Origin: Pseudomonas sp. p1(2021b)
GTDB taxonomy: Bacteria > Pseudomonadota > Gammaproteobacteria > Pseudomonadales > Pseudomonadaceae
DNA: 64,000 bases
Assembly (NCBI RefSeq): GCF_020151015.1
Contig: NZ_CP083746.1
Location: 4,990,501-5,054,500 of the forward strand
Reading direction: 5' to 3'
A program made the translations under genes and the position numbers. Shown here one piece after another: positions 1-64,000 of the stretch; the stretch's first letter is position 1, and each line of letters opens with the position of its first letter. Under the pieces are notes generated by a model. It saw nothing but the letters and a program-made list of their open reading frames with translations. It had not been told where the DNA came from and made no database searches.

Positions 1-1014
1 CAGCAACAGGCTCGGGTCTTGCGGATGCTCCTTCAGCCAACCCTCGGCAGTTTGCAATTGGCGGGCGGTATCGTCACCGCGCACCAGGCCATACAGCCGG
101 GCCAGGTGGCTTTCATACTGCCGCTTGAGGGCTGCGCGCAGCACCTGCTCGGCCTCGCCCTGGGCCCCGACTTGGCGCAATTGCTCGGCATACGCCGAAA
201 CCAACTGCGGCTCCTGGCGCTGGGCGGCGGTCAGCTGTTGCCAGGCTCGTTCCAGTGCCTGCCGGGCCGCCTGCGGGTCTTCGCCGCGGGTCGCGGCCAA
301 GCCCAGGTTCTGGCCCCAGGCACGTTGCTCCAGTTCGGCCAGTTCCTTGGCTGGCAGCACCTTGCCCTTGCGCAACTCGGGCAGCAGCCGGATGAGGGCC
401 GACCAGTCACCGGTCTCCAGGTGCAGGCGATGCAGCAGGCGCAGCACCTGCGGGTTGTGCGGGTGGCGCTCCTGCATGGCCAGCAGGGTTTCATGGGCGC
501 CGCCGATATCACCACGGTCCATCTGCAACTGCGCATGAGTCAAGGCGATGGCCAGTTCAGCCTGTGGCTGGCGCTCGAGGGCACGTTCGAGCAGGTTGTC
601 GCTCTCTTCGGCCCGGCCCAACTCGTTGGCGGCACGTGCGGCACCGAGGTAGTACAACAGTGGCTGGCGCTCGGCCTCGGCCGCGCGGTGCAGGTGACGC
701 TGGGCACTGGCCCAGCGGCCTTCGGCCAGGTCCAGCTGGCCTTGCTCGATGGCGATGCGGGTGCGCCGGCTGCGGTTGCGACGCGACCAAGGGTTGACCA
801 CGCCGGTGGAGGTCAGCACCAGGCCCACCAGGTAACGCAACAACCAGAGCACCACGACGACGGCAACCAGCGCCGCCAAGGCCGCCCACAGCCCGGATTG
901 GTAACGGAACCCACCATAGGCGATCAATACGTAGCCGCTGTGCTTGGCAACCGCGATGCCCAATGCCGCGGCCACCACGATCGCCAGCACCGCCAGCAGG
1001 TAGACTCGCTTCAT
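1..1014 (-). CDS. hemY: HemY, heme-biosynthesis-associated TPR membrane protein (3' end outside window)
   Basis: The protein starts MKRVYLLAVLAIVVAAALG and has two N-terminal membrane segments (about residues 3-22 and 40-62), followed by a soluble helical, TPR-like region that runs off the window edge. This is the usual HemY layout: an inner-membrane protein that accompanies hemX, hemD and hemC in gammaproteobacteria. Its exact role in late tetrapyrrole synthesis is not settled. The start codon overlaps the hemX stop (ATGA at 1011-1014), so the two are translationally coupled. About 338 residues are visible; the family is around 400, so the C-terminus is missing only because of the window boundary. 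Confidence 0.9.
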   Translation of the reverse strand, partial: MKRVYLLAVLAIVVAAALGIAVAKHSGYVLIAYGGFRYQSGLWAALAALVAVVVVLWLLRYLVGLVLTSTGVVNPWSRRNRSRRTRIAIEQGQLDLAEGRWASAQRHLHRAAEAERQPLLYYLGAARAANELGRAEESDNLLERALERQPQAELAIALTHAQLQMDRGDIGGAHETLLAMQERHPHNPQVLRLLHRLHLETGDWSALIRLLPELRKGKVLPAKELAELEQRAWGQNLGLAATRGEDPQAARQALERAWQQLTAAQRQEPQLVSAYAEQLRQVGAQGEAEQVLRAALKRQYESHLARLYGLVRGDDTARQLQTAEGWLKEHPQDPSLLL

Positions 1015-2111
1015 GGCTTGCCCCCTTCGGCTTCGGCCGGCAGGTGCCTGCGCTGGATATAGGCCTGCACCGCCGCCAGGCTCTCGCTCAGGTCAGGGGT
1101 GACCACCGAGACCGGCTGCTCGGCCAGTTCGTTGAGGCTGGCAAGCATGGCCTTGCTCTGCGGGTTGTCGGCGTTGAAGTTGGCCAGCAGTACGCTGCGC
1201 GCATCGTCCAGGGCCTGGGTATAGACCTTGGCGTCGCCATTGAGCGCGGCCCATTGGGCCTGTTCGATGGTCAGGCTCAAGGCCAGGCGCAACTGGTTCA
1301 GCGACTGCCCAGACAGCAGCGGCCGCACATTCTCATCGGCATTGAACTCGATCTGGAAGTACTTGGAGATCTCGGCCCACCACTGGGACAGGCGGCTGGC
1401 ACCGTCGCCGTCGGCGGTCAGTGCCCCCAGGGCATCAGCCTTGGTTTCGAACTCCGGCGCCTGGGCGCTGAGTTGCTGGACCAGCTCACGCTGGGCGGCG
1501 AGCTTGAGGAACAGGCCGGTGCGATCCGGCTGTTCGGTGCTGTTGAGGGTCGCAAGGCTGCGGGCCAGTTGCTCGCGGGCGGCGAAGGCGCCCGGGTCGC
1601 TCTGCTCGCGCAGGATCTCATCGGCGCCTTCGACCAGCGCCTTGGCGCTGGTGATGTCCTGCAGGGCCGACAGGCGCAGGGTCGCCAGGCGCAGCAGGTG
1701 CTCGGCCTCGGCCAGGCGCCATTCCTTGCGGCTTTCGCCGAGCACCGTCTCCAGGCGCTGGCTCAGGCGTTGCTGGTCGCCCTGCAGTTGGGCCACCAGG
1801 CGCCGGCGATCTTCCAGCTCACTGGCCGCCGGCAGGCTGGCCAGCTGGGCGCTGATCTGCTGTTCGCGCTGCTGCAAGGTGGCCGTGCGCTCGTTGAGGG
1901 TTTGCAGGTGCTGGCCCTGGCCCTGCTCGGTGCCTTGCAGCTGGCGAACCTGCCAGACGCCCCAACCACCGACTGCGACCCCAGCCGCACCCAGCAGCAG
2001 AGCCAACAGCGCCAAGCCATTGCCAGAGCGCTTGGCAGGCGTGGCGGAGGTGGGTTCCGGCGTCTCGGACGCCGTAGGTTGTTCGTTGTTGGACAAGACA
2101 GTTTCGCTCAC
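1011..2111 (-). CDS. hemX: HemX, uroporphyrinogen-III C-methyltransferase-like membrane protein
   Basis: 366 residues. A Thr/Pro/Ser-rich cytoplasmic N-terminus (1-28) precedes one membrane segment (about 31-53), then a long coiled-coil-like stretch rich in Gln, Glu and Arg (about 57-130) and a helical C-terminal domain. This is the HemX family, often labelled uroporphyrinogen-III C-methyltransferase, although the SAM-dependent methyltransferase motifs are not seen here. It lies 45 bp downstream of hemD and overlaps hemY by 4 bp, so it belongs to a hemC-hemD-hemX-hemY operon. Confidence 0.9.
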   Translation of the reverse strand: MSETVLSNNEQPTASETPEPTSATPAKRSGNGLALLALLLGAAGVAVGGWGVWQVRQLQGTEQGQGQHLQTLNERTATLQQREQQISAQLASLPAASELEDRRRLVAQLQGDQQRLSQRLETVLGESRKEWRLAEAEHLLRLATLRLSALQDITSAKALVEGADEILREQSDPGAFAAREQLARSLATLNSTEQPDRTGLFLKLAAQRELVQQLSAQAPEFETKADALGALTADGDGASRLSQWWAEISKYFQIEFNADENVRPLLSGQSLNQLRLALSLTIEQAQWAALNGDAKVYTQALDDARSVLLANFNADNPQSKAMLASLNELAEQPVSVVTPDLSESLAAVQAYIQRRHLPAEAEGGKP

Positions 2112-2156
2112 GTATCCATCCTTTGCATGGGGGCGCGTCGCATACAGCTTAGCGCC

Positions 2157-2927
2157 TTAGTCGGCAGGTGCAGCACTTCGCTGCACCGCAGCAATCAAGG
2201 CCGTGGCACTGGCGCCACGGCAATCCACAATCTGTTGGGCGCCTGCCGCCCTGGCCTGTTCGGCGACCCTGGGGCTCGGCACGAACAATGGCAGGTGCGA
2301 GAGGCGCGGCCAATCGGTGCCTGCCAGCTGCAGCAGGTGCTCGAGGCCCTGCCCACTGCTGACCACCAGACCGTTGAGGCGTTCCGCCTCGACGCGGCGC
2401 AGCAGGGTACCGGCCGGATACTCCGGCAGGGTGCGGCGATACAGTTCCAGATAATCGACACTAGCACCTTGCTCTCCAAGACGCCCGGCCAACAGTTCGC
2501 GACCTCCCACACCACGGACGATCAAAACCCGCGGCCTGGCGACCTCGGCGATAGCCTCGCGCAGCTGGGGCAGCGCGAGCAAGGCCTCGCTGTCATCGCC
2601 CTGGGCTGGGAAGCTGGCGTGCAGGCCGTGGCGCTCGAGCACCTGGGCCGTGGCCGCGCCCACCGTGAACCAGCCCCGGCATGGCGGCTTCAGGCCAGCC
2701 TGGGCCAGGTGTTCGAGCAACAGGCGTGCAGCCGGCTTGCTGACCACGATGATCGCCTGGTACGCCTGCAGTTGCGCAAGCACCCCGGCCTGAGGCGTCT
2801 CGAGCACTACAGGCGCAATGGCCAGCAACGGCAGGCTGCTGCTGGCGATACCTACCTGCGCGAGGCTTTGCGCCAGTGCCTGGCACTCCTCTTCGGGGCG
2901 GGTCAGCAGCAGGCGCCAGGGGCTCAC
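2157..2927 (-). CDS. hemD: Uroporphyrinogen-III synthase
   Basis: 256 residues, beginning [13 protein letters not shown] after the initiator, typical of HemD. The enzyme closes hydroxymethylbilane with inversion of ring D to give uroporphyrinogen III, the branch point to heme, siroheme and B12. I chose the GTG at 2925-2927 because it overlaps the hemC stop codon (GTGA) and gives the family length. A longer upstream reading exists but would lie inside hemC and has no family similarity. It is co-transcribed with hemC and hemX. Confidence 0.92.
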
Positions 2928-3865
2928 GGGTGGCCGGCCTCGCCGTAGACGTCCTTGAGGATCGCCTCGGCGCCCTGTGCCAGCAGGGCCTCGGCAACCT
3001 GCACACCCAGCGCCTCGGCCTCGCCGCGCGGCGCCCGGGCATCGGCCACCAGCAAGGTGCCACCGGTGGGTTGGCCGACCAGGCCACGCAACCACAGCTG
3101 CTCGCCTTCGAGCACCGCATAGCAGGCGATCGGCACCTGGCAGCCGCCGTTCAGACGTTTGTTCAAGGCCCGCTCGGCCACCACCCGGTCGGCGGTGTCG
3201 GCGTGGTGCAAGGGCGCCAGCAAGGCATGGATCGCCTGGTCGGCGCTGCGGCACTCGATACCCACCGCGCCCTGCCCGCCCGCCGGCAGGCTGTCTTCGA
3301 CACTGATGCTGGAGCGGATACGGTCTTCGAAGCCCAGGCGGATCAGGCCGGCCGCGGCAAGAATGATGGCGTCGTATTCACCGGCATCGAGCTTGGCCAG
3401 ACGGGTGTTGACGTTGCCACGCAGGAAGCGGATCTGCAGGTCTGGGCGGCGAGCCAGCAGCTGTGCCTGGCGGCGCAGGCTGGAGGTGCCGACGATGCTG
3501 CCGGCCGGCAGCTCCTCGAGGCTGGCGAAACGGTTGGAAACGAAGGCATCACGGGGGTCTTCACGCTCGCAGATGCAATACAGGCCCAGGCCCTCGGGGA
3601 AGTCCATGGGCACATCCTTCATCGAGTGCACGGCGATGTCGGCTTCGTTGTCCAGCAGGGCCGTTTCCAGTTCCTTGACGAACAGCCCCTTGCCGCCGAT
3701 CTTCGCCAGCGGAGCGTCGAGCAGCTTGTCGCCGCGGCTGACCATGGGCACCAAGGTCACGACCAGGCCAGGATGGGCCTGTTCCAGGCGGGCCTTGACG
3801 TATTCGGCCTGCCACAGGGCTAAGGCACTTTTACGGGTGGCAATGCGGATTTCGCGAGTGGACAT
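2924..3865 (-). CDS. hemC: Porphobilinogen deaminase (hydroxymethylbilane synthase)
   Basis: 313 residues. It polymerises four porphobilinogens into hydroxymethylbilane on a covalently bound dipyrromethane cofactor. The cofactor-binding Cys242 is in the motif [12 protein letters not shown], and the catalytic Asp84 lies in HSMKDVPMD. The start [18 protein letters not shown] matches the family N-terminus, so I used the ATG at 3863-3865 rather than a longer in-frame start at 3988. First gene of the hemC-D-X-Y operon. algR lies upstream on the same strand, separated by an inverted repeat. Confidence 0.96.
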
Positions 3866-3949
3866 GGAACGCCCCGATCCAGAGAAATGCTGTCGATGAT
3901 AACAGCATCGTCGGGGTCGCTTGCAGATATGGGGCAGGATCCTTTGTTG

Positions 3950-4060
3950 CCTGCTGCGCCCCAATCGCCGGCAAGCCGGCTCCCACAAGGGTGGTGCAAT
4001 GCGCGAGCCTGGCGGTATTCCTGTGGGAGCCGTCTTGCCGCCGATTGGGCCGCAGCAGGC
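3950..4060. repeat. Inverted pair of REP-like palindromes between hemC and algR
   Basis: The two arms (about 3950-3998 and 4018-4060) are near-reverse complements. Each carries a REP-like core (CCGGCTCCCACA on one side, TGTGGGAGCCG on the other) plus flanking GCTGCG/CGCAGC. The pair lies just past the algR stop codon, where it could form a long hairpin and attenuate read-through from algR into hemC. Confidence 0.75.
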
Positions 4061-4804
4061 TCAGAGGCTCTGCATCATCTTGCGCACGCCGGCCACATGG
4101 CGGCGGCTGACGGTCAGGGCGTCACCGTCCAGGCCCTTGAGGTACAGCTGGAAATGCCCCAGCGGCGTACGCTGCAGGCGTTCGATACGTTCACGGGCGA
4201 CCAGCGCGTTGCGGTGGATGCGCACGAAGCGCTCACCGAATTCGTCTTCCAAGGCCTTGAGCGGCTCGTCCAGCAGGACCTCGCCGGCTTCGTGGCGCAA
4301 GGTCACGTACTTGTGGTCGGCGATGAAATAGATGACCTGGGGCAACGGGATCAACTCGATGCCTTTACGCGTCCTTGCACTGATATGGCTGCGCGGTCCG
4401 CCGCCTTCATTGGCAGGCCGGGTAAGGGCGGCGAGCTGGGCACGGTTGGGTTTGTCGGCCTTGCGCAAGGCATCGCGCAGGGCCTGGGGTTGGATGGGCT
4501 TGGTGACGTGGCTGAGGGTACTGTCCTTGAAGGCCTGGCTTCCATATTCATCGTCACCGGTGCAGAACACCACCGCCGGCGGTGCCTCGCGTTCGCACAG
4601 GCGGGCGGCGACCTGCAGGCCATCAACGCCGGGCATGCCGATGTCCAACAGGACCACATCGGGCTTGAGGCTTTCGATCAAGGCCAGGGCCTCCTCGCCG
4701 TTGGTGGCGCTGGGCTCCAGCACGGTGTAGCCCTCCAGCTCGCCAAGCAGCCTGCCAAGGCGTTCGCGGGCCAGGGGTTCGTCATCAACGATCAGGACAT
4801 TCAT
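4061..4804 (-). CDS. algR: AlgR, LytTR-family response regulator
   Basis: 247 residues: a receiver domain (1-125, phospho-acceptor Asp54 in VVLLDIGMPG, conserved Lys in VTKPIQ) and a C-terminal LytTR DNA-binding domain (about 140-245, motifs VIYFIADHKYVTL and FVRIHRNALV). This is the AlgR pattern. In P. aeruginosa AlgR controls alginate, twitching and virulence genes with the sensor AlgZ/FimS. Here no sensor-kinase gene sits between algR and argH, so AlgR is an orphan at this locus. It diverges from argH across a 309-bp spacer. Confidence 0.93.
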   Translation of the reverse strand: MNVLIVDDEPLARERLGRLLGELEGYTVLEPSATNGEEALALIESLKPDVVLLDIGMPGVDGLQVAARLCEREAPPAVVFCTGDDEYGSQAFKDSTLSHVTKPIQPQALRDALRKADKPNRAQLAALTRPANEGGGPRSHISARTRKGIELIPLPQVIYFIADHKYVTLRHEAGEVLLDEPLKALEDEFGERFVRIHRNALVARERIERLQRTPLGHFQLYLKGLDGDALTVSRRHVAGVRKMMQSL

Positions 4805-5113
4805 GATTACGCTGGATTCCTGAGTGAGTCTCGCATGGGTATAGCGTAGACAGATGTAGGGTGACCGACAGCGCGGTCACGCTCTAGACCGATGCGATGG
4901 CCAAAGATTCACTGACCTGACAGATTCGCTGCCAGTCCTTTGTCCAACTGTAGACGCTTCGTGGAACACTGCCGTTCAATCGTTGAATATCCCCACATCC
5001 AACCCGGGCACGCATTTTCGGCGGATTCTCTCGACCAGCGCCCTGCGGCGCGTGCCCCAACCCTGCTATGATCGGCGCCACTTTTTTCGTTCACGCCTTC
5101 AACGAGTGAATCC
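4805..5113. other. Divergent algR-argH intergenic region
   Basis: 309 bp without a credible gene. It must hold promoters for both genes. An extended -10 element for argH lies at 5065-5072. CCGTTCAATC at 4972-4981 resembles half of the P. aeruginosa AlgR box (CCGTTCGTC), which would fit autoregulation, but one imperfect match is weak evidence. No remnant of algZ/fimS was recognised. Confidence 0.5.
5065..5072 (+). promoter_or_regulatory. Likely extended -10 promoter element of argH
   Basis: TG at 5064-5065 one base ahead of TATGAT (5067-5072) forms an extended -10. No good -35 hexamer is seen at 17 bp, as is common for extended -10 promoters. It would start transcription about 35 bp before the argH ATG. 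Confidence 0.4.
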
Positions 5114-6508
5114 ATGAGCACCGACAAGACCAATCAGTCCTGGGGCGGCCGCTTCAGTGAGCCCGTCGACGCCTTCGTCGCCCGTTTCACCGCCTCGGTC
5201 GATTTCGACAAGCGCCTGTACCGTCACGACATCATGGGTTCGATCGCCCACGCCACCATGCTGGCGCAGGTCGGCGTGCTCACCGATGCCGAGCGCGATG
5301 CCATCATCGATGGCCTGAAGACCATCCAGGGCGAGATCGAGGCTGGCAGCTTCGACTGGCGTGTGGACCTCGAAGACGTGCACATGAACATCGAAGCACG
5401 CCTGACCGACCGCATCGGCATCACCGGCAAGAAGCTGCACACCGGTCGCAGCCGCAACGACCAGGTGGCCACCGACATCCGCTTGTGGCTGCGCGACGAG
5501 ATCGACCTGATCCTGGCCGAGATCACCCGCCTGCAGCAGGGCCTGCTGGAGCAGGCCGAGCGCGAAGCCGAGACCATCATGCCGGGCTTCACCCACCTAC
5601 AGACGGCCCAGCCGGTCACCTTCGGCCACCATCTGCTGGCCTGGTTCGAAATGCTCAGCCGTGACTACGAGCGCCTGGTCGACTGCCGCAAGCGCACCAA
5701 CCGCATGCCCCTGGGCAGCGCCGCGCTGGCAGGCACCACCTACCCGATCGACCGCGAGCTGACCTGCAAGCTGCTGGGCTTCGAGGCCGTGGCCGGCAAC
5801 TCGCTGGACGGCGTCTCGGACCGCGACTTCGCCATCGAATTCTGCGCCGCGGCGAGCCTGGCGATGATGCACCTGTCGCGCTTCTCCGAAGAGCTGGTGC
5901 TGTGGACCAGCGCCCAGTTCCAGTTCATCGACCTGCCCGACCGCTTCTGCACCGGCAGCTCGATCATGCCGCAGAAGAAGAACCCGGACGTCCCGGAGCT
6001 GGTGCGCGGCAAGAGCGGCCGCGTGTTCGGCGCCCTGACCGGCCTGCTGACCCTGATGAAAGGCCAGCCGCTGGCCTACAACAAGGACAACCAGGAAGAC
6101 AAGGAGCCGCTGTTCGACGCCGCCGACACCCTGCGCGACTCGCTGCGGGCCTTCGCCGACATGATCCCGGCGATCAAGCCCAAGCACGCCATCATGCGTG
6201 AAGCGGCCCTGCGCGGCTTCTCCACCGCCACGGACCTGGCCGATTACCTGGTGCGCCGTGGCCTGCCGTTCCGTGACTGCCACGAGATCGTGGGCCATGC
6301 GGTGAAGTACGGGGTGGATACCGGCAAGGACCTGGCCGAGATGAGCCTGGACGAGCTGCGCCAGTTCAGCGACCAGATCGAGCAGGATGTGTTTGCCGTG
6401 CTGACCCTGGAAGGGTCGGTCAATGCACGCAACCACATCGGCGGCACCGCACCGGCCCAGGTGCGTGCAGCCGTGGCACGCGGCAAGGCGCTGCTGGCTT
6501 CGCGCTGA
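5114..6508 (+). CDS. argH: Argininosuccinate lyase
   Basis: 464 residues, full length. It cleaves argininosuccinate to arginine and fumarate, the last step of arginine synthesis. The superfamily signature [12 protein letters not shown] (281-292) contains the catalytic Ser283. The substrate-binding motif HTGRSRNDQ (109-117) and Thr160-His161 (GFTHLQ) are intact. The ATG at 5114 follows the spacer shared with divergent algR. The gene is followed by a REP pair and a convergent glutathione transferase gene. Confidence 0.97.
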
Positions 6509-6527
6509 GCCGCTTGGCGAGGGCGGC

Positions 6528-6590
6528 GCCCTCGTTCGCGGGTGAACCCGCTCCCACAAGGTTGGCGTGATCCTTGTGGGAGCGTGGGGT
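6528..6590. repeat. REP pair (inverted) after argH
   Basis: A plus-oriented REP core (TTCGCGGGTGAACCCGCTCCCACA, first half at 6536-6547) is followed 15 bp later by a truncated reverse copy (TGTGGGAGCG). It lies between the convergent argH and glutathione transferase genes. Confidence 0.8.
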
Positions 6591-6599
6591 CTCTTCTTC

Positions 6600-7259
6600 T
6601 CAACGCTTGCCGCGAACCATCTCCAGGAACGCCGGCATCGCCGCGTCCTTGTCTGCCGCGATCTGCGCCATGTGCGGATTGTCCGCGAATTTCTTCATCA
6701 ACGCCTCGGCCTGCGGGAAATCCGCCAGGAAATCGATGTTCAGCACCTTTTTGCCCACGACACAGGCCAGGTCCACCGAGAAGCAGAACATCAGGTCGGC
6801 CAAGGTCATCTGTTCGCCCGCCACATAGGGAGCGAAACGGCCATTGCGCTTGAGCGTGGCGAACCCTGCCAGCAAGTCGGCGCGGGCACGCTCCTTGACC
6901 ACCGGCTCAACCGCCATGCCGAAGAAGGCTTCCGGGTAGCAGGTGCGCGCCGGCAGCTCGATGTACAGCTCGATTTCCTTGAGCAGCTCACGCACCTTGG
7001 CCTGGGCGAAGGCATCGGCCGGCAGCAGCGGCTTGCCACCCTGGGTCTGCTCGATGTAGTCGAGAATCACGCTGGTCTCGCTGAGAAAGCCGTGTTCGGT
7101 CTCCAGCACCGGCACCTTGCCACGCGGGCTGATGGCCAGGGACTGCGGCGTCTGGCTGGGGAAGAGCAGCACTTCTTCGAAGGGCAAGCCTTTTTCCAGC
7201 AGGGCCAGCTTGACCATGTTGTAGTAATTGCTGACGGCAAATCCATGTAGCTTGAGCAT
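6600..7259 (-). CDS. Glutathione S-transferase family protein
   Basis: 219 residues. The N-terminal thioredoxin-like domain (1-80) has the family marks: KVPVLE with the cis-Pro at about 49-54 and the glutathione gamma-glutamyl-binding pair ETS (SETSVILDYIE, about 60-70). The C-terminal all-helical domain (about 90-219) has the usual N-capping LADLMF segment. It probably conjugates or reduces small electrophiles using glutathione; the substrate cannot be read from sequence. Transcribed convergently to argH. Confidence 0.88.
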   Translation of the reverse strand: MLKLHGFAVSNYYNMVKLALLEKGLPFEEVLLFPSQTPQSLAISPRGKVPVLETEHGFLSETSVILDYIEQTQGGKPLLPADAFAQAKVRELLKEIELYIELPARTCYPEAFFGMAVEPVVKERARADLLAGFATLKRNGRFAPYVAGEQMTLADLMFCFSVDLACVVGKKVLNIDFLADFPQAEALMKKFADNPHMAQIAADKDAAMPAFLEMVRGKR

Positions 7260-7406
7260 TGGTTACAGCCTCCAGGCCGTAGTGGGATGAGCCGGCTGTT
7301 TATAGCCCCATCGCCTGCGGCTGGCCAGCATCATCCGCCAGGTCGATGGCCAGGCATCGCCGACGCGGGCATGGCACACTGTGCATCTCATTCCAGGAGC
7401 ACAGCC

Positions 7407-7715
7407 ATGAGCGAGCCCAGCGACATCGACAACAATGAAGAGGAAGCCTTCGTCGAGGCGACCCTGACCCAGGCCATCGAGAACCAGATCGAAAGTGGCG
7501 AGCCACCGGCGGCCAAGGCCACCTTCAACAAGCTGACCCTGGTCGGCTACGAGCGTGAAGATATCCTCAACCTCATGGCCCACGTGCTGGCCATCGAAAT
7601 CGATGCCATGCTCGATGAAGACCGTCCGTTCAATGGCGAGTGGTACGAGAACGCCCTGCGTGCCCTGCCCGAGCTTCCACCTGAAGCAGATCAAGGCGAC
7701 AACGACGAAGCCTGA
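7407..7715 (+). CDS. Small acidic hypothetical protein
   Basis: 102 residues, starting MSEPSDIDNNEEEAFVEA. It is strongly acidic and mostly helical, ending in an Asp/Glu-rich tail. The ATG at 7407 has a Shine-Dalgarno (AGGAGC, about 7396-7401), so I preferred it to a longer in-frame reading from 7287. No membrane segment, cysteine cluster or recognised domain. Function unknown; it appears to be a conserved Pseudomonas core gene of unassigned role. Confidence 0.7.
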   Translation: MSEPSDIDNNEEEAFVEATLTQAIENQIESGEPPAAKATFNKLTLVGYEREDILNLMAHVLAIEIDAMLDEDRPFNGEWYENALRALPELPPEADQGDNDEA

Positions 7716-7779
7716 CTACACTCCAGGATCAGGCGCCGGCCACGGTGCCTCCGTCCTCGTCTGGAAGTCAGGAGTCGCC

Positions 7780-8025
7780 ATGTCCTTCACCCCCGAACTG
7801 ATCGCCGAACTGGAAGTCCTCGCCCTGTTCAACCTGGATTCCCACCAGGAAGGCATCAAGGTCCACAGCAATGCCTCCCCTGCCCTGGTGGCTGCCGCCC
7901 GGCGCCTGTACGAAAAGCAACTCACCGACCAACCCGACGGCGGCTACCTGACCAGCCTGGGGCTCGATGCTGCCCAGAGTGTCCAGCAGGTGCTGACCAT
8001 CCTCAAGGCGGCACAACCGGCCTGA
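7780..8025 (+). CDS. TIGR02647-type small protein
   Basis: 81 residues, starting MSFTPELIAELEVLALF. Length and content (LFNLDS, QEGIKVHS, ADQ-like C-terminus) fit the small TIGR02647 family found in gammaproteobacteria, sometimes annotated as DNA-binding; no activity is established. The start at 7780 has GGAG a few bases upstream. A perfect 9-bp GC hairpin follows at 8057-8079. Confidence 0.7.
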   Translation: MSFTPELIAELEVLALFNLDSHQEGIKVHSNASPALVAAARRLYEKQLTDQPDGGYLTSLGLDAAQSVQQVLTILKAAQPA

Positions 8026-8056
8026 GCCAAACCCGCGCCTCAGGAATACCTGCATC

Positions 8057-8079
8057 GCCGCCCCCACAGAGGGGGCGGC
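8057..8079 (+). terminator. GC-rich hairpin after TIGR02647 gene
   Basis: Stem GCCGCCCCC / GGGGGCGGC (9 bp) with a 5-base loop ACAGA. The following bases are AGCAGGAAAA, so there is no T-run. It could be a weak or Rho-assisted terminator, or an mRNA-stabilising hairpin. Confidence 0.45.
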
Positions 8080-8173
8080 AGCAGGAAAATGACGTCAAAA
8101 AGCCACTTATCGCTTATCCGACTGCAATACTCAGGCTAAACTCGGCGCAGCGCCTGGAAGCCCTGAGTACGCA

Positions 8174-11038
8174 ATGAACCGCCCCCACGAAATCCGCCCC
8201 GATCTCGACCAAGGCATCGACCGCAAGGAACTGGCGAAACTGCGTGCGCGCTTCCTGCAGGTCAACCAGGGGCGGCTGGAGCGGGCACGGGAAGGCCTTT
8301 CGGCACGCCAGCAACACGTGCTGACCTTGTTGCCGCTGCTGTTCCACGTCAATCACCCGCTATTGCCAGGCTACGTCTCGGGCAATACCCCCGCCGGCCT
8401 GTCCGGCTTCGAGCCCGGCCCGCAGTTGCTGGCCGAGGCCCAGCGCCTGGCGCGCTCCTTCACCCACAAGGCCCGCCGGGGCAATGTGCCGCAGCCCATC
8501 CACGGCCTGTTCCTGATGGGCAGCCTGGGCACGCTGGCCCAGGCCGAGCAAAGCGACATGGATGTATGGGTGTGCCATGCCCCGGGGCTTGGCGAACATG
8601 AACTGGCCGAACTGCGGCGCAAATGCCAGCTGCTCGAGGCCTGGGCGGCCAGCCAGGGCGCGGAGGCCCACTTCTTTCTCATAGAGCCCCAGGGGTTCGT
8701 CGACGGCGAGCGCAATGGCCAGCTGAGCTCCGACGACTGCGGCACCACTCAACACTACCTACTGCTGGACGAGTTCTACCGCACCGCCATCTGGCTGGGC
8801 GGGCGTACGCCCTTATGGTGGTTGGTGCCGGTGTACGAAGAGCCCAACTACCGGGCCTACACCCAGACGCTGCTGTCCAAGCGTTTCATCCGTGCCGAGG
8901 ACGACCTCGACCTCGGCCACTTGGCGCACATTCCACCCGGCGAGTTCGTCGGTGCCGGGCTGTGGCAGCTGTTCAAGGGCATCGACTCACCTTACAAATC
9001 CTTGCTCAAGCTCCTGCTGACCGAGGCCTATGCCAGCGAGCACCCTGGCGTGCGCTGCCTGAGCCTGGACTACAAGCAGGCGGTATTCGCCAACCAACTG
9101 GACCTGGACGCCCTGGACCCGTACGTGATGGTCTACCGGCGTATCGAACATTACCTGCAAGGCCGTGGCGAAACCGCACGCCTCGAACGGGTACGGCGCA
9201 GCCTGTACCTGAAGGTCAACAAGAAGCTCAGCGAGCTCGGCCGCGCCCGTGCCGGTGACTGGCAACGCCAGTTGCTGCAACGCCTGGCCGGGGAATGGGG
9301 CTGGGACGAACGCCAACTGGCGATGCTCGACAGCCGTGCCCAGTGGAAAGTGCGCCAAGTCGCCGTCGAACGCCGTGAGCTGGTAGCCGAGCTCAACCAC
9401 AGCTACCGATTCCTCACCCAGTTCGCCCGCGGCCAGAACGCCAGCACCCGCGCCGACCAACGCGACCTCAACGTCCTGGGCCGCCGCTTGTATGCAGCCT
9501 TCGAGCGCCGCGCCGGCAAGATCGAGGTGATCAACCCGGGCATCGCACCGGACCTGGCCGAGGACACCCTGACCCTGGTGCAATCGCCCAACCGAAAGGA
9601 GCCCGGCACCTGCCACTGGGGCTTGTACAACGGCAATCTGGGCGTGCACGAATGGGAGCATTTCAGCCCCATCAAACGCTGCCGCGAGCTGCTCGAGCTG
9701 CTCACCTGGGCCCATCGCAATGGCGTGATCGACAGCAGCACACGCCTGGCGCTGCACCCTGGAAGCAGCGACCTGACTGAGTTCGAGCTGTTCAACCTGC
9801 TGGGTGCCCTGCAACAGACGATCGCACTGCCATTGGAAACCGTCAGCGAGATCCGCCTGCTGCAACCGAGCGTGGCCGACGAGATCCTGCTGCTGGTCAA
9901 TGTCGGCATCGACCCGTTGCGCCAGCATCGCGACCTGAACATCCTGATGACCACCGAACGCACCGACTCGCTGAGCTACGCGGGCGTGCGCGAGAACCTG
10001 GTGCTGACCCTGGACCAGGTCACCCTCAACAGCTGGAACGAAGTGCTGGTGCACCGCTACGACGGCGAACACGCCCTGGTGCGCTGTCTGCGCGACTACC
10101 TCAACAGCCTCGGCCAGCGCCGTCATCGCCCGCGCCTGCGGGTGCGCTGCTTCTGCCACAACCGCGCCCAGGCCATCACCCAGCGGGTCGAGGGCATCTT
10201 CGCCACCGTACAACAGTTGCTCGACCAGGGCCTGAACCACCGTTACCTGTTGCAGGTTGCGCAGCATACCCATGTGCTGGAGCTCGAGCCCGGCCAGGTC
10301 ACCCTCGCCACGCTCCCTGATCACGAGGCAGTGCTGGCGTGCCTGGGCGAGGAGCGTGGCGCCTACAGCCCCCTGCACCTGGATGCCAATGCCTTGCAGG
10401 ACCATGACCTGCCACTGCTGCTGGAACAGGGACGCCCCCATTGCATCCAGGTGTTCTACCGCCTGTTCGAGGGCTGGGCTGACCTCTATGTACTCGATGA
10501 ATACAACGCCCTGTGGCAACAGCGCCTGCCTTTGCAGGACGAGGCGCACCTGCTGCTACCGTTGCAACGTTTCTTGCGCTCGGTGGTGGTTCGCCGCGAC
10601 GCCCAACTGCCGCTGGACAGCCTGCAACAGGCATCGCTGGAAATCCTGTATTACCAGCTGCTGCCGTCGGGCAACGGCAAGGCGCGTAGCCTGGAGCCGC
10701 GACCGGTGCCGAACGAAGAGGGTGGCCGGGGTGGCTATGAAGTCCAGGCGATCCTGCAGGCCGGTGCGGATGACGAGGTGCATGTGACGCTCTACTGCGA
10801 CCAGCTGGAGTTTTCCGAACTCGAGCATGGCGACCAGCTCTATGCCGTGGTCGCCCGCCAGATTCTTGGCCAGCGCCGCAGTGCAGGCAGCTACCGGTGC
10901 TACATCACCGACCTGGACCTGTCCGAGTTGTTGGAGGATGAGCCGGGTTCGACTGCGCTGTACCTGCGCTACAAGACCGAGCTGGAGAGGGCGTTGAATG
11001 AAGGGCTGGAGCAGTTGCAGGCGGTGCGGGAGCCTTGA
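8174..11038 (+). CDS. cyaA: Class I adenylate cyclase
   Basis: 954 residues, the full length for gammaproteobacterial CyaA. The N-terminal catalytic half has the class I nucleotidyltransferase motif GSLGTLAQAEQSDMDVWVC (about 116-134), with the GS and the acidic DMD pair that binds metal and ATP. The rest is the regulatory half. The product makes cAMP from ATP; in Pseudomonas, cAMP acts through Vfr/Crp-type regulators. It stands alone, followed by a REP pair and the convergent rnk gene. The motif residues are intact, so it should be active. Confidence 0.93.
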   Translation: MNRPHEIRPDLDQGIDRKELAKLRARFLQVNQGRLERAREGLSARQQHVLTLLPLLFHVNHPLLPGYVSGNTPAGLSGFEPGPQLLAEAQRLARSFTHKARRGNVPQPIHGLFLMGSLGTLAQAEQSDMDVWVCHAPGLGEHELAELRRKCQLLEAWAASQGAEAHFFLIEPQGFVDGERNGQLSSDDCGTTQHYLLLDEFYRTAIWLGGRTPLWWLVPVYEEPNYRAYTQTLLSKRFIRAEDDLDLGHLAHIPPGEFVGAGLWQLFKGIDSPYKSLLKLLLTEAYASEHPGVRCLSLDYKQAVFANQLDLDALDPYVMVYRRIEHYLQGRGETARLERVRRSLYLKVNKKLSELGRARAGDWQRQLLQRLAGEWGWDERQLAMLDSRAQWKVRQVAVERRELVAELNHSYRFLTQFARGQNASTRADQRDLNVLGRRLYAAFERRAGKIEVINPGIAPDLAEDTLTLVQSPNRKEPGTCHWGLYNGNLGVHEWEHFSPIKRCRELLELLTWAHRNGVIDSSTRLALHPGSSDLTEFELFNLLGALQQTIALPLETVSEIRLLQPSVADEILLLVNVGIDPLRQHRDLNILMTTERTDSLSYAGVRENLVLTLDQVTLNSWNEVLVHRYDGEHALVRCLRDYLNSLGQRRHRPRLRVRCFCHNRAQAITQRVEGIFATVQQLLDQGLNHRYLLQVAQHTHVLELEPGQVTLATLPDHEAVLACLGEERGAYSPLHLDANALQDHDLPLLLEQGRPHCIQVFYRLFEGWADLYVLDEYNALWQQRLPLQDEAHLLLPLQRFLRSVVVRRDAQLPLDSLQQASLEILYYQLLPSGNGKARSLEPRPVPNEEGGRGGYEVQAILQAGADDEVHVTLYCDQLEFSELEHGDQLYAVVARQILGQRRSAGSYRCYITDLDLSELLEDEPGSTALYLRYKTELERALNEGLEQLQAVREP

Positions 11039-11049
11039 GGTCGGGGGCT

Positions 11050-11157
11050 GCGTTGCAGCCCGATCGCGGGACAAGCCCGCTCCTACAGGGGCGCTGTGCA
11101 CATGCGGCGCCTCTGTAGGAGCGGGCTTGCCCCGCGATCGGGCCGCAAAGCGGCCCC
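11050..11157. repeat. REP inverted pair between cyaA and rnk
   Basis: Two complete REP units in opposite orientation (cores GCGGGACAAGCCCGCTCCTA and TAGGAGCGGGCTTGCCCCGC). They are flanked by outer inverted arms (TTGCAGCCCGATCGCGGG and the complementary CGATCGGGCCGCAA). They sit in the convergent space between cyaA and rnk. Confidence 0.9.
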
Positions 11158-11168
11158 TTTCGTACCTT

Positions 11169-11579
11169 TCAAAGGTCGAAATCACCCGCCGCTTCCGGCT
11201 GGTACTCGACCTCCAGCAACGTCAGCTTGAGGGTCTTGCCGCCAGGGGCCGGCCAGTCGATCTGCTCGCCCACCGACAACCCCAGCAGCGCGCAGCCGAT
11301 CGGTGCGAGGATCGACACCTTGCCTTCGCCGCCGGCATCCTTCGGGTACACCAGGGTCAGGTGATAGTCCTTGCCGCTGGCTTCCTCGCGGCAGTGCACG
11401 CGCGAGTTCATGGTCACCACCCCGGCCGGGACCTCCTCGTGACCCACCACCTGCTCGGCGCGGTCCAGCTCGTCCTGCAGGGCGAGCACACCCGGCGTAC
11501 TTTCGTCGAGGCTGTCGATCAGACGCTCCAGACGCTGTACGTCCAATCGGGTGAGGATGAGGGAAGGCTTGGTGCTCAT
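11169..11579 (-). CDS. rnk: Rnk, nucleoside diphosphate kinase regulator (GreA-like)
   Basis: 136 residues. It has an N-terminal helical segment (about 1-50) and a C-terminal GreA/GreB-type FKBP-like domain (VYPKDAGGEGKVSILAPIG, SVGEQIDWPAPGG). Rnk proteins bind RNA polymerase near the secondary channel and were named for effects on nucleoside diphosphate kinase levels. I used the ATG at 11577-11579 because the residues before it in a longer frame fall within the upstream terminator. Confidence 0.9.
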   Translation of the reverse strand: MSTKPSLILTRLDVQRLERLIDSLDESTPGVLALQDELDRAEQVVGHEEVPAGVVTMNSRVHCREEASGKDYHLTLVYPKDAGGEGKVSILAPIGCALLGLSVGEQIDWPAPGGKTLKLTLLEVEYQPEAAGDFDL

Positions 11580-11617
11580 GATCCAGTCAGACTCCTTTTT
11601 AACAGGCAGATAAAGCA

Positions 11618-11641
11618 AAACCCCGCCCAAGGGCGGGGTTT
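11618..11641 (-). terminator. Intrinsic terminator of the cyaY-DUF1289 transcript
   Basis: An 11-bp stem AAACCCCGCCC / GGGCGGGGTTT with a 2-base loop. Read on the minus strand it is followed by TGCTTTAT. It lies between the end of the DUF1289 gene and the start of rnk. Confidence 0.75.
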
Positions 11642-11712
11642 GTGAATGCTTTTGGCGTCAACGACGCAAACCCGACACTACCACAGCCGGGCAAATACTC
11701 AAGCCCATGGCG

Positions 11713-11934
11713 TCATTGGGCGCTGTGCTGCGCCCGCAACACCTGGGCTTCGCGGCAGATCTGGCGGCGCCGTTCGTCGTCTGCCGAGCGCCATTCACGG
11801 ATGTGTTCCACATGACGGAAACAACCGGTGCAGACCCTGCGCTCGTCGAGCCGACAAACGCTGACACACGGCGAAGGCACCGCCGGGCTTACGTTGCTGT
11901 ACAGCGGCTTGGGCGGCCGGGGTTGCTCGCTCAT
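11713..11934 (-). CDS. DUF1289-family small cysteine protein
   Basis: 73 residues with the DUF1289 cysteine pattern PCVSVCRLDERRVCTGCFR, four cysteines that may bind Zn or an Fe-S cluster, and a basic helical C-terminus. Its start lies next to the cyaY stop (11936), so it is probably co-transcribed with the frataxin homolog, which suits an iron-linked role. The function is not established. Confidence 0.82.
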   Translation of the reverse strand: MSEQPRPPKPLYSNVSPAVPSPCVSVCRLDERRVCTGCFRHVEHIREWRSADDERRRQICREAQVLRAQHSAQ

Positions 11935-11935
11935 C

Positions 11936-12268
11936 TCAGATCTCGTCGAAGTCCAGCTTCTCGCCGGCGCGCTCCCAGACAATGCGCTCGAGCATCTCGC
12001 CCAGCAACTCCTCGCTCTTCTCGCAGACCCATTTGCCGCTCTCTTCGTCATAGTCGAAGTGGAAGCCCCCCGAGCGGTCGGCCAGCCACAGCTGGCGCAG
12101 CGGCTCCTGACGGCTGAAGATCAGCTGGCTGCCACTGTCGAACTTGATGGTGAGCACCCCGGCGGAGTTCTCCATGTCCACATCCAGCCCGCTTTCATCG
12201 AACAGGTCTTCCAGGGCCTGTTGGGTCGCGTCGACCAGGTCGTGGAAACGCGCTTCGCTCAAACTCAT
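11936..12268 (-). CDS. cyaY: CyaY, bacterial frataxin
   Basis: 110 residues, the normal CyaY length. The acidic first helix (MSLSEARFHDLVDATQQ and the following ED-rich stretch) and the beta-sheet motif LWLADRSGGFHFD are typical. Frataxins bind iron and modulate IscS/IscU in Fe-S cluster assembly. It diverges from lppL across a 269-bp spacer. Confidence 0.93.
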   Translation of the reverse strand: MSLSEARFHDLVDATQQALEDLFDESGLDVDMENSAGVLTIKFDSGSQLIFSRQEPLRQLWLADRSGGFHFDYDEESGKWVCEKSEELLGEMLERIVWERAGEKLDFDEI

Positions 12269-12496
12269 TGCAGGAACCTCGAAATTGGCTGCTTACGGCA
12301 AGCCGGGCAAGATACGGGCGCTTGCCGGCGAATGCAAAGGTTAGCATCTGTGCCAGCGGCGCTCCGTTCGTAGGTAGAACCGCTCCCGCAGCCCAGCGTT
12401 CGGCCCAGTCGGAGCGGGTCCACCCGCCAACAGCATGCAGGCAGTACGTCCGCCAGGCGGACCGGTCCTTGCATAGGCAAGCCCGCAGGCGCTCGG

Positions 12497-12502
12497 TATA
12501 CT
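12497..12502 (+). promoter_or_regulatory. Possible -10 of the lppL-lysA operon
   Basis: TATACT is preceded by CGG and lies 36 bp before the lppL ATG. The best -35-like hexamer (TTGCAT, 12469-12474) is 22 bp away, too far for a classic sigma-70 promoter. Tentative. Confidence 0.3.
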
Positions 12503-12537
12503 CGGGCGTAATACTGCATATTTCAAAGGATTCGCCA

Positions 12538-12744
12538 ATGAAGCGCCTGATTTCCTCCCTCGCGGCGCTGGTCGCGGTTGCCTGCCTCGTTTCGGCCTGC
12601 GGTCAGAAGGGCCCTCTGTACCTGCCTGAAGAAGGCAAGGACGGCAAGGACAGCCACAAGTCGCACCAGCATCAAGCTGCCGAGCCGGCTGCACCGGTCG
12701 ATGCCGCCGAACCCGCCCAGCAAGAGCCGCAGCCCGAGCAGTAA
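12538..12744 (+). CDS. lppL: LppL/YifL-type small lipoprotein
   Basis: 68 residues. A lipoprotein signal (MKRLISSLAALVAVACLVSAC) ends in lipobox VSAC with Cys21, followed by GQKGPLYLPE, the hallmark of the LppL/YifL family that sits ahead of lysA. The mature part is short, His/Gln/Pro-rich and probably unstructured. It is the first gene of the lysA operon; lysA begins 10 bp downstream. Confidence 0.92.
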   Translation: MKRLISSLAALVAVACLVSACGQKGPLYLPEEGKDGKDSHKSHQHQAAEPAAPVDAAEPAQQEPQPEQ

Positions 12745-12753
12745 GGAAATCCA

Positions 12754-14001
12754 ATGGACGCTTTCAACTACCGCGACGGTGAGCTGTTCGCGGAAGGCGT
12801 GGCCTTGTCGGCCATCGCCGAACGTTTCGGCACCCCCACCTACGTCTACTCGCGTGCCCACATCGAGGCCCAGTACCGCAGCTACGCCGACGCCCTGCAA
12901 GGTGTCGAGCACCTGGTGTGCTTCGCGGTCAAGGCCAACTCCAACCTGGGCGTGCTGAACGTCCTGGCGCGCCTGGGCGCGGGCTTCGACATCGTCTCCG
13001 GCGGTGAGCTGGAGCGTGTGCTGGCCGCCGGCGGGCGTGCCGACCGCGTGGTGTTCTCCGGCGTCGGCAAGACCCGCGAGGACATGCGCCGCGCCCTGGA
13101 AGTGGGCGTGCACTGCTTCAACGTCGAGTCCACCGACGAACTCGAGCGCCTGCAGGTCGTGGCGGCCGAGATGGGCAAGGTCGCACCGGTGTCGCTGCGA
13201 GTGAACCCGGACGTCGACGCCGGTACCCACCCGTACATTTCCACCGGCCTGAAAGAGAACAAGTTCGGCATCGCCATTGCCGACGCCGAGGCCATCTACG
13301 TGCGCGCCGCGCAGTTGCCCAACCTGGAGGTGGTCGGTGTCGACTGCCATATCGGTTCGCAGCTGACCACCGTCGAGCCGTTCCTCGATGCCCTCGACCG
13401 CCTGCTGGTGCTGGTCGACCGCCTGGCCGAGTGCGGCATCCACCTGCGTCACCTGGACCTGGGCGGCGGCGTCGGCGTGCGCTACCGCGACGAACAGCCG
13501 CCGCGGGTGGCCGACTACATCAAGGCGATCCGCGAACGCGTAGGCGAGCGCGACCTGGCCCTGGTGTTCGAGCCTGGCCGCTACATCGTCGCCAATGCCG
13601 GCGTGCTGCTGACCCAGGTCGAATACCTCAAGCACACCGAGCACAAAGACTTCGCCATCATCGATGCGGCGATGAACGACCTGATCCGCCCAGCCCTTTA
13701 CCAGGCCTGGATGGGCGTCAGCGCGGTCAAGCCACGCCAGGGCGAAGGCCGCAGCTACGACCTGGTCGGCCCGATCTGCGAGACCGGTGACTTCCTGGCC
13801 AAGGACCGCATATTGAACCTGGCCGAAGGCGATCTGCTGGCCGTGCAGTCCGCGGGCGCCTATGGTTTTGTCATGAGCTCGAACTACAACACCCGTGGCC
13901 GCTGTGCCGAAGTGCTGGTCGACGGCGACCAGGCCTTCGAGGTCCGTCGCCGGGAAACCATCGCCGAACTGTTCGCCGGCGAAAGCCTGCTCCCGGAGTG
14001 A
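12754..14001 (+). CDS. lysA: Diaminopimelate decarboxylase
   Basis: 415 residues. This PLP enzyme decarboxylates meso-diaminopimelate to L-lysine. The PLP lysine is Lys60 ([11 protein letters not shown]), the phosphate-binding glycine loop is in LGGGVGVRY, and the active-site Cys is in GPICETGDF. It starts 10 bp after lppL, and dapF follows within 5 bp, making a compact DAP/lysine operon. Confidence 0.97.
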
Positions 14002-14005
14002 CCCC

Positions 14006-14836
14006 ATGCTGCTGCGTTTCACCAAGATGCATGGGCTGGGCAACGACTTCATGGTCCTGGACCTGGTCAGCCAGCACGCGCACATCCAGCCCAAGCACGC
14101 CAAGCAGTGGGGCGACCGCCACACTGGCGTGGGCTTCGACCAGCTGCTGATCGTCGAGGCCCCCAGCAACCCGGACGTGGATTTCCGCTACCGGATCTTC
14201 AACGCTGATGGCTCCGAAGTCGAACAGTGCGGCAACGGCGCGCGCTGCTTCGCCCGCTTCGTGCTGGACAAGCGCCTGACCGCCAAGAAGCGTATCCGCG
14301 TGGAAACCAAGGGCGGCATCATCGAGCTGGACGTGCGCAACGATGGCCAGGTGTGCGTCGACATGGGCCCACCGCGCTTCGTCCCGGCCGAAATACCCTT
14401 CGTCGCCGATAAACAGGCCCTGAACTACCCGTTGGAAGTCGACGGCCAGGTCCATTCGATCGCCGCCGTTTCCATGGGCAACCCCCATTCGGTGCTGCGT
14501 GTCGACGACGTGCGCACTGCGCCGGTGCATGAACTGGGGCCGAAGATCGAACACCACCCGCGCTTCCCGCAGCGGGTCAACGCCGGCTTCATCCAGGTCA
14601 TCGACCGCCATCGCGCCAACCTGCGCGTGTGGGAACGTGGCGCCGGCGAGACCCAGGCCTGCGGCACCGGCGCCTGCGCCGCTGCCGTGGCGGCCATCAG
14701 CCAAGGCTGGATGGATTCGCCGGTGACCATCGACCTGCCGGGCGGGCGCCTGAACATCGAATGGGCCGGCCCCGGCAAGCCCGTACTGATGACCGGCCCC
14801 GCCGTGCGCGTCTACGAAGGACAGGTTCGTCTTTAA
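14006..14836 (+). CDS. dapF: Diaminopimelate epimerase
   Basis: 276 residues. It interconverts LL- and meso-diaminopimelate using two cysteines, Cys75 ([14 protein letters not shown]) and Cys219 ([11 protein letters not shown]). The N-terminus [17 protein letters not shown] fixes the start at 14006. It supplies the lysA substrate and peptidoglycan precursors, and is co-transcribed with lysA. Confidence 0.97.
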
Positions 14837-14849
14837 GCGAGTAACCGCC

Positions 14850-15560
14850 ATGACCGATCAGCCCCAGGCTGCACCCAAGCAGGCCCAGGACCTCGATGCC
14901 GAGGCCGTGGTCGCCTACCTGCGCGCCCACCCGACCTTCTTCGCCGAACACGACGAGTTGCTGGTCGAACAGCGCATCCCGCACCAGCGCGGTGACAGCG
15001 TGTCGCTGGTGGAGCGCCAGCTCAAGCTGCTGCGCGACCGCAACATCGAGATGCGCCATCGCCTGTCGCAGCTGATGGACGTGGCTCGGGACAACGACCG
15101 GCTGTTCGACAAGACCCGACGGCTGATCCTCGACCTGCTCGACGCGGGCAGCCTGGAGGAAGTGGTGATGGCGGTCGAGGACAGCCTGCGCCAGGAATTC
15201 CAGGTGCCCTTCGTCAGCCTGATCCTGTTCGGCGAAACGGCCGCCCCGGTCGGTCGCTGGGCCAGCAATGGCGAGGCCCAGCAGGCCATCGGCGCGCTCC
15301 TGGGCAGTGGCAAGACGGTCAGCGGCAACCTGCGCGAGCACGAGCTGGCCTTCCTGTTCGGCGAGGAGCAACGCAAGGAAGTCGGCTCCAGCGCCGTGGC
15401 CGCCTTAGAATATCAGGGGCTGCATGGCGTGCTCGCAATCGGCAGCCGCGACCCGCAGCACTACAAGAGCAGCGTCGGCACCCTGTTCCTCGGCTACATC
15501 GCCGAAGTGCTCGGCCGCGTCGTCCCACGCTTCACCCAAACCCTGCGACCGGTGCGCTGA
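14850..15560 (+). CDS. DUF484-family GAF-like protein
   Basis: 236 residues of the DUF484 family. A helical N-terminus ([19 protein letters not shown]) and a coiled-coil segment (about 50-95) lead into a GAF-like domain with the typical end [14 protein letters not shown]. The family lies between dapF and xerC in many gammaproteobacteria; its biochemical role is unknown. The stop codon overlaps the xerC start by 1 bp. Confidence 0.9.
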
Positions 15561-16459
15561 TGGAACGCCAGCTGGAGGCTTATTGCGCACACCTGCGCAA
15601 CGAGCGCCAGGTGTCCGACCACACCCTGCTGGCCTACCGTCGCGACCTGCAGAAAGTCATCGAATACTGCAACAGCCAAGGCATCGGCGGCTGGGAGGCG
15701 CTGCAGGTACAGCAACTGCGCCAGCTGGTCGCACGCCAGCACCACCACGGCCAGTCGTCGCGCAGCCTGGCACGCCTGCTCTCGGCAGTGCGGGGCCTGT
15801 ACCGCTACCTCAACCGTGAAGGCCTGTGCCAGCACGATCCCGCCAACGGCCTATCGCCCCCCAAAGGTGAACGGCGCCTGCCCAAGACCCTGGATACCGA
15901 CCGCGCGCTGCAACTGCTCGATGGCGGCGTCGATGACGACTTCATCGCCCGACGCGACCAGGCCATCCTCGAGCTGTTCTATTCGTCCGGGCTGCGCTTG
16001 TCGGAGCTGACCAACCTCGACATGGACCACCTGGACCTGGCCGGCGGGTTGGTCCAGGTCCTGGGCAAGGGCGGCAAGGCCCGCGTCCTGCCGGTCGGCC
16101 GCAAGGCCCGCGAGGCCCTGCAGGAGTGGTTCAGGCTGCGCGGTATCAGCGCCCCCCGGGACAACGCCGTGTTCGTCACCCGCCAGGGCAAACGCCTCGG
16201 CCCCCGCGCCATTCAAATACGGGTCAAGACTGCCGGCGAGCGCGAGCTCGGCCAGCACCTGCATCCGCACATGCTTCGCCATTCCTTCGCCAGCCACCTG
16301 CTGGAATCGTCCCAGGACCTGCGCGCCGTGCAGGAGATGCTCGGCCACGCCGACATCAGCACCACGCAGATCTACACCCACCTGGACTTCCAGCACCTGG
16401 CCGCGGTGTACGACAGCGCCCACCCTCGGGCCAAACGCAGCAAAGGCACAGACTCATGA
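15560..16459 (+). CDS. xerC: Tyrosine recombinase XerC
   Basis: 299 residues. It has the SAM-like core-binding domain (1-90) and the catalytic domain with the complete set Arg146, Lys170, His237, Arg240, His263 and nucleophile Tyr272 ([10 protein letters not shown]). With XerD it resolves chromosome dimers at dif. Its operon position after dapF-DUF484 and the lack of any mobile element nearby identify it as housekeeping XerC, not an island integrase. Confidence 0.97.
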
Positions 16460-17151
16460 GCATCAAGCTGATCACCTTCGACCTGGACGACACCCTGTGG
16501 GACACCGCACCCGTGATCGCCAGCGCCGAGATCGTCCTGCGCGACTGGCTCGAGGCCAACGCCCCGAGCCTGGGGCCGATCCCGGTCGAACATCTGTTCG
16601 CCATCCGTGAGCGCCTGGTACAAGCCGAGCCTGGCCTCAAGCACCGGATCAGCGCCCTGCGCCGCCGGGTGCTGTTCCATGCCCTGGAAGAAGTCGGCTA
16701 CAGCGCAAAACAGGCCCAGGAACTGGCCAACGAAGGGTTCGAGGTATTCCTCCATGCCCGTCACCAGGTCGAGGTGTTCCCCGAAGTGCAACCGGTGCTG
16801 GAGATTCTGCGTCACCAGTACATCCTCGGCGTGGTCACCAATGGCAACGCCGATGTGCGTCGCCTGGGGCTGGCGGACTATTTCCGATTCGCCTTGTGCG
16901 CCGAGGACCTGGGCATCGGCAAGCCGGACCCGGCGCCTTTCCTGGAGGCACTGCGCCGTGGCGAGGTCGAGGCCAGCGCGGCCGTGCACATCGGCGACCA
17001 CCCCGGCGACGACATCGCCGGCGCCCAGCGCGCCGGGCTGCGGGCGGTGTGGTTCAACCCCCAGGGTAAGGCCTGGGCGGGCGAGCAGGCGCCGAATGCC
17101 GAGATCCAGCGGCTTTCCCAGCTGCCGGACGTCCTGACCCGCTGGCGTTGA
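16456..17151 (+). CDS. HAD-superfamily hydrolase
   Basis: 231 residues. HAD motif I is FDLDDTLWD with nucleophile Asp9 and acid/base Asp11; motif II is VVTNGN, and motif IV is [13 protein letters not shown]. It resembles the FMN-phosphatase YigB subgroup that sits next to xerC in gammaproteobacteria, but the substrate cannot be read from sequence. The ATG overlaps the xerC stop (ATGA, 16456-16459), so it is translationally coupled. Confidence 0.9.
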
Positions 17152-17156
17152 CTGGG

Positions 17157-17250
17157 GGCGCGTTGCGCCCCTTTCGCGGGGCAAGCCCGCTCCTACAAGG
17201 ATCGGCGCCGCTGTTGTAGGAGTGGGCTTGTCCCGCGATCAGGCCGGCAA
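17157..17250. repeat. REP inverted pair after the HAD gene
   Basis: Two REP units (cores GCGGGGCAAGCCCGCTCCTA and TAGGAGTGGGCTTGTCCCGC) in opposite orientation, separated by about 20 bp. They lie in convergent space before the sutA terminator. Confidence 0.88.
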
Positions 17251-17264
17251 GGCCATACACAAAA

Positions 17265-17289
17265 AAAGCCCGCAGCGACGGCGGGCTTT
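17265..17289 (-). terminator. Intrinsic terminator of sutA
   Basis: 9-bp stem (AAAGCCCGC / GCGGGCTTT) with a 7-base loop. On the minus strand the second arm runs into seven T's, a textbook intrinsic terminator 16 bp after the sutA stop. Confidence 0.88.
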
Positions 17290-17304
17290 CTTGTGTTCAG
17301 CCAC

Positions 17305-17631
17305 TCAGATAGGGCGGCTGCCGTACTTGTTGTCCGGCTTCTTGGGCGGGTCGGCGACCACGTTGGCTTCGACCTCTTGAACCTTGCCACCCCGTGCAAG
17401 AAACTCTTCCATGGCCTTGGCCAGCGCATCGCGCTCCTTCTGCTTGGCCTCCATGCTCGGCATCTCGTCTACCGAGACCGCTGCCTTGGATTTGCCCTTG
17501 GCGGCAGGTGCGGGGCTGTCGTCTTCGCCGGCATCTTCCGCGCCGTCGTCGGCTGCAGCTTCAAGGCCCTCATCGGCCTCGTCTTCGTCGCCTACTTCGA
17601 GGTCGTCATTTTCCAGATCGTCGTCGCTCAT
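17305..17631 (-). CDS. sutA: SutA, acidic RNA-polymerase-binding regulator
   Basis: 108 residues: a disordered Asp/Glu-rich N-terminus (1-38), a short central helix (about 60-80, MEAKQKERDALAKAMEEF) and a conserved tail ending PPKKPDNKYGSRPI. This matches P. aeruginosa SutA, a small protein that binds RNA polymerase and helps transcription of housekeeping genes in slow-growing cells. Its place beside amtB/glnK matches P. aeruginosa. The call rests on the overall pattern and tail motif. Confidence 0.82.
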   Translation of the reverse strand: MSDDDLENDDLEVGDEDEADEGLEAAADDGAEDAGEDDSPAPAAKGKSKAAVSVDEMPSMEAKQKERDALAKAMEEFLARGGKVQEVEANVVADPPKKPDNKYGSRPI

Positions 17632-18043
17632 GTTCTACCTCATGACTTGCGAAAAGCAGGTTAGTTATAGACCAGTGGAGCCGTAGACCGGCGTCCACCA
17701 GTGAAAATTCAACTGGCCGTGGGTTGGCCACTGCCCGGGCATCCATCTCCTGATGGGAGACTGCCGCCCTGCAGGCCCTGCTCCTGGCAGTGCCTGAAAA
17801 ATCATCGAGCCATCGGCCGGAAAAAAGCGCCGGCAATTACCTGCTGGCCATGCGCTATTGCAAGCCTAGCAAAGGGTTGAGAAGAGTGTGGACAGCTCAT
17901 CGAACACCCTTCGGCGCGCATTCTAGCGCGCTCGTGAAAAAAGCAAAGCTCCCTGAACGCTTGGCAACCTGTAAGTTTTTTACGAATGTCACGAACGTGC
18001 CGGGTAAACCGTTTGCCCTACGCCAAACCACGAATTTCAGGCA
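17632..18043. other. Spacer upstream of sutA
   Basis: About 410 bp with no convincing gene. Open frames here lack ribosome-binding sites and family-like sequence. It presumably carries the sutA promoter and a long 5' leader. I see no clear repeat or riboswitch fold. Confidence 0.4.
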
Positions 18044-18050
18044 GAAAAAA

Positions 18051-18066
18051 GCCCGGCGAACCGGGC
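18051..18066 (-). terminator. Intrinsic terminator of glnK-amtB
   Basis: Stem GCCCGG / CCGGGC with tetraloop CGAA. Read on the minus strand the hairpin is followed by six T's. It lies 20 bp after the amtB stop. Confidence 0.85.
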
Positions 18067-18085
18067 AGTTTTCATCGCGTCGCGG

Positions 18086-19417
18086 TTACAGGTTGTAGCC
18101 GCGCTCGTTGTGCTGAGCCAGGTCGAGGCCGACCGACTCTTCTTCGTCATTGACCCGCAGCCCCATCAGGCCATCGAGCACCTTGAGGATCACGTAGGTA
18201 ACGATGGCGGTATAGACGACAGTGAACAGCACGCCCTTGGTCTGCACCCAGACTTGCGCGCCAATGTCTTCGACCGCACCAAAGCCGCCCAGGGCAGGCG
18301 CTGCGAACACGCCGGTGAGGATGGCACCGACGATACCGCCGACTCCATGCACGCCGAAGGCATCCAGGGAGTCGTCGTAGCCGAGCTTGCGCTTGAGGCT
18401 GGTGGCGCAGAAATAGCAGATCACGCCCGAAGCCAGGCCGATCACCAGCGCGCCCATCGGGCCAACGGTACCGGCAGCCGGTGTGATGGCCACAAGGCCG
18501 GCGACCACACCCGAGGCGATGCCCAGGGCACTCGGTTTACCGTGGCCGATCCATTCGGCGAACATCCAGCCCAGTGCCGCGGCGGCGGTGGCGATCTGGG
18601 TGACCAGCATGGCCATGCCGGCGGTGCCGTTGGCGGCGGCGGCGGAACCTGCGTTGAAACCGAACCAGCCGATCCACAGCATGGCCGCGCCCATCAGGGT
18701 GTAGCCCAGGTTGTGCGGGGCCATCGGCGTGGTCGGGTAGCCCTTGCGCTTGCCCAGCACCAGGCAGCAGACCAGACCTGCGATACCCGCGTTGATGTGC
18801 ACCACGGTGCCACCGGCGAAGTCCAGTACACCCCAGTCCCACATCAGCGCGCCGTCACCGCTCCATACCATGTGGGCGATCGGGGCGTAGACCAGGGTGA
18901 ACCACACACCCATGAACACCAGCATGGCGGAGAACTTCATGCGCTCGGCGAAGGCACCGACGATCAGCGCCGGGGTGATGATGGCGAAGGTCATCTGGAA
19001 GGTGATGAACACCGCTTCGGGGAACAGCGCGGCAGCCGAGGTCAGGCTCTCAGGCGTCACACCGCTGAGGAAGGCCTTGGAAAAGCCGCCGACGAAGGAA
19101 TTGAGGTTGACCACGCCCTTTTCCATACCGGAGGTATCGAACGCCAGGCTATAGCCGTAGACGACCCAGAGAATGCTCATCAGGCCGGTGATGGCGAAGC
19201 ATTGCATCATCACCGACAGCACGTTCTTCGAGCGCACCATACCGCCGTAGAACAGTGCCAGGCCTGGAATGGTCATGAACAGCACCAGCGCCGTGGCGGT
19301 GAGCATCCAGGCGGTGTCGCCGGAGTTCAGCGCCGGGGCAGCTTCCTCTGCCAGGGCCAGGCCGGGCATTACGAGGGACAATAGGGCTCCTAGCCCTGCG
19401 ATCTTGCGCAGAGTCAT
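18086..19417 (-). CDS. amtB: Ammonium transporter AmtB
   Basis: 443 residues. A cleavable signal peptide (MTLRKIAGLGALLSLVMPGLA) is followed by about 11 membrane helices with the Amt motifs (ALFYGGMVRSKN, FNAGSAAAANG, DDSLDAFGVHGVGG). The last contains one of the paired pore histidines. It conducts ammonium inward and is gated by the trimeric PII protein GlnK, encoded immediately upstream. I chose the ATG at 19415-19417, which begins the signal peptide. Confidence 0.96.
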   Translation of the reverse strand: MTLRKIAGLGALLSLVMPGLALAEEAAPALNSGDTAWMLTATALVLFMTIPGLALFYGGMVRSKNVLSVMMQCFAITGLMSILWVVYGYSLAFDTSGMEKGVVNLNSFVGGFSKAFLSGVTPESLTSAAALFPEAVFITFQMTFAIITPALIVGAFAERMKFSAMLVFMGVWFTLVYAPIAHMVWSGDGALMWDWGVLDFAGGTVVHINAGIAGLVCCLVLGKRKGYPTTPMAPHNLGYTLMGAAMLWIGWFGFNAGSAAAANGTAGMAMLVTQIATAAAALGWMFAEWIGHGKPSALGIASGVVAGLVAITPAAGTVGPMGALVIGLASGVICYFCATSLKRKLGYDDSLDAFGVHGVGGIVGAILTGVFAAPALGGFGAVEDIGAQVWVQTKGVLFTVVYTAIVTYVILKVLDGLMGLRVNDEEESVGLDLAQHNERGYNL

Positions 19418-19460
19418 GTTGTTTTCTCCTGGGGCGTTGGGTTTGGTGAGGCTGTGGTGC

Positions 19461-19847
<387 letters not shown>

Positions 19848-19959
19848 TCAAGTCTAAGCGCAGCGCCTGGCTTTGTAACGCGCCGTCGGCGGCATCTGGC
19901 ATCGCGTGCGCGCTGCCTGGTTCAAGGAACTGCATCAGTGCATGGCTCGCAGAGGTCTA

Positions 19960-19976
19960 AGCAGAAACCTTGCCAG
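19960..19976 (-). promoter_or_regulatory. Sigma-54 promoter of glnK-amtB
   Basis: Minus-strand sequence CTGGCAAGGTTTCTGCT has the invariant GG-N10-GC spacing (GG at 19973-19974, GC at 19961-19962) and matches TGGCA-N7-TGC. It predicts a start site near 19949 and a leader of about 150 bases before glnK. Two NtrC-like sites lie upstream at the expected distance. Confidence 0.75.
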
Positions 19977-20050
19977 TTCAAATAAAACTATGAAAAACAA
20001 AGAGTTACTGTGAATACGCTTGCTTGGCCAATCGCCATCAGGCAAAACGC

Positions 20051-20065
20051 GCACAATTAAGGTGC
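20051..20065. promoter_or_regulatory. NtrC-like binding site 1 of glnK
   Basis: GCAC-N7-GTGC (GCACAATTAAGGTGC), the NtrC dyad, centred about 109 bp upstream of the inferred sigma-54 start site. Confidence 0.65.
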
Positions 20066-20083
20066 ATGCGAGCCAGGCGCATT

Positions 20084-20098
20084 GCGCAAAAAATGTGC
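20084..20098. promoter_or_regulatory. NtrC-like binding site 2 of glnK
   Basis: GCGCAAAAAATGTGC, a weaker version of the same dyad, centred 33 bp (about three helical turns) from site 1 and about 142 bp from the inferred start. The spacing mirrors the paired enhancer sites of enteric glnA. Confidence 0.55.
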
Positions 20099-20165
20099 AG
20101 CGCGAGCCCCGCCAGGGCGCGTGTTACACTGCCCGCCTTTTCATTGATTCAGCGGACAGCCCAAC

Positions 20166-20429
20166 ATGCTCGCGCCAAAAGCCTTCCTCGATGCCCTGAG
20201 CGACCAGGCCTCCCGCCTGTTCAGCGGCGACACCGCCCAACCCCGCGCCGAACTGGAAAGCCAGTTCAAGGTCCTGATGCAAGGTGCCTTCAGCAAGCTG
20301 GACCTGGTCAGCCGGGACGAATTCGACAGCCAGATGGTCGTTCTGGCGCGCACCCGCGCCCGCCTGGAGGCGCTGGAGAAGCAACTGGCCGAGCTGGAGG
20401 CCCGGGTCGCGCCGCCTGCCCAGGAATGA
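20166..20429 (+). CDS. ubiK: UbiK-type ubiquinone accessory factor
   Basis: 87 residues, starting MLAPKAFLDALSDQASRLF and ending in a coiled coil (about 55-83, LARTRARLEALEKQLAELEARV). This is the UbiK/YqiC family, a small amphipathic coiled-coil protein that assists the UbiJ-containing ubiquinone complex under aerobic conditions. It is transcribed divergently from glnK and shares its regulatory spacer. Confidence 0.88.
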   Translation: MLAPKAFLDALSDQASRLFSGDTAQPRAELESQFKVLMQGAFSKLDLVSRDEFDSQMVVLARTRARLEALEKQLAELEARVAPPAQE

Positions 20430-20439
20430 CAGCCGGTAC

Positions 20440-20485
20440 CCCTGTGGGAGCGGGTTCACCGCCGAAGGACCGCACAGCGGCCCCA
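20440..20485. repeat. Single REP element after ubiK
   Basis: One minus-oriented REP (TGTGGGAGCGGGTTCACCGC) with a GCACAGCGGCC tail, in the short space between ubiK and comM. Confidence 0.7.
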
Positions 20486-20608
20486 ACCTGGCCTTGACCC
20501 GCTTCGCTGCAAAACCCCGACGCACTCTTTCGCGATTACCCTTCCCCAGGCGCTCTATGCTTGCCAAACCGCAGGAAGCGGTTCCCCACAAGCGACCACG
20601 GAGTGTCC

Positions 20609-22096
20609 ATGTCCCTCGCCCTCGTCCACAGCCGCGCCCAGGTCGGAGTACTGGCGCCCGCTGTCAGCGTCGAAACCCACCTGGCCAACGGCCTCCCAAC
20701 CCTGACCCTGGTCGGGCTGCCCGAAGCCACGGTCAAGGAAAGCAAGGACCGGGTGCGCAGCGCCATCGTCAACTCCGGGTTGGACTACCCCAACCGACGC
20801 ATCACCCAGAATCTCGCGCCCGCCGACCTGCCCAAGGATGGTGGCCGTTACGACCTGGCCATTGCCCTGGGCATCCTCGCCGCCAATGGCCAGGTACCGG
20901 TGGCGGCCTTGAGCGAGATCGAGTGCATTGGTGAGCTGGCCTTGTCGGGTGGGTTGCGCCCGGTGCAGGGCGTCTTGCCGGCGGCGCTGGCGGCACGGGA
21001 GGCCGGGCGGGCGTTGGTCGTGCCGAAGGAGAATGCGGAAGAGGCAAGCCTGGCAAGCGGCCTGGTGGTCTATGCGGTGGGCCATCTACTGGAGCTGGTC
21101 GCCCACCTCAACGGCCAGGTGCCCCTGCCACCCTATGCGGCCAACGGCTTGCTGCTGCGCAGCCGGCCCTACCCCGACCTCAGCGAAGTACAAGGCCAGG
21201 CCGCCGCCAAGCGTGCGCTGCTGGTGGCGGCGGCAGGGGCCCATAACCTCTTGTTCACAGGCCCACCCGGCACGGGCAAGACACTGCTCGCCAGCCGTTT
21301 GCCCGGTTTGCTTCCCCCGCTGGATGAACGCGAAGCCCTGGAAGTGGCGGCGATCCAATCCGTCAGCGGTCAAAAGCCGCTGGATTGCTGGCCGCAGCGC
21401 CCGTTTCGCCACCCACACCATTCGGCGTCCGGGCCAGCACTGGTCGGCGGGGGCAGCAGGCCGCAACCGGGGGAGATCACCCTGGCGCACCACGGCGTGT
21501 TGTTCCTGGACGAGTTGCCGGAGTTCGAACGGCGCGTGCTGGAGGTCCTTCGCGAACCCTTGGAGTCCGGCGAGATCGTGGTGGCGCGGGCCAAGGACCG
21601 GGTCCGCTTCCCGGCGCGCTTCCAGTTGGTGGCAGCGATGAATCCCTGCCCGTGCGGCTACCTGGGCGACCCCACCGGGCGCTGCCGCTGCAGCACCGAA
21701 CAAATCCAGCGCTACCGCAACAAGCTTTCCGGCCCCCTGCTCGACCGCATCGACCTGCACCTGACCGTGGCACGGGAAAGCACGGTGCTGACCAACGAAC
21801 CCAGCGGCGATTCCAGCGCCAGCGTCGCCCGCCTGGTAGCCGAGGCCCGCGAGCTGCAGCAGCGCCGCCAAGGGTGCGCCAATGCCTTTCTCGACCTCAA
21901 TGGCCTGCGCCGCCACTGCGTGCTGGAGCCTGCTGACCAGGCCTGGCTGGAAGGTGCCTGCGAGCGTTTGACCTTGTCGCTGCGCGCAGCCCATCGCCTG
22001 CTCAAGGTGGCCCGCACGCTGGCTGATCTCGAGCAAGTGGAGCGCATTGGCCGTGCGCACCTGGCCGAAGCGCTGCAGTATCGGCCTGGTTCCTGA
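20609..22096 (+). CDS. comM: ComM/YifB-family Mg-chelatase-like AAA+ ATPase
   Basis: 495 residues: an N-terminal Lon-protease-like domain (1-170), a Mg-chelatase-type AAA+ domain (Walker A GPPGTGKT 218-225; Walker B LFLDELPEF), a cysteine cluster (CPCGYLGDPTGRCRCS) and the C-terminal Mg_chelatase_C domain. ComM is a branch-migration helicase that aids integration of transforming DNA. The start at 20609 gives the family length. Its last 176 bp are partly duplicated at 29408-29580, flanking the accessory island. This copy is intact. Confidence 0.93.
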   Translation: MSLALVHSRAQVGVLAPAVSVETHLANGLPTLTLVGLPEATVKESKDRVRSAIVNSGLDYPNRRITQNLAPADLPKDGGRYDLAIALGILAANGQVPVAALSEIECIGELALSGGLRPVQGVLPAALAAREAGRALVVPKENAEEASLASGLVVYAVGHLLELVAHLNGQVPLPPYAANGLLLRSRPYPDLSEVQGQAAAKRALLVAAAGAHNLLFTGPPGTGKTLLASRLPGLLPPLDEREALEVAAIQSVSGQKPLDCWPQRPFRHPHHSASGPALVGGGSRPQPGEITLAHHGVLFLDELPEFERRVLEVLREPLESGEIVVARAKDRVRFPARFQLVAAMNPCPCGYLGDPTGRCRCSTEQIQRYRNKLSGPLLDRIDLHLTVARESTVLTNEPSGDSSASVARLVAEARELQQRRQGCANAFLDLNGLRRHCVLEPADQAWLEGACERLTLSLRAAHRLLKVARTLADLEQVERIGRAHLAEALQYRPGS

Positions 22097-22113
22097 TCAC
22101 CGCAGTGCAGGCG

Positions 22114-22141
22114 ACCCCATCGCGGGGCAAGGCGTTCCACA
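22114..22141. repeat. Degenerate REP relic after comM
   Basis: CCCATCGCGGGGCAAGG...TTCCACAGG keeps the two ends of a REP, but the central CCCGCT has decayed. It is the last host-type repeat before the island; the next recognisable REP is at 29,730. Confidence 0.55.
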
Positions 22142-22145
22142 GGTT

Positions 22146-22343
22146 TGGACTGTCCCCAAAAAGTTGGACAGTTCTAAGCTGCGGCCTGAGCCCTGTACTC
22201 AACAGGGCTCAGGCCATTAAGCCTCAGCTTGATGCGGTTCTGGTTGTAATACTCATCCAGACCCGCTTTCAACTCGTCGATAGTCTCGAAACGCTTCAGA
22301 TAAAAAACTCGGATTTGAGCGTGCCGAAGAAACTTTCCATCTC
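22146..22343 (-). pseudogene. IS3-family transposase C-terminal remnant with terminal repeat
   Basis: The minus-strand reading keeps MESFFGTLKSEFF and, after a frame change, LKRFETIDELKAGLDEYY and NGLSPVEYRAQA, the end of an IS3-family (OrfB/integrase-core) transposase. A one-base loss after SEFF creates a stop, and the catalytic core upstream is gone. The stop at 22174-22176 is followed by the apparent IS end, TGGACTGTCCCC...AAAAAGTTGGACA (22146-22170). Non-functional. Confidence 0.75.
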
Positions 22344-22508
22344 AAGCCGGAAACCTCACAGACGCGGACCGCTTGAAGGAAAGCGAACGCGTGGGAGCAG
22401 GAAGAAACTGTTGCGCCGGCCCACCAGCCTCCGCCCAGGAAGACGGCCCTCTCTAGCCCCTACCGTTGGTCAATTCACTGCTTTAGGGAGCAAGGGCGAC
22501 CACTGCGC

Positions 22509-22540
22509 TTGAGGACGAAAATAAACCCATGTGCTATAAT
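22509..22540 (+). promoter_or_regulatory. Probable promoter of the ietA operon
   Basis: A perfect TATAAT (22535-22540) with the extended TG one base upstream (TGCTATAAT). TTGAGG at 22509-22514 is a poor, over-spaced -35. Transcription would begin about 45 bp before the ietA start. Confidence 0.55.
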
Positions 22541-22590
22541 CTAGGCCACTTAGCCTCTCACTAAAAAACCTTTAAAATCAGCATATTGTC

Positions 22591-23775
22591 ATGACAATGG
22601 AAGACTCCAGCAAAGTAAAATCTGATTTAGTCCAGGTCGCTAGGCTAGCTTTAAGCGAAAAAACTGAGGACGTCAGGCTTTTCGTGGCACGCCTCGTTCG
22701 TCAGTACCGAGCGAGTGAGCCGGGCCTGGCTGAGCAGCTAGAGAATTTCCTCCGCACTCTCGCCCCTAGCGGGTCTTCGGCCTATATGCGCCGTGAGCCT
22801 CAGACTGGAAAGACCTCCAGAAGGGAGGACAGCTCATCTCTACCGGTCGATGAGGAATCTCGAATGTCGTTGTTGAAAATTTTTAACGACGGCCCCAATT
22901 ATCCTTCCCCACTACTCAGCGAAAGCGTCCAGCGATCCCTGGCACAGCTCATTCGCGAGCGAAAGCAGATCAAGAAACTGTCATCGCTGGGCTTGAGCCC
23001 AACGAGATCATCCGTATTTGTCGGAGCACCCGGCGTCGGGAAAACAATTACCGCTCGCTGGATCGCTGCGCAGTTGGGTGTCCCGCTTCTAGTTCTCGAT
23101 TTAACCGCGGTCATGAGCAGCCTGCTCGGGAAAAGCGGTGCCAATATCCGAGCGGCCCTCGACTACGCGAAGCGCACGCCATCTGTGCTTTTCCTAGACG
23201 AGATTGACGCAATCGCTAAGCGGCGCAGCGATGAAAGTGACATCGGTGAGCTCAAGCGACTGGTGACAGTGATCCTGCAAGAGGTTGATGAATGGCCTTC
23301 GAGCGGGCTGTTACTGGCAGCAACCAACCACCCCGAACTGATCGATCCGGCTCTGTGGCGCAGGTTCGATATGGTTATTGAGTTTAAATCGCCAGATGCA
23401 GATGCGATCAAAGCAGCGGTTGAACGTTTCCTAGGCCCTGACGCTTCAAAATTCGGAAACTGGCTTGACATACTCTCATACACCTTCCAAAACCAGTCTT
23501 TCAGTGATATTGAGCGAGATATACAGCGCCTGAGACGTACTCTCGCCCTCAGCGGTGGTAGCGTCCAGAAGTTGATCGAGGACTTCATTTCGCATAGAGC
23601 CTCCGATCTAGAACGGGCGCAGCAGCTTGAGTTCGCTTTACTGTTGGACAGAGAGACCTCTTTATCCCAACGCTCGATACACGAGCTAACCGGGGTAAGC
23701 AGAGACACCATTCGAAAACATCGGAAAGTAGAAGATGCATCTACTAGCCGATCAAGGACGAGAACCACTGCATGA
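22591..23775 (+). CDS. ietA: AAA+ ATPase, IetA-like component of a phage-defence pair
   Basis: 394 residues. Walker A is GAPGVGKT (145-152), Walker B is VLFLDEID (199-206), sensor 1 is in AATNHPE (244-250), and an arginine finger pair is in LWRRFD (255-260): a classic AAA domain with all key residues. The first about 110 residues are helical and family-specific. The C-terminus has a helix-turn-helix-like segment (357-378, SQRSIHELTGVSRDTIRKH). It overlaps the subtilase gene by 4 bp, the arrangement of the ietAS system (AAA ATPase plus subtilisin-like protease) shown to protect E. coli from phages. A second ATG at 22597 is possible; no strong Shine-Dalgarno is seen. Confidence 0.8.
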   Translation: MTMEDSSKVKSDLVQVARLALSEKTEDVRLFVARLVRQYRASEPGLAEQLENFLRTLAPSGSSAYMRREPQTGKTSRREDSSSLPVDEESRMSLLKIFNDGPNYPSPLLSESVQRSLAQLIRERKQIKKLSSLGLSPTRSSVFVGAPGVGKTITARWIAAQLGVPLLVLDLTAVMSSLLGKSGANIRAALDYAKRTPSVLFLDEIDAIAKRRSDESDIGELKRLVTVILQEVDEWPSSGLLLAATNHPELIDPALWRRFDMVIEFKSPDADAIKAAVERFLGPDASKFGNWLDILSYTFQNQSFSDIERDIQRLRRTLALSGGSVQKLIEDFISHRASDLERAQQLEFALLLDRETSLSQRSIHELTGVSRDTIRKHRKVEDASTSRSRTRTTA

Positions 23776-25985
23776 GCCAAACGAACTTTCTCATAGGTCG
23801 CGGGGAGCTGCTGACGCGGGATATCAAAGGGCCGAAAAGGAAAATGAAAAAGGCTGTTGCGTACACGCTTGAGCGTGCACGTGAGCGGCTGTCCGGCCAA
23901 GCGGACAATGCATCGCTCGCCCTTAGCGAGCTTCCGGTAAAGGCTTGTCCTCGTGACTTCGGTGTAGCGCGCATTGTGCTGAACCCAAGCTACATTGCAC
24001 GCTCTTATTTCCCGTCCGACCTACTCCGCGCCACCGGCCTTGAGTCGATCGGTAGCCGGCGCATAAAGGTTACGCCCGAGAGCTGGACTCGGACGATTGA
24101 ACCTCATGAGTGCGCGACCACTGAGATTTTCGTTGCCGGGAAGCGTAATGCCTTTCGAGCGTTGAGCGGCTGGATGGCTGAGGTAGAAGAAAAAACCGAA
24201 GAAGCCGACGACCTAACTCACATCGAAAAAATTCTCGCTTTCGAGCCCAGCGACCGCATCGTCAACTCGGGTACTTTAAACGACAAACATTTCGAGTTCG
24301 GCATCCATCTGCTGCCTGATAAGGACAGCACGTTTATACAGAAGGCATTCGTAGACTATGCCTCGGAGCTGAATCTGACTGTGCACACCGACTTGAGCTT
24401 TGAAGTCGGAAACCTATGGTTCGTACCGGTTGAAGGCAAGCAAAGCCAGGCACTCAAGCTTTCGAAGTTCGTCTTTGTTCGAGTCATCCGCCCCGTGCCT
24501 AAAATGCGAGGATTGCTGCCCTCAACCAAGCGCAGCGGCCCTTCGGTTGGATGCACCCTCCCCACACAGGACCCGCTCTCGTCCGAGCCAAGGGTAGCGA
24601 TTCTCGACGCGGGACTTCCTGACACCCATACGATCGGAAAGTGGTTGCGCAATTATCGGATTCTGGATGAAGACGCCAGTGACGATCCAGAAGGCCCCGA
24701 GCACGGGCTGGCAGCTACGTCCGCGTTTTTGTTTGGCCCCATTGAGCCTGAGGGCGCAGCGGCTCGCCCGTATTCCTACGTAGATCATCTTCGCGTATTG
24801 GATGAGGGCGCCAGTCTAGAGAACCCATTGGAGCTGTATCGGACGCTAGGTCACATCGAAGAAGTTCTGCTCTCCAGGCAATACGAATTCATCAACCTTA
24901 GCGTTGGTCCGGACGTAGCCATTGAAGACAACGATGTGCATGCCTGGACATCGGTGATCGATGATTTGCTGAGTGATGGCAACACCTTCATGACTATCGC
25001 GGCTGGCAACAACGGTGATCGCGATGAACTCTTGCAGTTTGACCGCGTGCAAGTCCCATCGGACTGCGTCAATGCAATCACCGTTGGAGCGGCCAACTGC
25101 ACAAGCTCCACTTGGGCACGCGCGCCATACAGCGCACGAGGACCAGGGCGCAGCCCTGGGGTAATCAAACCAGATTTGATGGCCTTCGGCGGTGGCAAGC
25201 AATACTTCCATGCGTTAGTACCAGGCAAGAAGCCAGCGCTAGTTCCGTTGTTAGGCACCAGTTTTGCTGCCCCCTATATCCTCCGCAGCGCCGTGGGCGT
25301 ACGTGCTGTCCTCGGCCAGGAGTTGTCAGTACTCGCAATCAAAGCTCTCCTGGTTCATGCGGCAGATAAGAACGGGCATGAGACGATCGATGTGGGATGG
25401 GGCAAGGTTCCGGAAGATCTGCTGGACGTAATCACCTGCCCTCCGGGAGTGGCGAGGATCGTCTATCAAGGCGAGCTCAAGCCGGGCAAGTACATTCGGG
25501 CCCCCCTCCCTCTCCCAGAGGGCTCGCTGACAGGCATGGTGAATTTGAAGGCTACCTTCTCATTTGCCTGCGCCACCGATCCGCAAGACCCAGCATCCTA
25601 CACGCGCGCGGGACTGGAAGTCACCTTCCGGCCGAACAAGGATAAAGTCAACACGGGTAAGGCCGATGCCAAAACCAAGCCGTTCTTCGAGAAGAAAAAG
25701 TTCGCAACGGAGGAAGAGCGGCGTTCTGATTCAGGCAAGTGGGAGACAGTGCTGCATGACTCAAAGAATATGCGGGGCAGCACTCTCAACGGAGCCACCT
25801 TTGACATCCATTACAATGCTCGCGAGCAAGGCGGTACAGCCGAAAAAGCCGATAAGATCAAATATGCGCTGATAATCACCGTCGAAGCGCCAAAGCACCC
25901 AGAACTCTACGCAGAGATACTAAAAGCCTATGCAGACACGCTAGTTCCGATCCAACCGCAGATTAGCCTGCCTGTACGGACTTGA
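23772..25985 (+). CDS. ietS: Subtilisin-like (S8) serine protease, IetS-like
   Basis: 737 residues without a signal peptide, so cytoplasmic. A unique N-terminal region (about 1-270) precedes an S8 domain with catalytic Asp279 (VAILDAG), His311 (EHGLAATSAF), oxyanion Asn413 (AAGNNGD) and Ser497 (GTSFAAP). A C-terminal beta-rich region of about 200 residues follows. All triad residues are present. The ATGA overlap with the ATPase gene (23772-23775) indicates coupled expression. By family knowledge IetA and IetS are both needed for phage resistance; the protease target is unknown. Confidence 0.8.
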   Translation: MSQTNFLIGRGELLTRDIKGPKRKMKKAVAYTLERARERLSGQADNASLALSELPVKACPRDFGVARIVLNPSYIARSYFPSDLLRATGLESIGSRRIKVTPESWTRTIEPHECATTEIFVAGKRNAFRALSGWMAEVEEKTEEADDLTHIEKILAFEPSDRIVNSGTLNDKHFEFGIHLLPDKDSTFIQKAFVDYASELNLTVHTDLSFEVGNLWFVPVEGKQSQALKLSKFVFVRVIRPVPKMRGLLPSTKRSGPSVGCTLPTQDPLSSEPRVAILDAGLPDTHTIGKWLRNYRILDEDASDDPEGPEHGLAATSAFLFGPIEPEGAAARPYSYVDHLRVLDEGASLENPLELYRTLGHIEEVLLSRQYEFINLSVGPDVAIEDNDVHAWTSVIDDLLSDGNTFMTIAAGNNGDRDELLQFDRVQVPSDCVNAITVGAANCTSSTWARAPYSARGPGRSPGVIKPDLMAFGGGKQYFHALVPGKKPALVPLLGTSFAAPYILRSAVGVRAVLGQELSVLAIKALLVHAADKNGHETIDVGWGKVPEDLLDVITCPPGVARIVYQGELKPGKYIRAPLPLPEGSLTGMVNLKATFSFACATDPQDPASYTRAGLEVTFRPNKDKVNTGKADAKTKPFFEKKKFATEEERRSDSGKWETVLHDSKNMRGSTLNGATFDIHYNAREQGGTAEKADKIKYALIITVEAPKHPELYAEILKAYADTLVPIQPQISLPVRT

Positions 25986-26054
25986 TGAATGGGCGCTGAG
26001 TACAATCGGCGCCACCAGAGTTGTTGCCTCGAATACAGTCGATAAGGACCAGGG

Positions 26055-27209
26055 ATGGAAACGTACCTCGTTTTAAGAAAACCTCCAGAGCAGCGTATCG
26101 GGTTCACTCGATCTGCAATCCGCGGAGGCAGTGCCACGATTGCTGTTGAGCGCATTCCTGGACATGCGCTATCTGACTTAAAAAAGGATCCTGACGTGCT
26201 AGTCGTGACTCCCCCGATGGCTACCGCACTGATCAGTCCGAGACAGAGCACCCAAGAACACCCGCCAACAGGAAGCGCTTGGGGTATAGCCTCCGTAGAA
26301 GCGGACCAGTCCCCTTACACGGGTGAGGGTGTGGTCGTTGCCGTGCTGGATACTGGCATCGAAAAAACTCATCCGGCTTTTGCGGGAATGGACATTCTGG
26401 AAGAGGATTTCACTGGCGAGGGCATTGGTGATCACGATGGGCATGGAACCCACTGCGCCGGTACGATTTTCGGCCGAGACGTTAATGGACAGCGAATCGG
26501 AATAGCCAGAGGTATCAACCGAGCACTCGTAGGAAAGGTCATTGGACAGAGAGGGGGTGACTCTCAGATGATTTTCGACGGGTTGCAATGGGCAATGAGA
26601 GAAAGGGCAAACATCATCTCAATGTCTCTTGGCTTCGACTTCCCCGGCGAGGTACAGAAGAAGGTAGATGCCGGATGGCCAGCGGACTTGGCTACCTCAG
26701 AGGCACTCGAAGCCTATCGCGGCAATATTCGGCTGCTTGACGCCCTGATGGGCTTTTTCAAAGCACAATCCGCATTTGATGCCGCGCCGCTAGTTATTGC
26801 GGCAGCAGGAAACGAAAGCCGTAGAGCGGTGAACTCTCGCTACAAAATAGCTGCCTCCATTCCCGCAGCCGCTGACGGGGTCATTTCGGTTGCCGCATTG
26901 CAATCAAGCGGTTCTCTTTACGAGGTGGCAGATTTTTCTAACAGTCATGCACAGGTCAGCGCTCCCGGCGTAAATGTGCTTTCCGCCTGGCTTGGAGGGC
27001 AGCTTAAAGCCATCGACGGCACAAGTATGGCGTGTCCTCATGTAGCGGGAGTTGCAGCCCTTTGGTGGCAGCATTTACGCGAAAAACGCTCCCCAAACCT
27101 AGCCAGCGCTGTCACCTCGCACCTAACCACTCATGCCCGTAGTGACTGCTTTGTTTCAGGTTTTGATTCGAGCGATTACGGACACGGCCTGGTCACTTGC
27201 CCCCGATAA
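26055..27209 (+). CDS. Second S8 subtilase, cytoplasmic, downstream of the ietAS-like pair
   Basis: 384 residues. The first about 85 resemble a propeptide/inhibitor domain (YLVLRKPP..., KDPDVLVVTPPM). The S8 domain has Asp99 (AVLDTGI), His130 (DGHGTHCAG), Asn253 (AAAGNES) and Ser324 (DGTSMACPHVAG), all intact. No signal peptide or anchor. It begins 69 bp after ietS with a Shine-Dalgarno-like AAGGACCAGG ahead of the ATG, so it may share the transcript. It is closer to ordinary subtilisins than to IetS. The known ietAS system has two genes; a third protease gene is unusual. Confidence 0.8.
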   Translation: METYLVLRKPPEQRIGFTRSAIRGGSATIAVERIPGHALSDLKKDPDVLVVTPPMATALISPRQSTQEHPPTGSAWGIASVEADQSPYTGEGVVVAVLDTGIEKTHPAFAGMDILEEDFTGEGIGDHDGHGTHCAGTIFGRDVNGQRIGIARGINRALVGKVIGQRGGDSQMIFDGLQWAMRERANIISMSLGFDFPGEVQKKVDAGWPADLATSEALEAYRGNIRLLDALMGFFKAQSAFDAAPLVIAAAGNESRRAVNSRYKIAASIPAAADGVISVAALQSSGSLYEVADFSNSHAQVSAPGVNVLSAWLGGQLKAIDGTSMACPHVAGVAALWWQHLREKRSPNLASAVTSHLTTHARSDCFVSGFDSSDYGHGLVTCPR

Positions 27210-27367
27210 AAGGTGGGTGAGGGAAGCCACCGAGACCCGGCAGCTTGTCTAGCTAGCTTATTCTCTCGTGCATGCGCTAATAGAGAGCCATAGGAGAAGG
27301 TCGGCGCAATCGAAATGCTCACACCGTTGCCGAGCAAAATGGCCTCACGACGGTAGCTCGCAGACAT
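27176..27367 (-). pseudogene. 5' stump of a DUF4917/SIR2-like gene
   Basis: The minus-strand frame starts MSASYRREA, then ILLGNGVSISIAPTFSYGSL. This closely resembles the N-terminal nucleotide-binding motif (LLGNGFSI...F.Y..L) of DUF4917 and related SIR2-like proteins, several of which are NAD-consuming defence effectors. After about 40 residues the likeness ends, and the frame runs into the antisense of the second subtilase. It looks like a truncated relic, left when the protease module was inserted. Family assignment by motif only. Confidence 0.45.
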
Positions 27368-27476
27368 CTCTGCTTACAGCAGGATAGGAAGTGGCATACC
27401 GGCTCCGTTTTGGCTATTATCGCGGATGATTGTCCTAGGCGGTGGAAATTTAGCAGAGCTAGGATTAGTGCAATAT

Positions 27477-28637
27477 CTAAGCGCTCTTAGAGTCGATAGA
27501 TTGTAGCAAGTCCTGGGTCAATAATTCAAAAACACAGAAATCCTCCGGGTCTCGGAAGCCGGCCGATTTGATCTTCTTCAAAAGCCTCGAAATGTTCCTT
27601 GCCTGTAATCGCCCCACTCCAAGCTTATTCACGAGATAATCCTCAAAGACCGTCTCCCCGTCGCACCGTAAAACAAGATTGACACCAAACTCGAATTGCG
27701 TCATTGACACCACATCTAAGTCCTCTTCAGAGACCACCTCTACTGGCCAATCGTCAAGTGATTTGATGAGCGCGCTATAGATCTCGGTTAATTCCCCTAG
27801 CAATGCGATCGCTTGTGGATAGGACTGGTTATACCACGCCTTGTTGGTCTGCAGAGCATACGTGACGCCATTACAAGTAACTTCGCGAGGCTTGCCTCGA
27901 TAAACCCCAGAGTTGTGCACAGTATTCCTACAGGCGCCTAAGAAATCTATGACCTCTTTATCATGATTTATATCTCTCACATAAGCCTTCTTATCAACCA
28001 TCTTAAAAAGTGCATTAACTTTATCTGGAAATGATCGATAGCCACTTCGAACGGAGAGGATTTTTTCTAGACACTTAGTTTTGGCATCCTCAGAGTCCGC
28101 CTCTCCATGCCTCGCGAGCAGCTCAACAATCTTTGCTCTACGACTTTCTTCATATTCAGCCTCAAGCTTTTTCGCGTAACCAGAATATAGCTTAGAGATC
28201 CAATTTTCGAAGCAGGAAAACGCTGAGACAGTAAAGTCCAGCATCAGACTCGAGACCATCCCGTTAATTCTTTCGCTTAATAGTTTCCTAACGTCAGACA
28301 CCGATGATAAGAAATCATCATCCGAAAGCCTAGCGGGCTTGCCGTTGATCTGCACGAATGGAGTCAAGTGCTTTTCATCATGAATCTCAAGCAGCAAGTC
28401 GGGACAGTAATGTCTAGCGGCCATATTAGAAAGTTCTTCATTAATCATGAAAACAATGGGTAAGTCACAGACATCCTTGAGATTGGTATAATAATTACGC
28501 ACCCTTATGAACGGAAGATCATTTTTGTTAATAGTATAATCCCCACGCAGCGTGCATTTTTCCAAAAGAACAGCCTTATTCTTTAAGGCCATAAATGCAG
28601 AAATTATTTTTTTATGATTCTCGTCAAAAAATCCCAT
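27477..28637 (-). CDS. Uncharacterised protein with a HEPN-like R-x3-H motif
   Basis: 386 residues from the ATG at 28635-28637, chosen because AGGAGGT lies at the right distance upstream (about 28648-28654); a longer frame adds 30 residues without a ribosome site. It is mainly helical. FTVSAFSCFENWISKLYSGY (about 135-154) and CRNTVHNSGVY (Arg237, His241) recall HEPN-type families, in which an R(N)x3-5H motif forms the RNase active site, though this spacing is one short of the usual Rx4-6H. No signal or membrane segment. AT-rich, unlike the core genome. It sits among defence genes, so an abortive-infection role is plausible but unproven. Confidence 0.6.
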   Translation of the reverse strand: MGFFDENHKKIISAFMALKNKAVLLEKCTLRGDYTINKNDLPFIRVRNYYTNLKDVCDLPIVFMINEELSNMAARHYCPDLLLEIHDEKHLTPFVQINGKPARLSDDDFLSSVSDVRKLLSERINGMVSSLMLDFTVSAFSCFENWISKLYSGYAKKLEAEYEESRRAKIVELLARHGEADSEDAKTKCLEKILSVRSGYRSFPDKVNALFKMVDKKAYVRDINHDKEVIDFLGACRNTVHNSGVYRGKPREVTCNGVTYALQTNKAWYNQSYPQAIALLGELTEIYSALIKSLDDWPVEVVSEEDLDVVSMTQFEFGVNLVLRCDGETVFEDYLVNKLGVGRLQARNISRLLKKIKSAGFRDPEDFCVFELLTQDLLQSIDSKSA

Positions 28638-28875
28638 TAAAACCCTACCTCCTATATTGGCACTCACCTGTTTATACGGGTACTGGACTGACTTGCAGCC
28701 AAGTAAATCCTGATGGTAATCCTCCAACTAATTAATAGCAACATGTCATCAAACTCCAAAAATAGACATCGCGAATTATTCCTTATGAACGCGGTGAAGG
28801 ACAGCCGAGCGCGCGGGGATTTTCTTTGGAGAATGGAGCAAAATGATCTATTTCCGAACAATAAAGCGAATTAGA
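28638..28875. other. Spacer upstream of the HEPN-like gene
   Basis: AT-rich sequence with short frames that show no family likeness. It should contain the promoter of the minus-strand HEPN-like gene. Nothing else recognised. Confidence 0.3.
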
Positions 28876-29150
28876 TTATTGAGGCTGCGTAGCGCACATA
28901 ACCTCATAGACCAAAGAATTGAAAGAGCGCTCATGAAATAGCTTGAACACAATAACCGTAGAAGAAAGCAGCATCGCAATAGAGTTAGCAACCATCGCCG
29001 GCGTATCAGCTGTCTTAAAGCTCTATGATGCCCCACAAGACAACCCAAATAGCAGTGCTAACCACATAGCAAGCGATAGACCGCTTACATCTTGGTTCTT
29101 GGTGAGGTGAAGAACTCGCAGAAGAAACGACCCGGTTGTAACCTATGCAG
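28876..29150 (-). pseudogene. Decayed SemiSWEET (MtN3/PQ-loop) sugar transporter
   Basis: Conceptual translation on the minus strand keeps VTTGSF, TKNQDVSGLSLAMW, LALLFG, a frame-shifted VLWGII, and then KTADTPAMVANSIAMLLSS, ending in ...CATQPQ and TAA (28876-28878). These blocks are in the order of a bacterial SemiSWEET: helix 1 end, the TK-D-SGLSL loop, helix 2, and the DxP-VAN helix 3. Two small frame changes and at least two in-frame stops break it, and the start is unclear. Non-functional. Confidence 0.55.
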
Positions 29151-29407
29151 CCAGTGCCACCGGTCAATGCTGCAAGATTGCGACACTCAAAACAGCCAAC
29201 ACCAATATGCTAACGACAATGACTTTATTACTCGTCCCTTTACCTCACCTCGACCCACTTTTTTGCAGCGGCCCGTGTGACGTTACTACGCGGTGAACCT
29301 CAACGCAGATGTCTTGTATCTTCTAATCAACGCACCCTCATTTGCAACCACCACCAATGGCAATCCATGCAATACAAGTGCTGCAATATCCAGGAGGCTC
29401 ACCACGG
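29151..29407. other. Right end of island, no gene recognised
   Basis: About 260 bp of lower-GC sequence. Open frames are short and without family likeness. No tRNA, direct repeat or integrase site seen other than the comM copy that follows. Confidence 0.35.
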
Positions 29408-29580
29408 TGCTGGCACTTGCCGACCAGGCCTGGCTGGAAAGTGCCTGCGAGCGTTTGACCATGTCGCTGCGGGCGGCCCATCGATTCTCAAGGTGGCCCG
29501 CACGCTGGCCGATATTGAACAGGTGGCGGACATTGGCCGGGCGCACCTGGCTGAAGCGCTGCAGTCGGCCTGGCTCTTGA
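29408..29580 (+). pseudogene. Second, degenerate 3' end of comM
   Basis: It aligns base by base with 21921-22096, the last 58 codons of comM, at roughly 85-88 percent identity by eye. It encodes ADQAWLESACERLTMSLRAA before a one-base deletion (CATCGATTC against CATCGCCTGC) shifts the frame. A 2-3 base loss near the end precedes a TGA at the matching place. It cannot be expressed as ComM and marks the far boundary of the island. Confidence 0.88.
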
Positions 29581-30056
29581 TCGGCACGGTTCTGCGGTCA
29601 AGGACAAGCCACACCGCCCCACCAAGCCCGCTCCCAGAAGATCAGTTTGTTCTTTGCGCTACAGCGCGGCCCAAAAGGGCTGGGTGATCTCCCACAGGGA
29701 TCCCATGGCAACAAGCGTACACGGGGCCTGTAGCAGCTGGCGGAGCCTGCGATGGGCCGCATAGCGGCCCCTTGAGTCTGGAGGGGCTCCAGCGTTTGAG
29801 GGCTTGGGGCTGCTTTGCAGCCCATCGCAGGCTGTCGCCAGCTCCCACCGAATTGCGCCGCTCTCAAGACTTGCGAAATTCCTGTGGGCTTGTCCCGCGA
29901 TGGGGTCTGCAAAGGTGCCAATGACAGAACGCTGCTTCTCGGGAAACCTGGATTGTCCTGTTTCGATCCCCGAACGAAAATGCGCCCCTCGCTTACCCTG
30001 GCGTAAGCTGATACCGCTGCGCCAATCCCCCACAAGCCGCTCAAGGAGCCCGAGCA
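29581..30056. other. Host-type spacer with REP-like repeats before kefC
   Basis: About 475 bp. It resumes host features: a partial REP (CTCCCACAGG near 29690) and a long inverted pair at 29730-29858. No convincing gene. The kefC ribosome site AAGGAG is at about 30041-30046. Confidence 0.5.
29730..29858. repeat. Inverted REP-like pair upstream of kefC
   Basis: Arms AGCTGGCGGAGCCTGCGATG and the complementary CATCGCAGGCTGTCGCCAGC bracket two AGCGGCC/GCTGCTTTGCAGC sub-hairpins. This is a REP variant family (GCTGGCG/CGCCAGC) different from the CCCGCTCC type common in the rest of the window. Confidence 0.7.
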
Positions 30057-31841
30057 ATGCCCCACGAAGGCAGCCTTCTACAAACCGCGGTGATCTTCCT
30101 GCTGGCCGCCGTCCTTGCCGTCCCCCTGGCCAAGCGTCTGCAACTGGGCGCGGTCATCGGCTACCTGCTCGCTGGCGTGGCCATCGGCCCGCAGGCCCTG
30201 GGCCTGATTCGCGATACCGAAAGCGTCGCGCATATTTCCGAGTTGGGCGTGGTATTGCTGCTGTTCATCATCGGCTTGGAGCTGTCGCCGAAACGCCTGT
30301 GGCTGATGCGCAAGTCGGTGTTCGGTGTCGGCACCACCCAAGTGTTGTTGACCGGTGCGGTCATCGGGGCCATCGCTCTGTTCGGCTTCGGCCAGTCGCT
30401 GCCGGCAGCGGTCGTGCTCGGCCTGGGCTTGGCGTTGTCGTCCACCGCCCTGGGCTTGCAGAGCCTGGCCGAAACCAAGCAGCTCAATGCCCCGCACGGG
30501 CGCCTGGCATTCGCCATCCTGCTGATGCAGGACATCGCGGCGATCCCACTCATCGCCCTCGTCCCTCTGCTGGCCGCCAGCGGCCCGGACACCAGCCAGG
30601 GCGACAGCCTGGAGCATGGCCTGAAGGTGTTCGCCAGCATCGCCATCGTCATCGTCGGCGGCCGTTACCTGCTGCGCCCGGTGTTCCGCACCGTAGCCCG
30701 TACAGGCATCCCCGAGGTCTCGACCGCCACTGCACTGCTGGTGGTAATCGGCACCGCCTGGCTGATGGAGGAAGCCGGCATTTCCATGGCCCTGGGCGCC
30801 TTCCTCGCCGGCCTGCTGCTGGCGGACTCCGAATACCGCCACGAGCTGGAGTCGCAGATCGAGCCGTTCAAAGGGCTGCTGCTGGGGCTGTTCTTCATCA
30901 GCGTAGGCATGGGCGCCAACCTGGGCTTGCTGCTGGAGATGCCCTTCGTGCTGCTGGGCCTGACCCTGCTCCTGGTCGCAGTGAAGCTGGCGCTGTTGAT
31001 CGGCGTCGGCCGCGTCGCAGGCCTGAGCAGCACCAGTGCCTTGCGCCTGGGCATGGTGCTGGCGGCGGGCGGTGAATTCGCCTTCGTGGTGTTCAAGCTG
31101 GGCAAGGACCAGGGCCTGTTCGACACCCAGACCTACGACCTGCTGCTGATGACCATCACCCTGTCGATGGCCATCACGCCCCTGCTGATGCTCGGTTGCG
31201 CCCGCGCCCTCAAGCGCCCGCAAGCCACGCGTGAGGTGCCCGAGCAGTACAAGCAGATCCAGACCGACACGCCACGGGTGGTGATCGTCGGCATGGGCCG
31301 CATGGGGCAGATCGTTTCGCGCATCCTGCGCGCCCAGAAAATCCCCTTCATCGCCCTGGAAACGTCGGTGGACGCCATCGAGATGACCCGCATGTTCGAG
31401 CAGGCCCCGGTGTTCTACGGCGACCCGCTGCGCCCGGAAGTGCTGCATGCGGCCAAGGTCGGCGAGGCGGAGTACTTCGTCATCACCACCGACGACCCCG
31501 ACGTCACCACCCGCACGGCGGAGCGGGTCAAGCGCCTGTACCCCCACCTGAAGGTGCTGGCCCGCGCGCGCAACCGCCAGCATGTGCACAAATTGGTGGA
31601 TGTAGGCGCCGAACCGATCCGCGAGACGTTCTACTCCAGCCTGGAGATGAGCCGCCGGGCATTGGTGGGGTTGGGCTTGAGCGACGAACAGGCAACCGAC
31701 CGGATCGAACGCTTCGCCCAGCATGACGAAGAGGTGCTGGTGGCCCAGGGGCAGGTACGCGATGACCGGGCCAAGGTGATGCAGACGGCCAAGGAGGCGC
31801 GGTTGGAGTTGGAGCGGTTGTTTGAGTCGGATACTGATTGA
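30057..31841 (+). CDS. kefC: KefC-type glutathione-regulated K+/H+ antiporter
   Basis: 594 residues: a CPA2 Na+/H+-exchanger-like membrane domain of about 12 helices (1-385) and a cytoplasmic RCK_N/TrkA-N domain (about 400-520) with the Rossmann motif VVIVGMGRMGQIV, plus a charged C-terminal tail. The loop QDIAAIP in the membrane part is family-typical. The Kef proteins release K+ and acidify the cytoplasm during electrophile stress. No ancillary kefF/kefG gene is adjacent. Preceded by AAGGAG. Confidence 0.9.
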   Translation: MPHEGSLLQTAVIFLLAAVLAVPLAKRLQLGAVIGYLLAGVAIGPQALGLIRDTESVAHISELGVVLLLFIIGLELSPKRLWLMRKSVFGVGTTQVLLTGAVIGAIALFGFGQSLPAAVVLGLGLALSSTALGLQSLAETKQLNAPHGRLAFAILLMQDIAAIPLIALVPLLAASGPDTSQGDSLEHGLKVFASIAIVIVGGRYLLRPVFRTVARTGIPEVSTATALLVVIGTAWLMEEAGISMALGAFLAGLLLADSEYRHELESQIEPFKGLLLGLFFISVGMGANLGLLLEMPFVLLGLTLLLVAVKLALLIGVGRVAGLSSTSALRLGMVLAAGGEFAFVVFKLGKDQGLFDTQTYDLLLMTITLSMAITPLLMLGCARALKRPQATREVPEQYKQIQTDTPRVVIVGMGRMGQIVSRILRAQKIPFIALETSVDAIEMTRMFEQAPVFYGDPLRPEVLHAAKVGEAEYFVITTDDPDVTTRTAERVKRLYPHLKVLARARNRQHVHKLVDVGAEPIRETFYSSLEMSRRALVGLGLSDEQATDRIERFAQHDEEVLVAQGQVRDDRAKVMQTAKEARLELERLFESDTD

Positions 31842-31882
31842 GGCCTTGTGGCGTAGGTCTTGGGAGTTGTAGCGCCTTCAAA

Positions 31883-31910
31883 ATCGAGCGCCGCGCGGGC
31901 GGCGCTCGAT
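31883..31910 (+). terminator. Hairpin terminator after kefC
   Basis: Perfect 10-bp stem ATCGAGCGCC / GGCGCTCGAT with loop GCGCGGGC. There is only a short pyrimidine run (CTC) after it, so termination may be partly Rho-dependent. Confidence 0.55.
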
Positions 31911-32095
31911 CTCATAAGCGCTCCCCCCCTCAAAGGCGGTCACCCGATAGCCCGTGCACAGCTTCAAAACACAAACCTCTCAGCAACGCCCTACTTCATC
32001 GCGAGCCATTTCCTACGTAGGCGCACAGCGTGGGGATTTATCGTACACACCGTGTCGATGCCCGTCTGATTGTCCGGGGAAAGCCTGCTCTCTAG

Positions 32096-32290
32096 GCTTG
32101 CCGGGTCGCTGTCGGTTCAGCGATCGGGCGTGGAAACCCGGCAGGTAATCGGAATAGCTGTCGTCATGGCAGCTGCATGCGGGAGGCCGAATGGCCTGCC
32201 GGGGTTCCGATAGCCTGGCTTTCCACCCCGCGTGCAGCCGCCACCCTTCGCGTGGAAACGGATGGTGCCGGCCAACTTCTATCGGAGCTT
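32096..32290 (+). ncRNA. Candidate structured 5' leader RNA
   Basis: Several strict pairings are visible. GCCGGGT (32100-32106) pairs with ACCCGGC (32136-32142), enclosing CGCTG/CAGCG. ATCGGAA (32148-32154) pairs with TTCCGAT (32205-32211), enclosing AGGCC/GGCCT. GCATGCGGG (32175-32183) pairs with CCCGCGTGC (32227-32235), which crosses the previous stem and so implies a pseudoknot or a switch. CCAC/GTGG at 32241-32255 follows. GCGTGGAAAC occurs twice (about 32128 and 32250). It ends just before a small protein gene. The class is not recognised. Confidence 0.5.
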
Positions 32291-32294
32291 GGCT

Positions 32295-32588
32295 ATGAAA
32301 AAGATCGTCCCCGACCCACCCCTCCCCAACACCACACAACGTGCCTTCAGCCGCTGCGACGCCGGCCACCCACCACTGTTCACGGTAAATCCGGACATAT
32401 CCGCCCATGACGCCCTTGTACACGTCGCACAGTACCTGCGAGGTGCCTACGACTGTGGCTACAAAGCTCTGGAACACCTGGACGAAACCGGCAAGAGCTT
32501 GTTCTGGAGCACTCTGAGTGCAGTCGAAATGGCAGAGGGATTGATTGAGGCGCTGCTGGATGGGATCGAGTCGCAGCCCATGAATTGA
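32295..32588 (+). CDS. Small hypothetical protein (DUF3077-like)
   Basis: 97 residues, starting MKKIVPDPPLPNTTQ, a start shared by a large Pseudomonas family of roughly 80-100-residue proteins (often DUF3077 or similar). A variable Pro-rich N-terminus is followed by a helical hairpin (about 35-92, ISAHDALVHVAQYLRGAYD and LSAVEMAEGLIEALLDG). No cysteine cluster or membrane segment. Function unknown. The start was chosen on the family N-terminus. It lies directly behind the structured leader. Confidence 0.65.
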   Translation: MKKIVPDPPLPNTTQRAFSRCDAGHPPLFTVNPDISAHDALVHVAQYLRGAYDCGYKALEHLDETGKSLFWSTLSAVEMAEGLIEALLDGIESQPMN

Positions 32589-32760
32589 AGTGTATTGCAC
32601 CAGCCCAAGGCAGGCTGTGGTGAACAGCCTGCTCAACTTCAAATACAAGAAATGCCCTACGGAACGCGTCCCTCTCCTTCTGATTGTTCGAGGATGCCCT
32701 TCTCCATAGGCTCACCTGGCCGCCGTCGCACCGTGACATGATCGCAGCCAGGTAATTTTA

Positions 32761-33321
32761 TTGAGTCAAAACAGCTCGACCGCGAAAATCGCCGAGAAGA
32801 AAAGCCAGCACTCCTGGCTAGACGAACACCTACCCGATCTCCGAACGCTTGCACGTGAACTGCGTGCCCAACCTATCGAAGCGTTAGCTTCTGCCGACTC
32901 GCATGACGCCGCAATCGAACTTACTGCGCAACATCTGGGTTTGAACGATGACCCCGACGGCGTAGTAACCATTAGAACGCCAATAGGCGACATCTGGGTT
33001 CGGCGTAGCTGTATTTATCATATCGTTGAGAAGCGACAAGATGCTCGGGAACGCTACGTGAAATTAGCGCTGGACACATTGACCGGTCCATTTGAGGTGT
33101 GGCAGGTCGCCTATACGAACGAGATCTATAGGCTGGCTTTCATTGGCGCCTACGAAACCAAGCGGCAGATGCTGGTGGTCGTGGCGCTCGATAACGGCAA
33201 AACTCTGTGGAATTTCATGCAATGCGATGCCAAGGCGCTGAACAAGCATCGCCATGGGACTCTGCTCTACAAGCGGTACGCTTTTCTAGCGAGCAAAGAA
33301 AAGGGCCACTGTTACCAGTAG
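32761..33321 (+). CDS. Orphan PBECR-like nuclease-fold protein
   Basis: 186 residues from a TTG start. The C-terminal two thirds contain TPIGDIWVRRSCIYHIVEKR, RERYVKLALDTLTGPFEVW, RLAFIGAYE, LVVVALDNGKTLWNF and GTLLYKRY. That order resembles the PBECR (Barnase-EndoU-ColicinE5/D-RelE-like) nuclease fold found at the ends of phage head proteins and polyvalent toxins, with candidate catalytic His, Arg and Tyr. Here it stands alone, with a weak start and no immunity gene or phage module alongside. It may be a toxin relic or an exapted nuclease. The family is inferred from motif order. Confidence 0.5.
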   Translation: MSQNSSTAKIAEKKSQHSWLDEHLPDLRTLARELRAQPIEALASADSHDAAIELTAQHLGLNDDPDGVVTIRTPIGDIWVRRSCIYHIVEKRQDARERYVKLALDTLTGPFEVWQVAYTNEIYRLAFIGAYETKRQMLVVVALDNGKTLWNFMQCDAKALNKHRHGTLLYKRYAFLASKEKGHCYQ

Positions 33322-33728
33322 CCCTATGTTCGTGCTTGATATTCATATGCACACCCTCAAGCCGGGGTGTGGAGGTCTCACCCGACGCTGATGATTCAGC
33401 CATCGACGGGGTTCCTACGCCAGCTGATGCCGCTGAATGGCAGCTGGTTTCGCGCTCAGGTGGAACGCTAGCAACACTCGAGAACCAAGTCAATGAAGGT
33501 GCGCCTGCGAAAACCATCCATCGAGTTACGTGATATCACCCACTCGCAGCCGGCGCGATTCAGCTGGCGTTCTCTTTCATGGACGATTGTTTTGTACTAT
33601 CTACGCCAGCCCTTTCGCATCTGGAGCCGCCCCACAACGATTGCACTGGATCTGGTCCTGTACAGTCCCGGTGGCGGCTTTAGCCGCGAAGAGGCCAGTA
33701 CAAGCAGCCACGCATCCGGAGACGATCA
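33322..33728. other. Spacer before LysR gene
   Basis: 407 bp. A 36-codon stretch (about 33360-33530) stays open in one frame, reading GVEVSPDADDSAIDGVP and onward, with no ribosome site and no recognised family. It might be a decayed extension of the preceding gene's locus. No REP or terminator seen. Confidence 0.3.
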
Positions 33729-34640
33729 TTGGAAGACCTCAATTCCCTCTACTACTTCACCCAGGTAGTCGAGCATGGCGGCTTCGCCCCGGCTGGCCGG
33801 GCGCTGGACATTCCCAAGTCCAAGCTCAGCCGGCGCATCGCCGACCTGGAAGAGCGCCTGGGCGTGCGCCTGCTTCAGCGCACCAGCCGCCACTGTTCGC
33901 TGACCGAAATCGGCCAGGCCTACTACCAGCGCTGCCTGGCCATGCGCGTGGAGGCCGAAGGAGCTGCAGAAATCATCGAGCGCAACCGCAGCGAACCTCG
34001 CGGGCTGGTACGCATCAGCTGCCCGACCACCCTGCTCAACTCCTGGGTCGGGCCGATGCTGACCCGCTACATGATCAAGTACCCGCAGGTGGAACTGTTC
34101 ATCGAGAGCACCAACCGCCGGGTCGACCTGCTGCACGAGGGCTTCGACCTGGCCTTGCGAGTGCGCTTCCCACCCTTGGAGAACACCGACATGGTGATGA
34201 AGGTGCTGAGCAACAGCACTCAGTGCCTGGTCGGCCAGCCAGCGTTTCTCGAACAACTGCCCAAGGGCTTCGACCCGCAGATGCTAGGGCAATTGCCCAG
34301 CCTGCACTGGGGTGGCTCGCAGCGCGAATACCAGTGGGAGCTGTACGAGAACGAGCACATGAAGGACAAGCTGGTGATCACGCATACGCCGAAGGTGGTC
34401 ACCGACGACCTGCCCACCTTGCGTAATTTCGTCGTGGCAGGTGTCGGTATCGCACACTTGCCTCGAGTGGCAGTCCGTGAAGACCTGGCGGCAGGCAGGC
34501 TGGTGGAGATGCTGCCGGGCTGGCAGCCACGTTGCGGGATTGTCCATGCGATCTTCCCGTCGCGGCGAGGGCTGCTACCGTCGGTACGGGCGTTGATCGA
34601 TCACCTGGCAGAAGAATTCGCGATCAGCGATATGGCGTGA
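33729..34640 (+). CDS. LysR-family transcriptional regulator
   Basis: 303 residues: an N-terminal winged helix-turn-helix (1-60, with LSRRIADLEERLGVRLLQRT) and a LysR substrate-binding domain (90-300). The TTG at 33729 is the only start that preserves the family N-terminus (DLNSLYYFTQVVEHGGF). It is convergent with the isochorismatase-like gene 90 bp downstream. LysR regulators often control a neighbour, and that hydrolase is the obvious candidate, but no effector can be inferred. Confidence 0.88.
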   Translation: MEDLNSLYYFTQVVEHGGFAPAGRALDIPKSKLSRRIADLEERLGVRLLQRTSRHCSLTEIGQAYYQRCLAMRVEAEGAAEIIERNRSEPRGLVRISCPTTLLNSWVGPMLTRYMIKYPQVELFIESTNRRVDLLHEGFDLALRVRFPPLENTDMVMKVLSNSTQCLVGQPAFLEQLPKGFDPQMLGQLPSLHWGGSQREYQWELYENEHMKDKLVITHTPKVVTDDLPTLRNFVVAGVGIAHLPRVAVREDLAAGRLVEMLPGWQPRCGIVHAIFPSRRGLLPSVRALIDHLAEEFAISDMA

Positions 34641-34693
34641 AGCGATCACTGGCAAGCCAGCCTGCACCCGCTCAAGAGGCGCAGATGCAGAAA

Positions 34694-34721
34694 AGCCAGG
34701 CGCCGTATGCGACGCCTGGCT
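34694..34721. terminator. Bidirectional hairpin between convergent genes
   Basis: 9-bp stem AGCCAGGCG / CGCCTGGCT. A-rich sequence (AAAA) on the left and TGTTTC on the right give a short T-run in either direction. It lies between the LysR gene and the convergent hydrolase gene. Confidence 0.7.
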
Positions 34722-34731
34722 GTTTCGGGGC

Positions 34732-35358
34732 TTACTTGGCGGCCAGCGTGCTGTAGCTGGTCATCAGGTTGCGGTAGTCCGGGATGTGGTTGGAGAACAG
34801 GGTACCCAGGCCTTCGATGTCGTTGCGCCAGTCGCGATGCAGCTCACAGGCCACGCCGAACCAGGTCATCAGTTGCGCACCTGCGCGGCTCATACGGTCG
34901 TGGGCGGCGTCGCGGGTCATCTCGTTGAAGGTGCCGGAGGCATCGGTGACCACGAACACGTCGAACTCTTCCTCCAGGGCCGACAGCGCCGGGAAGGCCA
35001 CGCACACTTCGGTCACTACGCCAGCGATGATCAGCTGCTTCTTGCCGGTGGCCTTCACGGCCTTGACGAAGTCCTCGTTGTCCCAGGCATTGATCTGGCC
35101 AGGGCGGGCGATGTAGGGGGCGTCCGGGAACATCGCCTTGAGCTCCGGCACCAGCGGGCCGTTGGGGCCTTGCTCGAAGCTGGTGGTGAGGATGGTGGGC
35201 AGGTTGAAGTACTTGGCCAGGTCAGCCAGGGCGAGCACGTTGTTCTTGAAGCGGTCCGGCTCGATGTCCCGTACCAGCGAGAGCAGGCCAGCCTGGTGGT
35301 CGACCAGCAGAACGGCGGCGTTGTTCTTGTCCAGGCGGTTGTAGGTGAATGGGGTCAT
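34732..35358 (-). CDS. Isochorismatase-family (YcaC-like) hydrolase
   Basis: 208 residues with the cysteine-hydrolase pattern: catalytic Asp in LLVDHQAGL (about residue 20), Lys in the middle (KAVKATGKKQLIIAG), the cis-peptide and nucleophilic Cys in GVVTEVCVAFPAL (about 118). It resembles YcaC, whose natural substrate is unknown. Soluble; convergent with a LysR regulator. Confidence 0.86.
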   Translation of the reverse strand: MTPFTYNRLDKNNAAVLLVDHQAGLLSLVRDIEPDRFKNNVLALADLAKYFNLPTILTTSFEQGPNGPLVPELKAMFPDAPYIARPGQINAWDNEDFVKAVKATGKKQLIIAGVVTEVCVAFPALSALEEEFDVFVVTDASGTFNEMTRDAAHDRMSRAGAQLMTWFGVACELHRDWRNDIEGLGTLFSNHIPDYRNLMTSYSTLAAK

Positions 35359-35499
35359 GGTCTGTGCTCCTTCAGGTTTGGGTTGGGGTGTTGCCTTGAC
35401 TGCATGGGTACAGATTAAAAAACATTACCTTTGAGGCACTAGATGGCGAAAATCGGCTCTTGCGTTCTATTTTCAGAACGAAGCCCCGGCGCGAAAACC

Positions 35500-35530
35500 C
35501 TGTAGGAGCGGGCCCGCCCCGCGATTGCGC
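35500..35530. repeat. Single REP element
   Basis: One minus-oriented REP (CTGTAGGAGCGGGCCCGCCC, followed by CGCGATTGCG) between the hydrolase promoter and the MscS-like gene. Confidence 0.7.
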
Positions 35531-35621
35531 TGGTTGCGCCACCTCACCCCCATCGATCCTGGTTGCCGACGCCAACGCCCTGCTCTTTACTACCTTCAGC
35601 CCCTTCCTCACCGAGACCATC

Positions 35622-37049
35622 ATGCTGGCCTTCATCCAGTCCTCACCGCTGCTGCTCGGCGCCTGCCTGGTACTTCTGGACCTGCTGCTGTGGCAACTGA
35701 TCCCGGTGGAGCGCCGGGCCTGTCGCATCACGGCCCGGCTGGTGATCTTCCTGCTGTTCAGCTGGGTCTTGCTCACCGCGGGCCTGAGCCCGTTGCAACC
35801 TGCGCCCTGGCCGGACGATGTGCCGCGTAACCTGGTCGCCACCCTGCTGGAGATCGCCTGGTGGCTGTTCGGCGCGCGCACGGTCACGGTGGTGTTCGGC
35901 CTGCTGCTGGTGGCGCGAGGCGGCCATGGTGGGCGTTTACTGCAGGACGTGCTGGGCGCGTTGATCTTTCTCGCGGCGGTGGTGGCCGCGGCAGCCTACG
36001 TGATGCAGCTGCCGGTCAAAGGGTTGCTGGCCACCTCCGGCGTCATGGCCATCGTCATCGGCCTGGCGTTGCAGAGCACCCTGGCGGACGTGTTCTCCGG
36101 CATCGTGCTGAACACCACGCGGCCCTACCAGATCGGCGACTCGATCTCCATCGATGGCACCGAAGGCAAGGTATTGGACATCGACTGGCGCGCCACGCGG
36201 CTGCTCACCGGCACTGGCAGCCTGGCCGTGGTGCCCAATTCAGTGGTGGCGAAAGCCAGGCTGCTCAATTTCAGCCGTCCGGCGGATGTGCATGGGGTAT
36301 CGATCAGTGTGGTGGTGCCGGCCAAGGTACGGCCCAAACGGGTATTCGATGCTTTGGAAAAGGCGCTGCAGGGCACCAGCGCGTTGCTGGCCACGCCCAA
36401 GCCCAAGGTCACGGTAAAAGCCTCGACCCTCGAATCGGTGGAGTACGAGGCCAGCGGCTTCGTCGCCAGCATGGAACGCAAGACCGAGGTGCGTAACCAG
36501 TTGTTCGACCTGGCCCACCGCCATCTGGAAGCCAGCGGCGTGATGTGGAACGTCGACCTCGCCCTGCCGCCGCGCAGCCGCCAGCGGGATCTGCTCGACG
36601 AGGTACGGGTGTTCCGCTCGTTGACCAGCGAAGAGCGCGACGCCCTGAGCCAACGCATGACAGCCGTGGAGTACCTGGCCGACCAGGTGATCCTCGGCGT
36701 GGGCGAGCAATCCGACCATTTGCTGGTGATCGGCAGCGGCGTGATCTCGGCGTCGATCCGCGATGGCGAGCGCCTGGTCGAGGCCGGACGCATGGGACCG
36801 GGCGAGGTGCTGGGGATCGAAGGGTTGACCGACGACGAGGCGTCCTTCGCCGAGTTCCGCACGCTGACCGGTTGCCTGCTCTACCGCATCGACAAGGAGC
36901 AGGTACGCAGCTGCCTGGTCAAGCGTGGCGAGGTGCAGTCGGCACTGACCAAGCTGCAGCGGTTCCGCCGTCAGAGCCGGGAATCACTGTTGCTGCAAAA
37001 GCCGCCGGAAGTGAAGAAAGGCGGGTTCCTGAGCTGGTTGCACAAGTAG
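35622..37049 (+). CDS. MscS-type channel with cyclic-nucleotide-binding domain
   Basis: 475 residues. About four hydrophobic segments lead to the MscS pore helix (GVMAIVIGLALQSTLADVFSG, about 143-163) and the soluble MscS beta domain with YQIGDSISIDGTEGKV and VPNSVVAKARLLNFSR. A C-terminal cyclic-nucleotide-binding-like fold (about 345-455, EYLADQVILGVGEQ, MGPGEVLGIEGL) follows. The fusion suggests a channel whose gating is tuned by a cyclic nucleotide; the ligand is not known. The start at 35622 begins the first membrane helix; an upstream frame reads through a REP. Confidence 0.85.
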   Translation: MLAFIQSSPLLLGACLVLLDLLLWQLIPVERRACRITARLVIFLLFSWVLLTAGLSPLQPAPWPDDVPRNLVATLLEIAWWLFGARTVTVVFGLLLVARGGHGGRLLQDVLGALIFLAAVVAAAAYVMQLPVKGLLATSGVMAIVIGLALQSTLADVFSGIVLNTTRPYQIGDSISIDGTEGKVLDIDWRATRLLTGTGSLAVVPNSVVAKARLLNFSRPADVHGVSISVVVPAKVRPKRVFDALEKALQGTSALLATPKPKVTVKASTLESVEYEASGFVASMERKTEVRNQLFDLAHRHLEASGVMWNVDLALPPRSRQRDLLDEVRVFRSLTSEERDALSQRMTAVEYLADQVILGVGEQSDHLLVIGSGVISASIRDGERLVEAGRMGPGEVLGIEGLTDDEASFAEFRTLTGCLLYRIDKEQVRSCLVKRGEVQSALTKLQRFRRQSRESLLLQKPPEVKKGGFLSWLHK

Positions 37050-37094
37050 GCGTCGACGCTCCTACAGGGCCTGGCATCGATGCAGCCGCAACGG

Positions 37095-38381
37095 TTACAG
37101 CACTACCCGCAGGCACTGGCCCGCGTGGTACAGCGAGAACCCGGACTCATAGAACGCGGTACGCAACGAGGGCGCACTCACCGGCTTCATCGGCGAGAAC
37201 GGGATCGGTAGGCTGTCCGGGTCATCCTTGAGCAGGAATTCGGCAAACGCTCGGCCGATCACCGTGCCGGTGGTGTTGCCGCGGCCGTTGTAGCCGGTCA
37301 CCGCCACCAGGCCAGGAGCCGGCTCGAACAGGCGCATCAGGTGATCGGGGGTGAAGTCGATGCAGCCGGTCCAGTGCATCTCCCACTCGACCTTGCCCAA
37401 TTCCGGATAGTAATGGCTCTGGATGCGGTCGGCCCAGCTGCGCACGAACCAGGCCGGCTTGTTGTCGACCCGGCCCAAACTGCCCAGCAACAGGCGGCCC
37501 TGGTCGTCGCGGCGAATGCTGCTGAGCACGGTACGGGTGTCCCAGGAGCCTTGGCCGTGGGGCAGGACCTTGTCCGCCGCGGCGCCTTGCAAGGGCTTGG
37601 ACGCGACCTGGTAGTAATAACCCCGGAAGAAGTGCTTCTGCAGGTTGCTCCACTCGCCTTCGGTGTACGCGCCGGTGGAAATCACCACCTTGTCGGCACG
37701 TACCGAGCCGCGAGCGGTGTTCACCCGCCAGCCGTCGCCATCGCGCTCCAGGCCCTGGACGGAGGATTGCTGGAACAGCTGGCCGCCCAGGCGTACCACG
37801 GCGGCGGCCAGGCCTTGGGTGTAGCCCATGGGGTTGATGGTGCCGGCGCGGCGGTCGAGCAGCGCGGCGGAAATCTTGTCGGTGCCGCAATATTCCTGGC
37901 ACCGCGCGCCGGTCAACAGTTCGACGTCGGCGCCGCGTCGGCTCCACTGGGCATGGCGGGCCTCCAGGTCGGCGATGCCGGTGGCATTGTGCGCCATGTG
38001 CAGGGTGCCCTTGTGCTGGGCCTGGCAGTCGATGCCCAGGCGCTCGATCATGGCGAACACTTCGGCGGGGGCCTCACCGAGCACCTTGTTCAGGCGGCTG
38101 CCCTGTTGCAGGCCAAGGGTCGCCTCGACGTCGTCGGGGCGGATCCAGGTGCCGGCGTTGACCAGGCCGACGTTGCGTCCGGAACCACCGTGGCCGATCT
38201 TCCAGGCCTCGAGCAGGATCACCGTCTTGCCCTGTTCGAGTAGGTGGATCGCCGCCGACAGGCCCGTGATGCCACCGCCGATCACGCAGACATCGGCCTT
38301 GTGCTCACCGGCCAGGGCCTGGGTGGCGACGGTTGGCTTGGTGATGAATTCCCACAGACATTCTTGACGCAGTTCGGACAT
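37095..38381 (-). CDS. amaA: L-pipecolate oxidase AmaA (DAO-family flavoprotein)
   Basis: 428 residues. An N-terminal dinucleotide-binding motif DVCVIGGGITGLSAAIHLLE (about 29-48) and a C-terminal DAO signature (VAVTGYNGRGNTTGT) place it among FAD-dependent amine oxidases. Its pairing with an ALDH7-type dehydrogenase matches P. putida amaA-amaB, in which AmaA oxidises L-pipecolate to piperideine-6-carboxylate. The ATG at 38379-38381 gives the family N-terminus MSELRQECLWEF. The specific function rests on synteny. Confidence 0.85.
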   Translation of the reverse strand: MSELRQECLWEFITKPTVATQALAGEHKADVCVIGGGITGLSAAIHLLEQGKTVILLEAWKIGHGGSGRNVGLVNAGTWIRPDDVEATLGLQQGSRLNKVLGEAPAEVFAMIERLGIDCQAQHKGTLHMAHNATGIADLEARHAQWSRRGADVELLTGARCQEYCGTDKISAALLDRRAGTINPMGYTQGLAAAVVRLGGQLFQQSSVQGLERDGDGWRVNTARGSVRADKVVISTGAYTEGEWSNLQKHFFRGYYYQVASKPLQGAAADKVLPHGQGSWDTRTVLSSIRRDDQGRLLLGSLGRVDNKPAWFVRSWADRIQSHYYPELGKVEWEMHWTGCIDFTPDHLMRLFEPAPGLVAVTGYNGRGNTTGTVIGRAFAEFLLKDDPDSLPIPFSPMKPVSAPSLRTAFYESGFSLYHAGQCLRVVL

Positions 38382-38404
38382 GGCCCGGCTCCAGCAATGT
38401 TGTT

Positions 38405-38520
38405 CTTGTAGGGGCCGCAAGGCGGCCCTTTCGCGGGCAAACCCGCTCCCACAGGTACATCACAGGTTTCGAACACTGTGTTGTACCTGTGGGAGCGGGT
38501 TTACCCGCGAACCGGGGGCA
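38405..38520. repeat. REP inverted pair between amaB and amaA
   Basis: Two full REP units facing each other (CGCGGGCAAACCCGCTCCCA and TGGGAGCGGGTTTACCCGCG). The arms between them also pair (CAGGTACATCACAG / CTGTGTTGTACCTG), so the whole forms one long cruciform. It sits inside the amaB-amaA transcript and could uncouple their mRNA levels. Confidence 0.92.
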
Positions 38521-38548
38521 CCGCCCCCGGCCATGCAGCATCAATACA

Positions 38549-40039
38549 TCAGTCGAACACGATCCCCTGCGCCAGCGGCAGCTCGCGCGAGTAGTTCACG
38601 GTGTTGGTCTGCCGACGCATGTAGCCTTTCCAGGCATCCGAGCCGGACTCACGGCCACCGCCGGTTTCCTTCTCGCCGCCGAAGGCGCCACCGATCTCCG
38701 CACCGCTGGTGCCGATGTTGACGTTGGCGATGCCGCAGTCGCTGCCCGAAGCGCTCTGGAAGCGTTCAGCCTCGCGGATGTCGGTGGTGAAGATGCACGA
38801 GGACAGGCCTTGCGGCACTTCGTTGTTCAGGCGCAGGGCCTCTTCGAAGTCGTCATAGGCCAGCACGTAGAGGATCGGGGCGAAGGTCTCGTGGCGCACC
38901 ACGTCGCTCTGGCCCGGCATCTCGGCGATGGCCGGCGAAACGTAGTAGGCGTTCGGGTATTCGCTGGCCAGCTGGCGCTCGCCGCCGAACACCTGCCCGC
39001 CTTCGTCGCGAGCCTTGGCCAGCGCACCTTGCATGGCGTCGAAGGACTGCTTGTCGATCAGCGGGCCGACCAGGTTGTCCTTGCGTGGGTCACCGATGCG
39101 TACCTTGCCGTAGGCGGCTTTGACACGGGCAACCACCTCATCCTTGATGGAGCGGTGCACGATCAGGCGACGAAGGGTGGTGCAGCGTTGGCCGGCGGTA
39201 CCGACCGCAGCGAACAGGATGCCGCGCACGGCCAGGTCGAGGTCGGCGCTCGGGGCCAGAATCATGGCGTTGTTGCCACCCAGCTCGAGGATGCTGCGCC
39301 CGAAACGCGCCGCGACGCGCGGGCCGACTTCGCGCCCCATGCGGGTGCTGCCGGTGGCGCTCACCAGCGGTACGCGTGGGTCGTCCACCAGGGCTTCGCC
39401 GGCTTCACGGCCACCGATCACCAATTGGCTCAGGCCTTCAGGTGCATCGCCAAAGGCTTTCAGGGCTTTTTCGAACAGCGCCTGGCAAGCCAGGGCGGTC
39501 AATGGAGTCTTTTCGGACGGTTTCCACACCACGGCGTTGCCGCACACCAGCGCCAACGCGGTGTTCCAGGCCCAGACCGCAACCGGGAAGTTGAAGGCGC
39601 TGATCACACCAACCACGCCCAGCGGGTGCCAGGACTCACGCATGTGGTGGCCCGGGCGCTCGGAAGCGATGGTCAGGCCGTACAGCTGGCGCGACAGGCC
39701 GACGGCGAAGTCGCAGATGTCGATCATCTCCTGGACTTCGCCCAGGCCTTCCTGGGTGATCTTGCCGGCCTCGATGGACACCAGCTCGCCCAGTTCGGCC
39801 TTGTGCGCACGCAGCACCTCACCGAACAGACGCACCAGTTCACCGCGACGCGGGGCCGGCACGCTGCGCCAGGCCTCGAAGGCTTTTTGCGCCTGGTCGA
39901 TGCGCGCGGTGGTCTCAGCCTTGCCGAGCAGTTTCACCGAGGCGATCTGGCTGCCGTCGATCGGCGTGTGAACAGGGTAGTCACCCTGGGTGTAAGCCTC
40001 GGCGGCAACGCCAAGGCGCTCGAGCAATCCAGCGACCAT
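38549..40039 (-). CDS. amaB: AmaB, piperideine-6-carboxylate (2-aminoadipate semialdehyde) dehydrogenase
   Basis: 496 residues, an ALDH7-like NAD+-dependent dehydrogenase. Catalytic Cys286 (GTAGQRCTTLRRL), general base Glu252 (LELGGNNA) and oxyanion Asn150 (SAFNFP) are intact. It oxidises the semialdehyde in equilibrium with piperideine-6-carboxylate to 2-aminoadipate in lysine catabolism. It diverges from a LysR gene that probably controls it, and amaA lies downstream. Confidence 0.9.
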   Translation of the reverse strand: MVAGLLERLGVAAEAYTQGDYPVHTPIDGSQIASVKLLGKAETTARIDQAQKAFEAWRSVPAPRRGELVRLFGEVLRAHKAELGELVSIEAGKITQEGLGEVQEMIDICDFAVGLSRQLYGLTIASERPGHHMRESWHPLGVVGVISAFNFPVAVWAWNTALALVCGNAVVWKPSEKTPLTALACQALFEKALKAFGDAPEGLSQLVIGGREAGEALVDDPRVPLVSATGSTRMGREVGPRVAARFGRSILELGGNNAMILAPSADLDLAVRGILFAAVGTAGQRCTTLRRLIVHRSIKDEVVARVKAAYGKVRIGDPRKDNLVGPLIDKQSFDAMQGALAKARDEGGQVFGGERQLASEYPNAYYVSPAIAEMPGQSDVVRHETFAPILYVLAYDDFEEALRLNNEVPQGLSSCIFTTDIREAERFQSASGSDCGIANVNIGTSGAEIGGAFGGEKETGGGRESGSDAWKGYMRRQTNTVNYSRELPLAQGIVFD

Positions 40040-40175
40040 GTGCTTCTCCTACAGAAGGTGGAGGGTTGAAAACCTGATGTGGATCAGTATTAATCCGATG
40101 ACACTGGCGCAACAAACGACCTTTATTCCGCATATCATTCCGCCAGGTAATGACCAACCCGCCGTAGAGACCGCT

Positions 40176-41066
40176 ATGTCCAAACGCCTGGTGCCATCGA
40201 TGACTGCCCTGCAGTGCTTCGAGGCCGCTGCCCGTCACCTGAGCTTCACCCGTGCCGCCGAGGAACTGCACCTGACCCAGAGCGCGGTCAGCAAGCAGGT
40301 GGCGCAGCTCGAGGAAATGCTCCGTCACCATCTGTTCCTGCGCATCCGCCGGCGCCTGCAACTGACGCCTGCAGGCTCACTGTACCTGGCCGAGGTCAAC
40401 AAGATTCTCACCCAGGTGGACATGTCCAGCCGCTACGTACTGACCTACGGCGAGCAGACCGAAGTCTTGAAGGTAGCCACCCAGCCGAGTTTCGGCGTGC
40501 GCTGGTTGATCCCGCACTTGAAAGGGTTCGGCAAGCGCCACCCCAACATCCACCTCGACATCCGCAACGAGATGGAGCCTTTCTCCCTGCTCCAAGGCTC
40601 GGCCGACGCGGTGTTCTTCTATGGCCAGGGCACCTGGCCGGGCGCCACCTGCGTAGAGCTGTTCGGCGAGGAAGTGGTGCCGGTGTGTGCCCCAGAGCTG
40701 TTGCAGGGGCGGACCTTGCACGATGCCAGCGAACTGGCCGAACTGGTGCTGCTGCAAAGTACCTCGCGACCCGAGGCCTGGCATGAATGGTTCCTGGAGC
40801 AGCGCTTGCACACCGACGACAGCTACCACGGGCCGCGCTTCGACACCTTCTACATGGCGCTGAGCGCAGCCCAGGCCGGTTGTGGCGTGGCCCTGGTGCC
40901 GCGCTACCTGGTGAGCAAGGAGCTGGCCGAGGGCAGCCTGGTGGTGGCCTGGGACTATGCGATGAAGAGCCCCGGGGCCCATTACCTGGCCTTTGCCGAA
41001 CATGCGGCGGAGGTGCCGAAGGTGCGGGCATTGGTGGAGTGGGTTCGGGAGCAATTGCAGGGCTGA
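40176..41066 (+). CDS. LysR-family regulator divergent from amaB
   Basis: 296 residues of the GcvA-like LysR subgroup. The N-terminus MSKRLVPSMTALQCFEAAAR and the recognition helix segment LTQSAVSKQVAQLEEML fix the start at 40176, so the longer in-frame reading (from 40038) is rejected. It shares a 136-bp spacer with amaB, the usual place for a LysR binding site, and is followed by hglS. A regulator of lysine/pipecolate catabolism is likely but inferred. Confidence 0.86.
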   Translation: MSKRLVPSMTALQCFEAAARHLSFTRAAEELHLTQSAVSKQVAQLEEMLRHHLFLRIRRRLQLTPAGSLYLAEVNKILTQVDMSSRYVLTYGEQTEVLKVATQPSFGVRWLIPHLKGFGKRHPNIHLDIRNEMEPFSLLQGSADAVFFYGQGTWPGATCVELFGEEVVPVCAPELLQGRTLHDASELAELVLLQSTSRPEAWHEWFLEQRLHTDDSYHGPRFDTFYMALSAAQAGCGVALVPRYLVSKELAEGSLVVAWDYAMKSPGAHYLAFAEHAAEVPKVRALVEWVREQLQG

Positions 41067-41076
41067 CTGTTATCGG

Positions 41077-41125
41077 GCCCGCTTTGCGGGCCGTCGCGGG
41101 GCAAGCCCGCTCCTACAGGGATGGC
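41077..41125. repeat. Single REP before hglS
   Basis: GCCCGCTTTGCGGGC hairpin plus a plus-oriented REP core (CGCGGGGCAAGCCCGCTCCT), with no matching reverse unit. It separates the LysR gene from hglS. Confidence 0.75.
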
Positions 41126-41243
41126 GCAACACTCGCGATCATCAATCGCAAAAGGAATGATACCTGCACTTTTTTTCGCTTGTGGGTGAGGTGCATTCCC
41201 CGCTTTCATGTACGGGTATCCACTCACCTCCAGGAAGCTAGCG

Positions 41244-42629
41244 ATGCCCGCCCATGATTTCGTCAGCCCCGACAGCATCCGTGCGCAGTTCTCTGCCGCC
41301 ATGTCGCTCATGTACAAACAGGAAGTGCCCCTGTACGGCACGCTGCTGGAGCTGGTGAGCGAAATCAACCAGCAGGTGATGACCCAGCAGCCCACGGTCG
41401 CCGAGGCCCTGCGCTGGACCGGTGAGATCGAGCGCCTCGACCAGGAGCGCCATGGCGCCATCCGTGTCGGCACCGCCGAGGAGCTGGCGACCATCGCCCG
41501 GCTGTTCGCGGTCATGGGCATGGAGCCGGTGGGCTACTACGACCTGAGCTCAGCCGGCGTGCCGGTGCATTCCACCGCCTTCCGCGCCGTGCATGAACAG
41601 TCGCTGCACATCAGCCCGTTCCGCGTGTTCACTTCCCTGCTGCGCCTGGAGCTGATCGACAACCCGCAACTGCGCGAGCTGGCCCAGGGCATCCTGGCCA
41701 AGCGCAAGATCTTCACCCCACGGGCCCTTGAACTGATCGCCCAATGCGAGCGCGACGGTGGCCTGGGCGCTGCCGATGCCGAGGCCTTCGTCCAGGAAGC
41801 ACTGCACACCTTCCGCTGGCACCAGGACGCCACGGTGACCGCCGAGCAATATCAGCAGTTGCACGATCAGCATCGCCTGATCGCCGATGTGGTGGCCTTC
41901 AAAGGCCCGCACATCAACCACCTGACCCCGCGCACCCTGGACATCGACGCCATCCAGCTGGGCATGCCGGCCAAGGGCATCCCGCCCAAGGCGGTGGTCG
42001 AAGGCCCGCCCACCCGCCGTCACCCGATCCTGCTGCGCCAGACCAGTTTCAAAGCCCTGCAAGAAAAGGTCGCCTTCAGCGACGCGCAAGGCAGCCATAC
42101 GGCACGCTTCGGCGAGATCGAACAGCGTGGCGCGGCGCTGACGCCCAAGGGGCGTCAGCTCTATGACCGCCTGCTCGACGCCACCCGCGCCGCCCTGGGC
42201 GGCGTGCCGGCCGAGGCCAATGCCGAACGCTATATGGCGCTGCTGGCCGAGCACTTCGCCGAGTTTCCCGATGACCTGGCGCAGATGCGCGAGCAAGGGC
42301 TGGCGTACTTCCGTTACTTCGCGACCGAAAAGGGCTTGGCCGAGCGTGATCAGCAGGGCCGTCCAACCACCTTGCAGGGCTTGATCGACGCCGGCCATGT
42401 GCACTTCGAGGCGTTGGTGTACGAAGATTTCTTGCCGGTGAGCGCAGCGGGGATCTTCCAGTCCAACCTGGGCGACGATACCCAGGCCGACTATGGCAGC
42501 AATGCCAACCGCGCTGCCTTCGAAGCAGCGCTGCAGATGAAGGTGCAGGATGAGCTGGCCTTGTATGCCCAGAGCGAGCAGCGGTCGCTGCAGGCCTGTG
42601 CCCAGGCGCTGAACCTGGGCGCTTTGTAA
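41244..42629 (+). CDS. hglS: HglS, 2-oxoadipate dioxygenase/decarboxylase (DUF1338)
   Basis: 461 residues of the DUF1338 (YdcJ) family. In P. putida this Fe(II) enzyme converts 2-oxoadipate to D-2-hydroxyglutarate, linking lysine breakdown to the TCA cycle. The known metal-ligand neighbourhood is present: His70 (ERHGAIR), His226 (GPHINHLTPR) and the Glu in FGEIEQRG (291-293). The start at 41244 has CAGGAAG upstream. Proximity to amaA/amaB supports the call. Confidence 0.9.
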   Translation: MPAHDFVSPDSIRAQFSAAMSLMYKQEVPLYGTLLELVSEINQQVMTQQPTVAEALRWTGEIERLDQERHGAIRVGTAEELATIARLFAVMGMEPVGYYDLSSAGVPVHSTAFRAVHEQSLHISPFRVFTSLLRLELIDNPQLRELAQGILAKRKIFTPRALELIAQCERDGGLGAADAEAFVQEALHTFRWHQDATVTAEQYQQLHDQHRLIADVVAFKGPHINHLTPRTLDIDAIQLGMPAKGIPPKAVVEGPPTRRHPILLRQTSFKALQEKVAFSDAQGSHTARFGEIEQRGAALTPKGRQLYDRLLDATRAALGGVPAEANAERYMALLAEHFAEFPDDLAQMREQGLAYFRYFATEKGLAERDQQGRPTTLQGLIDAGHVHFEALVYEDFLPVSAAGIFQSNLGDDTQADYGSNANRAAFEAALQMKVQDELALYAQSEQRSLQACAQALNLGAL

Positions 42630-42639
42630 GGCTTCAGGT

Positions 42640-42735
42640 CGCGATCGCGGGACAAGCCCGCTCCCACAGGTTCGGCACTGTTCACGAGAACTGTACGCTT
42701 GCTGTGGGAGCGGGCTTGTCCCGCGATTGGCCCTC
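42640..42735. repeat. REP inverted pair overlapping a LysR 3' end
   Basis: Two REP units (CGCGGGACAAGCCCGCTCCC and GGGAGCGGGCTTGTCCCGCG) in opposite orientation. The right unit lies inside the coding frame of the following minus-strand LysR gene and encodes its last residues. Confidence 0.9.
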
Positions 42736-43650
42736 GAGAATGCGCACATCCGGCAGGTTCATCGCCGCAGCCTCTTCCTGCAGGAATGCACTCAACCGGC
42801 GCAACCGCTCTCCCCCAGGCCGTGTGCGTGGCCACACCAGGTAGTAATCCATGCCACTGGGCACAGCCGTCGGCCACGGCAGGCTCAACCGCCCCTGGGC
42901 GACATCCTCGGCAACCATCAGCAAATCGCCCATGGAGATGCCATAGCCACGTGCCGCCGCGATCATGCCCAGCTCCAGGGTATCGAACACCTGCCCACCC
43001 TTGAGCGAGACCTTGTCGGCAAGCCCCATGCGCGCCAGCCAGGCACGCCAGTCGCGCTTATCGGGCGTGGGATGCAGCAGCTCGATACCCGCCAGGCGCC
43101 GTTCGTCCCAGGGCCCGTCCTTGAGCAGGTCGGGCGCCCCCACCGGAATCAACAACTCTGAAAACAGCCGCCGTACTTCCCAGTCGGCCGGAAACACCCC
43201 GTCGCTGAGCAGCACCGCGCAATCGAAGGGCTCCTGGTTGAAGTCCACGTGGTCCACATCCATCCAGGCACTGGTCAGCTGCACTTCGTTGCCCGGCTGC
43301 TGGTGGCGGAACTGGCTCAGGCGCGCCAACAGCCAACGCATGGTCAGGGTCGAAGGGGCCTTCATGCGCAGGATGTCGTCCTCGCCGCGCAAGGTATCGC
43401 AGGCCCGCTCCAGCGCGCTGAAGCCATCGCGTACACCTGGCAGCAGTACCCGCGCCGCCTCGGTGAGCTGCAGGCTGCGCCCGTTGCGCACGAACAGGCG
43501 GCAGGCGAAGTGCTCCTCCAGGGTACGGATGTGCCGGCTGACCGCACTCTGGGTAATGGACAGCTCCTCGCCGGCCCGGGTGAACGAGCTCAGCCGGGCA
43601 GCGGCTTCGAATGCGCGCAACGCATACAGCGGGGGAAGCTGACGGGACAT
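42682..43650 (-). CDS. LysR-family regulator with REP-encoded tail
   Basis: 322 residues, GcvA-like: HTH with SSFTRAGEELSITQSAVSRH (about 20-39) and a substrate-binding domain to about 300. The last about 16 residues (GQSRDKPAPTASVQFS) are the translation of a REP element, so the original stop was probably lost or displaced by REP insertion. The start MSRQLPPLYALRAFEAAAR is at 43650. It diverges from a MATE-pump gene, its likely target. Confidence 0.88.
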   Translation of the reverse strand: MSRQLPPLYALRAFEAAARLSSFTRAGEELSITQSAVSRHIRTLEEHFACRLFVRNGRSLQLTEAARVLLPGVRDGFSALERACDTLRGEDDILRMKAPSTLTMRWLLARLSQFRHQQPGNEVQLTSAWMDVDHVDFNQEPFDCAVLLSDGVFPADWEVRRLFSELLIPVGAPDLLKDGPWDERRLAGIELLHPTPDKRDWRAWLARMGLADKVSLKGGQVFDTLELGMIAAARGYGISMGDLLMVAEDVAQGRLSLPWPTAVPSGMDYYLVWPRTRPGGERLRRLSAFLQEEAAAMNLPDVRILEGQSRDKPAPTASVQFS

Positions 43651-43807
43651 TTCGCACCTGCCCTGCGGGAACATCAATGGAATGAAATGGATCATACATA
43701 CATGAGTTCAACTCATGCCAACGATCGCTTTTATCCTTTTGTGCAAAGTTGACCGAAGCCTCAGAATCGACGCCTCGCTCAACAGGCCCCGGAAAAAGGA
43801 CACCTCC

Positions 43808-45196
43808 ATGCACGTCGCGCCCACCACCGAACTCAAGGCTCTGCTGCGCCTGGCCGGCCCGCTGATCGCCTCGCAGTTGGCGCACATGCTGATGGTGCTG
43901 ACCGACACCCTGATGATGGCCCGCATCAGCCCCCAGGCCCTGGCCGGTGGCGGCCTGGGCGCGGCCAGCTATTCGTTCGTGTCGATCTTCTGCCTGGGCG
44001 TGATTGCCGCAGTCGGCACATTGGTCGCCATTCGCCAGGGCGCAGGCGATGTGCCCGGCGCGACCCGGCTGGCGCAGAACGGCCTTTGGCTGGCCTGGGG
44101 CCTGGCCCTGGTGGCCGGGCTGGTGCTGTGGAACCTGGAGCCGGCCCTACTGCTGTTCGGCCAGAAGCCCGAGAACGTCGCCTCGGCCATGGAATTCCTC
44201 ACCCTGCTGCCTCTGGCCCTGCCCGGCTACCTGACGTTCATGGCCTTGCGCGGCTTCACCAGCGCCCTGGGCCGTTCGACGCCGGTGATGGTGATCAGCC
44301 TGGTGGGCACGGTGCTCAACTACCTGTTCAACCACGCCTTGATCGAAGGCATGTTCGGCCTGCCCAAGCTGGGCCTGATGGGCATCGGCCTGGTCACCGC
44401 CGTGGTGTCCATGGGCATGGCCATCGCCCTGGCGCTGTATATCCGCTGGCACAAGGCCTATGCCGACTACCCGCTGCGCAAGGGCCTGTCGCGGCCCTCG
44501 CTGCCGGCGCTGCGCGAGCTGTGGCGCCTGGGCCTGCCGATCGGCGGCACCTACATGGTGGAGGTCGGCCTGTTCGCCTTCGCCGCCCTGTGCATGGGTG
44601 TGCTGGGCAGCACAGAGCTGGCGGCACATCAGATCGCCCTGCAGATCGTCTCCACGGCGTTCATGGTGCCGACGGGGCTGTCCTATGCCGTGACCATGCG
44701 CGTGGGCTTGTACTACGGTGCAGGCAACCTGTTGGCAGCACGCAGTGCCGGGCGGGTGGGGATCGGCTTCGGGGCGATGATCATGTTCGCCTTCGCGGCG
44801 CTGTTCTGGCTGCTGCCTGAGGCACTGGTGGCGTTGTTCATCGACCGGAACGACCCGGCCTTCGCGGCGATCTTCCAGCTGGCCGTGAGCCTGTTGATGG
44901 TGGCGGCCTGGTTTGAGTTGTTCGATGGCATGCAAACCATCGCCATGGGCTCGATCCGTGGCCTGAAGGACGCTAAGACCACCTTCCTCATCGGCCTGTG
45001 CTGCTACTGGCTGGTGGGCGCGCCCAGCGCCTGGCTGTTCACCTTCACCCTCGGTGGTGGTGCGGTGGGCGTGTGGTGGGGCCTGGCATTGGGGCTGGCC
45101 TGTGCGGCGGTGGCGCTGACCATCGGCTTCGAGTGGCGGACCCGGCGGTTGCTGGGCAAAGCGCAGAAGGCAGCAGCGGAAGTAGTGTCGGTTTGA
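43808..45196 (+). CDS. MATE-family multidrug efflux transporter
   Basis: 462 residues with 12 predicted membrane helices and two-fold MATE repeats. The first helix contains LIASQLAHMLMVLTDTLMMAR and the second repeat GLPIGGTYMVEVGLFAFAA. NorM-like proteins export cationic drugs in exchange for Na+ or H+. I chose 43808 (with AGGACA upstream) because an earlier in-frame start overlaps the probable promoter shared with the LysR gene. Confidence 0.9.
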   Translation: MHVAPTTELKALLRLAGPLIASQLAHMLMVLTDTLMMARISPQALAGGGLGAASYSFVSIFCLGVIAAVGTLVAIRQGAGDVPGATRLAQNGLWLAWGLALVAGLVLWNLEPALLLFGQKPENVASAMEFLTLLPLALPGYLTFMALRGFTSALGRSTPVMVISLVGTVLNYLFNHALIEGMFGLPKLGLMGIGLVTAVVSMGMAIALALYIRWHKAYADYPLRKGLSRPSLPALRELWRLGLPIGGTYMVEVGLFAFAALCMGVLGSTELAAHQIALQIVSTAFMVPTGLSYAVTMRVGLYYGAGNLLAARSAGRVGIGFGAMIMFAFAALFWLLPEALVALFIDRNDPAFAAIFQLAVSLLMVAAWFELFDGMQTIAMGSIRGLKDAKTTFLIGLCCYWLVGAPSAWLFTFTLGGGAVGVWWGLALGLACAAVALTIGFEWRTRRLLGKAQKAAAEVVSV

Positions 45197-45199
45197 GCC

Positions 45200-45272
45200 T
45201 TGGGGCCGCCTTGCGGCCCTTTCCGCTCCTACAGTCAGCACGCGCCGGGAGCGGCCTTGTGCCGCGATGGAG
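45200..45272. repeat. Partial REP inverted pair after the MATE gene
   Basis: GGGGCCGCCTTGCGGCCCTT and TCCGCTCCTACAG face GGGAGCGGCCTTGTGCCGCG. The left unit lacks its central block, making an imperfect pair. Confidence 0.7.
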
Positions 45273-45292
45273 GGCAAAACCCTCCCCTTCAA

Positions 45293-46957
45293 TTACAGGC
45301 TCATCACCTGCGGCCCTGTCGCCCGCTGCAGGTAGCTCACCAGCTCATCCACCGGCAACGGCTTGCTGACCAGGAAGCCCTGCACCTGATCACAGCCAAA
45401 CCCCTGCAGCAACGCCAACTGTTCCTGCGTCTCCACCCCTTCGGCGACCACCTCCAGGTTGAGGTTGTGCGCCAGGTTGATCATCGCATGTACCAGCTTG
45501 CGGTTCTCCTCGCGCAGCTCCATACCGGCGACGAAGCTGCGATCGACCTTGAGCAAGGTGATCGGCAGGCTGTTCAGGTGCACGAATGATGAAAAGCCCG
45601 TGCCGAAGTCATCCAGCGAGAACCGAACCCCCAGGCGCCCCAGGGCATCCATGGTCTGCTGTACCAACTCGTTGCGGCGCATCACCGCGGTTTCGGTGAG
45701 TTCGAATTCCAGCCAACGTGCGTCGACGCCATGCTCGATGATCAGGCGGCTCAAGGTGGCCAGCAGCTGGCTGTCCTGGAACTGGCGGAAGCTCAGGTTC
45801 ACCGCCATGTGCAGCGGCGCCAGGCCGCCTTCGCTCAGGGCCTGCATATCGCGCAGGGCGCGGGAAATCACCCAGTAGCCCAGCGGCACAATCAGGCCGC
45901 TCTGTTCGGCCAGGGGCACGAATTCGCTCGGTGGCAACAGCCCGCGCTCGGCGTGGCGCCAGCGCACCAGGGCCTCGAGCCCGACGATACGCCCATCGGC
46001 GAGGCTCAACCGTGGCTGGTAATGCAGCTCCAGCTCGTCGCGGCGCAGCGCCCGGCGCAGTTCGCCTTCCAGGTCAGCGAGGCTGCGGGCGTTGCGGTTG
46101 ATCCGTTCGTTGAACACATGGAAGGTGCAGCCCTGGCTGCCCTTGGCCTGGCGCATGGCGATGTGGGCATGCCACATCAGCGGGTCGGCGCCGGCCTGGG
46201 CACGGGCATGGGCCACGCCCAGGCTGCAACCGAGCAGCAGGCTCTCGCCATCTATCCAGTAGGGCTCGGCCAAGGCCTCGACGATGCGTTCGGCCACCGA
46301 CTCGGCACGGCCGGCATCGCGCCGGGTATCGATCAGCAGGGCGAACTCGTCGCTGCCCAGGCGCGCCAACTGGTCACCGGCTTCCAGCTGCTGCTTCAGG
46401 CGTGCCACCACCTGCAGGATCAGCCGGTCGCCCCCCTGGTGGCCAAGGGCATCGTTGACATGGCGGAAGTTGTCCAGGTCCAGATGGCCAAGGGCGACGC
46501 CGCGGCCTTCGTTCTGCGCCAGGCGCGCGACCAGCAGGGCCTGGAAGCCCTGGCGATTGGCGATGCCGGTCAGTGGGTCCTGCTCGGCCAAGCGCTGAAG
46601 CGTTGCCACCAGCACACCCCGCTCGCGCACGTGGCGCAGGGAACGGCGCAAGGCATCGCTGTTCAACTGCCCGCGCACCAGCCAGTCGCTCACCGCCGCT
46701 GGCGGCGTCTCGGGCTCATCGTCGAGCAGCAGGATGGTCGGCAGCTCGCAGCGGCCCGGGGCCGGCTGCAGGGCTGGCGTCGCCAGCACCACAGCGTGGC
46801 GGTCATGGGTGAACAGGCTGTCGACCGACTCCCAGTTCGGTGCGGTCAGCAATACCGCACTGCCCGCCAACGGCTGCAAGCACTCGCGCAGCAGGGCGGC
46901 CCATTCCGGCTCATCGGCCAACAGCAGCAAACGCAACGGTTCGACAGGCGTGGACAA
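45293..46957 (-). CDS. GGDEF-EAL protein with degenerate GGDEF site
   Basis: 554 residues: an N-terminal receiver-like fold (1-118) that lacks a clear phospho-acceptor pattern, a GGDEF domain (about 122-285) with the signature changed to GSDEF (201-205), and an EAL domain (300-550) with EALVRWRH (328-335) and the DDFGTGFSS loop. The EAL catalytic motifs look complete, so c-di-GMP phosphodiesterase activity is likely. The GGDEF half may have reduced or only regulatory function. Soluble. Confidence 0.88.
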   Translation of the reverse strand: MSTPVEPLRLLLLADEPEWAALLRECLQPLAGSAVLLTAPNWESVDSLFTHDRHAVVLATPALQPAPGRCELPTILLLDDEPETPPAAVSDWLVRGQLNSDALRRSLRHVRERGVLVATLQRLAEQDPLTGIANRQGFQALLVARLAQNEGRGVALGHLDLDNFRHVNDALGHQGGDRLILQVVARLKQQLEAGDQLARLGSDEFALLIDTRRDAGRAESVAERIVEALAEPYWIDGESLLLGCSLGVAHARAQAGADPLMWHAHIAMRQAKGSQGCTFHVFNERINRNARSLADLEGELRRALRRDELELHYQPRLSLADGRIVGLEALVRWRHAERGLLPPSEFVPLAEQSGLIVPLGYWVISRALRDMQALSEGGLAPLHMAVNLSFRQFQDSQLLATLSRLIIEHGVDARWLEFELTETAVMRRNELVQQTMDALGRLGVRFSLDDFGTGFSSFVHLNSLPITLLKVDRSFVAGMELREENRKLVHAMINLAHNLNLEVVAEGVETQEQLALLQGFGCDQVQGFLVSKPLPVDELVSYLQRATGPQVMSL

Positions 46958-47164
46958 GCGGGCTCCTCAGGCTTGGACGGTAGAACGGCGAGCGCAGGCA
47001 TCCCCACCTCATGAGTGAAAATGATTTTTACTCCAGGTGCCATTCCTTGGCCAGCATCCCGACGCATTATGTCGTGCATCCTGCGCGAAACCGACGAAAG
47101 CGGCAAATCTGATTCATGCACTGCGTCACACTGTCAGACGGTCGCGCCACAACCGCCCCATGCC

Positions 47165-47173
47165 TGCTAGAAT
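47165..47173 (+). promoter_or_regulatory. Possible extended -10 of rep
   Basis: TGCTAGAAT, an extended -10, lies 35 bp upstream of the rep ATG. No clear -35. Confidence 0.35.
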
Positions 47174-47208
47174 GCGCGGCTATTTTCTGGTGACCCCCGG
47201 TTTCTAGC

Positions 47209-49218
47209 ATGTCCCGACTCAATCCCCGGCAACAGGAAGCCTGTGACTACGTCGGCGGCCCTCTATTGGTGCTCGCCGGTGCAGGCTCCGGCAAGACCAG
47301 CGTGATCACACGCAAGATCGCCCACCTCATCCAGAACTGCGGCATCCGTGCCCAGTACATCGTGGCCATGACCTTCACCAACAAGGCGGCGCGCGAGATG
47401 AAGGAGCGGGTCGGCACCCTGCTGCGTCCCGGCGAAGGCCGCGGCCTGACCGTGTGCACCTTCCACAACCTGGGCCTGAACATCATCCGCAAGGAGCACG
47501 AACGCCTGGGCTACAAACCTGGCTTCTCGATCTTCGACGAAACCGACATCAAGGCATTGCTGTCGGACATCATGCAGAAGGAATACTCCGGCGACGACGG
47601 CATCGACGAGATCAAGAACATGATCGGTGCCTGGAAGAACGACCTGATCCTGCCGGCCGAGGCCCTGGAAAAGGCGCGCAACCCGCGCGAGCAGACCGCC
47701 GCCATCGTCTACACCCATTACCAGCGCACGCTCAAGGCGTACAACGCGGTGGACTTCGACGACCTCATCCTGCTGCCGGTGAAGCTGTTCGAGGAACACA
47801 AGGATGTCCTGGAGCGCTGGCAGAACCGCGTGCGCTACCTGCTGGTGGACGAATACCAGGACACCAACGCCAGCCAGTACCTGCTGGTGAAGATGCTGAT
47901 CGGCATGCGCAACCAGTTCACCGTGGTGGGCGACGACGACCAGTCGATCTATGCCTGGCGCGGCGCCCGCCCGGAAAACCTCATGCTGCTCAAGGAGGAC
48001 TACCCCTCCTTGAAGGTGGTGATGCTGGAGCAGAACTACCGCTCCACCAGCCGCATCCTGCGCTGCGCCAACGTGCTGATCGCCAACAACCCCCACGCTT
48101 TCGAGAAGCAGCTGTGGAGCGAGATGGGCGTGGGTGACGAGATCCGCGTGATCCGCTGCAAGAACGAGGAAGCCGAGGCCGAGCGCGTGGCCATGGAGAT
48201 CCTCACCCTGCACCTGCGCACCGACCGGCCCTACAGCGACTTCGCGATCCTCTACCGGGGCAACTACCAGGCCAAGCTGATCGAACTCAAGCTCCAGCAC
48301 CACCAGGTGCCCTACCGCCTTTCCGGCGGCAACAGCTTCTTCGGGCGCCAGGAAGTCAAGGACCTCATGGCCTACCTGCGCCTGCTGGTCAACCCGGACG
48401 ACGACAACGCCTACCTGCGCGTGATCAACGTGCCGCGCCGGGAGATCGGCTCCACGACCCTGGAAAAGCTCGGCAACTATGCCACCGAGCGTGGCGTGTC
48501 GATGTATGCCGCCAGCGAGGAGCTGGGCCTGGGCGAGCACCTCGATGCCCGCTATACCGAGCGCCTGCAGCGCTTCAAGCATTGGCTCGACGGGGTGCGC
48601 CAGCGCGTGGCCCTGGAAGACCCGATCGCCGCCCTGCACGACATGGTCCGCGACATCGACTACGAGAACTGGATCCGCCAGAACACCGCCAGCGACAAAG
48701 CCGCAGAGTTTCGTATCAGCAACGTCTGGTTCCTGATCGATGCCCTGAAGAACACCCTCGAGAAGGACGAAGAGGGTGATATGACCATCGAGGACGCCAT
48801 CGGCAAGCTGGTGCTGCGCGACATGCTCGAGCGCCAGCAGGAAGAGGAAGAAAACGCCGAAGGCGTGCAGATGATGACCCTGCACGCCTCCAAGGGCCTG
48901 GAGTTCCCTTACGTGTTCATCATGGGTATGGAGGAGGAAATCCTCCCGCACCGCTCCAGCATCGAGGCCGACACCATCGAGGAAGAGCGGCGCCTGGCCT
49001 ACGTGGGCATTACCCGCGCGCGCCAGACCCTGGCGTTCACCTTCGCCGCCAAGCGCAAGCAGTACGGCGAAATCATCGACTGCACGCCCAGCCGGTTCCT
49101 CGACGAACTGCCGCCGGACGACCTGGCCTGGGAAGGCCTGGACGATGCGCCAGTCGAGGTGAAGGCCGCTCGCGGCAACAACGCACTGGCCGACATCCGG
49201 GCAATGCTCAAACGCTGA
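47209..49218 (+). CDS. rep: ATP-dependent DNA helicase Rep
   Basis: 669 residues of the UvrD/Rep SF1A helicases. Walker A is AGAGSGKT (23-30), motif II is LLVDEYQDTN, motif III is VVGDDDQSIYAWRGA, motif VI is VGITRARQTL, and the C-terminus has the Rep-type PSRFLDELP. It is a 3'-5' helicase that clears proteins ahead of replication forks. Length and motif content favour Rep over UvrD. Confidence 0.95.
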   Translation: MSRLNPRQQEACDYVGGPLLVLAGAGSGKTSVITRKIAHLIQNCGIRAQYIVAMTFTNKAAREMKERVGTLLRPGEGRGLTVCTFHNLGLNIIRKEHERLGYKPGFSIFDETDIKALLSDIMQKEYSGDDGIDEIKNMIGAWKNDLILPAEALEKARNPREQTAAIVYTHYQRTLKAYNAVDFDDLILLPVKLFEEHKDVLERWQNRVRYLLVDEYQDTNASQYLLVKMLIGMRNQFTVVGDDDQSIYAWRGARPENLMLLKEDYPSLKVVMLEQNYRSTSRILRCANVLIANNPHAFEKQLWSEMGVGDEIRVIRCKNEEAEAERVAMEILTLHLRTDRPYSDFAILYRGNYQAKLIELKLQHHQVPYRLSGGNSFFGRQEVKDLMAYLRLLVNPDDDNAYLRVINVPRREIGSTTLEKLGNYATERGVSMYAASEELGLGEHLDARYTERLQRFKHWLDGVRQRVALEDPIAALHDMVRDIDYENWIRQNTASDKAAEFRISNVWFLIDALKNTLEKDEEGDMTIEDAIGKLVLRDMLERQQEEEENAEGVQMMTLHASKGLEFPYVFIMGMEEEILPHRSSIEADTIEEERRLAYVGITRARQTLAFTFAAKRKQYGEIIDCTPSRFLDELPPDDLAWEGLDDAPVEVKAARGNNALADIRAMLKR

Positions 49219-49236
49219 CCAACCCTTACTCTTTAA

Positions 49237-49863
<627 letters not shown>

Positions 49864-49871
49864 TGACCCTA

Positions 49872-49975
49872 GGGGCCGCTGTGCGGCCCTTTCGCGGCAC
49901 AAGGCCGCTCCTACAGAAGATCGCGCTCCCTGTAGGAGCGGCCTTGTGCCGCGAAAGGGCTGCACAGCAGCCCCG
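49872..49975. repeat. REP inverted pair after xpt
   Basis: GCGGCACAAGGCCGCTCCTA and its inverse TAGGAGCGGCCTTGTGCCGC, with outer arms GGGGCCGCTGTGCGGCCC / GGGCTGCACAGCAGCCCC. Convergent space between xpt and the CoA-hydrolase gene. Confidence 0.92.
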
Positions 49976-49983
49976 GCCATTCA

Positions 49984-51843
49984 TCAGGTTGCCGCTAACC
50001 CCGCCAGCAACAGCCGCTGATACAGCTCTTCCTTGAGCCCCTGCGGCAGCTCCAGCCCCATCCGCGCCAAGTGCGCCGGATACGCCTCGGGCGCGGGCGC
50101 GTCCAGCGCCGCCTTGCCCAGCTCCAGCACCTCGCTCAGCTTGAACTTGCTCTTGAGCCAGTTCAGCGCGCGTAGCAAATCCCGCTCTTCGGCCGTGAAG
50201 TCGCACCCCAGCGGATACTCCGGGAACAACCGCCCATGTTGCTCGCGGATCGCCTCCAGGCGCTCGGGCGTGTTATCGGTGAAGCGGGCATCCAGCTGGA
50301 AGTCTTTCGGCAGCTTGCCCGCTGCCTTGGCCTGCTCCATCAATTGCGGCTGGAAGCGCGAATCGCTGATCGCCAGCAACCTGGCGATCACCTCGCTGTC
50401 GGTCTGCCCGCGTAGGTCGGCGATGCCGTACTCGGTCACCACGATGTCGCGCAGATGCCGAGGGATGGTGCAATGGCCGTAGCTCCAGAACAGATTGGAA
50501 GTGACCTCGCCCCCTGCCTCACGCCAGCTGCGCAGCAGCAGGATCGAGCGCCCGCCTTCCAGGGCATGGCCCTGGGCGACGAAGTTGTATTGCCCGCCCA
50601 CGCCACTGAGCACCCGCCCGTCCTCGAGCTGGTCGGCCACGCCAGCACCCAGCAAGGTCATGCCGAACACCGTGTTGACGAAGCGGGCATCACGGCGCTG
50701 GCGGCGCTTGAGCGCTTCTTGGCCATACAGCTCGTTGATGAAGCCGATGCCGGTCATGGCGAAGCGCCTACGTTGCTCGAGGGGCATTTCCCGCAAGCGC
50801 TGGTAGAACGCCTGCGGGCCCAGGAAGAACCCGCCGTGGACCAGGACCCCGCGCTCATCGGCCGGGCGCCGGATCACCCCTGCGTCAGCCAGGGCCAGCA
50901 AGCCGTTGACGAACATCTCGCTGCAGCCGTACAGCCCTTGGGCGAAGGCATCCAGGCCTCCTTCCCGGTCGATCAGGGCCTGCCATGGAGCGATGTCCAA
51001 CGCCCCAAGCACCGCACGATAACCGGCGTTGTCCCCCTGGCGGGCCAGCAGCGCGGCAGCCACCGCATCACCCATGGCGCCGATGCCGATCTGCAGGGTG
51101 CCGCCGTCGCGCACCAAGGCACTGGCATGCAGGCCGATGCAGTGGTCCTGGGTCGATACCGGCATGTTCGGCGTGGAGAACAACCGGCGCCGCTCCGGCT
51201 CTTCGATCAACAGGTCGAAATCACCCTCGCCCAGTTCGGCATCGCCAGGCATGTAGGGCAGCTCGGTGTGCGCCTGGCCGAGCAGCAGGATGGTTTCGCC
51301 CGCAGCGCGGCGGCGGGCCAGCATCGGCAGCAGGTCGAGGGTGATGTCCGGGTTGCAGGCCAGGCTGAGCTTGCCGGGGCGCTCGGGCGTGGTGGCCACC
51401 AGTTGGGCGACCAGGTTCAAACCCTTGGCGTTGATGTCGCGCGCCGCATGGCTGTAGTTGCTGCTGACATAATCCTGCTGTGCCGCTTCGCTGTGCAGCA
51501 GGCTGCCCGGCTGCAGGAAGAACTGCTCGATGCGGATGTTCGCAGGCAGGGTGTCGTTGCGCAGGTCGGCAAGGTAGTCGAGCTCTTCGTAGTCGGCGAA
51601 GACCCGCTCGATGAACGGCTCCAGGAAGCGCCGCTGCAGCCCATCGCCCAGCGGCGGGCGGCCCAAGCTCAGGGCGGTGTAGATCGTCAGTTGGCGCTCG
51701 GGCAGCTCGCGCATCCGGGCGTACAGAGCGTTGACGAAGGCATTGGGTTTGCCCAGGCCCAGGGGCAGGCCCATGTGGATATGGGCAGGCAGGCGGGCGA
51801 GGACCTGTTCTACCGCCTGGTCGATGGAAACGCGTTGCGTCAT
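49984..51843 (-). CDS. Acetyl-CoA hydrolase/CoA-transferase family protein
   Basis: 619 residues. The two-domain CoA-transferase fold has the C-terminal signature VVTEYGIADLRG and SGVGGQYNFVAQG, and an active-site Glu is expected in the EYGIA region. Members hydrolyse acetyl-CoA or move CoA between acetate and succinate or propionate. The specificity is not evident. The ATG at 51841-51843 gives MTQRVSIDQAVEQVLARL; further in-frame upstream starts would lie in a REP. Confidence 0.85.
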   Translation of the reverse strand: MTQRVSIDQAVEQVLARLPAHIHMGLPLGLGKPNAFVNALYARMRELPERQLTIYTALSLGRPPLGDGLQRRFLEPFIERVFADYEELDYLADLRNDTLPANIRIEQFFLQPGSLLHSEAAQQDYVSSNYSHAARDINAKGLNLVAQLVATTPERPGKLSLACNPDITLDLLPMLARRRAAGETILLLGQAHTELPYMPGDAELGEGDFDLLIEEPERRRLFSTPNMPVSTQDHCIGLHASALVRDGGTLQIGIGAMGDAVAAALLARQGDNAGYRAVLGALDIAPWQALIDREGGLDAFAQGLYGCSEMFVNGLLALADAGVIRRPADERGVLVHGGFFLGPQAFYQRLREMPLEQRRRFAMTGIGFINELYGQEALKRRQRRDARFVNTVFGMTLLGAGVADQLEDGRVLSGVGGQYNFVAQGHALEGGRSILLLRSWREAGGEVTSNLFWSYGHCTIPRHLRDIVVTEYGIADLRGQTDSEVIARLLAISDSRFQPQLMEQAKAAGKLPKDFQLDARFTDNTPERLEAIREQHGRLFPEYPLGCDFTAEERDLLRALNWLKSKFKLSEVLELGKAALDAPAPEAYPAHLARMGLELPQGLKEELYQRLLLAGLAAT

Positions 51844-51911
51844 CTGGGCCTCCTGTGAATATCCGTACATGCAGGGATTGGACATGGGCTTTGGACAGGT
51901 TGCTGAACATG

Positions 51912-52010
51912 CCGCCCCAATCGCGGGACAAGCCCGCTCCCACAGGTTTCGCGCCGCTCTGGAGGGTAGCATTGAACCTGTGGGGCTTGTCCCGCGATGG
52001 GGCCGGCGAG
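51912..52010. repeat. REP inverted pair
   Basis: CGCGGGACAAGCCCGCTCCC and the shortened inverse GGGGCTTGTCCCGCG, with CCACAGGTTT / GAACCTGTGG arms. It lies between the CoA-hydrolase promoter and the cytochrome c5 gene end. Confidence 0.88.
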
Positions 52011-52022
52011 TCCTAAAATACA

Positions 52023-52046
52023 AAGCCCGCCATGGAAGGCGGGCTT
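52023..52046 (-). terminator. Intrinsic terminator of the cytochrome c5 gene
   Basis: 9-bp stem AAGCCCGCC / GGCGGGCTT. On the minus strand it is followed by TGTATTTTAG. It lies 25 bp after the cytochrome stop. Confidence 0.8.
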
Positions 52047-52070
52047 GCGGGTAAGGAAATCAGGCTGGGT

Positions 52071-52493
52071 TCAAAGCCCCGACATCTTCTTGATGGCGCC
52101 CTTGAGTTCTTCGTCCGAGCAGTCGGCGCAGGTGCCTTTCGGCGGCATGGCGTTGATGCCGGTGATGGCCTTGGCCAGGATGCCGTCGAGGCCGCCCTGG
52201 TGGTCCGCGCGTTCCTTCCAAGCGGCGGTGTCGCCGATCTTCGGCGCGCCGAGCAGGCCGCTGCCATGGCAGGCGTTGCAGTGCTTGGCGATGACCTCGT
52301 CCGGTGTCTTGGCGCCGCCACCACCCGCGGTGGCAGCCACGGCCATGCCTTTGCATTCCTGGCCCTGGACGCACACCTGGCCGACCGGCTCGAGGCGCTT
52401 GGCAAGGTCGTCGTTGGTCGCAGCGGTTGCGCTCATTGCCCAAAGGGCGAATACGGCTGCTGGTACCGCCAGCATCTTCTTGATTTGGTTCAC
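52071..52493 (-). CDS. Cytochrome c5 (class I)
   Basis: 140 residues with a secretion signal (MNQIKKMLAVPAAVFALWAM, then SATA/AT cleavage). The heme-binding CNACH is at 72-76, the axial Met is in INAMPPKG, and a CADC pair probably forms a disulfide. It is a periplasmic electron carrier. I used the GTG at 52491-52493, which places the signal peptide at the N-terminus with GAGGGTG upstream; longer frames have no signal. Confidence 0.9.
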   Translation of the reverse strand: MNQIKKMLAVPAAVFALWAMSATAATNDDLAKRLEPVGQVCVQGQECKGMAVAATAGGGGAKTPDEVIAKHCNACHGSGLLGAPKIGDTAAWKERADHQGGLDGILAKAITGINAMPPKGTCADCSDEELKGAIKKMSGL

Positions 52494-52629
52494 GCGAACA
52501 CCCTCATGGTGGCTAATCACGCCCGCGGCGACGGATCTGCGAGCGTTTGAAAGTATAGCGGGAACCCAGGGCCCGTGAAACGACCCCACAAGGGAAAGGG
52601 ATATTGCCGCAACAATGCACTGCGCTGGA

Positions 52630-53178
52630 TCAAAAGTTCGACGGTGTCGCTGCACTGATCAGCCGGGCAGGCTCGTCGAAGGGGTTGCGAAAACGGTGCG
52701 GCCGGGTGCTTTCGAAGTAATAGCTGTCGCCTGCTTCGAGGACGAAAGTCTCGGTACCGACCACCAGTTCCAGGCGCCCTTCCAGCAGGATGCCGGTTTC
52801 CTCGCCGTCGTGGGTGAGCATTTCCTCACCGGTGTCGGCGCCAGGCGGGTACACCTCATTGAGGAAGGCGATGGCCCGGTTGGGGTGCGACTTGCCCACC
52901 AGCTTCATGGTCACCGCACCGTCGGAGATGTCGATCAGCTCGTGGGCCTTGTAGACGATCTGGGTCGGACTTTCGGGGGCGAGCTCGACAGAAAAGAATT
53001 CCACCATCGACATGGGAATGCCACTGAGCACCTTGCGCAGGGAGCTGATCGATGGGCTCACGCTGTTCTTCTCGATCATCGAGATGGTGCTGTTGGTAAC
53101 GCCCGCGCGCTTGGCGAGTTCACGCTGGGACAGGCCCTTGAGCTTGCGGATGGCTTGCAGTCGTTCACCGACGTCCAA
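52630..53178 (-). CDS. XRE-cupin transcriptional regulator
   Basis: 182 residues: an N-terminal XRE HTH (about 3-57, LSQRELAKRAGVTNSTISMI) and a C-terminal cupin (about 110-180, GEETGILLEGRLELVVG). It belongs to the PuuR-like group that often controls putrescine or amino-acid catabolism. The TTG at 53176-53178 is preferred because AGGAGG lies 8 bp upstream (53187-53192) and it gives the family start LDVGERLQAIRKLKG. It is upstream of the alanine racemase gene on the same strand but separated by about 110 bp. Confidence 0.86.
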   Translation of the reverse strand: MDVGERLQAIRKLKGLSQRELAKRAGVTNSTISMIEKNSVSPSISSLRKVLSGIPMSMVEFFSVELAPESPTQIVYKAHELIDISDGAVTMKLVGKSHPNRAIAFLNEVYPPGADTGEEMLTHDGEETGILLEGRLELVVGTETFVLEAGDSYYFESTRPHRFRNPFDEPARLISAATPSNF

Positions 53179-53288
53179 AGCTGGAGCCTCCTGAAACGGT
53201 CGAGGTGGGAGCAAAGTGTGAACGATATGATGGCGATGCCGTTCAGTATTTACAACACTTTACCCCGCAGCCTGTCCGCTTCGGCCGC

Positions 53289-54362
53289 TTATTCGCCGAT
53301 GTAGTCCAGCGGTACGCGCTTGAGGTTACAGAAGATCTGGTACGGGATCATGCCCGCCTGGGCCGCCACCTCGCTGGCCAGCACCTGCTTGCCCCACAGC
53401 TCCACCGGGCTGCCGAGGGTCGCCTCGGGCACGTCGGTCAGGTCGATGCAGAGCATGTCCATGGACACCCGCCCGATCAGTTGGCTGCGCTTGCCGGCGA
53501 CCATCACCGGGGTGCCGGTGGGCGCCTGGCGCGGGTAGCCATCGGCATAGCCCATGGCGACCACGCCGACCCGGGTCGGGCGTGGGGTGATGAACTTGGC
53601 GCCGTAGCCCACCGGCTCGCCGGCCGGCAGTTCACGCACGCCGATGACGCGTGATTGCAAGGTCATCACCGGTTGCAGGCGCTCGGCCTGGGGCTGGGAG
53701 ACTTCGAAGGGCGTGGCACCGTAGAGCATGATACCCGGGCGAACCCAGTCGCTCGGCACCTGAGGCCAACCCAGGACCGCGGGCGAATTGCGCAGGCTGC
53801 ATTCGGCGGCCAGGCCCTGACGGGCGGCTTCGAACACCGCCACCTGCTGCGACGTGGCGTCCGCGTCCAGTTCATCGGCCCGGGCGAAGTGGCTCATGAG
53901 CACGATGCGTGCGACCTTGCCGCTGGCCAGCAGGCGCTGGTAGGCCTCCTGGTAGTCCTTCGGGTGCAGGCCAACACGATGCATGCCGGTGTCCATCTTC
54001 AGCCAGACGGTCAGTGGCTTGTGGACGGTTGTCTGCTCGATCGCTTCCAGCTGCCACAGCGACTGCACCACGCACCACAGGTCGTGCTCGGCGATCAGCG
54101 CCAGCTCGCTGGCTTCGAAGAAACCTTCTAGCAGCAGCACCGGCGCCTTGATCCCGGCGGCACGCAGCTCGAGCGCTTCCTCGATGCAGGCCACCGCAAA
54201 GCCGTCGGCTTCGGTTTCCAGGGCCAGGGCACAACGCACTGCGCCATGCCCGTAGGCATCGGCCTTGATCACGGCCAGGGCCTTGGCACCGGCCAGTTCA
54301 CGGGCCAGGCGATAGTTGTGGCGAAGGGCTTGGAGGTCGATGAGGGCACGGGCGGGACGCAT
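53289..54362 (-). CDS. dadX: Alanine racemase (catabolic, DadX type)
   Basis: 357 residues. The PLP-binding Lys33 is in [11 protein letters not shown], the second catalytic Tyr in VGYGAKF, and the C-terminal [10 protein letters not shown] signature is present. It interconverts L- and D-alanine. It is paired with dadA on the same strand (dadA at 54467-55768), so the catabolic role is favoured over the biosynthetic alr. Length and motifs are complete. Confidence 0.92.
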
Positions 54363-54403
54363 GGCGGCAGCCTTATGGTGGTTCAGGTTGAAGTCGGTGT
54401 TGC

Positions 54404-54452
54404 CCATCGCCGGCAAACCGGCAACCACACAGGGTTGCCGGCGATAGGGCCG
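54404..54452. repeat. Inverted repeat (REP variant) between dadA and dadX
   Basis: CCCATCGCCGGCAAACCGGC and GTTGCCGGCGATAGGG pair around ACCACACAG. It is a REP-like hairpin of the CCGGC type inside the dadA-dadX transcript. Confidence 0.65.
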
Positions 54453-54466
54453 GTGAAGCAGGCCAA

Positions 54467-55768
54467 TTACTGATGCACAGGCTCAGCCTGGCCGTGCTTG
54501 GCCACTTCCCGGTTATTGCCGTAACGGGAAATGTCGAGGCCTTCGGCACTGATCTGCGGCTTCTTGCGCGCGATCAGGTCGGCCAGCAGGCGACCGGAGC
54601 CACAGGCCATGGTCCAGCCCAAGGTACCGTGACCGGTGTTCAGGAACAGGTTGCGGTACGGGGTGGCGCCCACGATCGGGGTGCCGTCCGGGGTCGCCGG
54701 GCGCAGACCAGTCCAGAAACTGGCCTGGCTCAGGTCGCCGCCGCGAGGATAGAGATCATTGACGATCATCTCCAGCGTTTCGCGCCGGCGCGGGTTCAGC
54801 GAAAGGTCGAAGCCGGCGATCTCGGCCATGCCGCCCACGCGGATTCGGTTGTCGAACCGGGTGATGGCGACCTTGTAGGTTTCATCCAGAATGGTCGAGG
54901 TCGGCGCCATGTCGGCATTGGTGATCGGCACCGTCAGCGAATAGCCCTTGAGCGGGTACACCGGCGCCTTGATGCCCAGCGGCTTGAGCATCTGCGGCGA
55001 GTAGCTGCCCAGGGCCAGCACGTAGCGGTCGGCGGTTTCCAGCTTGCCGTCGATCCATACACCGTTGATGCGGTCACCAGCGAAATCCAGGCGCTGGATG
55101 TTCTGCTCGAAGCGGAATTCCACGCCCAGCTTGACCGCCATTTCGGCCAGTTTGGTGGTGAACAGCTGGCAGTCGCCGGTCTGGTCGTTGGGCAGGCGCA
55201 GGGCACCGGCCAGGATGTTCTTCACCCCGGCCAGGGCAGGTTCGACGCGGGCGATGCCATCGCGGTCGAGCAGCTCGTAGGGCACGCCGGACTGTTCGAG
55301 CACGGCGATATCCTTGGCGGCGGCATCCACCTGCGCCTGGGTACGGAACAGCTGGGTGGTGCCCAGGGAGCGGTTTTCGTAGGCGATACCGGTTTCGGCG
55401 CGCAGTTCGTCGAGGCAGTCGCGGCTGTACTCGGACAAACGCACCATGCGCTCCTTGTTCACCGCGTAGCGGTTGGCCGTGCAGTTGCGCAGCATCTGCG
55501 CCATCCACAGGTACTGGTCGACGTCGCCGGTAAGCTTGATGGCAAGGGGGGCGTGGCGCTCGAGCAGCCACTTGATAGCCTTCAGCGGCACGCCAGGGGC
55601 GGCCCAGGGCGAAGCATAGCCGGGCGAGATCTGGCCGGCGTTGGCGAAGCTGGTTTCCATGGCCACCGCGGGTTGGCGGTCGACCACCGTCACTTCGAAA
55701 CCTTGCCGGGCCAGATAGTAGGCACTGGCGGTTCCGATCACACCGCTACCAAGTACCAGAACTCGCAT
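54467..55768 (-). CDS. dadA: D-amino acid dehydrogenase small subunit
   Basis: 433 residues. The N-terminal FAD motif is [18 protein letters not shown] (3-20). The C-terminal signature [20 protein letters not shown] is family-typical. It oxidises D-alanine to pyruvate, feeding electrons to the respiratory chain. It diverges from lrp across 154 bp, the expected site of Lrp control. Confidence 0.95.
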
Positions 55769-55922
55769 TGTTTATCCCTCGCACGCGGTCAACCGCAGAC
55801 TTTTGTTGAAATGGCTGGATGGGCGCAGTATATGGAGGAATAGCCAGTGCATTTCACTATATAAAAGCCTATATTTGGCGAGAATTCTCGGCAAAATCGC
55901 CTTTCACGGAGGGGCATCCCCT
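55769..55922. promoter_or_regulatory. dadA-lrp divergent control region
   Basis: 154 bp with AT-rich segments (TATATGGAGGAATAG and CACTATATAAAAGCCTATAT) that suit Lrp binding and the two promoters. Exact sites cannot be set by eye. Confidence 0.45.
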
Positions 55923-56411
55923 ATGAGAACCCAGCACCAGAGCAAGCGTGAACTGGACAAGATCGACCGCAATATCCTGCGCATCCTGCAGAACGACGGG
56001 CGCATCTCGTTCACCGAACTGGGCGAAAAGGTAGGCCTTTCCACCACGCCGTGCACCGAGCGGGTTCGCCGGCTGGAGCGCGAGGGAATCATCATGGGCT
56101 ACAACGCCCGGCTCAATCCGCAACACCTCAAGGGCAGCCTGCTGGTGTTCGTCGAGATCAGCCTGGACTACAAGTCCGGCGACACCTTCGAGGAGTTCCG
56201 CCGCGCGGTGCTCAAGCTGCCTCACGTACTGGAGTGCCACCTGGTCTCCGGCGACTTCGACTACCTGGTGAAGGCGCGTATTTCGGAAATGGCCTCCTAC
56301 CGCAAACTGCTTGGCGATATCCTGCTCAAGCTGCCGCATGTGCGCGAGTCCAAGAGCTACATCGTCATGGAAGAGGTGAAGGAAAGCCTCTGCCTGCCGA
56401 TTCCGGAATAA
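55923..56411 (+). CDS. lrp: Lrp/AsnC-family regulator (Lrp, DadR-like)
   Basis: 162 residues: an HTH (about 12-60, ISFTELGEKVGLSTTPCTER) and a RAM ligand domain (about 70-150). The length, the STTPCTERVRRLEREG recognition stretch and the divergent dadA fit the Lrp that activates the dad genes in response to alanine or leucine. It is followed 3 bp later by the convergent end of the YkgJ-family gene. Confidence 0.92.
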   Translation: MRTQHQSKRELDKIDRNILRILQNDGRISFTELGEKVGLSTTPCTERVRRLEREGIIMGYNARLNPQHLKGSLLVFVEISLDYKSGDTFEEFRRAVLKLPHVLECHLVSGDFDYLVKARISEMASYRKLLGDILLKLPHVRESKSYIVMEEVKESLCLPIPE

Positions 56412-56414
56412 GGC

Positions 56415-56768
56415 TCAGACCAGCACCTGACGGGTGCTGGCGATGAACTGATGCACCAGTTGCTCGGCCTCGGGTTCGATCATCTGTTCGGGCCCCCGCC
56501 CCCGCGGGCAGGCCAGGCGCGGCGTGGTGCCGAACAGGCGGCAGATCATCGGGCGCTCTTCGTAGACCGTGCAGCCGTTGGGGCCCAGGTGCACACAGTC
56601 CAGACGCTCCAGGGCGGCGTCCTGCTCAGCGCGGGACTTGCGCGGCAGGCGGGCCATCTCTTCGGCCGAGGTGGTGACCGGGCCGCAGCAGTCGTGGCAA
56701 CCGGGTTCGCATTCGAAGGATGGAATCAGTTCGCGCAGGAACTGGATCTTGTGGCGGTTGCAGGACAT
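56415..56768 (-). CDS. YkgJ-family cysteine cluster protein
   Basis: 117 residues with CEPGCHDCCGP and a second Cys group (LDCVHLGPNGCTVYEERPMICRLFG), eight metal-ligand cysteines in all. The YkgJ/UPF0153 family is thought to bind Zn or Fe-S. The ATG at 56766-56768 gives MSCNRHKIQFLREL; longer frames run into a REP. The stop is 3 bp past the lrp stop on the opposite strand. Confidence 0.88.
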   Translation of the reverse strand: MSCNRHKIQFLRELIPSFECEPGCHDCCGPVTTSAEEMARLPRKSRAEQDAALERLDCVHLGPNGCTVYEERPMICRLFGTTPRLACPRGRGPEQMIEPEAEQLVHQFIASTRQVLV

Positions 56769-56817
56769 GGTCGGGTACAAAGCTGGGAAATTGACCCGAT
56801 TATATAGCGCCGCCCTT

Positions 56818-56938
56818 CGGTAGGAGCGGCCTTGTGCCGTGAATGGGCCGCAAAGCGGCCCCGGCAACCTATGCAGCGAAGCTGAAGTTCTGGGGGGCGC
56901 TGCGCACCCCTTTCGCGGCACAAGGTCGCTCCTACAGG
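56818..56938. repeat. Two REP units upstream of the PuuB-like gene
   Basis: TAGGAGCGGCCTTGTGCCGTG (minus) and GCGGCACAAGGTCGCTCCTA (plus) diverge from a central spacer. They are oriented outward, unlike most pairs in the window. Confidence 0.85.
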
Positions 56939-57027
56939 TGACCGCGCCAACCAGGGTTGGCCGGTTGCCCACCCCAGAGCCGCAGCTTATCCTCCTCGCC
57001 TAGCCCACCAGCCCAGGACCCAGCCCG

Positions 57028-58320
57028 ATGATCCACAGCGCGCAGCACGCCGCCTCCTACTATGCCGCCAGCAGCGCGCCTCACCCTGACTACGCCTTCC
57101 TGCAAGGCGACCATCGCGCCGACGTCTGCATCGTCGGCGGCGGTTATTCCGGCCTCAATACCGCCATCGAGCTGGCCGAGCGTGGGCTTTCGGTGATCCT
57201 GCTGGAGGCGCGCAAGATCGGCTGGGGCGCCAGCGGGCGTAACGGTGGGCAGTTGATCCGCGGGGTCGGCCATGGGCTGGAGCAGTTCCTGCCGGTCATC
57301 GGCGAGGACGGCGTGCGCAGCATGAAGCTCATGGGCCTGGAGGCTGTGGATATCGTCCGCGAGCGCATCGAGCGCCATGCCATCGACTGTGACCTGACCT
57401 GGGGTTACTGCGACCTGGCCAACAAGCCGGGTGAGCTGCAAGGCTTTGCCGAAGACGCCGAAGAGCTGCGCAGCCTGGGCTATCGCCATGAACTACGCCT
57501 GGTGCAGAAGGACGATATCCACAGCGTGGTCGGCTCCGACCGCTATGTCGGCGGCCTGATTGACATGGGCTCGGGGCACCTGCATCCGCTGAACCTCGCG
57601 CTTGGCGAAGCCGCCGTGGCCAGCCGCCTGGGCGTGGGCCTGTACGAACAATCGGAAGTCGTTCACATCGACTACGGCCCCGAAGTGACCGTGCATACCG
57701 CCCAGGGCCGCGTACGTGCCAAGACCTTGGTACTGTGCTGCAACGCCTACCACAACGACCTGAACCGCGAACTCGGCGGCAAGGTGCTGCCCGCCGGCAG
57801 CTACATCATCGCCACCGAGCCGTTGGGCGAGGAGCGTGCCCGTCAGTTGCTGCCGCAGAACATGGCCGTATGCGACCAGCGCGTGGCACTGGATTACTAT
57901 CGGTTGTCCGCCGACCACCGCCTGCTGTTCGGCGGCGCCTGCCATTATTCCGGTCGTGACCCGCAGGACATCGCCGCCTATATGCGGCCCAAGCTGCTCA
58001 AGGTATTCCCGCAGCTGGCCGACGTGCGTATCGACTACCAATGGGGCGGCATGATCGGCATCGGCGCCAACCGCCTGCCGCAGATCGGCCGCCTGGCCAG
58101 CCAGCCGAACGTCTATTACGCCCAGGCCTATTCCGGCCATGGCGTGAACGCCACCCACTTGGCCGCGCGTCTGCTGGGCGAGGCCATCAGCGGCCAGCAC
58201 AGCGGGCGTTTCGACCTGTTCGCCAAGGTGCCACATATCACCTTCCCCGGCGGCAAGCTGCTGCGCTCGCCGCTACTGGCCCTGGGGATGCTCTGGCATC
58301 GCCTGAAAGAGCTCGCCTGA
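57028..58320 (+). CDS. FAD-dependent oxidoreductase, PuuB-like
   Basis: 430 residues of the DAO family. The dinucleotide-binding motif is DVCIVGGGYSGLNTAIELAE (about 31-50), with family motifs GWGASGRNGGQLIRG and YSGHGVNATHLAARL. The closest known role is gamma-glutamylputrescine oxidase in polyamine breakdown. An aldehyde dehydrogenase at the window's right end could act in the same path. Substrate inferred. The ATG is at 57028. Confidence 0.85.
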   Translation: MIHSAQHAASYYAASSAPHPDYAFLQGDHRADVCIVGGGYSGLNTAIELAERGLSVILLEARKIGWGASGRNGGQLIRGVGHGLEQFLPVIGEDGVRSMKLMGLEAVDIVRERIERHAIDCDLTWGYCDLANKPGELQGFAEDAEELRSLGYRHELRLVQKDDIHSVVGSDRYVGGLIDMGSGHLHPLNLALGEAAVASRLGVGLYEQSEVVHIDYGPEVTVHTAQGRVRAKTLVLCCNAYHNDLNRELGGKVLPAGSYIIATEPLGEERARQLLPQNMAVCDQRVALDYYRLSADHRLLFGGACHYSGRDPQDIAAYMRPKLLKVFPQLADVRIDYQWGGMIGIGANRLPQIGRLASQPNVYYAQAYSGHGVNATHLAARLLGEAISGQHSGRFDLFAKVPHITFPGGKLLRSPLLALGMLWHRLKELA

Positions 58321-58327
58321 CACCCCT

Positions 58328-58346
58328 TTGTAGGAGCGGGCCGTGT
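58328..58346. repeat. Truncated REP
   Basis: TTGTAGGAGCGGGCCGTG is the head of a REP cut off by the end of the DUF1127 coding sequence. Confidence 0.5.
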
Positions 58347-58577
58347 TCAACTTTTCCAGAAGGGTTTGCGTCCTTCCTCCCGCGCCTGCGCCCAACTGAG
58401 CCCGATATCCCGAAGCTGGGCCTCGTCGAGCTGCAACAAGTGCCTGCGGGTGCGCCAGCGATGCACCATCAACCCCCACCGGCCCAAACCCGCCGGTGTG
58501 TCGTAGACCTTGGCCCGCTGTCCGGCGTCCAGTTCCTTGGCCAACAGTTGCAAGCGCACATCGCTCATGCCGTCCAT
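58347..58577 (-). CDS. DUF1127-family small protein
   Basis: 76 residues with the DUF1127 motif (WRTRRHLLQLDEAQLRDIGLS), a compact Arg-rich helix pair. Such YjiS-type proteins are common in Pseudomonas and some act in RNA turnover or phosphate/stress responses, but this one is untested. The ATG at 58575-58577 has GGGAGA upstream. It diverges from the MocR regulator. Confidence 0.8.
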   Translation of the reverse strand: MDGMSDVRLQLLAKELDAGQRAKVYDTPAGLGRWGLMVHRWRTRRHLLQLDEAQLRDIGLSWAQAREEGRKPFWKS

Positions 58578-58757
58578 CGCTGCATTCTCCCGATCAGTTG
58601 ATACCGTGGGAGAAAGCATGCACGTCGACACCCATGACCATACAGACTCAACGCAAGATTATTATTTCCATACAGAATTGACTGGCCGGCGCCTGAATGC
58701 TGTATTTTCAACCGATCTGTACTGGTCTGCATGCAAGCCATTGCGCAGGAGTATGCC

Positions 58758-60188
58758 GTGACGCTCTACCTCAACCTCGCCGAACTGCTCGGCGCCCGCA
58801 TCGAACAAGGCCTGTACCGCCCCGGCCAGCGCCTGCCCTCGGTGCGTGCGTTGAGCCTGGAACATGGGGTCAGCCTGAGCACGGTGCAGCAGGCTTATCG
58901 CCTACTCGAGGACAATGGCCTGGTCTCGCCGCGGCCCAAGTCCGGCTATTTCGTCGCCGAAGACCGCAGCCTCCCCGCCCTGCCCGCCGTCAGCCGCCCG
59001 GCCCAGCGTCCGGTGGACATTTCCCAGTGGGAACAAGTGCTGGAGCTGGTGCGCAGCACGCCTCGAAAGGATGTGATACAGCTCGGCCGCGGCATGCCCG
59101 ATATCGACAGCCCGACCTTGAAACCCCTGCTGCGCAGCCTGGCGCAACTGAGTCGACGCCAGGACATGCCGGGGCTGTACTACGACAATATCCACGGCAA
59201 TCTGGCCCTGCGCGAGCAGATCGCCCGCCTGCTGCTCGACTCCGGCTGCCGCCTGGACCCGGCCGACCTGGTGGTCACCACCGGTTGCCATGAGGCGCTG
59301 TCCACCAGCATTCGCGCCGTGTGCGAGCCAGGCGATATCGTTGCGGTGGAGTCGCCAAGCTTCCACGGCGCCATGCAGACCCTCAAGGGCCTGGGGATGA
59401 AGGCCCTGGAGATCCCTACCGACCCGCTTCAGGGCATCAGCCTGGAAGCCCTGGAACTGGCGCTGGAACAATGGCCGATCAAGCTCATCCAGCTCACCCC
59501 CAGCTGCAACAACCCCCTGGGCTACATCATGCCGGAGGCGCGCAAGAAAGCCCTGCTGAACCTCGCCCAGCGCTATGACGTGGCGATCCTCGAGGACGAT
59601 GTCTACGGCGATCTGGCCTACACCTACCCGCGCCCGCGGACCATCAAGTCGTTCGACGAAGACGGCCGCGTGCTGCTGTGCAGTTCCTTCTCCAAGACCC
59701 TGGCGCCGGGGCTGCGGGTCGGCTGGGTGGCGCCCGGGCGCTACCTGGAGCGGGTGTTGCACATGAAGTACATCAGCACCGGCAGCACGGCCTGCCAACC
59801 ACAGCTGGCCATCGCCGACTTCATCGAGGCCGGGCACTACCACCCCCACGTAAGACGCATGCGCAGCCAGTACCAGCGTGGCCGCGACCAGATGAGCGAC
59901 TGGGTGACCCGCTACTTCCCCGCAGGCACCCGCGCCAGCCGGCCCCAGGGCGGCTTCATGCTGTGGGTCGAATTGCCGGAAAGTTTCGACACGCTACGCC
60001 TGAACCGGGCTTTACTGGAGCAGGGGGTGCAGATTGCGGTTGGCAGCATCTTCTCGGCGTCGGGCAAGTACCGGCATTGCCTGCGCATGAACTTTGCCGC
60101 ACGGCCGACGCCGCGGATCGAAGACGCTGTGCGCAAGGTGGGCGAAACCGCCCTTCGTCTACTGGAAGCGGACGAAAGCCCAGCGTAA
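58758..60188 (+). CDS. MocR-type GntR-aminotransferase regulator
   Basis: 476 residues: a GntR winged HTH (about 1-68, RIEQGLYRPGQRLPSVRAL) and an aminotransferase class-I-like PLP domain (100-470), with the PLP Lys in SSFSKTLAPGLRVGW. These regulators sense PLP and amino-acid ligands. I chose the GTG at 58758 because CAGGAG lies just upstream (about 58746-58751); an ATG at 58731 adds nine residues without a ribosome site. Divergent from the DUF1127 gene. Confidence 0.88.
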   Translation: MTLYLNLAELLGARIEQGLYRPGQRLPSVRALSLEHGVSLSTVQQAYRLLEDNGLVSPRPKSGYFVAEDRSLPALPAVSRPAQRPVDISQWEQVLELVRSTPRKDVIQLGRGMPDIDSPTLKPLLRSLAQLSRRQDMPGLYYDNIHGNLALREQIARLLLDSGCRLDPADLVVTTGCHEALSTSIRAVCEPGDIVAVESPSFHGAMQTLKGLGMKALEIPTDPLQGISLEALELALEQWPIKLIQLTPSCNNPLGYIMPEARKKALLNLAQRYDVAILEDDVYGDLAYTYPRPRTIKSFDEDGRVLLCSSFSKTLAPGLRVGWVAPGRYLERVLHMKYISTGSTACQPQLAIADFIEAGHYHPHVRRMRSQYQRGRDQMSDWVTRYFPAGTRASRPQGGFMLWVELPESFDTLRLNRALLEQGVQIAVGSIFSASGKYRHCLRMNFAARPTPRIEDAVRKVGETALRLLEADESPA

Positions 60189-60247
60189 CTTTGCGCCGCC
60201 CCCCACGGTCCAACCCATAGGCCTTTGCTGTACAGGACGTTCTACCC

Positions 60248-61804
60248 TTGAGACTCCAGCGAGCTCTGCCTCTCTTTCTGGCGCTGTTGCTTGGCCTGTC
60301 AGGCTGCGCCAGCGTCGGCACACCACGCCAGGTCAGCCAGGCGCTGCCGGCCAGCGATTCGGCCTTCGGCCGCTCGGTGCAGCGCCAGGCCGCGCCTTAC
60401 GAGGGGCGCTCGGGCTTTCGCCTGCTACCCAACAGCAACGAGGCCTTTCGTGCCCGTGCCGAGCTGATCCGCAACGCCCAGGCGAGCATCGACCTGCAGT
60501 ACTACATCGTCCATGACGGCCTGAGCACCCGAGCCCTGGTGCATGAACTGCTGCGTGCCGCCGACCGCGGCGTGCGGGTACGCATCCTGCTCGACGACAC
60601 CACCAGCGACGGCCTGGACACGCTGATGGGCACCCTGGCTGCCCACCCGAACATCCATATCCGCGTATTCAACCCCCTGCACCTGGGACGCAGCACGGGG
60701 GCCACCCGCACCGTGGGCCGACTGTTCAACCTGTCGCGCCAGCATCGGCGCATGCACAACAAGCTGTTCCTGGTGGACAACAGCATGGCCATCGTCGGTG
60801 GGCGCAACATCGGCGACGAATATTTCGATGCCGAGCCCAACCTGAACTTCACCGATATCGACCTGCTCGGCGTGGGCCCGGTGGCCGAACAGCTCGGGCA
60901 CAGCTTCGACCAGTACTGGAACAGCGCCCTGAGCCGGCCGATCGGCGACTTCCTCTGGCGCCAGCCGGACGCCGCCGACCTGCGCGCCAGCCGCAAACGC
61001 CTGGAAATCTCCCTGGCCCAGGCAAGGATCAAACACAAAGCGTTGTACGACCGGTTGATGGCCTATCAGTCCCGCCCACGCCTGGACACCTGGCGCAACG
61101 AGCTGATCTGGGCCCATAGCCAGGCCCTATGGGACTCGCCGAGCAAGGTGCTGGCCCAGGACGAGCCGGACCCGCACCTGCTGATGACCCAGCAGCTGGC
61201 GCCGGAGTTGGCCAAGGTCCAGCATGAACTGATCCTGGTGTCGGCCTATTTCGTGCCTGGAGAATCCGGCCTGCTGTACCTCACCAGCCGCGCCGATGCG
61301 GGCACCTCGATCAAGCTGCTGACCAACTCCTTGGAAGCCACCGACGTGCCGGCGGTGCATGGCGGCTACGCCCCCTACCGCCGTGCCCTGCTCGAACACG
61401 GCGTGCAGCTGTACGAGCTGCGCCGCCAGCCGGGCGACCCCAGTGCCTATCGCAGCCTGAGCTTTCGCGGCAGCTCCGACTCCAGCCTGCACAGCAAGGC
61501 GATCGTCTTCGACCGGCGCAAGACTTTCATCGGCTCGTTCAACTTCGACCCGCGCTCCGTGCTGTGGAACACCGAGGTCGGTGTATTGGTGGATAGCCCG
61601 GAACTGGCCGAATACACCCGGGAAATGGCTGTCGAAGGCATGGCGCCGGCGTTGAGCTACCAGCCAAAGCTGGTGGGGGACCAACTGGTCTGGGTGACCG
61701 AGGACAACGGCAAGCGGCGCATGCTCACTTCCGAGCCAGGTGGGCTGTGGCGGCGCTTCAATGCCTGGATCAGCAAGGCGGTGGGGCTGGAGAAGATGCT
61801 GTGA
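60248..61804 (+). CDS. Phospholipase D-family lipoprotein (cardiolipin-synthase-like)
   Basis: 518 residues. A lipoprotein signal with lipobox LSGC (Cys20) is followed by two PLD HKD motifs, HNKLFLVDN (His170, Lys172) and HSKAIVFDRR, with the GG/GSFN tails (IVGGRN, FIGSFNFDPR). It most resembles the ClsC/YmdC branch, which makes phospholipid transfer products. It starts with TTG at 60248, which begins the signal peptide, and lies 60 bp after the MocR gene. Confidence 0.88.
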   Translation: MRLQRALPLFLALLLGLSGCASVGTPRQVSQALPASDSAFGRSVQRQAAPYEGRSGFRLLPNSNEAFRARAELIRNAQASIDLQYYIVHDGLSTRALVHELLRAADRGVRVRILLDDTTSDGLDTLMGTLAAHPNIHIRVFNPLHLGRSTGATRTVGRLFNLSRQHRRMHNKLFLVDNSMAIVGGRNIGDEYFDAEPNLNFTDIDLLGVGPVAEQLGHSFDQYWNSALSRPIGDFLWRQPDAADLRASRKRLEISLAQARIKHKALYDRLMAYQSRPRLDTWRNELIWAHSQALWDSPSKVLAQDEPDPHLLMTQQLAPELAKVQHELILVSAYFVPGESGLLYLTSRADAGTSIKLLTNSLEATDVPAVHGGYAPYRRALLEHGVQLYELRRQPGDPSAYRSLSFRGSSDSSLHSKAIVFDRRKTFIGSFNFDPRSVLWNTEVGVLVDSPELAEYTREMAVEGMAPALSYQPKLVGDQLVWVTEDNGKRRMLTSEPGGLWRRFNAWISKAVGLEKML

Positions 61805-61807
61805 GCC

Positions 61808-61906
61808 GCCACCCCGTTCGCGGGTAAACCCGCTCCCACAGGTACAGCGCTGTCATTGAGAGCCCTGCATAACGTGTGGGAGCGGGTTTACCCGCGAATG
61901 GGCGCA
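61808..61906. repeat. REP inverted pair after the PLD gene
   Basis: TTCGCGGGTAAACCCGCTCC and GGAGCGGGTTTACCCGCGAA, the classic P. putida REP, in convergent space between the PLD and MFS genes. Confidence 0.93.
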
Positions 61907-61912
61907 CACTTA

Positions 61913-63052
61913 TCAGGCCGAAGCAGGCTCGAAGGCATCCCGCCGGCGGGTCAACACCACCAGCCCTGCCGCCCCCGCCGCCATCAGCCATGGCAATGCA
62001 TGCCCACTGATCCATTGGCTCCCTGCACCAGCGATCAGCGGCCCGAGCAGGCAACCGATGCCCCACAGCTGCGCCACATGCGCATTGGCCCGCACCAGCT
62101 CATCGTCCCGGTAACGCTCACCGATCAACACCAGCGACAAAGTGAACAGGCCACCGGCACTGGCGCCGAACAGCACCCATACCGGCCAGATCACAGGCAT
62201 GTGCAACGTCAGCGGAATCGCCAGGCTGGAAACGAGCAAGGTCAAGGCGCAACCGCTGAACAGCGTCCGCCGCGACATGTAGTCGGCCAGGGCACCGATC
62301 GGCAGCTGCAGCACCGCATCGCCCACCACCACGGTGCTGACCATGAACAGCGCCACTTCCGCAGTGAACCCTTGCTGCAGGCAGTACACCGGCAACAGCG
62401 TCAGGATCATCGCCTCGAACGCAGCGAACAGGGCAATGGCCCAGGCGATCACCGGCAGGCGCCGGCAGAAGGCGAACAGGTCGCCGAAGGTGACGCTGCA
62501 GGCTTCGGTACTCGGCGCACCACCGCGCCCCAGCAGTACCAACGGCGCGCACAGCAGCAAGGCCGTCGCGGCCCAGAACCCGAAATCGTCATCCGACCCC
62601 AGGAACCCCAGCACCAGCGGCCCGGCCAACTGGCTCAAGGCGTAGCTGCTGCCATACAACGCCACCAGCCGCCCCCGCCACTGCTCGACCACCAGTTGGT
62701 TGATCCAGCTTTCGCCGAGGATGAACACCACCGTCAAGGCCATGCCGATCAGCAGACGCAAGGCCAGCCATAGCGGATAGCTAGGCAGCAGTGCCACCAG
62801 GCCGATCGACAAGGCCCCGCCCCACAGACACAGGCGCATGGCGGCCGGTACGCCGACCCAACCGGCCAGGCGGCTGGCTAGGCTAGCGCCGAGCAGGACC
62901 CCGAGCGCCGGCATCGCCGCCATCACGCCGATGGCGAACCCACCGTAGCCCCAGCCCTCCAGGCGCAAGGACACCAGCGGCATGCTCACGCCGAGCGCGA
63001 GCCCGACACTGAGCACCGAGGCCAGTACGGCAAAGTAGGTTCCCCAACGCAT
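61913..63052 (-). CDS. Major facilitator superfamily transporter (YcaD-like)
   Basis: 379 residues, about 12 membrane helices. Motifs SLRLEGWGYGGFAIG, GESWINQLVVEQWRGRLVALY and LFGASAGGLFTLSLVLIGER resemble the YcaD branch of MFS. The ligand is unknown. The start MRWGTYFAVLASVLS at 63052 is preferred, since 19 extra residues in the longer frame come from a REP. Confidence 0.88.
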   Translation of the reverse strand: MRWGTYFAVLASVLSVGLALGVSMPLVSLRLEGWGYGGFAIGVMAAMPALGVLLGASLASRLAGWVGVPAAMRLCLWGGALSIGLVALLPSYPLWLALRLLIGMALTVVFILGESWINQLVVEQWRGRLVALYGSSYALSQLAGPLVLGFLGSDDDFGFWAATALLLCAPLVLLGRGGAPSTEACSVTFGDLFAFCRRLPVIAWAIALFAAFEAMILTLLPVYCLQQGFTAEVALFMVSTVVVGDAVLQLPIGALADYMSRRTLFSGCALTLLVSSLAIPLTLHMPVIWPVWVLFGASAGGLFTLSLVLIGERYRDDELVRANAHVAQLWGIGCLLGPLIAGAGSQWISGHALPWLMAAGAAGLVVLTRRRDAFEPASA

Positions 63053-63079
63053 GGCAGCCCTCCTAGGCCTAGTTTTCAG

Positions 63080-63173
63080 AACCCCATTCGCGGGTAAACC
63101 CGCTCCCACAGGTACTACGCCGTTGTTAAGGGCAATATGAAACCTGTGAGAGCGGGTTTACCCGCGAAGCGTC
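63080..63173. repeat. REP inverted pair before the aldehyde dehydrogenase end
   Basis: TTCGCGGGTAAACCCGCTCC and GAGAGCGGGTTTACCCGCGAA in inverted orientation. It lies between the end of the aldehyde dehydrogenase gene and the MFS gene start. Confidence 0.92.
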
Positions 63174-63182
63174 CGCGATGGA

Positions 63183-64000
63183 TTACAGCTTGATCCAGGT
63201 CGCCTTCAGCTCGGTGTACTTCTCCAGTGCATGCAGCGACTTGTCACGGCCGTTGCCCGACTGCTTGAAGCCGCCGAACGGCGCGGTCATGTCGCCGCCA
63301 TCGTACTGGTTGACCCACACGCTGCCTGCGCGCACGGCGCGGGCGGTCTGGTGGGCCTTGGAAATGTCCGAGGTCCAGATGCCGGCGGCCAGGCCGTATG
63401 GCGTGTCGTTGGCGATGGCCACGGCTTCCTCGGCGGTGTCGAAGGTGATCACCGACAACACGGGGCCGAAGATCTCTTCCTTGGCGATCTTCATGGCGTT
63501 GGTCACGCCGTCGAAGATGGTCGGCTCGACATAGGTGCCGCCGGTTTCCTCCAGAGTGCGCTTACCGCCAGCCAGCAGCTTGGCGCCATCCTGGTGGCCG
63601 GCCTCGATGTACGACAGCACAGTGTTCATCTGCTGGGTATCGACCAACGCACCGACGGTGGTCTCGGGATCCAGCGGGTTGCCCGGCTTCCAGGCCTTCA
63701 GGGCCTCGACCACCATCGGCAGGAACTGGTCCTTGATCGAGCGCTCGACCAGTAGGCGGGAGCCGGCAGTGCAGACCTCGCCCTGGTTGAAGGCGATGGC
63801 GCTGGCAGCAGCCTCGGCGGCAGCCTTCAGGTCAGGCGCGTCGGCGAACACGATGTTCGGGCTCTTGCCGCCGGCTTCCAGCCAGACACGCTTCATGTTC
63901 GACTCGCCCGCATAGACCATCAGCTGCTTGGCGATCTTGGTAGAGCCGGTGAACACCAAGGTGTCGACGTCCATGTGCAGGGCCAGGGCCTTGCCCACGG
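63183..64000 (-). CDS. NAD(P)-dependent aldehyde dehydrogenase (5' end outside window)
   Basis: The last about 272 residues of an ALDH: TLVFTGSTKIAKQLM, the general base Glu in WLEAGGKSPNIVF, the nucleophilic Cys in NQGEVCTAGSRLL, and EEIFGPVLSV. The PFGGFKQSGNGRDKSLHAL tail suits the gamma-glutamyl-aminobutyraldehyde dehydrogenase (PuuC/KauB-like) group, which would follow the PuuB-like oxidase in putrescine degradation. The N-terminus lies past the right edge, so the true start cannot be seen. Confidence 0.85.
   Translation of the reverse strand, partial: VGKALALHMDVDTLVFTGSTKIAKQLMVYAGESNMKRVWLEAGGKSPNIVFADAPDLKAAAEAAASAIAFNQGEVCTAGSRLLVERSIKDQFLPMVVEALKAWKPGNPLDPETTVGALVDTQQMNTVLSYIEAGHQDGAKLLAGGKRTLEETGGTYVEPTIFDGVTNAMKIAKEEIFGPVLSVITFDTAEEAVAIANDTPYGLAAGIWTSDISKAHQTARAVRAGSVWVNQYDGGDMTAPFGGFKQSGNGRDKSLHALEKYTELKATWIKL

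Follow-up and report, generated by a model that had tools for sequence, protein, structure and literature searches.

A candidate three-gene IetAS-type defence operon with a putative pro-subtilase in Pseudomonas

Introduction

The IetAS system was reportedly described by Gao et al. in 2020; in E. coli, ietAS consists of two genes. Its mechanism is called unknown in passages of two papers, PMC11878078 (2025) and PMC9958689 (2023). Type IV Thoeris, as portrayed in excerpts of Rousset et al. (2025; PMC12847820, PMC13373217), joins a TIR protein to a caspase-like protease. In nuclease-protease pairs and Canu, according to sections of Tuck et al. (2025; PMC12799240), a pro-enzyme with disordered gating loops has been acquired repeatedly by unrelated systems; this pro-enzyme is an MBL nuclease, which a caspase or trypsin-like protease encoded as its partner opens by cleavage. 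The term "ietA" is absent from the main text of that paper. Multi-peptidase NucA systems, in which a subtilisin of the S8 family and a trypsin are arranged around NucA, are covered in parts of Kaur et al. (2020; PMC7159879), where peptidase cascades were proposed. Finally, intracellular subtilisins carry LIPY/F, an inhibitory pro-peptide motif (PMC6220982, in excerpt).

Here, we describe an IetAS-like pair followed by a gene for another S8 protease, for which the name Sub3 was coined in this analysis. The locus was studied in a window of 64,000 nucleotides of Pseudomonas sp. p1(2021b) (contig NZ_CP083746.1, positions 4,990,501 to 5,054,500), to which all coordinates below refer. It resembles IetAS in that an AAA+ ATPase gene overlaps an S8 protease gene and the PADLOC IetA and IetS models are matched, and differs from it by the third protease gene, a dibasic IetS linker and missed NCBI equivalog cut-offs. 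The cascade proposed below is similar to the Canu scheme, at least as set out in those sections, in pairing a gated pro-enzyme with a partner protease, but the pro-enzyme there is an MBL nuclease and in the window would be a second protease; no nuclease family is present among the Pfam matches of the nine proteins scanned. In the NucA systems the domains are fused, and neither IetAS nor a caspase-Sub3 pairing appears in the available parts of PMC7159879. Among open-licence papers, no work joining a subtilase with IetAS or TIR-caspase loci was found among the matches listed. What is new here is a third-gene, putative pro-subtilase on an otherwise known IetAS pair.

Organization of the locus

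The ietA-like gene (22591..23775, + strand) encodes a 394-aa AAA+ ATPase, which is matched by PADLOC IetA over residues 10-381 (1.5e-79) and by Pfam AAA (7.4e-30). It is directly followed on the same strand, with a 4-bp overlap, by the ietS-like gene (23772..25985, +) for a 737-aa S8 protease matched by PADLOC IetS over residues 21-721 (1.6e-50). The ATPase motifs of the former and the protease triad of the latter (D279/H311/S497) are intact, and the triad is unchanged in 132/132 aligned IetS proteins. Sub3 (26055..27209, +) starts 69 bp after ietS and encodes a putative intracellular-type pro-subtilase (S8) of 384 aa with D99/H130/S324; it matches Pfam Peptidase_S8 (1e-38), and its top PADLOC match is a generic subtilase model. 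A preliminary description of this DNA had given the coordinates of the locus, the overlap, the gap and intact catalytic residues, all of which were confirmed. It had also called the first two genes an ietAS-like pair, an assignment supported by the PADLOC models although the NCBI equivalog cut-offs for IteA (226.3 of 510 bits) and IteS (130.4 of 900 bits), which are naming thresholds stricter than family membership, were missed. Because of these missed cut-offs the pair, judged by its sequence, is a diverged relative of IetAS and not NCBI's equivalog. Promoter- and terminator-like sites are no more frequent than in shuffles, and gene spacing is therefore the basis for the operon structure. The window's own genome holds no second Sub3 at E ≤ 0.001.

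The cassette lies within a GC-poor stretch. To its left is an intact comM (yifB; TIGR00368, 3e-190), the 3' end of which (21920..22098, +) forms one edge, and to its right is a partial second copy of comM's last 179 bp, 86% identical (29407..29582, +). Because these two flank the cassette, it likely sits on an integrated island (22097-29406), with the 3' end of comM as the likely integration site. By eye, the segment 22140-22360 next to the left edge resembles the terminal part of an IS3-type element. The island also encodes, on the minus strand, a 416-aa protein (27477-28727) without a match in Pfam, PADLOC or NCBIfam; of loci L001-L163, L173 and L175-L183, tblastn recovered it only in L001, which is identical with the window. 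It was considered as a member of the system and dropped for want of such matches and of relatives beside Sub3 or IetS elsewhere. Further repeats, of a family that we take to be REP/BIME-like, occur across the window at 11044, 17154, 38430, 42644, 49872, 51911, 56815, 61811 and 63081; in many of these nine, about 80-118 bp match the reverse complement of the same repeat.

Association of Sub3 with IetS

In 398 genomes of the genus, the window's own included, Sub3 (E ≤ 1e-60) is found in seven and IetS (E ≤ 1e-20) in seven; both are present in three, namely its own, G270 and G405. In the four other Sub3-bearing genomes the relatives stand at 52-55% and IetS is absent, and the four other IetS-bearing genomes have no Sub3 at E ≤ 1e-60. 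G270 seems to represent the very locus listed as L004 (Pseudomonas putida HAI-2; the identities are the same), which repeats the gene order of the window at 69-79% identity with an IetS-Sub3 spacing of 54 bp, as compared to 69 bp in the window. Wider scans add little: Sub3 occurs in 3/369 genomes of the class (E ≤ 1e-70, its own included) and in one of 283 of the order, its own, and a DNA-level search of E. coli genomes gave none. Among viral contigs, a scan with the entire Sub3 alignment returned mostly generic subtilases, the best relative among the matches listed reaching 46% (L084), and a scan with a subfamily-specific Sub3 segment produced 32 matches to the pattern, none of them a relative. 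Phage records include 33 with a Sub3 match, all below 60% and only three covering 80% of the query, and seven with an IetS match.

Since genome sampling yielded few Sub3 loci, shared-contig matching was used. This test looks for exact equality of the clusters' longest-contig sizes between two protein search lists, here the best 120 relatives each of Sub3, IetS and the L175-type caspase introduced below; an equal size is taken to indicate that two proteins lie on one contig. Sub3 and IetS share 18 contigs, window included, against 0.36 expected by chance; when the sizes are shifted by a few bases, 0-1 matches are left (0-2 for Sub3 and caspase). Some of the contigs are as short as 6.8 kb, and the named records among them include Pseudomonas, Aeromonas and Oceanobacter. 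IetS and Sub3 also co-diverge (r = 0.929, Mantel p 2e-4, 17/18 pairs). On these sequence comparisons, Sub3 is not a chance neighbour of IetAS. The search for the second subtilase beside ietAS proposed in the preliminary description has come out in favour of co-occurrence among close relatives, and the opposite outcome that it envisaged, a subtilase found mostly without ietAS, holds for the family at large but, to the extent that contig matching reveals, not for the close clade that includes the window's gene. IetS is found in one of the 28 loci L004-L031, namely L004, among the matches listed, some of these loci being short; the notion of Sub3 as strictly a third gene of IetAS was dropped on this count. 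A weak IetS match in L013 proved to be its own Sub3. In eight plasmid IetAS loci, inspected within stretches of 13-15 kb, Sub3 is absent (0/8).

Caspases as partners of Sub3

A Pseudomonas locus (L175, in G405) unites, in this order, IetA, IetS, TIR, ThsB-like TIR, caspase, Sub3 and TIR genes. With its caspase (Pfam Peptidase_C14, 7e-18) as a query, 18 contigs are shared by Sub3 and caspase against 0.74 expected (best 120 each): two (9,944 and 19,086) hold Sub3, IetS and caspase, and 16 others Sub3 and caspase, with Undibacterium and Cupriavidus as named examples. IetS and caspase share three contigs against 0.37 expected, the third without a Sub3 match. Caspase and Sub3 co-diverge as well (r = 0.915, Mantel p 2e-4, 17/18 pairs). 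On a Sphingomonas plasmid (L196), a caspase gene lies 16 bp from Sub3, followed by CHAT and TIR genes, and a short upstream TIR is recognised by profile; in an Agrobacterium Ti plasmid, Sub3 stands between a CHAT gene (before it) and a TIR gene (after it), and a caspase-TIR pair comes later. The earlier idea of a third gene tied to IetAS thus survives for the close branch but not as an invention of IetAS, the other main partner being a TIR-associated caspase.

That partner, a caspase beside or near TIR genes (L175, L196, plasmid loci), recalls type IV Thoeris as excerpted above. The window differs in that a TIR beside a caspase-like effector is not found at 15-36 kb, where caspase, ThsB and TIR profiles match none of the ORFs starting there. 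Furthermore, relative to type IV Thoeris, Sub3 is an added gene: it is present in Sphingomonas L196 and in 0/8 further plasmid TIR-caspase loci, in which the gene on the 3' side varies (metallophosphoesterase, TIR, short unknown proteins).

A putative gate in the Sub3 prodomain

The structural model of Sub3 aligns to pro-subtilisins over residues 1-384, and mature subtilisins align from residue 71 on. The preceding part, about residues 1-70 (26055..26264, +), has a strand-loop-strand-helix-strand-strand order in the model, presumably an I9-like fold. Prodomain and catalytic domain are thus modelled in one chain, the architecture of a pro-subtilisin zymogen; the zymogen nature of Sub3 is putative. 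Near the end of the prodomain, LISP (L59-P62; 26229..26240, +) resembles the LIPY/F motif: L59 and P62 are invariant and I60 is present in at least 90% of 25 aligned relatives, and alignment of the B. clausii ISP precursor (2wwt) with the Sub3 model begins at residue 56. Sub3 is therefore like the intracellular subtilisins, as far as the excerpt of PMC6220982 describes them, in being a cytoplasmic-type S8 protease with an N-terminal LI-P segment, but has in addition a whole prodomain with an Arg loop. This loop, residues 13-24 (26091..26126, +), is disordered (pLDDT under 50) and contains FTR-S, within which R19 (26109-26111, +) is the proposed activating cut.

A loop motif, [LIVF][KTI]R[SGA], which was defined after viewing the sequence set, is present in 19/19 testable IetS-linked rows (shuffled mean 0.32) and in 0/23 solitary rows. 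The twentieth IetS-linked protein, P0020, lacks its N-terminus and stands outside the motif counts; 2/18 caspase-class and 9/86 unlinked rows are too short in the loop. The caspase class comprises 16 contig-linked proteins, L196, and L024, in which a weak caspase match (1.7e-5) adjoins Sub3. "Solitary" denotes rows with no partner by phmmer markers, by IetS, caspase, ThsB and TIR profiles, and by Pfam, the last being limited to selected neighbours; loci L019, L022, L027, L029, L030, L031 and L084 are outside the class counts and inside the profile search. Counted by alignment column (18/19), Arg occupies the loop in 30 of the 35 linked rows covered (of 38) against 4/23 solitary rows, and in 14/16 caspase-linked rows. 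An alignment-free count, cruder than the column count and with a pattern that dropped more rows, gives 15/18 IetS-linked, 11/11 caspase-linked, 48/63 unlinked and 3/16 solitary rows. Relatives adjacent to CHAT or trypsin genes have no loop Arg (0/3 covered rows; motif 0/4), and the Arg-loop account is for this reason not extendable to them.

Four close relatives of Sub3 (P0014, P0016, P0025 and P0026) have SITGL, SITSL, KMSGL and SISGL, respectively, and no loop Arg. They have no IetS contig match, one contig being too short to tell, and may be partner-free.

A tree was built from 91 rows of Sub3 proteins of at least 340 aa, one in three of the unlinked rows being kept. Its 19 IetS-linked rows all belong to a single clade (support 100/98, 35 rows), the other members of which are four caspase-linked and 12 unlabelled rows; no solitary row is among them. 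A neighbouring group of 32 rows with weak support (81/67) holds 13/18 caspase-class rows and six solitary ones.

Proposed cascade and alternatives

We propose that IetA would sense infection and turn IetS on; that Sub3 would be cleaved after Arg19, in the disordered loop of its inhibitory prodomain, either by IetS or in a few successive cuts involving the proteases; and that the freed Sub3 would degrade cytoplasmic proteins, stopping the infected cell. Sub3 would then be an executioner protease hung on different initiators, a caspase in some loci and IetS here. The steps differ in how far they can be trusted. Sub3 very probably belongs functionally with this IetAS branch, and it is probably a zymogen released by cleavage within residues 13-24. 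That IetS, the only partner protease seen in the window, makes this cut is what we infer with somewhat less than even confidence. The joint reading, in which three genes form an IetAS-type defence operon within an island at the comM 3' end and IetS acts on Sub3 in a cascade, has in our estimate slightly better than an even chance. Co-occurrence, co-divergence, the pro-subtilisin fold and the Arg motifs in Sub3 and IetS all support the original suggestion of a third-gene zymogen; the two-protease cascade put forward with it is plausible when seen as one case within a broader theme of proteases combined with Sub3.

IetS has a candidate cleavage region of its own. Residues 245-257 (24504..24542, +) form a predicted-disordered linker that joins the N-terminal domain to the catalytic domain (pLDDT under 50 in a low-confidence model, mean pLDDT 65) and contain MR-G (R246) and KR-S (253-255). 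At the latter position, [KR]R[SGN] is found in 20/20 Sub3-linked rows. The broader [KR]R[SGAN] occurs in 15/101 IetS without a matched contig and in 0/11 loci seen without Sub3; 14 of these 15 (ranks 124-150) are closely related and quite possibly have Sub3 as well. In a FastTree phylogeny of 132 IetS, it is present in 35/36 members of one clade and 0/96 outside. The Sub3 motif and the dibasic linker can be regarded as one evolutionary event since both follow one clade, and the matching linker implies that IetS and Sub3 may share one cutting logic. The same confinement of the linker motif to the Sub3-bearing clade would be expected if Sub3, or a protease common to both, were what cuts IetS. 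The order could then be reversed or mutual, with Sub3 as the Arg-cutting protease that activates IetS by a cut at KR-S, or with both cutting each other in feedback. We regard this order as unlikely: Arg246 is present in 131/132 aligned IetS, with or without Sub3, and Arg is kept in the same loop of caspase-linked Sub3 rows, which is why the loop looks like a target and not like a trait of Sub3's own specificity.

The simplest reading of the tree, the root being unsure, would make Sub3 first a partner of a TIR-caspase system and then a gene joined to IetAS, as in L175; the Pseudomonas branch, to which the window belongs, would later have lost caspase and TIR and kept Sub3 beside IetS. Sub3 could be a passenger left over from a lost TIR-caspase cassette, with no role in IetAS defence: L175 preserves the full composite locus, many caspase-linked rows sit in the neighbouring tree group, and a search of the window's genome for the L175-type caspase (E ≤ 0.001, without a positive control) found none, as did a profile search of the L004 and L176 stretches. 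We give the passenger reading no greater credence than the reversed order, for Sub3 co-diverges with IetS, their tight spacing is kept in both L004 and the window, and the prodomain motif is retained in Pseudomonas rows without a caspase contig match, caspase absence in these other rows being judged from the best 120 caspase relatives.

Subtilase zymogens often self-process, and pro-protein convertases make a second, internal cut of their own prodomain. Arg19 could therefore be a self-cut, with IetS setting only the expression or oligomer state of Sub3. The modelled pro-subtilisin fold and the internal prodomain cuts known for S8 enzymes agree with this, but solitary relatives, which would be most in need of a self-cut, have no motif, and we hold this option to be more doubtful still. 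We consider it very improbable that Sub3 works independently, be it as a one-gene defence or as a housekeeping intracellular subtilisin clustering in defence islands: many relatives stand alone, 27 of the 28 loci L004-L031 have no match to the IetS, caspase, ThsB or TIR profiles and several relatives adjoin metabolic genes such as PfkB, but among the rows tested the window's own Sub3 clade contains no solitary row, and solitary rows do not have the loop motif.

A possible portable executioner

Leaving the alternatives and returning to an initiator-driven Sub3, the pattern of partners suggests that the same "executioner" protease is swapped between unrelated bacterial immune systems. By analogy with initiator and executioner caspases, Sub3 might be a portable pro-subtilase, gated by its Arg loop and placed under unrelated initiators, a view that we advance tentatively. 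The initiators would be TIR-associated caspases and IetS; more loosely, and with equal reserve, they could include CHAT and trypsin-like proteins, neighbours so far without the Arg. Such neighbours are known from single loci: CHAT in L021, trypsin-NucA in L023 and a trypsin-like protease in L198. If Sub3 depends on IetS, its cleavage at one predicted site would provide a readable output of IetAS. Were the proposal true, the modular scheme that Tuck et al. set out for pro-nucleases would also apply to cascades of one protease acting on another, and IetAS and TIR-caspase immunity would be connected by a component that they have in common.

In L211 and L216, a metallophosphoesterase gene lies directly downstream of TIR-caspase (in L216, after one short gene), at the position held by Sub3 elsewhere, and may be another interchangeable pro-enzyme. 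IetAS and caspase genes also meet without Sub3: in L203 (2517-3671) and L204 (2512-3672), two of the eight plasmid IetAS loci, a caspase-family gene flanked by hypothetical genes is located slightly upstream of IetAS on the other strand. On plasmids of Bradyrhizobium (L206) and Rhizobium (L207), IetAS adjoins multiubiquitin/ThiF genes, a possible ubiquitin-like conflict operon.
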